From Virgisporangium aliadipatigenens (lineage in GTDB: Bacteria; Actinomycetota; Actinomycetes; Mycobacteriales; Micromonosporaceae): 42,440 nt of DNA. The translations under genes and the position numbers were made by a program. Where the stretch lies: positions 1-42,440 of the forward strand of contig NZ_BOPF01000060.1 of the NCBI RefSeq assembly GCF_016863615.1. The letters run 5' to 3'. Positions within the stretch are counted from its first letter, which is position 1. Every line of letters starts with the position of its first letter. Positions 1-42,440 of this stretch are shown here, one piece after another. Under the pieces are notes generated by a model. The model was not told the origin of the DNA. It worked only from the letters and a program-made list of their open reading frames with translations, and searched no databases.

Positions 1-8
1 CAAAGCAT

Positions 9-770
9 TTGCTCGGCTTGACGCGGGGGTCGATCCTCGATCGGGTGAGCAACACACTGCTGCTGTCCGGGATCGTCGGCTCCACGGCCTACGGCCTCGC
101 CGGGCCGGACTCCGACGTGGACCGGCTCGGGGTGTTCGCCGCGCCCACGGAGGAGTTCCTCGGGTTGCGCCGACCCACCGAGTCGATCGTGAGCCACCAT
201 CCCGACCGGACGCTGCACGAGGTCGCGAAGTGGCTGCGCCTGGCCATCGGCGGCAACCCCACGGTCACCGAGCTGGTGTGGCTCCCCGAGGAGCTGTACG
301 AGACGGTCACCGACCTCGGCCGCGAACTGATCGAGCTGCGCTCGGCCCTGCTCAGCGCGCAGCGGGTGCGCGACTCGTACTTCGGCTACGCGACGCAGCA
401 GTTCACCCGCCTGGAGCGGCGGGGTGACTCCTTCTCCTCGGAGACCCGCAACCGCACGTCGAAGCACGCGCGGCACCTCGCCCGCCTGCTCGACCAGGGC
501 CTCGGCCTGTACCGCACCGGCACCCTGACCGTGCGCCTGGAGGACCCCGAGTCGTACCACGAGTTCGGTCGGCGGGTGGCCGACGGCGACCTCGACCTGG
601 CCCAGCAGCGGATCGCGGCCGCTTCGCACGCCTTCGACGAGGCCCGCCCGGCCCTCCCGGAACACCCCGACGAGGAACGCGCCGACGCCTGGCTCACCAG
701 CGCGCGGCTGCGCCTGCTCCACGGAACAGCATCGATCACCGCCGGTGCCGAGGCGGTTGCAACGGATTAG
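9..770 (+). CDS. Nucleotidyltransferase of the DNA polymerase beta superfamily (possibly 5'-partial)
   Basis: The protein carries the minimal nucleotidyltransferase signature near its N-terminus: GSTAYGLAGPDSDVDRLGVF, that is a Gly-Ser followed by the Asp-x-Asp pair that binds metal in polymerase-beta folds. The rest is a helical domain of about 200 residues. This layout resembles the COG3541 (YcgL/RlaP-like) predicted nucleotidyltransferases, whose substrates are largely unknown; some are linked to RNA repair. The first usable start is TTG at position 9, but the frame stays open to the left edge, so the gene may begin outside the window. A GTG at 46 shortly before the motif is an alternative. 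It ends 41 bases before the leaderless toxin-antitoxin pair. The family call is good; the substrate is not inferable. Confidence 0.75.
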   Translation: MLGLTRGSILDRVSNTLLLSGIVGSTAYGLAGPDSDVDRLGVFAAPTEEFLGLRRPTESIVSHHPDRTLHEVAKWLRLAIGGNPTVTELVWLPEELYETVTDLGRELIELRSALLSAQRVRDSYFGYATQQFTRLERRGDSFSSETRNRTSKHARHLARLLDQGLGLYRTGTLTVRLEDPESYHEFGRRVADGDLDLAQQRIAAASHAFDEARPALPEHPDEERADAWLTSARLRLLHGTASITAGAEAVATD

Positions 771-774
771 CTCC

Positions 775-804
775 TGTTTAAGGGAGTATGAAGGCCGGTA
801 TGAT
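775..804 (+). promoter_or_regulatory. Promoter of the first toxin-antitoxin pair, probably leaderless
   Basis: TATGAT at 799-804 is a near-consensus -10. TGTTTA at 775-780 is a plausible but weak -35 with an 18-base spacer. Transcription would begin at about 811-812, exactly at the ATG chosen for the antitoxin. This argues for a leaderless mRNA and against the upstream in-frame ATGs at 788 and 800. Confidence 0.5.
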
Positions 805-811
805 CCGCGTT

Positions 812-1003
812 ATGACGCGGTTGACGATCGCCGTTCCCGACGAGCTGGCCGACAAGATCAAGGCAGCCGCCGGCGGCAACGTCTCCGCATGGATCGCCGA
901 CCTCGCCCGCGACGCGCTGCTCCGCCAGGAGGCCGCCGCGGTTGCCCGGTTCGAGGCCGAGCAGGCCGACCGCACGTGGGACCTCGACCGGTGGGCGGCG
1001 TGA
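812..1003 (+). CDS. Probable antitoxin of a type II toxin-antitoxin pair
   Basis: A 63-residue protein beginning MTRLTIAVPDELADKIKAAA, followed by NVSAWIADLARDAL. A short basic strand followed by two helices is the ribbon-helix-helix pattern of small DNA-binding antitoxins. The C-terminal 25 residues are acidic and hydrophobic and would be the toxin-neutralising tail. The start at 812 is chosen because a -10 hexamer ends 7 bases before it. In-frame ATGs at 788 and 800 would give 71 or 67 residues. The stop overlaps the toxin GTG (GTGA at 1000-1003), so the two are translationally coupled. The role is inferred from fold pattern and neighbour. Confidence 0.7.
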   Translation: MTRLTIAVPDELADKIKAAAGGNVSAWIADLARDALLRQEAAAVARFEAEQADRTWDLDRWAA

Positions 1004-1299
1004 GGCGCGGTGACGTCTTCCATCACGACGCACTCGACCGGCGCTTCGTCGTCGTCTCCACGGATCGCCTGACCGAGGCCGGCACCGCGATCGTCGCGGA
1101 GGTGCACCCGGAGATTCCCATCGGGATGCGCGGCATGCTCGCCGTCTCGCTCCGCGATGAGGACCCGATCGGCGGAGCGGTCCTCGGCTGGCGGGTGAAC
1201 TACATCGCCGCCGAACGGCTCGGCAAGCACCTGGGGCGCCTCACGGACGAGACGATGGAGATCGTCGACATGGCACTGCGCACGGCCCTCGACCTCTGA
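1000..1299 (+). CDS. MazF/PemK-like toxin
   Basis: A 99-residue protein starting at a GTG that overlaps the antitoxin stop by 4 bases. It begins RRGDVFHHDALDRRFVVVST, the usual MazF/PemK opening in which RRGDV leads into the first strands of the CcdB/MazF barrel. The end, GRLTDETMEIVDMALRTALD, fits the terminal helix of the family (GxLxxExMxxVDxAL). MazF toxins are usually sequence-specific endoribonucleases, and the preceding small protein would be the antitoxin. Length fits the family (about 95-115 residues). Cleavage specificity cannot be read from sequence. A tRNA-Ser gene lies 51 bases downstream. Confidence 0.75.
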   Translation: MRRGDVFHHDALDRRFVVVSTDRLTEAGTAIVAEVHPEIPIGMRGMLAVSLRDEDPIGGAVLGWRVNYIAAERLGKHLGRLTDETMEIVDMALRTALDL

Positions 1300-1350
1300 G
1301 CCGGACGCTTCTGGCAGACTGGTGCGCGGCGCCGCACATGGTGCCCGCCG

Positions 1351-1439
1351 GGAGGGCTCGCCTAGTGGCCGATGGCGGTGGTCTTGAAAACCACTAGGGC
1401 AGGTGACTGTCCTCAAGGGTTCGAATCCCTTGCCCTCCG
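1351..1439 (+). tRNA. tRNA-Ser (anticodon TGA)
   Basis: The acceptor stem pairs GGAGGGC (1351-1357) with GCCCTCC (1432-1438); G1439 is the discriminator. The anticodon stem pairs GTGGT (1378-1382) with ACCAC (1390-1394) around the loop CTTGAAA, giving anticodon TGA at 1385-1387. There is a long variable arm, as expected for class II serine tRNAs. The T arm reads GGGTTCGAATCCC. CCA is not encoded. I found no copy of the tRNA 3' end elsewhere in the window, so there is no sign of an integrated element using this site here. Confidence 0.97.
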
Positions 1440-1493
1440 CCCACCCCTGGCCTGCGGTTCGGCAGACCAAGGGCGCCGTCGATCAGGGTCGGA

Positions 1494-2408
1494 TCAGGTG
1501 ACGACCGAGAGGAACTCCTGGTCGATCTCCCGGTGCGTGTAGTTCACGCCGCGGGCGGCCTGATCCATCGTCCAGGTGATCGGCCGGAAGTCGGGTCCGG
1601 TGCGGTAGCCGCCGGAGAAGACCTCGTTGCGGTTGCCCGACGGGTCGAAGAAGTAGATGGTGCCGCCGCGGGTGATCCCGTGCCGGGTCGGCCCGAAGTC
1701 GATCGGCACGTCGTCCATCGACATCACGTCGCCGGCCCGCAGCAACGCGCTCCAGTCGTCGATCTGATGCGCGAAGTGGTGCAGCTTGCCGTTCGGCCCC
1801 TTGACGAACGCGATGTCGTGCGGGTTCTCGCCGCAGAACATCCAGGAGCCGACCAGGTCGTCCGGTTCGTCGCCGCCCACCAGGCGCTCGGCCGGGCGGA
1901 AGCCCAGCGCCAGTTCGAAGAAGCGTTCCAACTGGGCCGGATCCTCGGCGGTGATGAGGGCGTGGTTGATCCGCGGCACGCCGATTCCGCGGATGCCGTC
2001 GCGGGGCCACGGATCCGGGTTGAGCTTGCCCACCTTGGTGCCGAGGTATTCGACGTCGGCGTACAGCTCGAGGGTGTGCTCCGACGGCAGGGTCACCCGC
2101 AGTCCGTCGCCGATGCCGACGTTGTCCCCCTTGCTCATCCGCACCGAGGTCGCGCCGAAGGCGGCCACCCGGTTCTCCAGGTCGGCCAGCGAGTCCGCCC
2201 CGGTCACCTTGTAGCCGAACTTGACCAGGCCGACGCCGCCCTCCTCGAGCACCACCGAGTGGTGGTCGTCCTCGTCCCAGGACTTGAGGTACACCCGGTT
2301 CGCCTCCTCCGCGACGACGTCCATGCCAAGGGTGTCGGCGTAGTGGGCGCGGGCCCGGGCGAGGTCGGTGACACGGATGTGGACGTATCCGAGCCGGATG
2401 ACTGACAT
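1494..2408 (-). CDS. Extradiol (catechol 2,3-dioxygenase-type) ring-cleavage dioxygenase
   Basis: A 304-residue two-domain vicinal-oxygen-chelate protein. The expected iron ligands of type I extradiol dioxygenases are visible at H149 (RINHALI), H210 or H211 (KLHHFAHQI) and E262 (GNRNEVFSGG), almost the same spacing as in XylE and BphC. H243 (TRHGI) and Y252 (IYFFDPSG) match the second-shell residues. It should open a catechol ring next to the hydroxyls, giving a semialdehyde. The ATG at 2408 has GAGGAG shortly upstream; a longer open frame to 2663 is the shadow of the ferredoxin gene. It lies 2 bases after the ferredoxin gene, so the two form an operon. The exact catechol substrate is unknown. 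Confidence 0.9.
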   Translation of the reverse strand: MSVIRLGYVHIRVTDLARARAHYADTLGMDVVAEEANRVYLKSWDEDDHHSVVLEEGGVGLVKFGYKVTGADSLADLENRVAAFGATSVRMSKGDNVGIGDGLRVTLPSEHTLELYADVEYLGTKVGKLNPDPWPRDGIRGIGVPRINHALITAEDPAQLERFFELALGFRPAERLVGGDEPDDLVGSWMFCGENPHDIAFVKGPNGKLHHFAHQIDDWSALLRAGDVMSMDDVPIDFGPTRHGITRGGTIYFFDPSGNRNEVFSGGYRTGPDFRPITWTMDQAARGVNYTHREIDQEFLSVVT

Positions 2409-2410
2409 GG

Positions 2411-2749
2411 CTACTCCTCTGGGAACGGCGGGCGGGGCGGACACGGTGAGCTCGCGAGGATGGGGCGCAGGGAGTGCTCGCCCTGCGCGATGACGATGTC
2501 GTCCACCGGCACCGCCCGGCAGGGCAGGCAGAGGCCGGCGGAGCGTTCGGCGGCGGTCAGGACCGACTCGGCGAGCGGCTGCTCGTACGTGACGCGACCG
2601 CGCAGCAGCGGCGCCTTGCAGGTGCCGCAGCCCCCGCGCCGGCAGGCATAGCGGCTGCGCCATCCCGCGAGACGCAACGACTCGACGATCGTGCGCCCCG
2701 GCGGCGCGACGACCCGGACGGCGGCCGGATGCACGGTGATGATGGGCAC
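2411..2749 (-). CDS. Plant-type [2Fe-2S] ferredoxin (XylT/DmpQ-like)
   Basis: A 112-residue protein with the plant-type cluster ligands in CRRGGCGTCK (CxxxxCxxC at residues 36, 41, 44) and a fourth Cys in the later CLPC. In aromatic meta-pathways such ferredoxins (XylT, DmpQ) re-reduce the active-site iron of catechol 2,3-dioxygenase after oxidative inactivation. The gene directly before and coupled to an extradiol dioxygenase supports that role here. The start is GTG at 2749 with a G-rich stretch upstream. The C-terminus is Pro-rich (CPPRPPFPEE), beyond the usual end of the family. The reactivation role is inferred from family and position. Confidence 0.85.
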   Translation of the reverse strand: MPIITVHPAAVRVVAPPGRTIVESLRLAGWRSRYACRRGGCGTCKAPLLRGRVTYEQPLAESVLTAAERSAGLCLPCRAVPVDDIVIAQGEHSLRPILASSPCPPRPPFPEE

Positions 2750-2768
2750 GGCTCGATCACCCCCACCA

Positions 2769-2858
2769 GAAACTTACGATAGTTTCACGAGAGTATGCCC
2801 AGCACTCGGTGATGACCAGATGTTTGCGGCGTCGAAAATTCTTCAAACTTATGTAAGT
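2769..2858 (+). promoter_or_regulatory. Divergent control region with two inverted repeats (candidate operators)
   Basis: The 117-base gap between the divergent ferredoxin and hydrolase genes is AT-rich compared with its surroundings. It holds two perfect inverted repeats: GAAACT-N6-AGTTTC at 2769-2786, nearer the ferredoxin gene, and ACTTA-TG-TAAGT at 2847-2858, ending 8 bases before the hydrolase ATG. These are reasonable operator candidates for the FadR-type regulator encoded downstream. The two repeats are different sequences, so they may bind different proteins. Confidence 0.4.
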
Positions 2859-2866
2859 ATCTGGCC

Positions 2867-3718
2867 ATGGCTTCCAGCACTCCCGAGCGCGGCCTGACGA
2901 TCGACGTCGGCGGCACCGCGACCAACTACCACGACCGCGGCGACGGGCCGCCGGTGCTGCTCATCCACGGTTCCGGACCCGGCGTCTCCGCGTGGGCGAA
3001 CTGGCGAACCGTGCTGCCCGCGCTGTCGAGCCGGTTCCGGGTCGTCGCTCCGGACATCGTCGGGTTCGGCTACACCCAGCGGCCGCCGGACGGCAGGTAC
3101 GACCCGGAGGTGTGGGCCGCTCACCTGCTGGGCTTCCTCGACGCCCTCGACATCTCCCGCGTGTCGATCGTCGGCAACAGCTTCGGCGGCGCCCTGGCGA
3201 TGCGCCTGGCCGCCGTCGCGCCGGACCGCGTCGACCGCCTGGTGCTCATGGGCAGCGTCGGAGTGCGTTTCCCGATCACCGACGGCCTGGAGGCGGTGTG
3301 GGGTTTCGAGCCTTCGCTGGAGTCGATGCGGGGACTGCTCGACGTCTTCACCTACGACACCGAACGGCTGGCGGACGGCCTGGCCGAAATGCGCCTGGCG
3401 GCGGCGATGCGCCCCGGCGTCCACGAGTCGTACGCCGCGATGTTCCCCGCACCCCGGCAACGGGTGCTCGACGCGCTGGCCGTCGCGGAGGACGACATCG
3501 CCGCGTTGCGGCACCGGACGCTGCTCGTGCACGGTCGCGACGACAACGTGATTCCGCTCGACGTCTCGTTCCGGCTGCTGCACCTCATCGAGAACTCCGA
3601 GCTGCACGTGTTCGCCCGATGCGGCCACTGGGTCCAGATCGAACGCGCCGACCGGTTCACCGCCCTGGTCACGGACTTCCTCACCGCGCCGGACCGCGAA
3701 CCGACACCGGCGCGGTGA
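2867..3718 (+). CDS. Alpha/beta hydrolase, 2-hydroxymuconate-semialdehyde hydrolase type
   Basis: A 283-residue alpha/beta hydrolase. The oxyanion segment LLIHGSGPGVSAWANW is characteristic of meta-cleavage product hydrolases (XylF, DmpD, BphD). The nucleophile is S105 in GNSFGG, the acid is D225 or D226 in HGRDDNVIP, and the base is H254 in CGHWVQ. The enzyme would hydrolyse the C-C bond of the semialdehyde or ketone made by the dioxygenase encoded divergently. The later pathway enzymes (hydratase, aldolase, aldehyde dehydrogenase) are not in this window, so the set is partial here. ATG at 2867; 66 bases separate it from the downstream regulator. Confidence 0.87.
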   Translation: MASSTPERGLTIDVGGTATNYHDRGDGPPVLLIHGSGPGVSAWANWRTVLPALSSRFRVVAPDIVGFGYTQRPPDGRYDPEVWAAHLLGFLDALDISRVSIVGNSFGGALAMRLAAVAPDRVDRLVLMGSVGVRFPITDGLEAVWGFEPSLESMRGLLDVFTYDTERLADGLAEMRLAAAMRPGVHESYAAMFPAPRQRVLDALAVAEDDIAALRHRTLLVHGRDDNVIPLDVSFRLLHLIENSELHVFARCGHWVQIERADRFTALVTDFLTAPDREPTPAR

Positions 3719-3784
3719 CGCGCACGGCGGCGCCCGGCACCCGTGCGAAGATGCGGTGATGATGCGCGACCGAGGCTGTGTGTG

Positions 3785-4507
3785 ATGCCGTCCGTTCCCG
3801 AACGGATCGCCTCGTCCCTGGAGGACGAGATCCTCGCGCAGAGCCTCGACCCGGGCGCCCGCTTCGCACTGCGCACCGAGCTGATCGACCGATTCGGGGT
3901 CAGCGCGAGCGCGATGAACGAGGCGCTGCGCATCCTGCGCGAACGCGGCATCGTGCACGTGCGGCAGGGCGCTCAGGGCGGCGTGTTCATCGCCGAACCG
4001 CCGCCGCAACTGCGACTCGGCGTCATCGACGTCTGGTTCCGCGGCCTGCACGTCGATCCCGTCGACCTGTTCGAGGCGCGGTCGATGCTCGAGGACAGCT
4101 TCGCCACCGTGGCGGCGGCACGTGCCACCCCCGAGGACTGCCGCGACATCGCCTGGGCCCTGGAGGAACTGCGGACCGCCCGGGACGACGCGCGCCAGTA
4201 CCTGGAAGCCAACCTGCGGCTGCACACCGCGATCGCCCGCGCGGCGCGAGTCCCCGTGCTGGCCGGGATGTACGAATCGATCGTGACCCTGATCCGGGCG
4301 ACCCTGGTGCGCGCCCAGTACGCCGGCGACGAGGCGGCCAAGGTCGTCGACGAGAACATCGAGGTGCACGCCCGCCTGTACCGCGCGATTCGCGAACAGG
4401 ACCACGAGGCACTGGCCGTCACGCTGCGGGAGCACCGCGCCGATCTGGTGCGCGTCTCCGACCCGCGCCGATCACCCGGCAGGCCCCAAACCGCCCGCAC
4501 CCCCTGA
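3785..4507 (+). CDS. GntR-family regulator, FadR/FCD subfamily
   Basis: About 240 residues. The N-terminal 75 residues form a winged helix (ELIDRFGVSASAMNEALRIL with the wing QGAQGGVFI). The remainder is an all-helical FCD effector domain (EARSMLEDSFATVAAARAT, then LRLHTAIARAA and LREHRADL, which supply the usual His ligands of FCD metal sites). Such regulators bind small carboxylic acids and usually repress neighbouring catabolic genes. It lies just after the hydrolase on the same strand, so control of the meta-cleavage genes is likely. ATG at 3785 is preferred because GAGG lies about 8 bases upstream. GTG at 3782 and ATG at 3743 are possible. Confidence 0.85.
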   Translation: MPSVPERIASSLEDEILAQSLDPGARFALRTELIDRFGVSASAMNEALRILRERGIVHVRQGAQGGVFIAEPPPQLRLGVIDVWFRGLHVDPVDLFEARSMLEDSFATVAAARATPEDCRDIAWALEELRTARDDARQYLEANLRLHTAIARAARVPVLAGMYESIVTLIRATLVRAQYAGDEAAKVVDENIEVHARLYRAIREQDHEALAVTLREHRADLVRVSDPRRSPGRPQTARTP

Positions 4508-4530
4508 CCAACCCCGCGGCCACCACGTCG

Positions 4531-5043
4531 TCAGCGAACCGGCGTGCGGTACACGAGTTCGTATCTGTCGCTGGGCACCACGATGTCGGCCGTCTCCACG
4601 GCCACGCCGTCCGCGTAGTACGTCCGCGCGATCACGAACATCATCGGCGACCGGGGCGGCAGCCGTAGATCCCGCACCTCATCGGGCGCCGGTCCGTCCT
4701 CCGGCCACTCGACCGAGGTGCCACCGGTGACGGCGAGCGGCTCCCGCGAGTAGGAGATCTGAATCGGCTCCCCGTCCGAGTGGAACACGTACCGCGTGAC
4801 CATGACCGGCTCGCCGGGCCCGATCCCGAGCCGGCGAGCGGTGTCCGCATCGGCTTCGCCGTGTGCGCTCTCGTGTTGCCAGGTGCCGACCCGGGCGCTC
4901 GAAGCGGCATCGCGGGCGAAGGGCGACGGCGGCTCGGTGGCGATCCGCTGATCACGAAGGTGCCCGTGGCGCACCAGGCGCCGGACCGCGCGTACATAGC
5001 CGCCCAGGCACCTTCGATCATCGATTCCCTTGTAGCGTGGCGG
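4531..5043 (-). pseudogene. GntR/HutC-type regulator remnant: UTRA domain without its winged helix
   Basis: The open part from GTG at 4974 encodes 147 residues that match only the ligand-binding UTRA half of HutC-type GntR regulators (ARRLGIGPGEPVMVTRYVFH, then PIQISYSRE and FVIARTYYADG). Full proteins are about 240 residues with an N-terminal winged helix. Upstream in the same frame, the codons at 5014-5043 read PPRYKGIDDR, which looks like the conserved opening of such proteins (PPRYKxIADD). No normal start codon precedes them, and TGA lies at 5044-5046. The simplest reading is a deletion that removed about 65 residues, including the DNA-binding helices. A short UTRA-only protein from 4974 could still be made. 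Confidence 0.65.
5033..5038 (+). promoter_or_regulatory. -10 element of the second small antitoxin gene, probably leaderless
   Basis: TAGCGT at 5033-5038 is a good actinobacterial -10. It ends 7 bases before the ATG at 5046, placing transcription start at about 5045-5046. It lies inside the first codons of the GntR remnant on the other strand. Confidence 0.4.
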
Positions 5044-5045
5044 TC

Positions 5046-5225
5046 ATGACGACCCGCACCGACTCCACACCTACGCCTTCCGCCGTCGAGCGGCTCGCTG
5101 CGGCGATGGGCTGGGACTCGGTGCCAGAGCTGACGCCGGAGCAGAAGGCCGGGTTCGACGCGGAGCAGCGCCGGGTCGATGAGGAAACGGCCCGATTCTG
5201 GGCCCGACGCTCTCAGGTGGCGTGA
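5046..5225 (+). CDS. Small protein, probable antitoxin partner of a PIN-domain gene
   Basis: A 59-residue hydrophilic protein (VERLAAAMGWDSVPELTPEQ, then FDAEQRRVDEETARFWARRS). It has no recognisable DNA-binding domain, but its stop overlaps the start of a PIN-like ORF by 4 bases (GTGA at 5222-5225), the usual layout of VapBC-type pairs in actinomycetes. The C-terminal Glu/Arg-rich amphipathic helix would be the toxin-binding part. The function rests on context only. The start at 5046 fits a leaderless mRNA; the frame upstream of it is antisense to the GntR remnant. Confidence 0.5.
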   Translation: MTTRTDSTPTPSAVERLAAAMGWDSVPELTPEQKAGFDAEQRRVDEETARFWARRSQVA

Positions 5226-5413
5226 CCGCCCCGCGAGTCCTCGACGCCACCGCACTCACCGCTCTGTTCGCCGGTCATCCCACGATGATCGGCATGCTGA
5301 CGGCTGCGGAAGCGGATGAGGCAACGCTGCTCCTCCCGACCACAGCGATCTCCGATGCCGAGGCCGCGGTCCGTACCGGCACCACCGGCTGGGAGGCGAT
5401 CCTCCCGTCGTGA
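5222..5413 (+). pseudogene. Truncated PIN-domain (VapC-like) toxin
   Basis: A 63-residue ORF beginning at GTG 5222. VLDATALTALFAGHP matches the first strand and helix of PIN domains, with the first acidic catalytic residue at D8 and a second acidic patch in ISDAEAAV. PIN toxins are about 125-140 residues; this one stops at GWEAILPS, half-way, so the later conserved acidic residues are missing. In another frame the DNA continues for a few plausible codons (VVTSVPAGYNDL) before a further stop, suggesting frameshift plus truncation. It is probably inactive as a nuclease. Confidence 0.55.
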
Positions 5414-5453
5414 CGAGCGTGCCGGCCGGCTACAACGATCTCGACGTGCCGGT

Positions 5454-6095
5454 TTACGTCATCTGATCGGCGACCGGGCGGTAAGCGAAGAGAAGGGCTC
5501 CCGGCGTCGGCGTATCGGGTTCGAGGACGGTCTCCGCCGTCATCACGAACCCCGCCGACCGCATCCACTCCCGCATCCGCGCCACCGGCCGCCGGTACAC
5601 GGTCACGTTCATCGGATGCCCGCCGTATCCCTCGGTCTTGACCCGTGCCGAGTCCCCCAGGTGGAACCCGACGAGCAGCACACCGCCCGGCCGCAACACC
5701 CGCCGGAACTCCGCCAGCGCCTGGACGACGGCGGAATCCGGCAGGTGGATCAGCGACCAGCAGGAGAGAACCCCGCCGACCGAACCGTCCGCGAGCCCCA
5801 ACGCCGTCATGGAGCCCACCTCGAACCGCACCGACGGATGTTCGCGACGGGCCACCTCGACCATCCCCGGCGAGAGGTCGATCCCGAACGCCTCCGCGCC
5901 CAGCGCGCGCAGGTGTGCGGTGACGTGGCCCGGCCCGCACCCGACGTCCACGATCGGGCCGTCGACCAGCTCGGCGAGCGTGGCGAACGCCGCCCGCATG
6001 TGCGGTTGCCCGTCGAGCCCGTCGCGCAGCAGGTCCGAGTAGCTCGCGGCGACGGTGTCGTAGGACGTTCGGGTGTCGGCCAGCCAGTCGCTCAT
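5454..6095 (-). CDS. Class I SAM-dependent methyltransferase
   Basis: A 213-residue protein with motif I PIVDVGCGPGHVTAHL, acidic strand-2 end AFGIDLSPGM, and GGVLSCWSLIHLPD for motif IV. The opening SYDTVAASYSDLL is the usual start of the UbiE/Methyltransf_11-like group. The substrate is unknown. The ATG at 6095 is chosen because it begins 2 bases after the stop of the upstream lipoprotein gene and opens the conserved domain. It is probably co-transcribed with that gene. The long open frame upstream of the ATG is the lipoprotein gene in another frame. Confidence 0.85.
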   Translation of the reverse strand: MSDWLADTRTSYDTVAASYSDLLRDGLDGQPHMRAAFATLAELVDGPIVDVGCGPGHVTAHLRALGAEAFGIDLSPGMVEVARREHPSVRFEVGSMTALGLADGSVGGVLSCWSLIHLPDSAVVQALAEFRRVLRPGGVLLVGFHLGDSARVKTEGYGGHPMNVTVYRRPVARMREWMRSAGFVMTAETVLEPDTPTPGALLFAYRPVADQMT

Positions 6096-6097
6096 CG

Positions 6098-6745
6098 TCA
6101 GATCATGTCGAACGCGACACCGGCCCCCGCGCGGGACACATCGCGCACCTTCGTCTGCACCGCGGTCGACGCCGCAGTCGTGGGCTGCGCCGACACCAGG
6201 ACGAGCACGTAGCCGTTCGCGCCGCTGTACGTGGTGCGCACGTCGAACGCGGTGCCGCTCGCCTTCTTCAGGCACTGCACAGCAAGCGTGGCGCCGGACG
6301 GCCCGGACACCTTCTCGGCGCAGTTCTCCGCCTGCTTGGCGGCGGTCTCGCGCATCTTCTCGGGCGTGTCCGTGCCGGGCCGGGGCCGGTAGAGCTGCAC
6401 GGTCATCTTCGCCTGCGGGAACGCGCTGGTGCCCGCGACGACGAACTGGCACGAGCGGCTGCCGGGCTTGTTCTGGCTGTCCGCCGTCGCCTGGGTGGCG
6501 GCGCTGTCGAGCTTCCACTGGACCTTCGTGTCCGTGACGACCTGCGTCAGAATCTCGGCGCAGCTCCGGCCGGCCGCCTGCGTGGGCGAACGGGTCGGCG
6601 AAGGATTGTTGTTGCGGTCGGTGGCCTGCGCCCCCGCGTGCGAGGTGGAACGCCCACCCCTGGACTTGCGCCCCTTGCAGCCGGCCATACCGAATGCGGA
6701 CACGACCATCAGGACGGCCAACGCCGTCGCGCCTACGCGCTTCAT
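6098..6745 (-). CDS. Secreted lipoprotein, DUF3558-like
   Basis: A 215-residue protein with a type II signal peptide: basic MKR, hydrophobic ATALAVLMVVSAF, and lipobox GMAGC with lipidated C23. A Ser/Thr/Pro/Asn-rich linker follows (residues 24-60). The globular domain then has paired cysteines (SCAEIL, RSCQFVV, NCAEKV, VQCLKK), suggesting two disulfides outside the membrane, as in DUF3558-type actinobacterial lipoproteins. The function of that family is unknown. ATG at 6745 has GGGGGGAA upstream as ribosome-binding site. It forms a two-gene unit with the methyltransferase. Confidence 0.7.
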   Translation of the reverse strand: MKRVGATALAVLMVVSAFGMAGCKGRKSRGGRSTSHAGAQATDRNNNPSPTRSPTQAAGRSCAEILTQVVTDTKVQWKLDSAATQATADSQNKPGSRSCQFVVAGTSAFPQAKMTVQLYRPRPGTDTPEKMRETAAKQAENCAEKVSGPSGATLAVQCLKKASGTAFDVRTTYSGANGYVLVLVSAQPTTAASTAVQTKVRDVSRAGAGVAFDMI

Positions 6746-6851
6746 CAATTCCCCCCGTGGCTGAATGCAGAGACGAAGGTATATGGTCCGCGCCACGCGT
6801 GCCGGCCCCGCACCCCCGACCTGGGGACACGGGGCCAGCGACGGGCAAGCC

Positions 6852-7073
6852 TCAGGCGAAGCGGAACTCGCCGGCGAGCACACCGGCGCGGAACGCCTCC
6901 CACTCCGTGGCGGTGAACAGCAGCACCGGGCTGTCCGGGTCCTTCGAGTCGCGCATACCGATCGCGTCGCCGATTCTGGCCACCTCCACGCAGGAGGCGT
7001 CCGCACAGTAAGAACTGCGCACCCATTCCGTTGACGAGTGCGGCTGGACCACCATTTCACCAATCCCGTTCAT
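6852..7073 (-). CDS. DUF397 protein
   Basis: A 73-residue DUF397 protein with the family signature WVRSSYCADASCVEVA near the start and LLFTATEWEAFRAGVLAGEF at the end. DUF397 genes are common in actinomycetes and nearly always sit next to a helix-turn-helix/DUF5753 gene, as here. The pair is sometimes viewed as toxin-antitoxin-like or as a regulator with its partner (the best-known examples are the BldB/AbaA-type proteins and relatives of WhiJ). The ATG at 7073 overlaps the stop of the upstream regulator (ATGA at 7070-7073), so they are translationally coupled. Confidence 0.9.
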   Translation of the reverse strand: MNGIGEMVVQPHSSTEWVRSSYCADASCVEVARIGDAIGMRDSKDPDSPVLLFTATEWEAFRAGVLAGEFRFA

Positions 7074-7999
7074 TTATCCAAGGAAGTTTCCTGCAGCATC
7101 ATTTCGGCGCGTTCGGCGAACATCTGCGCCGTGTCCTCGGGTGAATAGGCCAGGTCCCACAGCCGTTCGAAGATCTGGCGGTGCCGGGAAACCGTCGCCG
7201 CCGTGTGACTGATCTCATCGGTCAGGTGGCTCTCCCGGTAGAGCACGGCGCCTTCCTCCTCCTCGAAGTCGAGAATGAGAAAGGGACCGAACAGTGCGAT
7301 GGGAGCGGCGGCGGCAAACGGCACGATGCGGATGCGCACGTGCCCGTCCGGTCGGTTGGTGTCGTGCACCAGCGAACGGAGCTGCCGGCCCATGACCCCG
7401 CGGGAGCCGATCTCCCGGTACACCACGGATTCGTCCAGGATGACCAGGACCTCCGGCGGGTCATCACGTTCGACCACTTGGCGGCGGCGCTGCATCCGGG
7501 TCTCGGCGCGCGCGGCCATGCTCTCCGAGGAGAGGTCGAACCGATAGTTCTCCAGCACCGCCGACGCGTATTCGGCCGTCTGGAGAAAGCCCGGCACGAG
7601 GACGTTCTGGTACTGCCGCACGGCAGTGGCGTCGGCCTCGAACTGGACGTATTGGAGAAGCGGCGTGGTCAGGTTGCCGCGGATGCGCGACTCGGCCCAC
7701 CACGGGCGGCCGCCGCCGGTTTTCCCGGCCGACACGGCCGCCGATTTACGCGAGGTGCGGGCGTCGTCCATGAGATGTGCGACGACTTCCCGATCGGTGA
7801 TCCCGTACAGGCCGAGGAGTGCGCGCAGGTCGGTCCCGGAGATGCTGACGTCGCCGTTCTCGATGCGCATGACCTTGCTGAGGGACCACTCCATTTCCTC
7901 GGCCACCTGGCCCTGGGTCAACTCCATCGCCTCACGGGCGCGGCGTAGGGCGAGACGTACCCGTCTCCGCGCGACGACTGGGGATTCCCCGGGGCTCAT
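7070..7999 (-). CDS. XRE-type helix-turn-helix regulator with DUF5753 domain
   Basis: A 309-residue protein. Residues 1-75 are an XRE helix-turn-helix (LTQGQVAEEMEWSLSKVMRI). Residues from about 100 are the DUF5753 domain (LLQYVQFEADATAVRQYQ, then VPGFLQTAEYA and the LDESVVYREIGS region). This is the WhiJ-like family that pairs with DUF397 proteins and often controls development or secondary metabolism in Streptomyces relatives. The target here is unknown. ATG or equivalent start at 7999, 91 bases from the DUF6232 gene upstream. Confidence 0.9.
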   Translation of the reverse strand: MSPGESPVVARRRVRLALRRAREAMELTQGQVAEEMEWSLSKVMRIENGDVSISGTDLRALLGLYGITDREVVAHLMDDARTSRKSAAVSAGKTGGGRPWWAESRIRGNLTTPLLQYVQFEADATAVRQYQNVLVPGFLQTAEYASAVLENYRFDLSSESMAARAETRMQRRRQVVERDDPPEVLVILDESVVYREIGSRGVMGRQLRSLVHDTNRPDGHVRIRIVPFAAAAPIALFGPFLILDFEEEEGAVLYRESHLTDEISHTAATVSRHRQIFERLWDLAYSPEDTAQMFAERAEMMLQETSLDK

Positions 8000-8090
8000 G
8001 GGCGGCCTTCCGGCGAAGCGGCACGAATGTGAAGCCGTGGCTCAGTTTTCGGCGCCACCGTACCACCTGGACGATCTCCAGGGTGGACTG

Positions 8091-8363
8091 CTACTCATTC
8101 GCCTCGATGGCCCGCCGCAGCGCACGGCTCACCTGACCGAACACCCGCTCGTCGGGGCTGCTGTACATCTGCACGCGGTCCCGCTCGTACCAGGCCCACA
8201 GCTCGAACGCGCGGGTGGCGCGCCCCCAGGAGGATCTCCGCGTGGTCCGCACGACGTGGACGTCCCGCAGCCTCGCGACGAGGAACCGTTGCGGCTTCGG
8301 GCCGCACACCTCGAAGACCTGATCGTTGACCACGACGTCGGGGCCCCGGTAGTAGGTGCGCAT
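8091..8363 (-). CDS. DUF6232-like small protein
   Basis: A 90-residue protein beginning MRTYYRGPDVVVNDQVFEV, the typical opening of DUF6232-family actinobacterial proteins, followed by a PH-like beta-rich segment (QRFLVARLRDVHVVRT) and a C-terminal helix. Members usually carry two membrane helices between these parts; here that region is short and charged (RRSSWGRATRAFELWAWYERD), so this copy looks soluble. Function unknown. ATG at 8361-8363. Confidence 0.65.
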   Translation of the reverse strand: MRTYYRGPDVVVNDQVFEVCGPKPQRFLVARLRDVHVVRTTRRSSWGRATRAFELWAWYERDRVQMYSSPDERVFGQVSRALRRAIEANE

Positions 8364-8505
8364 CGCTACCTCCCTCCCGATGGAGAGACGCGAGCGGCAC
8401 CCGGGTTGCCGGGTGCCGCTGTCGCGTTACCGCAAGTATGGAGCCACAACGCGAATGACGCTATACCTATGTGCCATGTGGCACCTTGCCATGGGGCAAA
8501 TGCCG

Positions 8506-10305
8506 TCAACCGCCCGCCACGAACGACCGCACGTCCCACAGCCACACGTCGTCGACCCGCTGCGGCTGCCCGAACAGCTGCGTCGCGCACGACTTCACCT
8601 GCGCCGCCCGCGGGTGCGCGGCCGGCAGGATCAGCGTCGTCACGTGGTAGTCCTTCAGATCCGTGCGGGCCAGCCGGCGGTGTTCGTCGCTGACGTAGAC
8701 CTCGCCGCCACCCTCGCCGACGTACCAGAGCAGGCGCATCGTGGGCGGGTAGGCGGGGCCGAAGTTCGCCCGCTTGCTCGGGTCGCCGGGCGTGGGCGCC
8801 AGGTAGTAGCCGCCGACCATGTCGAAGTCGAGGCGGGTGTCGATCTGCCACTGCATCGCGCCGAGGTAGGAGACCCAGCCGGGCGGCAACGTCATGACCA
8901 CACCGTTGTCGGGCACGTGCTGGCGCCAGTTCCCACTGGTGAAGAACGCGGGCGTGGGCGGCACGTGCGGACCCGACACCGTGAGGGGTGTCGGCCCGGA
9001 CGGCAGCAACGCCGCGACGACCAGCGCGATCACGGCGGGCCGGAAGCGGTCCGGGCGGAACCGGTCGATCCCCAGCGCGAGCACCAGGCCGACCATCGGG
9101 ATCAGCGCCAGCCCGAGCCGGGTCGGCACCACCGAGTCGAAGAGGGGCAGCTGCGAGATCGGGTACCACGGCCCGGGGATGTCGGTCAGCTCGCCGTTGA
9201 TCCGGATGTGCGGGCCGAGGGAGAAACCCCAGAAGAGCAGGAGCGTGGCGACCAGCGCCCGGCCGCCGGCGGTCCGCAGCAGCACGATCGCCGCGCCGAG
9301 CAGCGCGAGCAGGACCGGCGAGCCGAAGAAGGTGTTCTCCTCCGCGCCGCTGGAGGCCAGGCCGTACGAGGTCTCCGGTGATCCGATGATCGATTCTCGG
9401 GAGAACGCCGAAGCGGCCAACAGATCGGTCCCGAACTCCTGCACCCCGTCCGGCAGCCCGTGGTAGGCGGACGGCCCGAAGAACTGCCACGCCACCGGGA
9501 ACGCCAGCAGCGCACCGGCCACCGCCGCGCACACCCCGGCCGCCTTGAACGCGCCCGTCACCATCACCCGCGCCCCACGCAGCCGCTGCACCAGGTAGAA
9601 CAGTGCGAACACGATGAGCACGAGCGCGGCGAGGAACAGCACCTCCAGGTTGATGAACGCCTGGTAGACCACCAGCCCGGCGAGCGTCAGCCCGGTGCGC
9701 AACCACCGCTCGGGCGCCCGCCTCAACCGGATCACGGCCAACACCATGAACGGCACCAGGAACTGGCTGATGATGTTCGGGTGGCCGATCGCCTGCGAGA
9801 TCATCCCCGGCGCGAACCCGCAGAAGACACCGCCGATGATGGCCGCCGCGCGCTGCGTGGTCAGGTGCCGCGACAGCACGAAGTACCACGCGAACGCCGT
9901 GCCGGCGAGGCCGGCGGTCGTCATGATCAGGAAGCTGATCCACGGGCCGAACAACAGCGTCACCGGAGTGAGTGGAATTGCCAGCCCCAGGACTGAGGTG
10001 TTGGCCATCAGATTCAACCCGAACGGGGCGTTCATCTGCTCGGCGAAGAACGGGTTCTCGCCATGCGTAAAGATCCGCGACGCATGGACGAACATCCACT
10101 GGAAGAAGATCGGGTCGTCCCGGTTCTCCTTGAGCACACCGTCACCGCGCCAGAGCGGAGCAGTAACGATGAACGCCATGACCACGTACAACGCGAGCGC
10201 GAACGCGTCGGCGAGGCGGTTGGGACGGGGCTCCGGACGCTCCGGTTCACTCGACGGAGCGGGCTCGGGAGGGGGTGCGTCCAGCGTCGTCAGCGAGCTG
10301 CTCAA
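8506..10305 (-). CDS. Polytopic membrane protein, GT-C glycosyltransferase-like
   Basis: A 599-residue integral membrane protein. A Pro/Glu-rich cytoplasmic N-terminus (residues 1-30) is followed by about ten hydrophobic segments (for example FALALYVVMAFIVTAPLW, and VLFLAALVLIVFALFYLV). A roughly 160-residue hydrophilic C-terminal domain comes last. The first extracytoplasmic loop (ENRDDPIFFQWMF) has the acidic pair expected in GT-C enzymes that use polyprenyl-phosphate sugars. The start is TTG at 10305 with AGGTGGGGG upstream. It is divergent from the methyltransferase gene, and a GT2 gene lies about 2 kb away. The enzyme class is an inference from topology and context. Confidence 0.6.
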   Translation of the reverse strand: MSSSLTTLDAPPPEPAPSSEPERPEPRPNRLADAFALALYVVMAFIVTAPLWRGDGVLKENRDDPIFFQWMFVHASRIFTHGENPFFAEQMNAPFGLNLMANTSVLGLAIPLTPVTLLFGPWISFLIMTTAGLAGTAFAWYFVLSRHLTTQRAAAIIGGVFCGFAPGMISQAIGHPNIISQFLVPFMVLAVIRLRRAPERWLRTGLTLAGLVVYQAFINLEVLFLAALVLIVFALFYLVQRLRGARVMVTGAFKAAGVCAAVAGALLAFPVAWQFFGPSAYHGLPDGVQEFGTDLLAASAFSRESIIGSPETSYGLASSGAEENTFFGSPVLLALLGAAIVLLRTAGGRALVATLLLFWGFSLGPHIRINGELTDIPGPWYPISQLPLFDSVVPTRLGLALIPMVGLVLALGIDRFRPDRFRPAVIALVVAALLPSGPTPLTVSGPHVPPTPAFFTSGNWRQHVPDNGVVMTLPPGWVSYLGAMQWQIDTRLDFDMVGGYYLAPTPGDPSKRANFGPAYPPTMRLLWYVGEGGGEVYVSDEHRRLARTDLKDYHVTTLILPAAHPRAAQVKSCATQLFGQPQRVDDVWLWDVRSFVAGG

Positions 10306-10390
10306 GCCCCCACCTGCCCCTGTTCATAACGAGCCGGAATCACTCGGCGCAGTGTACGGCGCCCGAGATGCTCCCGAAATCTCGCTTGGG

Positions 10391-10396
10391 TAGGCT
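10391..10396 (+). promoter_or_regulatory. -10 element upstream of the methyltransferase gene
   Basis: TAGGCT at 10391-10396 matches the actinobacterial -10 consensus TANNNT and would give a 5' leader of about 50 bases. No convincing -35 is visible. Confidence 0.3.
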
Positions 10397-10450
10397 ACGC
10401 GGGTTCTGCCGAAGAGATCAGATCAGCCGGACGACGGGAATTGACAACGG

Positions 10451-11164
10451 ATGGCCGAAATCCTGGGCGACCAGAAGGTCCAGTCCGAGGTCCTTGAGGG
10501 CCTGGCGATGTGCAAGAACCACCGCAAGTGGTTCGTGAACTTCGCCGTACCTTACCTCGGAGACCACCCGGTCGAGGTGAGCGCCGGTACGGGCGATTAC
10601 GCGGAGGAGTGGCGCGCCCACGTTCCGCGGATGACGGTGACGGAAGCCGAGCCCGACCGTATCGTCGCGCTCAAGGAGCGCTTCTCCGACGACGCCAACA
10701 TGGACGTCAAGGAGCTGCTGCTGCCCGCGACGGAGCCCGGCGACTACAGCGCCGCGGTCTCCTACAACGTTCTCGAGCACATCGACGAGGACGTCGACGC
10801 CCTGCGCAGCATGGGCGAGCTGGTCCGCCCCGGCGGCCACGTGATCATCGTGGTGCCGGCGTTCCAGTGGGCAATGAGCCCGGCCGACATTGCCACCGGC
10901 CACGTGCGCCGGTACACGAAGAAGTCCATGCGGGCTGCCATGGAGGCGGCCGGCCTGGAGATCGTCAAGCTGCACTACGCCAACACCCTCGGGCTGTTCG
11001 GCTACGTATTCACCACCAAGATCCTGCGGCTGATGCCCGGACCCGGCAAGCTGGTGCTTGTCTACGACCGGTTCGTGGCGCCGCTGACCCGGCTCGCCGA
11101 GCGCATCGTGACCCCGCCGTTCGGGCAGTCCGTGGTCGCGATCGCCCGGGTGCCGCAGCGCTGA
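10451..11164 (+). CDS. Class I SAM methyltransferase-like protein
   Basis: A 237-residue protein with a Rossmann methyltransferase pattern: motif I EVSAGTGDYAEEW, acidic VTEAEPDR, motif IV AAVSYNVLEHIDED and post-motif PGGHVIIVVPAFQWAM. Motif I has Ser where most relatives have a Gly or Asp-x-Gly (VLDxGxG), while the Gly-Thr-Gly part is kept. NVLEHIDED is typical of Methyltransf_11/23. The C-terminal HVRRYTKKSMRAAMEAAGLE is shared with envelope-linked methyltransferases near GT2 and GT-C genes. The substrate is probably a lipid or glycan intermediate; this is inferred. Four bases separate it from the oxidoreductase gene. Confidence 0.75.
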   Translation: MAEILGDQKVQSEVLEGLAMCKNHRKWFVNFAVPYLGDHPVEVSAGTGDYAEEWRAHVPRMTVTEAEPDRIVALKERFSDDANMDVKELLLPATEPGDYSAAVSYNVLEHIDEDVDALRSMGELVRPGGHVIIVVPAFQWAMSPADIATGHVRRYTKKSMRAAMEAAGLEIVKLHYANTLGLFGYVFTTKILRLMPGPGKLVLVYDRFVAPLTRLAERIVTPPFGQSVVAIARVPQR

Positions 11165-11167
11165 TCC

Positions 11168-12118
11168 GTGCACGCGGTTGTCATCTCCGAGCCCGGCGGG
11201 CCGGAGGTGTTGCGTTGGACCGAGGTCGACGACCCGGTGGCGGGACCTGACGAGGTACTGGTCGATGTGGTGGCGAGCGCGGTCAATCGCGCCGACCTGC
11301 TGCAGCGCCAGGGCCGCTATGACCCGCCGCCGGGCGCGCCGCCCTACCCCGGCCTGGAGTGCTCCGGCCGGATAACCGCCCTCGGTTCGTCCGTCACCGG
11401 CTGGTCGGTGGGCGACGAGGTGTGTGCCCTCCTTCCCGGTGGAGGTTATGCGGAACGGGTTGCCGTGCACGCGGGCTCCCTGTTGCCGATACCCGCCGGG
11501 GTTTCCCTGGAGGAGGCGGCGGCGCTGCCCGAGGTGGCCTGCACCGTGTGGTCCAACGTGGTGGATGTCGCCCGGCTGCGCGCCGGCGAGACGCTGCTGG
11601 TGCACGGCGGGGCGAGCGGGATCGGCACGTTCGCGATCCAGTACGCGACGGCGCTCGGCGCGACCGTGTACGCCACCGCGCGGGCGTCGAAGCATGAGGG
11701 GATCGCCGCGCTGGGTGCGACCCCGATCGACTACGAGAACGCCGACTTCGCGGCCGAGGTCCGGGCCGACGTCATCCTCGACATCATGGGCGCGTCGTAC
11801 CTGGCCCGAAACCTCAAGGCGTTGCGCACCGGCGGCCGGCTCGTGATCATCGGGCTGCAGGGCGGCACCAAGGCCGAGATCAACCTGGGGCAGCTGCTCG
11901 CCAAGCGGGCCACGGTCGCCGGGACGACCCTGCGCGCCCGGCCGATCGAGGACAAGGCGCGGATCGTCGCGGGCGTGCGGCAGCAGGTGTGGCCGCTGAT
12001 CGAGGCGGGGCTGATCCGCCCGATCGTCGACCGGCGCTTCCCCATGCGCGACGCCGCCGAGGCACACCGCGTGGTGGCCGACAGCGGCCACATCGGAAAG
12101 GTCCTGCTGACCACCTGA
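11168..12118 (+). CDS. NAD(P)H-quinone oxidoreductase-like protein (QOR/PIG3 branch of MDR family)
   Basis: A 316-residue medium-chain dehydrogenase/reductase. GroES-like domain residues 1-120 (NRADLLQRQGRYDPPPG is diagnostic for the QOR/PIG3 group) and a Rossmann domain with LLVHGGASGIGTFAIQYA at about residue 140. The catalytic zinc ligands of alcohol dehydrogenases are absent, as expected for quinone reductases. It probably reduces quinones or reactive carbonyls with NADPH in the cytosol. The start is GTG at 11168, 4 bases after the methyltransferase stop, so the two form an operon. Confidence 0.9.
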   Translation: MHAVVISEPGGPEVLRWTEVDDPVAGPDEVLVDVVASAVNRADLLQRQGRYDPPPGAPPYPGLECSGRITALGSSVTGWSVGDEVCALLPGGGYAERVAVHAGSLLPIPAGVSLEEAAALPEVACTVWSNVVDVARLRAGETLLVHGGASGIGTFAIQYATALGATVYATARASKHEGIAALGATPIDYENADFAAEVRADVILDIMGASYLARNLKALRTGGRLVIIGLQGGTKAEINLGQLLAKRATVAGTTLRARPIEDKARIVAGVRQQVWPLIEAGLIRPIVDRRFPMRDAAEAHRVVADSGHIGKVLLTT

Positions 12119-12161
12119 ATCGGGCGGCCGGCAGGACCTTCGTCAGCGTGCTACCTGCGGG

Positions 12162-12869
12162 TCAGGACTCGACCTTGATGCGCCCCTTGCGGCGGGTGCG
12201 CTCGCGACCCAGGATCCACAGCGCCTCGACGCCGTCCTTCCAGGTGATCTTCTTGCCCTCTTCACGGGTGCGGGCCCGGTAGCTGATCGGCACCTCGAAC
12301 GGCCGCACGCCGGCACGCAGCAGCTTGCCGGTCACCTCGGCCTCCATGCCGAACCCGCGCGACTTGATCGCCAGCTCGCGGTACAGCTCCAACGGCATGA
12401 GCTTGAAGCACGTTTCCAGGTCGCCGATGTAGCAGTTGTACATCATGTTGGCGGCGGTGGTGACGGCCTTGTTGCCCATGACGTACCAGAACGAGAAGGA
12501 ACTGTGCGAGCCGAACGAGCGGTTGCCGTAGACGACCTTGGCACGGCCGTCGAGCACCGGCTCCAGCAGGCGCGGGATGTCCTGCGGGTCGTACTCCAGG
12601 TCGGCGTCGAGGATCACCATGAAGTCGCCGGTGGCGGACTGCGCGGCGGTCTTGATCGCAGCACCCTTGCCCTGATTGCGCGGGTGGATCACGACCGAGA
12701 TCCGCGGATCGTCGAAGCCGTTGAGGATCTCGGCGGTCGCGTCACGGCTGCCGTCATCGACGACCACCAACTCGATCTCGCACGGGTACTTGACGTCGAG
12801 CGCCTGCTTGACAGCGTTGGCGACTCGGGCCTCCTCGTTGAAGACCGGCATCAGGATCGACAGCTTCAC
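12162..12869 (-). CDS. Family 2 glycosyltransferase (polyprenyl-phosphate sugar transferase-like)
   Basis: A 235-residue GT-A enzyme: LSILMPVFNEEARV opening, nucleotide site VVVDDGSRDATAEIL, RNQGKGAAIKTA, and the metal-binding LDADLEYDP. It matches the dolichol/polyprenyl-phosphate mannosyl- or glucosyltransferase group (DPM1/Ppm-like) and has no membrane helix of its own. It would load a sugar onto a lipid carrier for a GT-C membrane transferase such as the one at 8506-10305. Start is GTG at 12869 with GGAGATG upstream; the longer frame to 12968 has no better signal. It converges with the oxidoreductase gene. Confidence 0.88.
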   Translation of the reverse strand: MKLSILMPVFNEEARVANAVKQALDVKYPCEIELVVVDDGSRDATAEILNGFDDPRISVVIHPRNQGKGAAIKTAAQSATGDFMVILDADLEYDPQDIPRLLEPVLDGRAKVVYGNRSFGSHSSFSFWYVMGNKAVTTAANMMYNCYIGDLETCFKLMPLELYRELAIKSRGFGMEAEVTGKLLRAGVRPFEVPISYRARTREEGKKITWKDGVEALWILGRERTRRKGRIKVES

Positions 12870-13045
12870 TACAACATCTCCGCACTGAGCCGGGCGTCTT
12901 CGACGCCGGTTGAGGACACTGCTCGCGTACTCTACCGGCCATGTCCAGTCCCTCGGATCTACCCACACGGAACCGCGAGGAACTGGACGTAACGCGGCAA
13001 GTAGGGTAAAAAGGACTAGTCACACTAGCCCGAAAAAAGCCCCAC

Positions 13046-13092
13046 CCCTAAAAACGACACAGGGGCGGAGCCGGCCCTGGCTCACGCCCCTG
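13046..13092 (-). terminator. bldC: Rho-independent-type terminator after bldC
   Basis: The stem CAGGGGCG (13060-13067) pairs with CGCCCCTG (13085-13092), and an inner stem GAGCC (13068-13072) pairs with GGCTC (13079-13083). Read on the minus strand this lies 28 bases after the bldC stop and is followed a few bases later by GTTTTT. A second T-rich run (CTTTTTTC) follows at about 13031-13040. Confidence 0.7.
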
Positions 13093-13119
13093 AGGGGTAA
13101 AGAAGACGGGGGTAGGTGT

Positions 13120-13329
13120 TCAGTCGCCCTGACGCTGCTGCGGGATCTGCCCCTGCAGCAACGCGCGTACCTCCGACTCGCGGTAGCGCCGGTGCCCGCC
13201 CAGCGTGCGGATCGCACTGAGCTTGCCGGCCTTGGCCCACCGCGTGACGGTCTTCGGGTCGACGCGGAACATCGACGCAACCTCTGCCGGTGTAAGCAGC
13301 GGCTCCGGTTCATGCGTGCGCGATGCCAT
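13120..13329 (-). CDS. bldC: BldC developmental regulator
   Basis: A 69-residue MerR-like helix-turn-helix protein: LLTPAEVASMFRVDPKTVTR, then WAKAGKLSAIRTLGGHRRYR. It has no effector domain, exactly as in BldC, which binds direct repeats of operator sequence cooperatively and holds back sporulation during vegetative growth in Streptomyces. Conservation is very high, and the adjacent conserved hypothetical and valine dehydrogenase genes match the Streptomyces locus. The ATG at 13329 is preceded by GGAGGAGAACCG, a strong ribosome-binding site. TATAAG (minus strand, 13389-13394) is a possible -10. Confidence 0.96.
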   Translation of the reverse strand: MASRTHEPEPLLTPAEVASMFRVDPKTVTRWAKAGKLSAIRTLGGHRRYRESEVRALLQGQIPQQRQGD

Positions 13330-13738
13330 CGGTTCTCCTCCACATTGCTCAGGAGCGACGACCGGGGTCCCGCCGGCCGAACGCGCTTCTTATAGTCCGG
13401 CTGGTCCCCGATGTCCGACATTACCCGAACGGATGAAGGTGACTGTATGGATGGATGAACAATCTGACATTTTTTCCGTTTTTCGCATGGCGAAAGCGGA
13501 TTAATCCATCTCGCGATCACGTTCCGTGCCCGACCGATACGAACGTACTTCATCTAAGCAACGCCCAGGATCGGCCAAATTACGCCGGTAAAACCGTCCA
13601 AACAGCCAGCTCACATGTCCGACCGGCGCCATCAAACCGCCAGGGGTACCACTCATTGGTCATCCTTGCCGCACTGCACCAAAGGGCACAGTTAGCCAGG
13701 CACCACCCGCACGGTCAGATTTCGGTCTTACGGCGTGA
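13330..13738. other. 409-base non-coding region upstream of bldC
   Basis: Base composition drops below the neighbourhood (for example ACATTTTTTCCGTTTTTCGC at 13466-13485). It contains the bldC ribosome-binding site and a TATAAG -10 candidate at 13389-13394 on the minus strand. A 102-codon plus-strand frame (13455-13763) crosses it, but its third codon positions are not GC-rich, so I do not regard it as a gene. The conserved hypothetical gene ends at 13739 pointing toward it. Its length and AT content suit a multi-input developmental promoter. Confidence 0.5.
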
Positions 13739-14662
13739 TCAATTGCAGCGTTCCAGGAGCTGAATCGCGCGCCAGCGCTCGACGAGGCGTTCGTAGGCGT
13801 CGGTGGCCGTCTCGCCGCGGCCGGCCTCCACCGCGGACAGGCCGCTCGACACCAGCGCCGGCGAGTCGTCCGCCGAGAGCTGCTCGTCCGAGAGCAGGTC
13901 CACCAGGCCGCCGTAGTCCAGCTCCACGGTCGAGTTGTCGTGGAACTCCTCCAGCCAGCGCGCCGTCTCCGCCACGGCCATCGTGATCGGGGCCTGCCCC
14001 AGCGCCCGGTCGAGCACGGTGTACGCCCGCTGCGCGCGCTGCCGCGCCCGGAACATCTCCGTGCGGTAGCGCAGCACCCGACGGGACGGCCCCAGCGTCA
14101 GTTCCCGCTCCGAGAGCTGCACGAACACGAACCACCGCAGCGGCACGCCCCACGTCGAGACCTGCTCGTGCAGCCGGGGCAGCCCGCGCTCCAACACCCG
14201 CGCCCCGGAACGCCAGTCGTCCACCACCGAGCGGGCCTGACCCGCCAGGGCCGGCGGCACGAACGCGTCCGCGATCACCGCCGGCACGCCGTCCCGCGCG
14301 GTCAGCGCCGCCTCGGCCACCCGGACCTTGAGGTTCCACGGGCAGACCAGCAGGGTGTCGTCGCCCTCCAGGATGTACGCCTCGTCGGGCAGGTCCGGCA
14401 GCCGCGTCCAACTGGCGCCGAGCGCCTCCAGCACGGCCGTGCGCTGGCGGCCGGGCCCCTCCAGCGGGGCGACCGCGCGTCCCTCCTGCACATAGCGCCG
14501 CCAGAACAGCTGCCGACTCCGGTCAAAGGCGGCCAGCGGTTCGTAGACCCGGAGGTAAGACGCGAACAGGGACGGCACCTCGCGATACTCGCACGGAATG
14601 CCGTTCGGCGAGTGCCGCGACGCGAGCCTTCTGCCGAAGCGCCTACCGGGGCCTACGCTCAT
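13739..14662 (-). CDS. Conserved actinobacterial protein of the bldC-vdh locus, function unknown
   Basis: About 307 residues with no domain I can name. SYLRVYEPLAAF near the N-terminus and EAYILEGDDTLLVCPWNLK are distinctive, and the rest is helical and rich in Arg and Leu. As I recall, an equivalent gene sits between bldC and valine dehydrogenase in Streptomyces (SCO4090). No signal peptide or membrane segment is visible. The start is uncertain: ATG 14662 gives a basic N-terminal extension; GTG 14578, just before the conserved SYLRVYEP segment, may be the true start. It is divergent from valine dehydrogenase. Confidence 0.7.
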   Translation of the reverse strand: MSVGPGRRFGRRLASRHSPNGIPCEYREVPSLFASYLRVYEPLAAFDRSRQLFWRRYVQEGRAVAPLEGPGRQRTAVLEALGASWTRLPDLPDEAYILEGDDTLLVCPWNLKVRVAEAALTARDGVPAVIADAFVPPALAGQARSVVDDWRSGARVLERGLPRLHEQVSTWGVPLRWFVFVQLSERELTLGPSRRVLRYRTEMFRARQRAQRAYTVLDRALGQAPITMAVAETARWLEEFHDNSTVELDYGGLVDLLSDEQLSADDSPALVSSGLSAVEAGRGETATDAYERLVERWRAIQLLERCN

Positions 14663-14754
14663 GTTCAAGCCGGCAACACCCAGCGCCGGCCGTCGCCCTG
14701 ATCGCCGCCGGGCAGTCCCACAAGGACGGTTCGGCCCCGCCCTAAGGAGCCAGC

Positions 14755-15825
14755 ATGAGCGTTTTCACCGCGGACACCGGCCACGAACAGGTGGTGTTCT
14801 GCCAGGACAAGTCGACCGGGCTGCGCGCCATCGTCGCCATCTACTCCACCGCCCTGGGCCCCGCGCTCGGCGGCACCCGGTTCTACCCCTACGCGAGCGA
14901 GGCCGAGGCGGTCCACGACGCGCTGGAGCTGTCCCGCGGCATGGCCTACAAGAACGCCCTCGCCGGCCTCGATCACGGCGGCGGCAAGGCCGTCATCTGG
15001 GGCGACCCGACCCGGGACAAGAGCGAGGCGCTCCTGCGCGCCTACGGACGGTTCGTCGAGTCGCTGGGCGGTCGTTACTACACGGCCTGTGATGTGGGCA
15101 CGTATGTGCAGGACATGGACGTGGTGGCGCGGGAGTGCCGGTTCGTGACCGGGCGCTCCGAGGCCGACGGCGGCGCCGGTGACTCGTCGGTCCTTACCGC
15201 GTACGGCGTCTTCCAGGGCATGCGCGCCGCCGCCGAACATCGCTGGGGCACGCCGACCCTGGCGGGCCGCACCGTGGGCATCGCCGGGCTGGGCAAGGTC
15301 GGCAAGCACCTCACCAAGCACCTGCTCGACGACGGTGCGCAGGTGGTGGCCACCGACGTGTCGGAGTCGGCGCTGGAGTGGGCGCGTACGACGTTTCCCC
15401 AGGTATCGCTGGTGGCGGACGCGGACGCCCTGATCCGCTCGGACATCGACGTGTACGCGCCCTGCGCCCTCGGGGGCGCCCTCGACGACGACACCGTGCC
15501 GGCGCTGCGGGCCACGATCGTCGCCGGGGCGGCCAACAACCAGCTGGCCCACCCCGGGATCGAGAAGCTGCTCGACGAGCGCGGCGTTCTGTACACGCCC
15601 GACTACGTGGTGAACTCCGGCGGCGTCATCCAGGTCGCCGACGAGATCCACGGCTTCAACTTCGAACGGGCGCGCCAGCGGGCCAGCCGGATTTTTGACA
15701 CCACGCGGCAGATCCTGCAGCTCGCCGCGGACGAGGGCGTGCCCCCGGCCGTGGCGGCCGACCGGCTCGCCGAACGCCGGATGACCGAGGTCGGACGGCT
15801 GCGGAGCATCCTTCTGCCCCGCTGA
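14755..15825 (+). CDS. vdh: Valine (branched-chain) dehydrogenase
   Basis: A 356-residue member of the Glu/Leu/Phe/Val dehydrogenase family. The catalytic lysines are K66 (MAYKNALAG) and K78 ([10 protein letters not shown]), and the NAD site is [12 protein letters not shown]. It catalyses reversible oxidative deamination of valine, leucine and isoleucine to the 2-oxo acids; in streptomycetes this feeds acyl-CoA precursors of macrolides and branched fatty acids. The length is close to Streptomyces Vdh. AAGGAG lies 6 bases before the ATG. Position beside bldC matches the Streptomyces locus, which supports Vdh over leucine dehydrogenase, though specificity is not certain. Confidence 0.92.
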
Positions 15826-15929
15826 CCGGGACACGCGTGTAAGGCGTGACGACCGGTACCGGAGACGGGGCTTACCGGGCGTCCGCCGACCGGGTGTGGA
15901 ACGCCACCGGTTAAGTCAGGGAGGGCGAG

Positions 15930-16001
15930 ATGCCGAATGGTGCCCGCGACATGTACCGTATGAGCCACGAGAGATGCCTGACGTGTGGGGCGTGCCGGTA
16001 A
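15930..16001 (+). CDS. Short upstream ORF with CxxCxxC, overlapping the extended DUF3073 frame
   Basis: A 23-codon ORF beginning MPNGARDMYR and ending RCLTCGACR, three cysteines two residues apart near its end. A strong ribosome-binding site (GGGAGGGCGAG) lies directly before its ATG at 15930. The stop TAA at 15999-16001 shares its last A with an ATG (TAATG) that is in frame with the downstream DUF3073 gene. This is the geometry of translational coupling or a leader peptide. The CxxCxxC could bind a metal or make translation sensitive to cysteine supply. Nothing is known of such a peptide here; the ORF is too short for statistics, so confidence is moderate. Confidence 0.45.
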   Translation: MPNGARDMYRMSHERCLTCGACR

Positions 16002-16036
16002 TGGCTGCCCCTAATTCTGTGCGAGGGGGTCGAGCC

Positions 16037-16291
16037 ATGGGGCGCGGCCGTGCTAAGGCCAAGCAGACTAGGGTGGCCCGGGAGTTGAAATACCACTCCC
16101 CGAACACCGACCTCGCCGCGTTGCAGCGTGAGCTTGCCGCGAGCCGTGGGTCCGCCGACCCGGTCGAGTCCGAGTACTCCGACGAGTACGCGGACGCCGA
16201 CGAGGACGACGAAGACCTCGACGAGGACGACGGTCCCGAGGCCAACGGTGGCGGGGGTAGCAGGGGCGGCTCCGGTTGGGGCTCTCGGTGA
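16037..16291 (+). CDS. DUF3073 protein
   Basis: An 84-residue protein starting MGRGRAKAKQTRVARELKYH, the invariant opening of DUF3073, followed by an extremely acidic stretch (SDEYADADEDDEDLDEDDG) and a Gly-rich end. The strongly basic head and acidic tail suggest a nucleic-acid-associated or ribosome-associated protein, but no function is established. ATG 16037 is preferred from conservation and from GAGGGGG upstream; ATG 16001, overlapping the short ORF stop, would add 12 residues. As I recall, it lies between vdh and purM in Streptomyces too. Confidence 0.9.
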   Translation: MGRGRAKAKQTRVARELKYHSPNTDLAALQRELAASRGSADPVESEYSDEYADADEDDEDLDEDDGPEANGGGGSRGGSGWGSR

Positions 16292-16327
16292 CGCCGGGTT
16301 CGCCCGGATCCTGAGGAATTAGGCCTG

Positions 16328-16357
16328 CACAGGCACGCGGGATTCCGCGTGCCTGTG
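16328..16357 (+). terminator. Strong hairpin after the DUF3073 gene
   Basis: A perfect 13-bp stem, CACAGGCACGCGG (16328-16340) with CCGCGTGCCTGTG (16345-16357), and a GATT loop. It lies 37 bases after the DUF3073 stop. No T tract follows, which is common for actinobacterial terminators. It would also face transcription arriving from the converging RiPP genes at 16493. Confidence 0.65.
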
Positions 16358-16492
16358 TCATGCCCGCATCCTGCGCGGACCATCCAGCGATGACGTGTGA
16401 TGTCCCGGCGACTCCATGAGCCGCCGGGACCTTGTGCGTCGGTGGTGCATGCGGCCGGCTCACGCCGAGCCGTTCTCCGACGCGTGCGCGCT

Positions 16493-16687
16493 TCAGCGTG
16501 GCCGGTTGTTCCAGTTGTAGAACGTCGGGATGTTCTCGAAGTGGTTCCACGCGCACACCGCGCTGTCGCCGTCCCCACCGGTCTCGGCGCGGGCGGCACG
16601 CGCCTCCTCCGCCTCGGCCAGGAGCGCGTTCAACCCCTCCGCGTTGGCGCGTAGGCGGGCCTCCACGGGATCACCGGTTGGCGGCAT
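16493..16687 (-). CDS. amcA: RiPP precursor peptide, multiple three-residue-cyclophane type (AmcA-like)
   Basis: A 64-residue peptide. Residues 1-40 are a charged, Ala/Glu-rich leader predicted helical (RLRANAEGLNALLAEAEEAR). The C-terminus after a Gly/Asp linker is the presumed core: CAWNHFENIPTFYNWNNRPR. It holds three aromatic-X-Asn triads, F50-E-N52, F56-Y-N58 and W59-N-N61, plus W47-N-H49. Radical SAM cyclophane synthases join an aromatic ring carbon to the beta carbon of the third residue of such triads, often Asn. The ATG at 16687 lies inside the maturase gene, overlapping its end by 17 bases, so the two are coupled. The modification is inferred; the AmcA name is from memory of this family. 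Confidence 0.75.
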   Translation of the reverse strand: MPPTGDPVEARLRANAEGLNALLAEAEEARAARAETGGDGDSAVCAWNHFENIPTFYNWNNRPR

Positions 16688-17780
16688 GGTCGAGCACTCC
16701 CTCCAGTAGGCGGATCTTGCTGTTGCGGCAGTGGTCCGTCTCCGTGACGTCGAACCGGCCGTGCTCGAAATACCGGTTGGCCGCGTGCGCACCGCCGCAG
16801 AAGCCGAAGTACGGGCAGGTGGCGCGGCAGCCCTCGACGCCGTCGAGGAACTCGCGCAGCCACGGGGTGCGTTCGACCGCGCCCGCCAGGATCTCGGCGA
16901 GCGGCGTGTCGCGCACGGTGCCGGAGGAGAAGTCGCCGTAGCGCCGGTCGGTGAAGCCGGCCAGCTCGGGGGAGAGTACGAAGACGCGGCCGTCCGCGGC
17001 GACCGTCGGGATCGGGTCCAACCGTCGGGGCAGCACGCCGTCCGCGGTGCCGGCGAGGACCGCACCGGCGTACCGGAGCGTGTACTCGATCTCGCGCAGG
17101 TGGATGCGCGGATCCCGGCGCCAGGCCTCGACCAGGGCGGCCCAGAATCCCCGCACGTCCGACTCGGCGTGGGCGTTGGCGCGGGCGTTGACGCCCTCCT
17201 GCTCCTCGATGTTGATCCCGAGAACGTCGCAGCCCAGGTCGAGGAAGTAGGCGTACAGCTCCGCGGCGAGCTCCGGCCGGGGATCACTCACCACGCACAG
17301 CGCCGAGAACGGCAGCTCGTGCCGGCGCAGCGCGTCCACCCCGCGCACGATCCGCTCGTACGCCGGCGCGCCGCCCCGTGTGACCCGCTGACCGTTACGG
17401 ACAGCCGGGCCGTCAACGCTCACACTGACTCGGACGCGGTGGGCAGCGAAAAAGTTGCACCACCGGTCGTCGATCAGCGTCGCGTTGGTTTGCACATGGT
17501 GCTCGACGCCCTCGAACGGCGCCATCAACGCCGCCAGGTGATCACGGCCCGCCGCCAGCGGCTCACCGCCGTGCCACACCACCGAGAAGCGTTCGTTGTC
17601 GGCGGCCCAGCGGTTGACGTCCGCCGCCACCGCCCGGGCCACCTCGACCGGCATGCGCCGATCGAGGGCCCGATGAGGGAGATAGCAGTAGGTGCAGTCC
17701 AGATTGCACAGGGTGGTCGGCTGGAGGACGACATACTCGGGAACGGCGGCCACGCCGCTCATCCCGGTCCATGCCATCAC
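16671..17780 (-). CDS. amcB: Radical SAM/SPASM peptide maturase (AmcB-like cyclophane synthase)
   Basis: A 369-residue radical SAM enzyme. The [4Fe-4S] ligands are C25, C29 and C32 in TTLCNLDCTYCYLPHR. A SPASM-type C-terminus follows (GCRATCPYFGFCGG, and a final Cys in TDHCRNSK) for auxiliary clusters. HGGEPLAAG is the SAM-binding GGE motif. Enzymes of this type modify ribosomal peptides; the adjacent aromatic-X-Asn precursor points to C-C cyclophane formation. GTG 17780 and ATG 17777 are both possible starts, only 12-15 bases after the purM stop, so it is probably transcribed with purF-purM. No protease or transporter gene is adjacent. Confidence 0.85.
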   Translation of the reverse strand: MMAWTGMSGVAAVPEYVVLQPTTLCNLDCTYCYLPHRALDRRMPVEVARAVAADVNRWAADNERFSVVWHGGEPLAAGRDHLAALMAPFEGVEHHVQTNATLIDDRWCNFFAAHRVRVSVSVDGPAVRNGQRVTRGGAPAYERIVRGVDALRRHELPFSALCVVSDPRPELAAELYAYFLDLGCDVLGINIEEQEGVNARANAHAESDVRGFWAALVEAWRRDPRIHLREIEYTLRYAGAVLAGTADGVLPRRLDPIPTVAADGRVFVLSPELAGFTDRRYGDFSSGTVRDTPLAEILAGAVERTPWLREFLDGVEGCRATCPYFGFCGGAHAANRYFEHGRFDVTETDHCRNSKIRLLEGVLDHAANR

Positions 17781-17792
17781 CGGCCCCGGCGG

Positions 17793-18938
17793 TCAGCCGC
17801 TGGTGTACGAGCCGACCATCTGCACCTCGCCGGTGCCCTCGACGACCTCACCGACCTGCCACGACTCGATCCCGCGCCCGGCGAGGAACGCCAGCGCGCG
17901 ATCGGCGTCGGCCGGCGCCACCACGGCCATCATGCCCACGCCCATGTTGAACGTGGCCTCCATCTCCATCTCCTCGATGCGCCCCTTGGCGCGCACCAGG
18001 TCGAAGATCGGCTGCGGCCGCCACGTCGAACGGTCCACCACCGCGTCGGCCGTCTCCGGCAGCACCCGCACCAGGTTGCCGGGCACGCCGCCGCCGGTGA
18101 TGTGGGCCAGCGCCCGCACCTCGCACTCCTTCATGAGGTCGAGGCAGTCCCTGGCGTAGATCTTGGTCGGGGTCAGCAGCTCCTCGCCGAGCGTGCGCTG
18201 GCTGCCGAACTCGTCGATCACCGTCTCCAACCGCATCCGGCCCTGGCCGAGCAGCACGTGCCGGACCAGCGAGTAGCCGTTGGAGTGCAGACCCGACGAA
18301 CGCATCGCGATGACCGCGTCGCCGACCTCCACCCGGTGCTTGCCCAGGATCGCGTCGTGCTCCACCACGCCGACCCCGGTACCGGAGATGTCGTACTCGT
18401 CGGGGCGCATCACGCCGGGGTGCTCCGCCGTCTCGCCGCCCAGCAGGGCGCAACCGGCGTACCGGCAGCCGTCGGCGATGCCCGCGCCGATCTCCGCCAC
18501 CCGGTCCGGCACGACCTCGCCGCACGCGATGTAGTCGAGCAGGAACAGCGGCTCCGCCCCGCACGCCACCAGGTCGTCCACGACCATCGCGACCAGGTCG
18601 ATGCCGACCGTGTCGTGGATCTGCAGGGTCTGCGCGATCACCAGCTTGGTGCCGACGCCGTCCGTCGAGGAGGCGAGCACCGGCTCCCGGTACTTCGACA
18701 TGTCCAGCTTGAACAGGCCGGCGAAGCCGCCGAGGTCGCCCATGACCTCCGGCCGGTGGGCCCGCTTCACCTTGCCCTTGAGCAACTCCACGGCACGCTC
18801 ACCGGCGTGGATGGAAACGCCGGCGTCGGCGTAGGTGACGGTGCGCCGGCGTCCGGCCCGGCCGCTGCCGGCCGTCCAGAGCTGCTTGTCGGGGCTGTTA
18901 CCGGAACCACCGGATGCGCGCTCGTCCACGTGCGTCAC
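17793..18938 (-). CDS. purM: Phosphoribosylformylglycinamidine cyclo-ligase (AIR synthetase)
   Basis: A 381-residue PurM. It converts FGAM to AIR with ATP in step 5 of purine synthesis. Characteristic segments are TYADAGVSIHAGERAVE, ASSTDGVGTKL (substrate and Mg2+ site), LLGGETAEHPGV, GLHSNGYSLVR, and ITGGGVPGNL. The first 32 residues (Gly/Ser/Arg-rich) extend beyond the usual start, so a later start such as GTG in the TVTYADAG region is possible. The annotated GTG at 18938 has AAGGGGAAG upstream. It starts 10 bases after purF and is followed closely by the RiPP maturase gene. Confidence 0.96.
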   Translation of the reverse strand: MTHVDERASGGSGNSPDKQLWTAGSGRAGRRRTVTYADAGVSIHAGERAVELLKGKVKRAHRPEVMGDLGGFAGLFKLDMSKYREPVLASSTDGVGTKLVIAQTLQIHDTVGIDLVAMVVDDLVACGAEPLFLLDYIACGEVVPDRVAEIGAGIADGCRYAGCALLGGETAEHPGVMRPDEYDISGTGVGVVEHDAILGKHRVEVGDAVIAMRSSGLHSNGYSLVRHVLLGQGRMRLETVIDEFGSQRTLGEELLTPTKIYARDCLDLMKECEVRALAHITGGGVPGNLVRVLPETADAVVDRSTWRPQPIFDLVRAKGRIEEMEMEATFNMGVGMMAVVAPADADRALAFLAGRGIESWQVGEVVEGTGEVQMVGSYTSG

Positions 18939-18948
18939 GTTCTTCCCC

Positions 18949-20472
18949 TTAGGGCTGGCTGAGAAGGGCAGGATGGTCAGCGCTGTCGAGCGCAGCGTTG
19001 GCGGGCGGCTGCGCCGCCGCTCGGACCAGGCCCTCCAGTACGTGTTTGCCGATCACGTTGTCGGCGGGAAGCTCGATCGGGTACTCGCCGTCGAAGCAGG
19101 CCCGGCAGAGCCGGCTCGTCGGCTGCTCGGTCGCCGCGATGAGACCGGGCAGGGAGACATACCCCAGGGAGTCGGCGCCGATCGCGCGCCGGATCCCCTC
19201 GTTGTCGAGACCGTTGGCCAGCAGCTCCGCGCGGGTCGCGAAGTCGATGCCGTAGAAGCAGGGCCACTTGACCGGGGGCGAGGAGATCCGCACGTGCACC
19301 TCGATCGCCCCGGCCTCGCGCAACATGCGCACGATGGCGCGCTGCGTGTTGCCCCGCACGATCGAGTCGTCGACCACCACCAGCCGCTTGCCCCGCACGT
19401 TGTCGCGCAGCGGGTTGAGCTTGAGGCGGACCCCGAGCTGGCGGATGGTCTGCGACGGCTGGATGAAGGTGCGGCCCACGTAGGCGTTCTTCAGCAGGCC
19501 GGCGCCGTAGGGGATGCCGGACTCCGCGGCGTAGCCGATCGCCGCCGGGGTGCCCGACTCCGGTACCGGGATGACCATGTCGGCCTCGACCGGGTGCTCG
19601 CGGGCCAGGGTGCGCCCGATCGCGACCCGCGCGGAGTGGACGTTGCGGCCGGAGATCGTCGTGTCGGGGCGCGCCAGGTAGACGTACTCGAACAGGCAGC
19701 CCTTGGGATCCGGCGCGGCGAAGCGGCTGGAACGCAGGCCGTGCTCGTCGATCGCGAGCAGTTCGCCCGGCTCGATCTCGCGCACGACGCTGGCGCCGAC
19801 GATGTCCAGCGCCGCCGTCTCGCTGGCGACCACCCAGCCGCGCTCAAGGCGGCCGAGCACCAGCGGGCGGACGCCGTTGGCGTCGCGCGCGGCGTACAGA
19901 GTGTCGTCGTCCATGAACACGAAGCTGAAGGCCCCGCGCAGCGTCGGCAGCACCTCCAGGGCCGCGGCCTCCACGGACAGGTCCGGCCGGGCCGCCAGCA
20001 ACGCCGTCACCAGCGCGGTGTCGGAGGTGGCACCCACGTCGCCGACGCCCAGCTCGGCCGCGCGGCGGGCCAACTCGGCCGTGTTGACCAGGTTGCCGTT
20101 GTGCGCCAGCGCGATCGTCGTACCACCGTCGGTGGCGCGCAGCGTCGGCTGCGCGTTTTCCCACGTCGAGCCGCCGGTGGTGGAGTAACGCGTGTGGCCG
20201 ATCGCGATGTGCCCCCGGAGGGAGGACAGGGTGGGCTCGTCGAACACCTGCGCCACCAGGCCGAGGTCCTTGTAGACCATCACACCCGTGCCGTCGGAGA
20301 CCGCGATGCCCGCCGCCTCCTGGCCCCGGTGCTGGAGCGCGTACATACCGAAATAGCTGAGCTTTGCCACTTCTTCGCCGGGGGCCCACACACCGAACAC
20401 GCCGCATTCGTCCTGAGGACCGGGCTGCTGCGGGTCGATGTCGTGGCTGAGCCGGCCGTCGCCTCGGGGCAC
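18949..20472 (-). CDS. purF: Amidophosphoribosyltransferase
   Basis: A 507-residue PurF, the first committed step of purine synthesis (PRPP + glutamine to phosphoribosylamine). The N-terminal nucleophile is C23 (DECGVFGVW), exposed after removal of a 22-residue propeptide as in the Bacillus-type enzyme. The PRPP site is VVVDDSIVRGNT. Cysteines in GCLFEYVYL, KWPCFYGID and LCRAC are the expected [4Fe-4S] ligands. Start is GTG 20472. It is the first gene of purF-purM-amcB-amcA; TACACT at 20559-20564 (minus strand) is a possible -10. Confidence 0.96.
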   Translation of the reverse strand: MPRGDGRLSHDIDPQQPGPQDECGVFGVWAPGEEVAKLSYFGMYALQHRGQEAAGIAVSDGTGVMVYKDLGLVAQVFDEPTLSSLRGHIAIGHTRYSTTGGSTWENAQPTLRATDGGTTIALAHNGNLVNTAELARRAAELGVGDVGATSDTALVTALLAARPDLSVEAAALEVLPTLRGAFSFVFMDDDTLYAARDANGVRPLVLGRLERGWVVASETAALDIVGASVVREIEPGELLAIDEHGLRSSRFAAPDPKGCLFEYVYLARPDTTISGRNVHSARVAIGRTLAREHPVEADMVIPVPESGTPAAIGYAAESGIPYGAGLLKNAYVGRTFIQPSQTIRQLGVRLKLNPLRDNVRGKRLVVVDDSIVRGNTQRAIVRMLREAGAIEVHVRISSPPVKWPCFYGIDFATRAELLANGLDNEGIRRAIGADSLGYVSLPGLIAATEQPTSRLCRACFDGEYPIELPADNVIGKHVLEGLVRAAAQPPANAALDSADHPALLSQP

Positions 20473-20558
20473 TGCCGCTCCTGTTCTGCGGGAGTCTGGG
20501 GGTCGTGTGGCGCTGCCGAGGGCGATTGATCCTGCAAGGTCGCCGTCGCCGAGATGAC

Positions 20559-20564
20559 AGTGTA
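20559..20564 (-). promoter_or_regulatory. -10 candidate for the purF unit
   Basis: On the minus strand these bases read TACACT, a TANNNT -10. Transcription would start at about 20552, about 80 bases before the purF GTG, in the 118-base gap after the sterol-carrier-like gene. No clear -35 or known riboswitch fold was recognised. Confidence 0.3.
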
Positions 20565-20590
20565 CGTGAGTCAGCCGGAATCGAGCAGCG

Positions 20591-20983
20591 TCACGCCTCT
20601 CCAGCGGCCCCTGCTGTGGGCGTTCTCCCAGCTAACGGAAGGTACGGGGTGAGGTCGGCCCGGTTGCCGCTCGCGCGCACGCGCCCGGAGTTCACCGCGT
20701 CGGCCCAGGAACTACGCCCCGTGGCCAGATCTATCCACGTGCGGGGGTCGGTCTCTATCACGTTCGGCGGGGTGCCACGGGTGTGACGCGGCCCGGCCAC
20801 ACACTGGATTGCACCGTACGGCGGAACCCGCACCTCCACCGATCGGCCAGGGGCAAGGTCCGCCAACGCCCCGAGCAGGACTCTTACGGCATCCCGCACT
20901 GTCGTCCGATCCGGCTCTTCACCGCGTTCCAGGGTTTCGAGAACGGCATCAACCGGGCCTAAATCACGGTATTTAGCGGACAC
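20591..20983 (-). CDS. Sterol carrier protein (SCP2)-like
   Basis: About 130 residues. AKYRDLGPVDAVLETLERGE begins the conserved part; VRVPPYGAIQCVAGPRHTRG, TPPNVIETDPRTWIDLATGR and VRASGNRADLTPYLPL are typical of the actinobacterial sterol-carrier-family protein encoded beside purF. The hydrophobic pocket of SCP2 folds binds lipids; the ligand is unknown. The start is uncertain: GTG 20983 opens the conserved region but has no evident ribosome-binding site. ATG 21022 or TTG 21052 would add 13 or 23 residues. Confidence 0.75.
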   Translation of the reverse strand: MSAKYRDLGPVDAVLETLERGEEPDRTTVRDAVRVLLGALADLAPGRSVEVRVPPYGAIQCVAGPRHTRGTPPNVIETDPRTWIDLATGRSSWADAVNSGRVRASGNRADLTPYLPLAGRTPTAGAAGEA

Positions 20984-21180
20984 AGCGGGACGATATGACC
21001 AGCCGCCGCCGGACCGCAACATGTGCCGGGTTTCGCGCTGCGCCGTCAACAAGGCATAGTTTGCTGCGGTGCTTCAGGCGACGTGAATGTTACGCGCAAA
21101 CATGTGGCTACGGAGCGTCAATTTCGGCCGGCGGGCGGCCGGCGACGAGACAGGTGGGCCGACACCGGAGGGTTGAGAAC

Positions 21181-22776
21181 GTGACTACGCACAGACGAGG
21201 GTTTCTGCGCCGACTCGGCGTGGCGACCACCATCGCACTCGGCGTAGTGCTTCTACCGGCGCTACCCGCACAGGCCGCTGCGACCGTTTCTGCCGCGCCG
21301 GGCAGTATCGAGCTGGGGCCCAACGACAACCGCAGCATCACGATCCAGGTGGCCGCCGACGCCCAGGGCTCGATCCCGGGCCAGGTGGACGTCAACTTCG
21401 GCGGCCAGGTCGCCGGCGCGTTGAAGATCTCGGCCAACGGCGGCTGCGAGGTGAGCGGCACCAACGTCACCTGCAACGTCGGCCGGCTGGACCCCAACGA
21501 GGACAAGTCCTTCTCGATCGGCGTCTCGGCCAACGCTTCGGCGGTGCAGCCCGGCCAGACGCTGACGGGCCAGGCGACGGTCAAGGGCGAGCTCGGGGTC
21601 AACGGCTCCAAGACGATCCCGATCACCCTCAAGGGCCCGCAGGCGCAGCAGTCGCAGTCGCCCACGGTCACCGAGGTCTCCGGCACCGTCAGCGACATCA
21701 CCACCTCGACGCCGATCGGCAGCGCCTCCGTCCTGTTGAAGGCCGGGGACAAGGAAAAGCGCATCAGCACCGACAACAACGGCAAGTTCAAGTTCGTGGG
21801 CACGGCCGCCGATCCGATCCCGCCGGGGTCGATCACGGTCGAGGCGACGAAGTCCGGCTTCAAGACCGCCACCGCCACGCGCAACGGCAACGCCAACTCC
21901 GCCGTCACCGGGCTGGCGCTGAAGCTGGAGACCGGCAGCGCGGCCGCGAGCCCACCGCCGACGGTCGAGGAATCCGGCAACACCGACCCGAACGCCTCGG
22001 ACTCGGGCGCTCCCGACCTGGCCAACACCGCGCCGGCAGCCAACGAGGACGGCACGAGCATGCTCTCCTGGGTGCTGATCGGCATGGGCGTCCTGCTCGT
22101 TCTGCTCGGTGTCGGTGCCATCGTCGTGCTGCTGCGCCGCAACAAGGACGACCGCGAGCCGGAGGACGACTTCGACGACGGCGGTCCGCACGACGACCGC
22201 ACCCGCGTCGGTGCCGTTCCGGGCAGCCGGGGCGCTTACCACGGCGGTGCGACCGACGCGACCCGCGTGGCCCGTGGCGGCATCAGCGACGCGCCCACCG
22301 AGATCGTCCGGCCGCAGGCGCCGCTCGACGAGTTCCCCGACCCGTACGCGGCACCCGCTCCGACGCAGGTCGGTGGCTACCCGCCCCAGGGCGGCGGGTA
22401 CGGCAACGGCGGCTACAACAACGGTGGATACGACGACGGCTACGGCAACCGGGGTGGCGGCGGCGGCCAGTACGGCGACGCGACCCGGGTCGGCGGTGGC
22501 GGTGGCGGTGGTGGCTACGGCGGCGAGACCCGCGTCGGCGGCTACCCCACGGACCGCGGCGACGGCGGCTACCCGCAGGCCGGCGGCAACAACTACCCGC
22601 CGCAGGGCGGCCAGTACGGCGGCGGTGACTACGGCCGCGGCGGCGACCGCTCGTACGAGGGCGGGTACCCGCCCCAGGGCGGCGGCTACGAGCCGCCCCG
22701 CGCCGGTGGCTACGACCGCGGCAACTACGAGCGCCCCCCGCAGCGCGGCCGCCAGGTGAACTGGATGGACGACTAG
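21181..22776 (+). CDS. Membrane-anchored surface protein with carboxypeptidase-regulatory-like domain and TRV-rich cytoplasmic tail
   Basis: A 531-residue protein. A twin-arginine-like signal (RRGFLRRLGVATTIALGVVL, cleavage after PAQA) leads to an extracellular beta-rich domain (residues 31-165). A carboxypeptidase-regulatory-like Ig domain follows at about 180-260 (VSGTVSDITTSTPIGSASVL). A transmembrane helix lies at about 294-318 (WVLIGMGVLLVLLGVGAIVV). The last 210 residues are a Gly/Tyr/Asp/Arg-rich cytoplasmic tail with four Thr-Arg-Val motifs at T341, T361, T435 and T450, each after an acidic or Ala residue. Such sites are plausible Ser/Thr kinase and FHA-binding sites. Start GTG 21181 with GGAGGG upstream. 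Function unknown. Confidence 0.8.
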   Translation: MTTHRRGFLRRLGVATTIALGVVLLPALPAQAAATVSAAPGSIELGPNDNRSITIQVAADAQGSIPGQVDVNFGGQVAGALKISANGGCEVSGTNVTCNVGRLDPNEDKSFSIGVSANASAVQPGQTLTGQATVKGELGVNGSKTIPITLKGPQAQQSQSPTVTEVSGTVSDITTSTPIGSASVLLKAGDKEKRISTDNNGKFKFVGTAADPIPPGSITVEATKSGFKTATATRNGNANSAVTGLALKLETGSAAASPPPTVEESGNTDPNASDSGAPDLANTAPAANEDGTSMLSWVLIGMGVLLVLLGVGAIVVLLRRNKDDREPEDDFDDGGPHDDRTRVGAVPGSRGAYHGGATDATRVARGGISDAPTEIVRPQAPLDEFPDPYAAPAPTQVGGYPPQGGGYGNGGYNNGGYDDGYGNRGGGGGQYGDATRVGGGGGGGGYGGETRVGGYPTDRGDGGYPQAGGNNYPPQGGQYGGGDYGRGGDRSYEGGYPPQGGGYEPPRAGGYDRGNYERPPQRGRQVNWMDD

Positions 22777-22790
22777 AAAATCGCAGAAAG

Positions 22791-22817
22791 AGCCGGCCCC
22801 TTCGGGCCGGCTTTTTC
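22791..22817 (+). terminator. Rho-independent terminator
   Basis: AGCCGGCCC (22791-22799) pairs perfectly with GGGCCGGCT (22804-22812) around a CTTC loop and is followed by TTTTC. It ends the surface-protein gene on the plus strand and lies just after the ComB-like gene stop on the minus strand. Confidence 0.9.
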
Positions 22818-22827
22818 GTTGCGCGGT

Positions 22828-23517
22828 TCAGGCCTGGGTGAAGGCGCCCGCGCGGTAGAGCGGGACGGCGGGCGAGACGTTCAGGGCGGTGGCGCGGGCT
22901 ACCGTGTCGGGGTCCAGCGCGCGGGCCGTCACGGTGCCCTGCACCGCCGCCGCCACGTCCGGGATGGCGCCGTAGGCCGCCAGTGCAACGGCCGCCTCGA
23001 CGCTCAGCAGCGCGTCGCCCGTGGACAGGGCGTCCACGACGGCCGCGGCACCCAGCAGGTCGGCCGCACAGGGACGCAGCCCGCCGTCGGGCCAGCGCTT
23101 GCCGGCCGCCACGACGCCGACCGGGCGTTCGGGGGTGCCGAAGCCCTCGGCGGTCAGCCAGGCGCCGGCCGCGTGGGCGTTCCGCAGGCCGGCGGCCAGC
23201 ACGGGACGGCCGGTCGAAGCAGCCGCGGCCACGACCGCGGCTCCCAGCGGCGCGGGCAGGACCAGATCGGCGACGCCGTCGCGAGCGGGCGCGACGCTCC
23301 CGGCGATCCGGCGGGCGAACTCCGCCGCCTGATCCGGCCAGGGGAACGGGTGCACCCGGCTACCCACCGCCACCGCCGTCTCGACGTCGGTCGTGAACGT
23401 GAGCACCTCGACGACCACGAGAGCCGCGCAGGTGCGGGCGAACTCCGCCGCACCCGCGAGGCCCCACTCGAAGCGCACACCGGTGCCGGGCTGGCTGAGT
23501 ACCGGCTCCCCGGTCAC
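22828..23517 (-). CDS. 2-phosphosulfolactate phosphatase (ComB)-like protein
   Basis: A 229-residue protein of the ComB fold. The opening VVVEVLTFTTDVETAVAVG corresponds to the family VVDVLRFSTT motif, here with Glu for the usual Asp. VADLVLPAPLGAAVV and RPVGVVAAGKRWPDG follow the family pattern. In methanogens ComB dephosphorylates 2-phosphosulfolactate in coenzyme M synthesis; actinobacteria do not make coenzyme M, so the real substrate here is probably different. Start GTG 23517, 19 bases after the purL stop, suggesting it is the last gene of the purSQL unit. Confidence 0.8.
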   Translation of the reverse strand: MTGEPVLSQPGTGVRFEWGLAGAAEFARTCAALVVVEVLTFTTDVETAVAVGSRVHPFPWPDQAAEFARRIAGSVAPARDGVADLVLPAPLGAAVVAAAASTGRPVLAAGLRNAHAAGAWLTAEGFGTPERPVGVVAAGKRWPDGGLRPCAADLLGAAAVVDALSTGDALLSVEAAVALAAYGAIPDVAAAVQGTVTARALDPDTVARATALNVSPAVPLYRAGAFTQA

Positions 23518-23536
23518 CGGCGTGCGTCGTTACCGC

Positions 23537-26712
<3,176 letters not shown>

Positions 26713-26716
<4 letters not shown>

Positions 26717-27507
26717 GCGTTAGCTCCCGTGGTGGCGGCGACCTCCCGAGGGTGGGCGAGGTGCCGCAGTACGCCGCTGAAGAAGCCGAGCCCGTCGATG
26801 GACGGCCCGGTCAGGGCCTCGATCGCGTGCTCGGGGTGAGGCATGATGCCGACGACGTTGCCGGCCTCGTTGCGGATCGCCGCGATGTCGCGCTGCGAGC
26901 CGTTGGGGTTGTGGCCGTCGAGGTAGCCGGTGGGGCCGCTGACGTAGCGCGCCACGATCCGGCCCTCGGCCTCGAGCTCGTCGAGGGTGCGTTCGTCGGC
27001 GACGTAGCAGCCCTCGCCGTTCTTGACCGGGATGAGGATCTCCTGGCCGTCGGTGAAGCCGCCGGTCCACGCGGTCGTGGTCGACTCGACCCGCAGCCAC
27101 TGGTCGCGGTTGCGGAAGTGCAGGTGGCTGTTGCGGGCGAGGGCGCCGGGCAGCAGGTGGGCCTCGCACAGGATCTGGAACCCGTTGCAGATGCCGAGCA
27201 CCGGCAGACCCTCACCGGCGGCCTTGACGATCGACTCCATGACCGCGGAGAACCGGGCGATGGCGCCGGTGCGCAGGTAGTCGCCGTAGGAGAAGCCGCC
27301 GGGGAGCACAACCGCTTCGACGCCGTGCAGGTCGGCGTCGGCGTGCCAGAGGTTGACCGGCTCACCGCCGGCCAGGCGCACCGCGCGCAGGGCGTCCCGG
27401 TCGTCGAGCGACCCGGGAAATGTCACCACTCCGACCTTGCGGCGGCTGCCGTCCCCCTCGACGTCGGCCGACTCACTCGAATGCGAAGCATCGCGATGTG
27501 CGCTCAT
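26713..27507 (-). CDS. purQ: Phosphoribosylformylglycinamidine synthase glutaminase subunit
   Basis: A 264-residue class I glutamine amidotransferase. The nucleophile is C107 in GICNGFQIL; His and Glu of the triad lie in PHPEHA near the C-terminus. It releases ammonia for PurL. About 23 residues (Ser/Glu/Asp-rich) precede the usual start of the domain [16 protein letters not shown], a modest N-terminal extension. The ATG at 27507 overlaps the purS stop by 4 bases (ATGA), and the gene overlaps purL by 4 bases, so purS-purQ-purL are translationally coupled. The open frame above 27507 is a shadow of purS. Confidence 0.96.
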
Positions 27508-27746
27508 GAAGGATCTTCCACGCGGAGGGTGAAGGACTCGATGACGGGATTCGCGAGCAGCTTGTCGGCGATCTCGCGGGCGCGGTCGAGGTCGGGTTCG
27601 CCGTCGAACTCCAACTCGATGCGCTTGCCGATCCGGACCGAGCTCACCTCGGACACGCCCAGGCGGGGCAGCGCGTTCGCGACTGCCTGGCCCTGGGGAT
27701 CGAGGATCTCGGGCTTGAGCATGACGTCGACGACGACGCGGGCCAC
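27504..27746 (-). CDS. purS: Phosphoribosylformylglycinamidine synthase subunit PurS
   Basis: An 80-residue Pur[21 protein letters not shown] start, [20 protein letters not shown], ending [13 protein letters not shown]. It bridges PurL and PurQ in the FGAM synthase complex. GTG 27746 is chosen because AGGAG lies 6 bases upstream; the frame extends to 27767, but the extra residues are not part of the family. It is the first gene of purS-purQ-purL. Confidence 0.95.
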
Positions 27747-27791
27747 TGTGCACTCCTGAGACATCAACTCAACACGAAAGGGGCGGCTCGA

Positions 27792-27797
27792 AGCCTA
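27792..27797 (-). promoter_or_regulatory. -10 candidate for the purSQL unit
   Basis: On the minus strand these bases read TAGGCT. Transcription would begin at about 27785, giving a leader of about 39 bases before the purS GTG. No -35 is convincing. No riboswitch-like structure fits in so short a leader. Confidence 0.35.
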
Positions 27798-27972
27798 CCT
27801 GTCGACTCATCGTGACCGATCACGACCTGCGTGTTCGCCACCGACCCCGGACGGGTGATCACAGCGGGTGCGCGTGAGGTCCCCGTGAGAACGCCGTCTC
27901 ACGTTTTCGTCGGGTCGGTTTCAGCGGCCTGTATCGGTATATGACTCAGTGACCAGTTCCCACACACTGGTG

Positions 27973-28006
27973 CGCGGCGCGGGTAAGCCTCACCACCCGC
28001 GCCGCG
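27973..28006 (-). terminator. GC-rich hairpin after purB
   Basis: CGCGGCGCGGGT (27973-27984) pairs perfectly with ACCCGCGCCGCG (27995-28006), a 12-bp stem with a 10-base loop. It begins 22 bases after the purB stop on the minus strand. There is no T tract. The rest of the 281-base gap 27747-28027 holds the purS promoter and nothing else I can recognise. Confidence 0.6.
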
Positions 28007-28027
28007 TTCATCCGCGAATGCCCGGTA

Positions 28028-29446
28028 TCAGAGGATCGGCGGCGGGGCATACCCCGCGGCGGCGGGATGCGCAGTGACGATCGTCTCGATCCGGCCCACC
28101 ACCGACGCCACCTGAGCGCCGGCCGCGCCGACGAACGCCGCCCGGTCGGCGACCAACCGGTCGATCTCGTCCCGACTCAGGGAGAGTCGTTCATCGGCGG
28201 CCAACCGGTCGAACAGCTCGTTGTCCGCGGCGGCCTTCTCGCGCATGGCCAGGGCGACGGCCACCGCGTGTTCCTTGATGACCTCGTGGGCGACCTCGCG
28301 GCCGACGCCCTTGCGCACGGCTCCCACCAGCAGCTTCGTCGTCGCGAGGAACGGCAGGTACCGGTCCAGCTCGCGCGCCACGACGGCCGGGTAAGCGCCG
28401 AACTCCGCAAGCACCGTCAGGAACGTCAGGTACAGCCCGTCGAGGGCGAAGAACGCGTCCGGCAGCGCCACCCGCCGCACGACCGAGCAGGAGACGTCCC
28501 CCTCGTTCCACTGGTCGCCGGCCAGTTCACCGACCATGGAGAGGTACCCGCGCACGATCACGGCGAGCCCGTTGATCCGTTCGCAGGAGCGGGTGTTCAT
28601 CTTGTGCGGCATGGCGGACGAGCCCACCTGCCCGGCCTTGAACCCCTCCGTGGCCAGTTCCTGACCGGCCATCAGCCGGATCGTGGTGGCCAGCGAGGAG
28701 GGCGCCGCGGCGGCCTGCGCCAGCGCCGAGAGCACGTCGAAGTCGAGCGAACGCGGGTAGACCTGGCCGACGCTGTCCAGCACCCGGGAGAAGCCCAGGT
28801 GGGCCGCCACCTTCGTCTCCAGGGCCGCGGCCTTCTCAAAGGAGCCGTCGAAGAGATCCAGCTGATCCGCCGCCGTCCCGACCGGGCCCTTGATGCCGCG
28901 CAGGGGATAGCGGCGGATCAGGTCGTCGAGGCGTTCGTAGGCGATGAGCAGTTCCTCGGCCGCCGAGGCGAACCGCTTGCCGAGCGTCGTCGCCTGCGCC
29001 GGAACGTTGTGCGAGCGGCCCACCATCACCAGGTCGGCGTGTGCGGTGGCGAGCCGGGCCAGGCGCGCCAGCGCCGCCACCACGCGGTCGCGGATCAGCA
29101 GGAGCGACGCGCGGATCTGCAGCTGTTCGACGTTCTCGGTGAGATCGCGCGAGGTCATGCCCTTGTGGATGTGCTCGTGGCCGGCGAGGGCGCTGAACTC
29201 CTCGATGCGGGCCTTCACGTCGTGCCGGGTGACCCGCTCCCGCTCCGCGATCGAGGAAAGATCCACATCGTCGACGACGGCCTCGTACGCCGCGATGACG
29301 CCGGACGGCACGGTGACGCCCAGCTCGCTCTGCGCCCGGAGGACGGCGATCCAGAGCCGGCGCTCCGCTTTCACCTTCTCCGCGGGGGACCAGATGGAGA
29401 CGAGGTCGGGCGAGGCATAACGAGCTGCGAGAACGTCAGGAATCAC
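28028..29446 (-). CDS. purB: Adenylosuccinate lyase
   Basis: A 472-residue fumarase/aspartase superfamily enzyme. The signature loop is GSSAMPHKMN; HKGMTSRDLTEN and GRSHNVPAQATTLGKR are the other conserved blocks. It splits SAICAR and adenylosuccinate in the purine pathway. Start GTG 29446. It follows the thiolase gene by 7 bases on the same strand, so expression with the thiolase is likely, an unusual partner for purB. It ends at a GC-rich hairpin. The length is normal. Confidence 0.95.
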   Translation of the reverse strand: MIPDVLAARYASPDLVSIWSPAEKVKAERRLWIAVLRAQSELGVTVPSGVIAAYEAVVDDVDLSSIAERERVTRHDVKARIEEFSALAGHEHIHKGMTSRDLTENVEQLQIRASLLLIRDRVVAALARLARLATAHADLVMVGRSHNVPAQATTLGKRFASAAEELLIAYERLDDLIRRYPLRGIKGPVGTAADQLDLFDGSFEKAAALETKVAAHLGFSRVLDSVGQVYPRSLDFDVLSALAQAAAAPSSLATTIRLMAGQELATEGFKAGQVGSSAMPHKMNTRSCERINGLAVIVRGYLSMVGELAGDQWNEGDVSCSVVRRVALPDAFFALDGLYLTFLTVLAEFGAYPAVVARELDRYLPFLATTKLLVGAVRKGVGREVAHEVIKEHAVAVALAMREKAAADNELFDRLAADERLSLSRDEIDRLVADRAAFVGAAGAQVASVVGRIETIVTAHPAAAGYAPPPIL

Positions 29447-29453
29447 GGGCCAA

Positions 29454-30674
29454 TTATGGGCGCTCCAGAATCGCCGTCACCGCCTGGCCACCCGCGGCGC
29501 AGATCGAGATGAGGCCCTTACCCGAACCGCGTTCGGCGAGCAGCTTGGCGAGCGTGGCGGTGATGCGCGCCCCGGTGGCCGCGAACGGGTGGCCGGTCGC
29601 CAGCGACGAGCCGACGACGTTGAGGCGTTCCCGGTCGAGGGGGCCGTGCGCCGGCTCCCATGCCTTGAGGGTGGCCAGCACCTGGGACGCGAACGCCTCG
29701 TGGATCTCGTAGTAGTCCAGTTCCCCCAAGGAAACGCCGGCCCGGGCGAGCAGCCGGGGGACCGTGGACACCGGGGCGGTCAGCAGGCCCTCTCCCCCGT
29801 GCACGAAGTCGACGGCTCCGGTCTCGGCGTCGCGCAGGTAGGCGAGCACGGGCAGGTGGCGCTCGGCGGCCCACTCCTCGCTGCCGAGCAGCACCAGGGC
29901 GGCGCCGTCGGTGAGCGGCGAGGAGTTGCCGGCGGTCATCGTGTCGCCGAAGACCGGCTTGAGCGCGGCGAGCTTCTCGATGCTCGTGTCGCGGAGGTTC
30001 TCGTCCCGGGTCAGGCCGAGGTACGGGGTGAGCAGGTCGTCGAAGAAGCCCTTCTCGAACGCCGCCGCGAGCCGCTGGTGCGAGGCGAGGGCCAGTTCGT
30101 CCTGCTCCTCGCGGGTGATGCCCCATTCGGCGGCGGTGCGGGCGGCGTGCTCCCCCATGGACAGGCCGGTGCGCGGCTCGGCGTTGCGCGGGACGTCGGG
30201 GCGCAGCTGGGTGGGGCGCAGCCGGCCGACGGTGCGCAGCTTGCGCCCCCAGGTGCGGGAGTAGCGGGCGTCGAGCAGCACGCGGCGCAGGTCGTCGTTG
30301 ACGGCGAGCGGCGCGTCGGAGGTGGTGTCGACGCCGCCGGCGATCCCCGACTCGATCTGCCCCACGGCGATCTTGTTGGCGACCGTGATGACCGCTTCGA
30401 GGCCGGTGCCGCACGCCTGTTGCAGGTCGAACGCGGGCGTCGACGGGTCCAGCCGGGAGCCGAGCACACACTCCCGGGTGAGGTTGAAGTCGCGGCTGTG
30501 CTTGAGGACGGCCCCGGCGACGACCTCGCCGATCCGTTCGCCCGCCAGAGCGAACCGGGCAAGAAGCCCGTCCAGCGCCGCCGTCAACATGTCCTGGTTG
30601 GACGCCTGGGCATACCGGCCGCCGGACCGGGCGAACGGAATCCGGTTGCCGCCGAGGATCGCAACTCGCCGCAT
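29454..30674 (-). CDS. fadA2: Acetyl-CoA C-acyltransferase (thiolase), FadA2-like
   Basis: A 406-residue thiolase. The nucleophilic Cys is C88 (QQACGTGLEAV), with active-site His in EIHEAFASQV and GHPFAATGAR, and the second Cys in ISICAAGGQA. It cleaves 3-oxoacyl-CoA with CoA, or acts in the reverse direction. The divergent pairing with a two-domain FabG and a MaoC dehydratase reproduces the mycobacterial fadA2-fabG4-htdX arrangement, on which the symbol is based. ATG at 30674 is 21 bases from the divergent fabG start and is probably leaderless. Confidence 0.9.
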   Translation of the reverse strand: MRRVAILGGNRIPFARSGGRYAQASNQDMLTAALDGLLARFALAGERIGEVVAGAVLKHSRDFNLTRECVLGSRLDPSTPAFDLQQACGTGLEAVITVANKIAVGQIESGIAGGVDTTSDAPLAVNDDLRRVLLDARYSRTWGRKLRTVGRLRPTQLRPDVPRNAEPRTGLSMGEHAARTAAEWGITREEQDELALASHQRLAAAFEKGFFDDLLTPYLGLTRDENLRDTSIEKLAALKPVFGDTMTAGNSSPLTDGAALVLLGSEEWAAERHLPVLAYLRDAETGAVDFVHGGEGLLTAPVSTVPRLLARAGVSLGELDYYEIHEAFASQVLATLKAWEPAHGPLDRERLNVVGSSLATGHPFAATGARITATLAKLLAERGSGKGLISICAAGGQAVTAILERP

Positions 30675-30695
30675 GGGCGATTACGTTACGGGGCG
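30675..30695. promoter_or_regulatory. 21-bp bidirectional promoter with overlapping -10 elements
   Basis: The only DNA between the divergent thiolase and FabG start codons reads GGGCGATTACGTTACGGGGCG. On the plus strand TACGTT (30682-30687) is a TANNNT -10 with start at about 30694, 2 bases from the FabG ATG at 30696. On the minus strand TAACGT (30688-30683) is a TANNNT -10 with start at about 30676, 2 bases from the thiolase ATG. Five of the six bases are shared, so the two promoters should exclude each other. The -35 regions would lie inside the opposite genes. Confidence 0.5.
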
Positions 30696-31988
30696 ATGGA
30701 CCGGTATTCGAGCTTCGCGAATTCACGGGCCGGGCGGCTGGTCGTCCGGGGCGTCGGCCTGCCCCGGCCTCCCGTGCTGCGCCGGTACACCCAGGGTGAG
30801 CCCGATCCGGAGGGGCCGTTCCTCATCGGCGGGTCGGGGCGGCTGGCGTTCCGGGTGATCCCGCTGCTGGCCGGCACGCAGAAGGAGGGCGAGCGGCCGC
30901 GTGCCGTCGTCTGCGACGCCACCGGGGTCACCGATCCGGCCGGGCTGGCGGCGGTGTACTCGTTCGTGCAGCCGGCGGTGCGGGATCTGCTGCCCAACGG
31001 GCGGGTGCTGGTGCTCGGCACGCCGCCGGCGCGCTGCGGTTCGCCCGCCGAGGCGGCCGCCCAGCAGGCCCTCGAGGGCTTCGTGCGGTCGGTGGGCAAG
31101 GAGATCGGGCGGCGCGGTGGCACGGCCAACCTGGCCTACGTCGCCCCGGGCGCGGAAAACGCGGCGGAGTCGACCGTCCGGTTCCTGTTGTCGACCCGCT
31201 CGGCGTTCGTCTCCGGTCAGGTCGTTGCGGTCGAACCGGCACCGGCGGAGCCGGCGCACGGGGGTCCGGTGGCGGTCGTGACCGGTGCGGCGCGCGGCAT
31301 CGGGTTGGCGATCGTCGGCGTGCTGGCCCGGGCCGGCGCACGGGTCGTCGCCGTCGACCTCCCGTCGGCCGGTGCCGAGCTGGCCGCCGTCGCCAACGAC
31401 GTGCGCGGGGCGTCGCTGCAGCTGGACCTGACCGCCGAACGCGCACCGCAGCGCCTCGTCCGCTACCTCACCGACCGGTACGGCCGGCTCGACGTTCTGG
31501 TGCACAACGCCGGCATCACCCGGGACCGCACGCTCGCGAAGATGAGTCCGCAGGAGTGGGACGCCGTCCTGCGGGTGAACCTCGCCGCGCCGGCCGCCGT
31601 CACGGAGGCGGTGCTGGCCGGGCCGCTGATGCCGGCGGGCGGGCGGATCGTCTGCGTCTCCTCCGTTTCGGGCATCGCCGGCAACCGCGGCCAGGCCAAC
31701 TACGCGGCGTCCAAGGCGGGGCTGATCGGCCTGGTCCGTTCGCTCGCGCCCACGCTGGCCAACCGCGGGGTGACGGCGAACGCGGTCGCGCCCGGGTTCA
31801 TCGAGACGGACATGACGGCCCGGATGCCGATGACGATCCGGGAGGCGGGGCGGCGGCTCAACAGCGTGACCCAGGGCGGCCGTCCGATCGACGTGGCGGA
31901 GACGGTGGGCTGGTTGGCGGAGCCGGGGTCGGGCGGGGTGACCGGCAACGTCGTGCGGGTCTGCGGCCAGAGCCTGTTGGGGGCGTGA
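30696..31988 (+). CDS. fabG4: High-molecular-weight 3-oxoacyl-(ACP/CoA) reductase, FabG4-like
   Basis: A 430-residue reductase with two domains. Residues 1-190 are a flavodoxin-like N-terminal domain without a cofactor motif. The catalytic SDR domain follows, with TGAARGIG for cofactor binding, LVHNAGITRD, S323 (CVSSVSG), Y336 and K340 (NYAASKAGL), and a C-terminal GNVVRVCGQSLLGA. This bipartite layout is that of mycobacterial FabG4 (about 450 residues), which reduces 3-oxoacyl-CoA with NADH. ATG at 30696 directly follows the promoter. It is one base from the MaoC gene, so they are co-transcribed. Confidence 0.9.
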   Translation: MDRYSSFANSRAGRLVVRGVGLPRPPVLRRYTQGEPDPEGPFLIGGSGRLAFRVIPLLAGTQKEGERPRAVVCDATGVTDPAGLAAVYSFVQPAVRDLLPNGRVLVLGTPPARCGSPAEAAAQQALEGFVRSVGKEIGRRGGTANLAYVAPGAENAAESTVRFLLSTRSAFVSGQVVAVEPAPAEPAHGGPVAVVTGAARGIGLAIVGVLARAGARVVAVDLPSAGAELAAVANDVRGASLQLDLTAERAPQRLVRYLTDRYGRLDVLVHNAGITRDRTLAKMSPQEWDAVLRVNLAAPAAVTEAVLAGPLMPAGGRIVCVSSVSGIAGNRGQANYAASKAGLIGLVRSLAPTLANRGVTANAVAPGFIETDMTARMPMTIREAGRRLNSVTQGGRPIDVAETVGWLAEPGSGGVTGNVVRVCGQSLLGA

Positions 31989-31989
31989 G

Positions 31990-32880
31990 ATGACCGAGGT
32001 GGAAGAGGCGGCGGTCGGCGATCTTCGCGCGATGCCCCGGCTCGGCCCGTTGTATCGCTCCGCCGCGTGGCAGACGGTGCGCCGGCCGTCCCGGAAGGAA
32101 GAGCTCGAGGATCGCGAGCTGGTGATCCGCGACGTTACCGTCGACCTCGACCACCTGGCCGCGTACAACCGGGTGTGCGGTTTCCGGCTCACCGACGCGC
32201 TGCCGGCGACGTATCCGCACGTGATGGCGTTCCCGTTGAGCCTGGCGCTGCTGGCGGAGCCGTCGTTCCCGCTGCCGCTGGCCGGGGTGGTGCACATCGC
32301 CAACCGGATCGAGGTGCTCGGGCCGGTGCGCGTGTCGGACACGTTCAGCCTGCGGGTGCGGGCCCAGCGGCTGCGCCCCCACGAACGCGGCCGCCAGGTC
32401 GACGTGGTCGCCGAGGCGTTCGCGGACGGGTCGTGCGTGTGGCGGGGGCGTTCGACGTATCTGCACAAGAACGGCCGCGGCAGCGGCGGCCCGCCGCCCG
32501 AGCGCGCGAAGCTCGCCGGTCAGGCCGTGTGGCGGGTGGATCCGGGTACGGCGCGGCGGTACCGCAACGCCTCCGGGGACCGCAATCCGATCCACACCTC
32601 GCGGGTGGCGGCGCGGCTGGCCGGGTTCCGGCGGCGGATCGCGCACGGCATGTGGACGAAGGCCCGCTGCCTGGCCGCGCTGGAGGGGCGCCTGCCCGGG
32701 ACGTTCACGGTCGACGTGCGCTTCCTGCGGCCGATCCCGCTGCCCGGTGCGGTCGCCTTCGCCGCCGAGCGGGCCGGCGAGGATTGGGACCTGGCCGTCT
32801 GGAACGCCACCGACAGCACCCCGCACCTGCGCGGCACCGTCACCGGCCCGGCGACCGAGTACGACATCGCGGCCGTCTAG
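31990..32880 (+). CDS. htdX: MaoC-like double hot-dog dehydratase (HtdX-like)
   Basis: A 296-residue protein with two hot-dog domains. The C-terminal half holds the hydratase motif DRNPIHTSRVAARLAGFRRR (Asp-x4-His) followed by IAHGMW. The N-terminal half (about residues 45-165) lacks the motif, as in HtdX/Rv0241c-type proteins. It would hydrate or dehydrate 3-hydroxyacyl-CoA/ACP next to the FabG4-like reductase and the thiolase, a three-enzyme chain-length or beta-oxidation set. It starts 1 base after fabG4. It converges with the FAD oxidase gene with 3 bases between stops. Confidence 0.87.
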   Translation: MTEVEEAAVGDLRAMPRLGPLYRSAAWQTVRRPSRKEELEDRELVIRDVTVDLDHLAAYNRVCGFRLTDALPATYPHVMAFPLSLALLAEPSFPLPLAGVVHIANRIEVLGPVRVSDTFSLRVRAQRLRPHERGRQVDVVAEAFADGSCVWRGRSTYLHKNGRGSGGPPPERAKLAGQAVWRVDPGTARRYRNASGDRNPIHTSRVAARLAGFRRRIAHGMWTKARCLAALEGRLPGTFTVDVRFLRPIPLPGAVAFAAERAGEDWDLAVWNATDSTPHLRGTVTGPATEYDIAAV

Positions 32881-32883
32881 GCC

Positions 32884-34170
32884 CTAGCTCGACTCCGCGT
32901 CGCTCAGGGGAAGCCGGCCTGGGGCCAGCCGGCCCGACGGGTCGTAGCGCTCCTTGAGCCGCGCCGCGTCGGCGATGCCCCGGTCGGTGGCCCGTGCCGC
33001 GGCGTGTACCAGGGGCGAGGCCCGCAGCACGGTGCACAGCCCGCCGCGCGCGAGCAGCGTGTGCCGGACGGTCTCCACGACCCCGACCACCCGCTCGTCC
33101 GCAAATCCCTCCGGCAGCGCCACCAGAACCACACCGGTCGCGGCGGAGCCACGCACCGCGGCGACCCCGCCGGTCACGTCCCGCAGCACCAGGTTGACCG
33201 CGCCGAGCGCACTGACCGGCACGTCCAGCCGCAGCAGGGTGTGCCCCGCCGGCACGCGGCCCCACCAGCCGGGCGGCTCCGCGCGGGCCTCGGCGTCGCC
33301 GCCGATCAGCGTGACGGCGGTGCGCGACAGCTGCAGCGCCGCGCGCGCGGTGCCCTCGATGCGCACGGCGACGGTGGCGGCCCGTCCGGGCTCGGTCGTG
33401 CGCTGCCTCGGCACCCGGGCGCTCACCGGGTCCAGCGGCGGCCAGTCGGCCTCGATCGCCGCGATCCCCAGCGGAATGGTGTCGAGCAGCGCCATCAGCT
33501 CGATCAGCTCGGCGGGGCTGCGCACCGACCGGAGCACGTAGCGCGCCTCCGGCGGCCGCGGCGCCAGCGCGAACGTCACCGCGGTCAGCACCCCGAGCGC
33601 GCCGAGGGAGCCGCACAGGTCGGCGGCGTCGTCCCCGACCAGCCGCTGCGGCGAACCGTCGACGGTCAGGTACTCCACGCCGCGCACGAGGGCCGGCAGC
33701 GGTCCGCCGCGCAGCCGGAGCGGTCCGGTGGCGCCGGTCGCGAGCACCCCGCCGGCGGTGGCCCCGTCGGCCAGGTACGGCGGGTCGAGGGTGAGCCGCT
33801 GGCCGGTGGCGGCGAGCCGGGCGGTCAGGTCGCGCAGCGGCGTGCCGGCGCCCACGGTCACCTCGAGCCCGCCCGGGTCGTGGGCGCGCACGCCGGCCAG
33901 CCGCCGCAGGTCCACGACGATGTCCACATCGGACGGTGGCGGCCCCCAGTCGAGCGTGGTGCCGGCCCCGCGCGGCAGGACGGTCCAGCCGTCCCGGTAG
34001 GCCAGCCGGAGCACCGCCGCGAGCTGCCCGGGGTCGGCCGGTGCCACGTGCGCGGCCGCCGCTGTGAGCCCGGGCGCGTCGGCCGGGAGCGCGGCGCGCA
34101 CGTGTGCCGGCCCGCACATGTCGACCAGGTCGGCGAGCAGTCCCACCCGTCCTCCTCGCCGTCGCATCAC
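32884..34170 (-). CDS. FAD-linked oxidase (PCMH/VAO type, GlcE-like)
   Basis: A 428-residue FAD-binding oxidoreductase. The PCMH FAD domain is residues 35-215 (WTVLPRGAGTTLDWG, LEVTVGAGTPLRDL, LADGATAGGVLATGATGP). The C-terminal end DAARLKERYDPSGRLAPGRL is typical of glycolate oxidase subunit GlcE and related proteins. The GlcD and GlcF partners are not in this window, so glycolate oxidation is not assured. GTG 34170 or ATG 34167 starts. It is divergent from the MerR gene. The codon use is very Arg/Ala/Gly-rich, as in the neighbours. Confidence 0.8.
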   Translation of the reverse strand: MMRRRGGRVGLLADLVDMCGPAHVRAALPADAPGLTAAAAHVAPADPGQLAAVLRLAYRDGWTVLPRGAGTTLDWGPPPSDVDIVVDLRRLAGVRAHDPGGLEVTVGAGTPLRDLTARLAATGQRLTLDPPYLADGATAGGVLATGATGPLRLRGGPLPALVRGVEYLTVDGSPQRLVGDDAADLCGSLGALGVLTAVTFALAPRPPEARYVLRSVRSPAELIELMALLDTIPLGIAAIEADWPPLDPVSARVPRQRTTEPGRAATVAVRIEGTARAALQLSRTAVTLIGGDAEARAEPPGWWGRVPAGHTLLRLDVPVSALGAVNLVLRDVTGGVAAVRGSAATGVVLVALPEGFADERVVGVVETVRHTLLARGGLCTVLRASPLVHAAARATDRGIADAARLKERYDPSGRLAPGRLPLSDAESS

Positions 34171-34220
34171 GCTCCCACTTCCCGGTCGTCATCGTACACA
34201 TGTTCGAACGCCTCGGAGCC

Positions 34221-34251
34221 TTGCTCCTGACCCGGCGTCAGGTCATAGCGT
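34221..34251 (+). promoter_or_regulatory. MerR-type promoter/operator, 19-bp spacer
   Basis: -35 TTGCTC at 34221-34226 and -10 TAGCGT at 34246-34251 are 19 bases apart, the over-long spacer characteristic of MerR-activated promoters. The inverted repeat CCTGAC-N5-GTCAGG (34226-34242) fills the spacer. Transcription would begin at about 34258-34259, exactly at the ATG, so the mRNA is leaderless and the gene is probably autoregulated. Confidence 0.7.
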
Positions 34252-34258
34252 CGTCCAC

Positions 34259-34867
34259 ATGACGACCTGGCGTATCGGCGAACTGGCGACGGCCACCGGC
34301 GTGACCGTTCGCACGCTGCACCACTACGACGGGCTGGGCCTGCTGAGCCCGTCGGAGCGCACCTCGGTCGGGCACCGCCGGTACACCGCCGCCGACGTCC
34401 GCCGGCTGCACCGGATCATCGCGCTGCGCGACTTCGGCCTCTCGCTGGCCGAGATCGCGCGGGTCCTCGACGGGCCCGACGCCGACCCGCGCGAACTGCT
34501 GCGCGCGCAGCTCGCCCGGGTCGAGGAGCGGCTGACCGCCGGCGAGCGGTTGCGCCGCACCCTGATCGACCTGATCGCTTCACTCGATCAGGTCTCACTT
34601 GATCGCGCGGTGGAGCCCGACGTCCATCACCTGATCGCACTCATCGAAGGGACCACCCGGATGAACCGCCCGCTCACCGAGGAAGAACTCGCCGAGATGA
34701 CCGAAACCCGACAAGCCCTCATGGCCACGCTGACACCGGAGCAGATCGCCGAGATGAACGAGACCCGCCGCAGGTGGCGGGAGAGCCTGACGGAGGAGGA
34801 GTTGACGGCGGCCCGCACGGCTCGCGCGGCGCTGCTCCCGCCGTCGTGGCAGCCCCGGGACGGGTAA
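34259..34867 (+). CDS. MerR-family regulator
   Basis: A 202-residue MerR protein. The winged helix-turn-helix is WRIGELATATGVTVRTLHHY followed by GLLSPSERTSVGHRRYT. A dimerisation coiled coil lies at about residues 75-115, and the C-terminal 80 residues are a Glu/Thr-rich helical effector part (LTEEELAEMTETRQALM; TLTPEQIAEMNETRRRW), suggestive of TipAS-like antibiotic sensing but too short to assign. There are no metal-binding cysteines. The oligopeptidase B gene starts 11 bases downstream and is the likely second target of the promoter. Start ATG 34259, leaderless. Confidence 0.87.
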   Translation: MTTWRIGELATATGVTVRTLHHYDGLGLLSPSERTSVGHRRYTAADVRRLHRIIALRDFGLSLAEIARVLDGPDADPRELLRAQLARVEERLTAGERLRRTLIDLIASLDQVSLDRAVEPDVHHLIALIEGTTRMNRPLTEEELAEMTETRQALMATLTPEQIAEMNETRRRWRESLTEEELTAARTARAALLPPSWQPRDG

Positions 34868-34878
34868 CGTTCTCGGCT

Positions 34879-36957
34879 GTGACGACGCAGCAGCCGCCCG
34901 TGGCCAAGACCGTTCCCGCTGAGCGCACGCATCACGGCGACACGGTCGTCGACGAGTACGCCTGGCTCACGGACAAGGAAGATCCGGACACCATCGCCTA
35001 CCTCAAGGCGGAGAACGAGTTCACCGAGTCCGCGACGGCCCACCTTGCGGCGCTGCGCGACACCCTGTTCAACGAGATCAAGAACCGCACCCAGGAGACC
35101 GACCTGTCGGTCCCCACCCGCAAGGGCGCGCACTGGTACTACACGCGCACCGAGGAGGGCAAGCAGTACGGCATCCAGTGCCGGCGCGCGGTCGCCCCCG
35201 GGGAGACCGCGCCGCCGGCCACCGGCGAGGGCGCCCCGCTCGCCGGCGAGGAGGTGCTGCTCGACGGCAACGTGCTCGCCGGCGACAGCGAGTTCTTCGC
35301 GCTCGGCACGTTCGACGTGAGCCCGGACGGCACCCGCCTCGCCTACTCGACCGACTTCGCCGGCGACGAGCGGTTCACGCTGCGGGTCAAGCGGCTGGAC
35401 ACCGGCGAGGTGCTCGCCGACGAGATCCCCGGGGTCTTCTACGGCTCGGCCTGGTCGACCGACGGGTCCACGCTCTTCTACCTGACCGTCGACGACGCCT
35501 GGCGCCCGCACAAGGTGTGGCGGCACACCGTGGGCACGCCGTCGTCCGAGGACGTCGTCGTCTACGAGGAGACCGACGAACGCTTCTGGGTCGGCGTCGA
35601 CCTCACCCGCTCGGAGAAGTTCATCCTCATCGAGGCCGGGAGCAAGATCACCAGCGAGGTGCGGTTCATCCCGGCGGACGACCCGACCGCCGAGCCGGTG
35701 CTCATCGCGCCCCGCCGGCACGGGGTGGAGTACTCCGTCGAGCACCACGGCCACCGGTTCCTGATCCTGCACAACGACGGGGCCGAGGACTTCGCCCTCG
35801 CGTACACCTCCTGCGACGCGCCGGGCGGCTGGACGCCGCTGATCGAGCACACCCCGGGCATCCGGCTCACCCAGGTGGACGCGTTCAGCCGGCACCTGGT
35901 GGTGGCGCTGCGCCGGGACGGGCTGACCGGCCTGCGCGTGGTGCCGCTCGACGGCGGGCGCGACTACGACATCTCGTTCCCCGAGCCGATCTACACGGTC
36001 GGGCCGGACCACAACCCGGAGTACGACACGGCGACGTTCCGGCTCGGGTACACGTCGCTGGTGCAGCCGGACTCCATCTACGACTGCGAACTCGACACGG
36101 GCAACCTGGTGCTGCGCAAGCAGCGGCCGGTGCTCGGCGGCTACGACCCCGCGCAGTACGAGCAGCACCGCGAGTGGGCGCTCGCCGACGACGGCACCCG
36201 CGTGCCGATCTCCCTGATCTGCCGCAAGGGCACGCCGCGCGACGGCTCGGCGCCGTGCGTCATCTACGGGTACGGCTCCTACGAGGCCTCGATGGACCCG
36301 TGGTTCTCCATCGCGCGACTGTCCCTTGTGGACCGTGGCGTCACCTTCGCCGTGGCGCACATCCGCGGCGGCGGCGAGATGGGCCGCGCCTGGTACGAGA
36401 ACGGCAAGATGCTGGCCAAGCGCAACACGTTCACCGACTTCGTGGCGTGTGCCGAGCACCTGACGAAGTCGGGTTGGACCAGCGCCGACCGGCTCATCGC
36501 GCGGGGCGGCTCCGCCGGCGGGCTGCTGATGGGCGCGGTGGCAAACCTGGCGCCGCAGGCGTTCGCGGGCATCGTGGCGCAGGTGCCGTTCGTCGACGCG
36601 CTCAACACGATCCTCGACCCGTCGCTGCCGCTGACCGTGATCGAGTGGGAGGAGTGGGGCAACCCGCTGGAGAGCGCCGACGTGTACCGGTACATGAAGT
36701 CGTACAGCCCGTACGAGAACGTGACCGATGTGCGGTATCCGGCGATCCTCGCCATGACCAGCCTCAACGACACGCGCGTGCTCTACCACGAGCCGGCGAA
36801 GTGGGTCGCGAAGCTGCGCAAGGTGTCGCCGGAGTCGGACGTTCTGCTCAAGACGGAGATGGGCGCCGGGCACGGCGGGCCGAGCGGCCGCTACGACTCC
36901 TGGAAGGAAGAGGCCTTCATGGCGGCGTGGATTCTCGACCGCCTCGGAAAGGCGTAG
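34879..36957 (+). CDS. ptrB: Oligopeptidase B (prolyl oligopeptidase family, S9A)
   Basis: A 692-residue serine peptidase. Residues up to about 400 form the beta-propeller; the alpha/beta hydrolase domain follows. The triad is S545 (ARGGSAGGLLMG), D631 (SLNDTRVLYHE) and H665 (GAGHGGPSGRYD), with spacing almost identical to E. coli OpdB. It cleaves short peptides after Arg or Lys in the cytosol. GTG 34879 follows the MerR gene by 11 bases and opens the usual N-terminal segment; the frame further upstream overlaps merR and is not used. It ends in a terminator shared with the dehydratase gene. Confidence 0.93.
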   Translation: MTTQQPPVAKTVPAERTHHGDTVVDEYAWLTDKEDPDTIAYLKAENEFTESATAHLAALRDTLFNEIKNRTQETDLSVPTRKGAHWYYTRTEEGKQYGIQCRRAVAPGETAPPATGEGAPLAGEEVLLDGNVLAGDSEFFALGTFDVSPDGTRLAYSTDFAGDERFTLRVKRLDTGEVLADEIPGVFYGSAWSTDGSTLFYLTVDDAWRPHKVWRHTVGTPSSEDVVVYEETDERFWVGVDLTRSEKFILIEAGSKITSEVRFIPADDPTAEPVLIAPRRHGVEYSVEHHGHRFLILHNDGAEDFALAYTSCDAPGGWTPLIEHTPGIRLTQVDAFSRHLVVALRRDGLTGLRVVPLDGGRDYDISFPEPIYTVGPDHNPEYDTATFRLGYTSLVQPDSIYDCELDTGNLVLRKQRPVLGGYDPAQYEQHREWALADDGTRVPISLICRKGTPRDGSAPCVIYGYGSYEASMDPWFSIARLSLVDRGVTFAVAHIRGGGEMGRAWYENGKMLAKRNTFTDFVACAEHLTKSGWTSADRLIARGGSAGGLLMGAVANLAPQAFAGIVAQVPFVDALNTILDPSLPLTVIEWEEWGNPLESADVYRYMKSYSPYENVTDVRYPAILAMTSLNDTRVLYHEPAKWVAKLRKVSPESDVLLKTEMGAGHGGPSGRYDSWKEEAFMAAWILDRLGKA

Positions 36958-36963
36958 TCACGG

Positions 36964-36995
36964 GCGGCGCGCGGGATCTCCCTCCCGCGCGCCGC
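36964..36995. terminator. Bidirectional GC-rich hairpin between convergent genes
   Basis: GCGGCGCGCGGGA (36964-36976) pairs perfectly with TCCCGCGCGCCGC (36983-36995), a 13-bp stem with a TCTCCC loop. It lies between the stop codons of the oligopeptidase B gene and the dehydratase gene and can serve both. There is no T tract on either strand. Confidence 0.75.
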
Positions 36996-37003
36996 ATCGC
37001 TGT

Positions 37004-37948
37004 CTAGACGAAGACGTCGGCCAGCAGTTTGGGGTCGGCGTTGCCGCCGCTGACCACGGCCGCCGTGCGGCCCTGGGGTAGCTCCGCGCGGTGGTGGAGG
37101 TAGGCGGCCGTCGCGACGGCGCCGCTGGGCTCCACCAGGACACGGGAGCCGCGCACCATCCGGGTCATCGCGTCGAGGATCTCGTCCTCGCTGACGGTCA
37201 CCATCCCGTCGAGGCGTTCGGACAGGTGGGCGAAGGTCAACTCGGACAGGTTGGTGCGCAGGCCGTCGGCGATCGTGCGGTAGGTCTGCTCGGTGGGCCA
37301 CTTACGCAGTTCGCCCGAGGACAGGCTGTCGGCGGCGTCCGCCGCGAGGGCCGGCTCCACGCCGATCACGGCGGCGGCCGGGCGCAGTGCCTTGATCGCG
37401 CTGGCGACGCCGGAGGCGAGCCCGCCACCACCCACCGGGACCAGCACGACGTCGACGTCCGGCAGGTCGGCGACGATCTCCAGCCCGATGGTGCCCTGCC
37501 CCGCGATCACGTCCGGGTGGTCGAACGGCGGCACCCGGTTGAGCCCGCGCTCCTGCGCGATCTTCGCCATGACGTCGTCCCGCTCGGGCGGCGGGACCAG
37601 GATGACCTCGGCCCCGAGCGCCCGGGTCGCCTCGACCTTCATCGGGACGGCCACGTTCGGCATCACCACGACGCACGGCACCCCGAACGCCCGCGCGGAA
37701 TACGCGGCCGCCTGGGCGTGGTTGCCCGACGAGTGCGCGATGATCCCGGCCCGGCGCTTCTCCTCGGGCAGGGACGCGACCGTGTTGTAAGCCCCTCGCA
37801 GCTTGAACGACCCGATCGGCTGAAGGCCCTCGGGTTTGAGCCACAGGTCGGTACCCGCCCACCAGGCCGGCAGCAGGGGCGTGCGCACCGCCACCCCGGC
37901 GATGTGGTCGGCGGCGGTCCGGATGTCAGCGAGGGTCACCAGCTCCAT
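37004..37948 (-). CDS. Threonine/serine dehydratase (PLP, fold type II)
   Basis: A 314-residue pyridoxal-phosphate enzyme. The Schiff-base lysine is K49 (GSFKLRGAYN), with the substrate loop SSGNHAQA and the phosphate cup VGGGGLASG. There is no C-terminal ACT-like regulatory domain, so this is the short, catabolic type rather than isoleucine-feedback IlvA. It deaminates threonine and/or serine to 2-oxo acids. The ATG at 37948 is close to the divergent phosphatase region. Related racemases share the fold, so serine/threonine dehydratase is favoured but not proved. Confidence 0.85.
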   Translation of the reverse strand: MELVTLADIRTAADHIAGVAVRTPLLPAWWAGTDLWLKPEGLQPIGSFKLRGAYNTVASLPEEKRRAGIIAHSSGNHAQAAAYSARAFGVPCVVVMPNVAVPMKVEATRALGAEVILVPPPERDDVMAKIAQERGLNRVPPFDHPDVIAGQGTIGLEIVADLPDVDVVLVPVGGGGLASGVASAIKALRPAAAVIGVEPALAADAADSLSSGELRKWPTEQTYRTIADGLRTNLSELTFAHLSERLDGMVTVSEDEILDAMTRMVRGSRVLVEPSGAVATAAYLHHRAELPQGRTAAVVSGGNADPKLLADVFV

Positions 37949-38061
37949 TCGCCGAGCCTACGATCGATCTTGAACCTTGCCCGCGTCCAAAGCAGAATGC
38001 GTGGACCGGCCGTCTCGCGTCGATCTGCCGGGCCTCGGTCGCCGGGCAACCCGGGAGTCAG

Positions 38062-38067
38062 TAGGCT
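38062..38067 (+). promoter_or_regulatory. -10 element upstream of the PP2C gene
   Basis: TAGGCT at 38062-38067 is a TANNNT -10, with GGAG at about 38093 as the ribosome-binding site 8 bases before the ATG at 38104. Confidence 0.35.
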
Positions 38068-38103
38068 CTCCCCCACCGGCGGGAGCGGTATGGAGACCAG
38101 GGC

Positions 38104-40455
38104 ATGTCATTGAGGTTGCGGTATGCGGTGCGCACCGATCCGGGGTTGGTCCGGCAGACCAACCAGGACTCGGTGTACGCCGGTCCGCGCCTGCTCGCCG
38201 TAGCCGACGGCATGGGCGGGATGGCGGCGGGCGATCTGGCCAGCAGTGTCGTCATCACGAGACTGGCCGAGCTGGACCACGACGTGCCGGCTCCCGAGAT
38301 GATCGCCGCGATGGACGACACCGTGGCGGCAGCCAACCAGGAGCTGCACGCCGGCGTCACCGCCAACCCCGAGCTGCGCGGCATGGGCACCACGCTCACC
38401 GCCCTGCTCATCTCCGGGCGCACCGTCGCCATGGTGCACATCGGCGACTCCCGGGCGTACCTGCTGCGCGACGGGCACATGCGTCAGGTCACCAAGGACC
38501 ACACGTACGTGCAGATGCTGGTGGACGAGGGTGCGATCACCGCCGAGGAGGCGAGCAACCACCCGCATCGTTCACTCGTGACGCAGGTGCTCCAGGGCGA
38601 GCCGATCGAGCCGGCGTACTCGGTGCGCCAGGCCGTCGCGGGCGACCGCTACCTGCTGTGCAGCGACGGTCTCTCCAACGTCGTGACCATGGAGACCATG
38701 GCCGACATGCTCCGGGAGTACGAGGACCCGGAGGCCTGCGCCGAACGCCTCATCGACCTCGCCCTGCGCGCCGGCGGCCCGGACAACATCACGGCGATCG
38801 TCGCCGACATCCTGGAGGCGCCCGATCCGGGGCCCGCCGGGAGCCACGACGCCGACCAGACGCACCTGCTGCCGGCCGTTCCGGCCGAGGATCCGCCGCA
38901 CGCCGACCAGCCCGGCACGCCGCGGCTGTACCTTTCAGAGGCCGCCGTGGCGGCGCAGCACCAGCCGGCCGCGGTCGTCGAGGAGTACCCGGCGCACGTG
39001 GACCCCACGTGGCAGGCGACGGAGGGCTACGCGGACGTCGCCGCTCTGGTGCATCCGACGGCGCAGCCGTTCCCGGCAGCGGCGGCACCGGCGGTCGAGG
39101 GCTATCCGGTCGAGGCCTTCCCCGCCGACGAACTTCCGACGGAGAGCGATCTCCGGACGACGCCGTCCATGGAGCGGCCGCCGGTGGATCGCGACCATCC
39201 GGCCGCCCAGTTCTTCCCGCCGGCGGATCCGTCCGGCCCTCCGCCGCGCCGGCCCAGCCCGCGGCCGCGCCGGACGCCGGTCGACGAGGGGCAGGCGTAC
39301 GCGCCCTCGCCTTCGGGGCTGCCGGAGCCGCAGCAGCAGCATCAGGGCTTCGCCGGGGAGCCGACGCAGGTCCTCCCGGACGGCGCGATCGGTCAGCGCA
39401 GCGGGCTTGCGATGCCGGGCAGCCCGATCCTGCCCGGCGGCCCGGCCCCCCACGGCGGCGCCGTTCCGCCCGGCGGCCCGGTCCCGTCCGGCGACCCGGC
39501 CGCGCACGGCGGCTTCGCTGCCCACGGCGACCCGGCCGCGCACGGCGGTCCCGCGCCGGTGGGAGGCCCGGCCGTGCCGGCCGCCCGGCCGCACGTCGCG
39601 CCGCTCCCCAACGGCGCCGCACCGCAGGCGGCGCCGCCGCACGGTGCCGCACCGCACGCCGCCCCCGGGCACGCGGCCCCGCCGCCCCGGCGGCCCCTCA
39701 CCTCGGACCGCCCGGATCAGCGCGATCACCTTGAGCACCGGGACCCGGCGCACCCCGAGCCGCTGCAGCCGGTCGAGCGCTCCGAGGGGCGCCGCGCGCA
39801 CCCCGACGCCGCGCTCCGCCCGGACCAGCCGATCCGGACCCCCGGCCCGGGCCTGCAGCCGCCGGTGCTCCGGGAGCCGGCGCTCCGCGATGAGGCGCCA
39901 GCACCGCGGGAGTGGGCCCCCGAGCCCCCCGCCCGGGCCGATTGGGCGGACGGCCCCACGGCATCGGTACCGACCGTGGCCAACGAGCCGACCGTCCGCA
40001 ACGACCCGGCTCCGCATGCCGACCTCGCCGCACGCACCGAGCCGACGCTGCGCAACGACCCGGCCGTGCGGGTCGACCCGACCGCCGGCAGCGACTGGGT
40101 CGAGCCGCCCACCGAGATCGAGGACTGGTCGGACGCCCCGACCAACACCATCCCGGCGGTCGTCGACGAGTGGTCCGGTCATCCGGAGGCGGCCTGGTCC
40201 GCCGACCAGCCGGCCGAGCAGCACTCCACCCAGGGGTGGACCGGACCGTCCGCCGCCGCCCGCACGACCGGCACGGTGACCGCCGAACCGGACGTCGAGG
40301 ACCCGGTGGCGAGCATCTTCGGCCCGGACGACGACCGCGATCCGCCGTCGGGGCGCCGTTCGAGCCGGCGGGTGCAGGCGACGATCCTGGCGACCCTGGT
40401 AATCCTCCTAGTGGCCGCGAGCGCCGTCGCCACCTGGCTTTTCCTCACCGCATAG
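38104..40455 (+). CDS. PP2C-family Ser/Thr phosphatase with a long disordered region and C-terminal membrane anchor
   Basis: A 783-residue protein. Residues 1-240 are a complete bacterial PP2C: D22 (TNQDSVY), D35 (AVADGMGGMA), D115 (HIGDSRAYL), D188 (LCSDGLSN) and D227 (GGPDNITAIV) are the metal ligands. Residues 245-755 are Pro/Ala/His/Asp-rich low complexity, with HGGPAP/HGDPAA units around 440-480 and TVxNDPA-like units around 620-665. The last 30 residues are one transmembrane helix (ATILATLVILLVAASAVATW). So the catalytic domain hangs from the membrane on a cytoplasmic tether of about 500 residues. Mycobacterial PstP instead has its anchor beside the domain. No kinase gene is adjacent. 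Confidence 0.9.
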   Translation: MSLRLRYAVRTDPGLVRQTNQDSVYAGPRLLAVADGMGGMAAGDLASSVVITRLAELDHDVPAPEMIAAMDDTVAAANQELHAGVTANPELRGMGTTLTALLISGRTVAMVHIGDSRAYLLRDGHMRQVTKDHTYVQMLVDEGAITAEEASNHPHRSLVTQVLQGEPIEPAYSVRQAVAGDRYLLCSDGLSNVVTMETMADMLREYEDPEACAERLIDLALRAGGPDNITAIVADILEAPDPGPAGSHDADQTHLLPAVPAEDPPHADQPGTPRLYLSEAAVAAQHQPAAVVEEYPAHVDPTWQATEGYADVAALVHPTAQPFPAAAAPAVEGYPVEAFPADELPTESDLRTTPSMERPPVDRDHPAAQFFPPADPSGPPPRRPSPRPRRTPVDEGQAYAPSPSGLPEPQQQHQGFAGEPTQVLPDGAIGQRSGLAMPGSPILPGGPAPHGGAVPPGGPVPSGDPAAHGGFAAHGDPAAHGGPAPVGGPAVPAARPHVAPLPNGAAPQAAPPHGAAPHAAPGHAAPPPRRPLTSDRPDQRDHLEHRDPAHPEPLQPVERSEGRRAHPDAALRPDQPIRTPGPGLQPPVLREPALRDEAPAPREWAPEPPARADWADGPTASVPTVANEPTVRNDPAPHADLAARTEPTLRNDPAVRVDPTAGSDWVEPPTEIEDWSDAPTNTIPAVVDEWSGHPEAAWSADQPAEQHSTQGWTGPSAAARTTGTVTAEPDVEDPVASIFGPDDDRDPPSGRRSSRRVQATILATLVILLVAASAVATWLFLTA

Positions 40456-40689
40456 GCCCGGGGCAGCGCCGGTACTGACCGGTAGCCGACAGGTATCAGG
40501 TAGATCACTAGTTCGCTCAGCCGCAGCTCAGCGATTTCTCAGCCGCGCGCGGCATGCTGAATCTTGTCGGAAGCCACTTAGGGCCGTCTCTCCGGGGAAA
40601 CCCGGGGTGTGATGCCTCCCTTGGACGGATGTCCGGCGCCTTCCGGATCAATAACGTGCCGGATAGGACCCAGCGGGGGGAGGTGCGGC
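40456..40689 (+). other. 234-base region before the DedA gene, possibly a structured leader
   Basis: The first part has a short stem CCGGT-ACTG-ACCGG (40469-40482 region), perhaps ending the phosphatase transcript. Around 40592-40605 a CCGGG stem closes a GAAA tetraloop with CCCGG, followed by GGTGTGATGCC and a second stem GGACGGATGTCC (about 40621-40634). This resembles riboswitch-style 5' leaders, but I could not match the conserved core of the c-di-AMP (ydaO) or cobalamin class. The DedA ribosome-binding site GGGGGGAGG ends it. Confidence 0.3.
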
Positions 40690-41754
40690 ATGCAGGAACT
40701 GTTCGGCGGAGTGGGCGAGCTGTCCACGCTGCTGCTCGGGTTCGTGTTGGGCGGGGTGTTGATGCTCGACACCATTCCGCTGGTGGGCGTTCTGGTGCCG
40801 GCCGATGTCGCGGTGCTCGCGGCGGTCGGCTCCCGGGGTCCCTGGGAAGCGGTCACCGTGCTGCTCGCCATCGTCGCCGGCACACTCGCCGGGTGGACGC
40901 TGACGTTCGCCGTCGGCCGGTTCCTGTCCGGGCCGCTGCGCCGTAGCTGGCTCGGCCGCCGGATCGGGGAGGCCCGCTGGGTGGGCGCCGAACGCCTGCT
41001 CGCCGGCAACGGCGGCAAGATGGTGCTCGCGGCGCCGTTCCTGCCGGTGTTCAACACGATCGTGCCGATCGCGGCCGGCAGCCTGCGCATGTCGTACCCG
41101 CGCTTCCTGGCGTACGGGCTGAGCGGGGCGACGCTGTGGGGCGCCGGCTACGTGGGCCTGGGTATGGCCGCGAAGCAGCTGGGCGGTGCGCTGTTCGGGT
41201 CGTCGAGCACGCTGACGACGGTCATCATCGGCATCCCCGGACTGGCCATCGGCTGGGTGATCCTGGCTCAGGTCCGCCGCCGCATGGCGGTCGAGGAGGC
41301 GGCGACGAGCCAGGAGAGCGCGGCGACGACGGCGGCGCGTTCGAGCACGCCGCTGGTCCAGCCCCGCCCGAGGAACAGCATCGCGATCGCCACCGCCACC
41401 AGCAGCGGCACCGTGCTGATCGCCCCGGTGGCGCTGGCCAACCGCAACCGCCTCCCGCTCTCCGGCGCCAGCCAGAACATGATCATCGCCAGGCCGGCGA
41501 AGAACAGCGCCCCGATGCTGGCCGCCCCGTGCACCAGGTCGCCCGGGGTGGCCGCCTCGTACGGCGGCAAGGGACAGCCCGGCGAGCAGGTGACCGCGCC
41601 CGAGGCCGCCCCGAACGGCGCGGCGACGATGAGGCACAGCACGGCGAGGCGCCACGCGTTGCGTTCGAGGTTCGCCATGCCCTGCCCGGCCCAGGCGATC
41701 CGGGCCGTCAGGGAGCGAAAGAGGCGCGAGGACCCGGGCTCCGTCTCGGTCTGA
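40690..41754 (+). CDS. DedA-family membrane protein, C-terminus overlapping the opposite-strand gene
   Basis: The first 200 residues (to about 41290) are a DedA/VTT-type membrane protein: DTIPLVGVLVPADVAVLAAV, then AGTLAGWTLTFAVGRFL, and PIAAGSLRMSYPRFLAYGLSGATLWGAGYV. The usual conserved Arg of the RFxPxxR segment is replaced (APFLPVFNTIV). DedA proteins act in lipid carrier recycling and membrane homeostasis. The frame stays open to 41754, giving 354 residues, but the last 155 lack DedA character and lie over the minus-strand DUF998 gene; they look like antisense translation. ATG 40690 has a strong ribosome-binding site upstream. Confidence 0.8.
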   Translation: MQELFGGVGELSTLLLGFVLGGVLMLDTIPLVGVLVPADVAVLAAVGSRGPWEAVTVLLAIVAGTLAGWTLTFAVGRFLSGPLRRSWLGRRIGEARWVGAERLLAGNGGKMVLAAPFLPVFNTIVPIAAGSLRMSYPRFLAYGLSGATLWGAGYVGLGMAAKQLGGALFGSSSTLTTVIIGIPGLAIGWVILAQVRRRMAVEEAATSQESAATTAARSSTPLVQPRPRNSIAIATATSSGTVLIAPVALANRNRLPLSGASQNMIIARPAKNSAPMLAAPCTRSPGVAASYGGKGQPGEQVTAPEAAPNGAATMRHSTARRHALRSRFAMPCPAQAIRAVRERKRREDPGSVSV

Positions 41755-41951
41755 CGCACGGCGGCGGCGAGCAGCACCAGCGCGGCCGCGATGAGCAGGA
41801 TGCCGCTGCGGTAGACGGCCGGCATGGGGGCGTTCGGGGCGCCGGCCTCGCTGACGTATCCGTGCAGCGGCGAGGTGCGCACGACGGCGACCGCCAGCGC
41901 CGAACCGCCGGCCAGTGCGCAGATCAGGGCCGGCAACGCGAAGCGGGTCAC
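41268..41951 (-). CDS. DUF998 membrane protein
   Basis: A 227-residue protein with six predicted membrane segments. The family signature is in the third and fourth segments: GAVTCSPGCPLPPYEAATPG then DLVHGAASIGALFF. DUF998 function is unknown. Start GTG 41951 overlaps the stop of the RsbW-like gene by 4 bases (41948-41951), so they form an operon. The 3' end overlaps the DedA frame on the plus strand by 487 bases. The hydrophobicity pattern and family motif show that this strand is the real coding strand there. Confidence 0.82.
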   Translation of the reverse strand: MTRFALPALICALAGGSALAVAVVRTSPLHGYVSEAGAPNAPMPAVYRSGILLIAAALVLLAAAVRQTETEPGSSRLFRSLTARIAWAGQGMANLERNAWRLAVLCLIVAAPFGAASGAVTCSPGCPLPPYEAATPGDLVHGAASIGALFFAGLAMIMFWLAPESGRRLRLASATGAISTVPLLVAVAIAMLFLGRGWTSGVLERAAVVAALSWLVAASSTAMRRRT

Positions 41952-42349
41952 GTGAGCGGCAGGGAGAACCGCGCCACGGTGCCGTCCGCGCCGGTCGTCA
42001 CGTCGAACCGCGTGGCGAGGCGCGCCACGATCCACAGCCCGCGCCCACCGGTGGCGCCCAGCGGCGGGTAGACCCGCATGTCGTCGGGCTCGAACGCGAA
42101 CCCGTCCCCGCTGTCGGCCACCTCGCAGACCAGTTCGCCGTCCTCGACCCACATCCGCAGCCGGCCGGCGCCGCCGCCGTGGCGCACGGCGTTGGTGGCC
42201 AGTTCGTGGGCGGCGAGCACGAGGTCGGTGAGCCGGTCCGCGCGCAGCCCCATCCCGTCGGCGTGGGCCGCCACGGTCGCGCGCAGCGCCACCAGGCTGT
42301 CCCGGTCGAACGGCTGGGAAAGCACGCGGGCCCCTTGTTCAGCCTCCAT
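41948..42349 (-). CDS. Anti-sigma regulatory factor-like ATPase (RsbW/HATPase_c_2)
   Basis: A 133-residue GHKL ATPase. N box AAHELATNAVRHGGG with E49 and N53, G1 box VADSGDGF and G2 box ATGGRGLWIV are intact, so ATP binding is likely. Such stand-alone domains are anti-sigma factor kinases (RsbW, SpoIIAB) or related regulators in actinomycetes, where they are numerous. It is translationally coupled to the DUF998 gene downstream and overlaps the end of the upstream gene by 11 bases. The sigma factor target is not in this window. ATG 42349. Confidence 0.87.
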   Translation of the reverse strand: MEAEQGARVLSQPFDRDSLVALRATVAAHADGMGLRADRLTDLVLAAHELATNAVRHGGGAGRLRMWVEDGELVCEVADSGDGFAFEPDDMRVYPPLGATGGRGLWIVARLATRFDVTTGADGTVARFSLPLT

Positions 42350-42440
42350 CGCGCTCCACCAGCCGCAGGGCCGGCACGCGGGCGGCTCCGAGGGCGCGCA
42401 GCACCTTGCCGACGGACTGGCGGGCGACGGCGGTCATCCG
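42339..42440 (-). CDS. 3' end of an unidentified gene
   Basis: Only the last 33 codons are in the window (ending GAARVPALRLVERDGG), running off the right edge. The stop at 42339-42341 lies inside the RsbW-like gene start, an 11-base overlap. In many actinomycetes the gene before an RsbW-like ATPase is a STAS-domain antagonist, and the position fits, but no motif confirms it. Confidence 0.45.
   Translation of the reverse strand, partial: RMTAVARQSVGKVLRALGAARVPALRLVERDGG

What the first reader, a model, noticed from the sequence alone, without database searches (positions are those of the whole stretch)
16493..17780. A cyclophane-type RiPP cassette attached to the purine operon
Seen: a radical SAM/SPASM gene (CxxxCxxC, C-terminal Cys set) begins 12-15 bases after purM and is followed, with a 17-base overlap, by a 64-codon precursor gene. 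There is no sign of a separate promoter between purM and the maturase. Known: radical SAM/SPASM enzymes install C-C crosslinks in ribosomal peptides, and triceptide/AmcAB-type systems make three-residue cyclophanes. Inference: peptide production is tied to purine synthesis, so the product may be made in growing cells rather than in a secondary-metabolism phase. There is no dedicated protease, exporter or immunity gene nearby, so an intracellular or housekeeping role is possible. The coupling of such a cassette to purF-purM is the most unusual arrangement in this window.
Basis: partly seen in the sequence, partly recalled or inferred. Interest (0 to 1): 0.88.

Follow-up and report, generated by a model that had tools for sequence, protein, structure and literature searches.

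The report
Invariant cyclophane peptide beside purM
A small gene pair next to a purine gene is predicted to make a ring-bearing peptide whose 20-residue core is the same, letter for letter, in most sequenced species of a large family of soil bacteria, which points to a basic cell function more than to an antibiotic; the link to purine synthesis itself looks incidental.

Summary
16671-17780(-) is an AmcB-type radical SAM/SPASM maturase and 16493-16687(-) its AmcA precursor; they overlap by 17 bases, and the gap to purM is 12-15. Both pass known NCBIfam models.

purM lies directly upstream in 70 of 81 loci, but this looks like an inherited position. In relatives the purM-amcB spacer is longer (median 154 bp to a conserved codon; window 27, the minimum). 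It holds a -10-like site in 43 of 69 loci and a strong hairpin in 42 of 64. The window has neither, so purine read-through is probably local and derived. In eight loci (Catellatospora and Catelliglobosispora) purM is inverted away and amcBA stayed.

The core CAWNHFENIPTF(Y/F)NWNNRPR is exact in 292 of 354 family genomes and in 0 of 391 sampled genomes outside, while leader and DNA diverge. Of the other 62, 22 have an AmcB orthologue and 40 none, 38 of them from nine genera that branch outside. This suggests a housekeeping peptide with a fixed partner. Chemistry and function are untested.

The parts
16671..17780 (-). amcB: radical SAM/SPASM maturase (GTG 17780, ATG 17777 or ATG 17762 as start)
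   Evidence: NF041718 506.5 bits, cut-off 425; CX3CX2C and C-terminal Cys invariant in 28 sequences; AF2 model, Foldseek to ChlB/anSME
16493..16687 (-). amcA: 64-aa precursor peptide
   Evidence: NF041722 AmcA_3a 109.9 bits, cut-off 65
16496..16561 (-). invariant core AVCAWNHFENIPTFYNWNNRPR; predicted rings F-E-N, F-Y-N, W-N-N
   Evidence: its last 20 residues exact (Y or F allowed at one position) in 292 of 354 family genomes, 0 of 391 outside the family; codon table
16671..16687 (-). 17-bp overlap of amcB and amcA
17778..17792 (-). purM-amcB gap, shortest among the linked loci measured; -10-like site of relatives absent
17793..18938 (-). purM
   Evidence: TIGR00878 437.9 bits, cut-off 236.35
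18949..20472 (-). purF (glutamine amidotransferase and phosphoribosyltransferase domains)
   Evidence: Pfam; 10 bp before purM
16327..16358 (.). stem-loop between amcA and the convergent DUF3073 gene, possible end of the transcription unit
   Evidence: RNA fold of 16300-16400 on the minus strand, -56 kcal/mol, z -4.85; no T-tract terminator found; stem limits read by eye
15896..16291 (+). DUF3073 gene, convergent neighbour
   Evidence: PF11273 78 bits; 55 nt from the purM stop in G063 and 338 nt in G014, which lack amcBA

Best explanation
An AmcBA (triceptide-type) cassette entered the purM/DUF3073 interval in an ancestor of crown Micromonosporaceae and has been kept there with few exceptions. 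AmcB is predicted to join the aromatic residue of F-E-N, F-Y-N and W-N-N in the AmcA core to the side chain two residues on, giving three small rings; the core is then presumably cut from its variable leader by a protease encoded elsewhere. The mature peptide probably acts through a fixed partner present across the family (a receptor, enzyme or self-regulatory target), like a hormone or cofactor and unlike a diversifying antibiotic. In many relatives amcBA seems to have its own promoter; in this Virgisporangium the spacer has shrunk and the genes probably ride on purF-purM transcripts. Shown: gene identities, peptide invariance, synteny, promoter-like sites and hairpins in relatives. Inferred: the rings, processing, read-through here, and the function.
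For: Families. Core exact in 292 of 354 family genomes; 3 of 394 in a class sample, all three from the family. Of the 62 without it, 22 have an AmcB orthologue (66-77% identity) and 40 have none: 38 from nine genera and 2 fragmented assemblies. Twelve of the 38, covering all nine genera, were placed on a PurF+PurM tree and lie outside the AmcB-bearing crown. In 73 of 81 loci the core is the same (62 as here, 10 with F for Y, 1 with V for I) with 66 distinct DNA versions; mean pairwise identity is 98.8% for the core, 30% (ungapped) for the last 30 leader residues, 76% for AmcB and 83% for PurM. Alternative cores at the same locus keep three aromatic-x-polar triads (FED/FYQ/FTN in type B), which supports three rings. 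Own promoter: TA[AG][CG]CT[GA] in 43 of 69 spacers (shuffle mean 1.2, maximum 5); a TTCACC-type box 17-18 bp before it in 20 of 69 (mean 0.005, maximum 1). Hairpins with z<-2 in 42 of 64 against 8 of 38 purF-purM controls. Rearrangements on either side leave amcBA together.
Against: No chemistry, expression or phenotype data. 26 of 69 spacers lack the -10-like site, 49 of 69 lack the two-box match and 22 of 64 lack a strong hairpin; the motif was chosen after looking at the spacers. The core is not universal at the locus: 13 family genomes have type B or C cores and one a degenerate one, and maturase clade and core type go together, so part of the invariance could reflect enzyme-substrate fit. 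Short runs this conserved are not unique: PurM has a 27-column run at 97% or more and PurF one of 17, against 8 in AmcB. Only 6 of 14 stretches without amcBA show DUF3073 after purM, at 55 to 3368 nt, so the empty-site argument rests on few cases. Universal presence does not show essentiality. Branch supports are uneven (0.04-1.00; the crown without G035/G041 has 0.69).
Confidence: 0.66

Rival explanations
1. Purine-coupled RiPP: amcBA belongs to the purF-purM operon and the peptide is made in step with purine synthesis, perhaps acting on it.
For: 12-15 bp gap and no promoter-like site in the window; adjacency in 70 of 81 loci.
Against: Median spacer 154 bp with promoter-like sites and hairpins in relatives; purM inverted away in 8 of 81 loci with amcBA retained behind another gene; no purM adjacency in the three checkable of five AmcB genes outside the family.
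Confidence: 0.13
2. The core is invariant only because this AmcB accepts nothing else; the product itself has no conserved target.
For: Core type follows AmcB clade: type A and type B/C maturases separate on the tree.
Against: AmcB has drifted (76% mean identity) while the core has not. Invariance covers residues outside the ring motifs, such as A-V-C-A, I-P-T and R-P-R. Unlinked AmcB paralogues in the family stand next to cores that vary in length and motif number.
Confidence: 0.18
3. A secreted antibiotic or bacteriocin of the family.
For: Related crosslinked peptides are antibiotics: darobactin (abstract start of PMC9055067 in the listing) and dynobactin (passage of PMC11002830).
Against: Invariant core across 292 species-level genomes, and no transporter or immunity gene recognised among the neighbouring ORFs tested (not every ORF was tested).
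Confidence: 0.08
4. Neutral retention: a stable but dispensable gene pair kept by position.
For: Conserved position between two long-standing neighbours.
Against: Synonymous change in 17 of 22 core codons with amino-acid change in only two, while the leader drifts to 30% identity; no proven loss among crown genomes.
Confidence: 0.02

Closest known systems
AmcB/AmcA (NCBIfam NF041718; AmcA_1 NF041721, AmcA_3a NF041722, AmcA_3b NF041723); Phan and Morinaka, ACS Chem Biol 2022, 17:3284 (seen only as an entry in reference lists; not held; that it describes AmcAB is recalled)
   Same: Maturase and precursor both pass the curated cut-offs; maturase gene directly followed by a short precursor with aromatic-x-Asn motifs.
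   Different: Core invariant across most of a family and mostly fixed at one locus. The AmcA_1-type paralogues examined in the same family lie elsewhere and vary in core.
GrrM/OscB-type cyclophane-forming maturases (TIGR04261)
   Same: Second-best NCBIfam match, 238.8 bits.
   Different: Below that family's cut-off of 310.
Anaerobic sulfatase-maturating enzyme and ChlB (PDB 4k36-4k39, 9gm3, 9gmc)
   Same: Best fold and sequence matches among solved structures.
   Different: About 20% identity over the fold alignment. The sulfatase enzyme oxidises a Cys or Ser (recalled); ring formation is not its reaction.
PQQ and mycofactocin precursors PqqA/MftA (recalled, not searched)
   Same: Small precursor plus radical SAM/SPASM enzyme with a conserved product that serves the cell.
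   Different: There only a few residues become a cofactor; here about 20 residues are invariant, so the whole peptide is probably the product.

Membership tests
AmcB (NF041718) | score over curated cut-off, full length | tested here: met
   506.5 bits against 425, model positions 1-361 of 362
AmcB (NF041718) | radical SAM CX3CX2C and C-terminal SPASM-type cysteines | tested here: met
   C25, C29, C32, C318, C322, C328, C351 invariant in 28 sequences
AmcA (NF041722, subfamily 3a) | score over curated cut-off | tested here: met
   109.9 bits against 65
Triceptide | aromatic-x-X core motifs next to a SPASM maturase | tested here: met
   F-E-N, F-Y-N, W-N-N; triads kept in type B cores
Triceptide | C-C crosslink between residues i and i+2 (definition read in passages of PMC11002830) | not testable with these tools
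   needs mass spectrometry and NMR
purF-purM operon member | short gap and no separate promoter in this genome | tested here: met
   12-15 bp, no promoter-like site found
purF-purM operon member | same arrangement conserved without a separate promoter in relatives | tested here: not met
   median spacer 154 bp, -10-like site in 43 of 69, hairpin in 42 of 64, linkage lost in 8 of 81 loci
purF-purM operon member | co-transcription | not testable with these tools
   no RNA data
Classical antibiotic RiPP cluster | adjacent exporter, protease or immunity gene | tested here: inconclusive
   none recognised among the ORFs tested; not every ORF was tested; prolyl oligopeptidase about 17 kb away

The most novel reading that the evidence does not exclude
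The three-ring AmcA peptide is a family-wide endogenous regulator, hormone or cofactor of crown Micromonosporaceae: an invariant modified peptide of about 20 residues with one conserved cellular partner. Cyclophane RiPPs would then include core-metabolism or developmental molecules, not only antibiotics.
Probability: 0.4. Interest if true: 0.85.

Novelty: new variant of a known kind. Interest (0 to 1): 0.66.

Why it matters
Few radical-SAM-modified peptides are known to serve the cell that makes them (recalled). An invariant core in most species of a large antibiotic-producing family, with no proven loss in its crown clade, makes that question directly testable: delete a 64-codon gene and look. 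It also shows how an apparent operon link in one genome (purM-amcB) can mislead: the fixed thing is the peptide, not the coupling. My searches listed no paper describing this, but the founding paper was not readable here and may report part of it.

Tried and rejected
Purine coupling as a general rule: rejected from spacer, promoter and rearrangement evidence, kept as possible for this species. A promoter hidden in the window gap or purM 3' end: none found with the -10-like pattern or the sigma-70 scan (weak test). Conservation of the DNA itself: rejected by 66 distinct nucleotide versions among 73 loci. A known RNA element at the junction: Rfam at gathering threshold found only a tRNA at 1351 in the whole window. 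Literature, all by search listing unless said: AmcA/AmcB (no relevant paper among 9 listed), cyclophane + radical SAM + purM (none), triceptide terms (5 listed of 37,245, 18 listed), the 2022 title (four citing papers), stretches of the core letters (none), family genus names (20 listed of 92, no relevant title), Micromonosporaceae + radical SAM + precursor peptide (none), purM with RiPP or radical SAM (12 listed of 172; the one with purM concerns an enzyme mechanism, passages). Passages of a review on actinobacterial development (PMC4255298) say nothing of this gene pair. Not followed: co-inherited genes elsewhere that could be the protease or partner; type-B precursors were not counted by a genome search of their own.

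Full report
What is there. AmcB (16671-17780, minus) passes NCBIfam NF041718 with 506.5 bits (cut-off 425), and AmcA (16493-16687, minus) passes NF041722 'AmcA_3a' with 109.9 bits (cut-off 65). Seven radical SAM and C-terminal cysteines are invariant in 28 aligned relatives. The predicted structure (pLDDT 92.6) is closest in the PDB to ChlB and the anaerobic sulfatase-maturating enzyme. So the enzyme-precursor pair is a member of a family already modelled by NCBI. The definition of triceptides (C-C links between residues i and i+2) was read in passages of PMC11002830.

Host. Two genomes of the window's genus carry AmcB at contig positions that match Virgisporangium ochraceum and V. aurantiacum, so the window is from Virgisporangium, Micromonosporaceae. 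The window's genome has one AmcB over the cut-off. The tool's family f1 is wider than the crown discussed below.

Position. In the window and 80 named loci from one genome scan (80 of 91 confirmed hits kept), purM lies upstream of amcB on the same strand within 700 bp in 70 of 81; in 8 it is in the locus but inverted away, and 3 loci hold no purM. In a sample of 61 family genomes, 47 have AmcB over the cut-off and 40 of these are linked to purM. The other 7 are G016, G017 and G051 (inversion), G042 and G019 (purM on another contig), G005 (no purM found) and G041 (only a distant paralogue over the cut-off). In a class sample, 8 of 394 genomes have AmcB over the cut-off, three of them from this family; three of the five outside could be checked and none is near purM (the other two purM places were cut from the list). 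Of 14 stretches without amcBA, 6 show DUF3073 downstream of purM, at 55 (G063), 338 (G014), 953, 2929, 2965 and 3368 nt; in 8 it was not found in the stretch. The two closest look like the empty site.

Is it tied to purine synthesis? The spacer from the purM stop to the conserved Gly-Met codon near the AmcB start has a median of 154 bp in 70 loci, and the window has the minimum, 27; among 79 linked loci the next is 32. Of 69 such spacers (window and named loci), 43 hold TA[AG][CG]CT[GA] (200 shuffles: mean 1.17, maximum 5), 49 a looser form (mean 6.8, maximum 14), and 20 a two-box TTCACC-type promoter with 17-18 bp spacing (mean 0.005, maximum 1). The pattern was chosen after looking at the spacers, so these numbers describe conservation of the motif and are not an independent test; 26 spacers lack the tighter form. 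Hairpins with z below -2 occur in 42 of 64 tested spacers against 8 of 38 purF-purM spacers used as control. In Catellatospora and Catelliglobosispora the block from a Gly-rich surface-protein-like gene to purM is inverted, so that gene now precedes amcB. In the three Catellatospora junctions folded, a stable hairpin lies between (-31.6 to -43.9 kcal/mol, short stretches); in Catelliglobosispora and, judged by the matching tail alone, Allorhizocola, amcB starts about 15 bases after the upstream stop. In Hamadaea the other side was rearranged and amcBA stayed with purM. The pair keeps together whichever neighbour it loses. In the window nothing promoter-like was found, so read-through from purF-purM is the likely state here, and a derived one.

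The core. Pattern search for the 20-residue core CAWNHFENIPTF(Y/F)NWNNRPR found exact matches in 292 of 354 family genomes, 24 of 44 genera. The same search in 394 class genomes found only the three that belong to this family. Of the 62 family genomes without it, 22 have an AmcB orthologue at 66-77% identity. Their cores are near-identical type A in 5 (one I to V, four with an extra P before the last R), type B in 10, type C in 3, degenerate in 1, and not readable in 3. Forty have no AmcB orthologue: 38 from nine genera, and two fragmented assemblies, G735 (86% complete) and G041 (purM near a contig end and only a distant paralogue). Twelve of the 38, from all nine genera, were placed on a PurF+PurM tree. 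All lie outside the AmcB-bearing crown; G035 is its nearest sister, with G041. Support is 0.69 for the crown alone and 1.00 with G035/G041; deeper supports are uneven.

Selection. Among 81 loci, 73 carry type A: 62 as in the window, 10 with F for Y, 1 with V for I. The other 8 are type B (5: L079, L094, L105, L111, L118), degenerate (L108), cut off by a contig end (L106) and from another family (L116). There are 66 DNA versions of the 66-nt core; 17 of 22 codons vary synonymously. Mean pairwise identity is 98.8% for the core, 30% (ungapped) for the last 30 leader residues, 76% for AmcB and 83% for PurM. As a yardstick, the longest run of columns at 97% or more is 27 in PurM, 17 in PurF and 8 in AmcB: the core is conserved like the best stretch of a central enzyme and far beyond its own maturase. 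Five unlinked AmcB paralogues examined in the family (41-44% identical) sit next to cores built on FDN/WDN motifs that vary in number; the two tested pass AmcA_1.

Core types and maturase. Type B (WRPFEDAFPTFYQFTNRPR-like, AmcA_3b) and type C (PRWTDVFTTQFTEFSNRPR, below the cut-offs) occupy the same locus in other lineages. On the AmcB tree, rooted on distant paralogues, type A (with the degenerate type) groups apart from types B and C (supports 0.845 and 0.941), while the species tree places Hamadaea (B) next to the Catellatospora group (A), support 0.67. Old allelic lineages or exchange of the cassette would explain this; I did not test which. The aligned positions keep three aromatic-x-(N/D/Q/E) triads in types A and B, my basis for predicting three rings; W-N-H in type A would be a fourth candidate.

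Mechanism and limits. AmcB most likely forms three small rings in the core, a protease from elsewhere frees it, and the product meets a partner that tolerates little change. Rings, processing and partner are inferred. Presence in all crown genomes with adequate assemblies argues for steady use, not for essentiality. The strongest rival is that enzyme specificity and not product function freezes the core; it fits the maturase-core correlation but not the freezing of residues outside the ring motifs.

Novelty. The pair belongs to a known family, so the chemistry would not be new. I saw no statement of the invariant, family-wide core or of its locus in the listings of my searches (several of them capped), and the paper most likely to mention it (Phan and Morinaka 2022) was not held.

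Noticed in passing
window 23537-26716 (-): PurL carries an extra C-terminal tail of about 300 residues rich in Ala, Ser, Asp and Gly; the PurL model covers only residues 36-762 of 1059.
   Followed up: no
window 34774-36957 (+): Prolyl oligopeptidase (Peptidase_S9) gene about 17 kb from the cassette; too far and too general to call a leader protease.
   Followed up: no
L145, L150, L173 (genus g24): Core type C (PRWTDVFTTQFTEFSNRPR) at the purM locus; the one sequence tested scores below the AmcA cut-offs: an unmodelled AmcA subtype.
   Followed up: partly
L012, L013, L014, L015, L019: Some family genomes have a second, unlinked AmcB (41-44% identical) with FDN/WDN-motif precursors; two were tested and pass AmcA_1.
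   Followed up: partly
L084, L091, L103, L104, L110, L112, L115, L117: Inversion of the Gly-rich gene-SCP-purF-purM block in the Catellatospora lineage, with a breakpoint just upstream of amcB.
   Followed up: yes
L105, L111, L138 (Hamadaea and a relative): The DUF3073-bldC block is inverted and bldC now lies next to amcA.
   Followed up: partly
G669 (genus g4): The only one of 354 genomes with two exact copies of the core.
   Followed up: no
window 13739-14668 (-): 309-aa protein without any Pfam or NCBIfam match that is nevertheless found between the dehydrogenase gene and bldC in nearly all the named loci that reach that far.
   Followed up: no
window 14755-15825 (+): Glu/Leu/Phe/Val dehydrogenase whose best NCBIfam match is the tryptophan dehydrogenase ScyB model, far below its cut-off (342 against 600 bits).
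   Followed up: no
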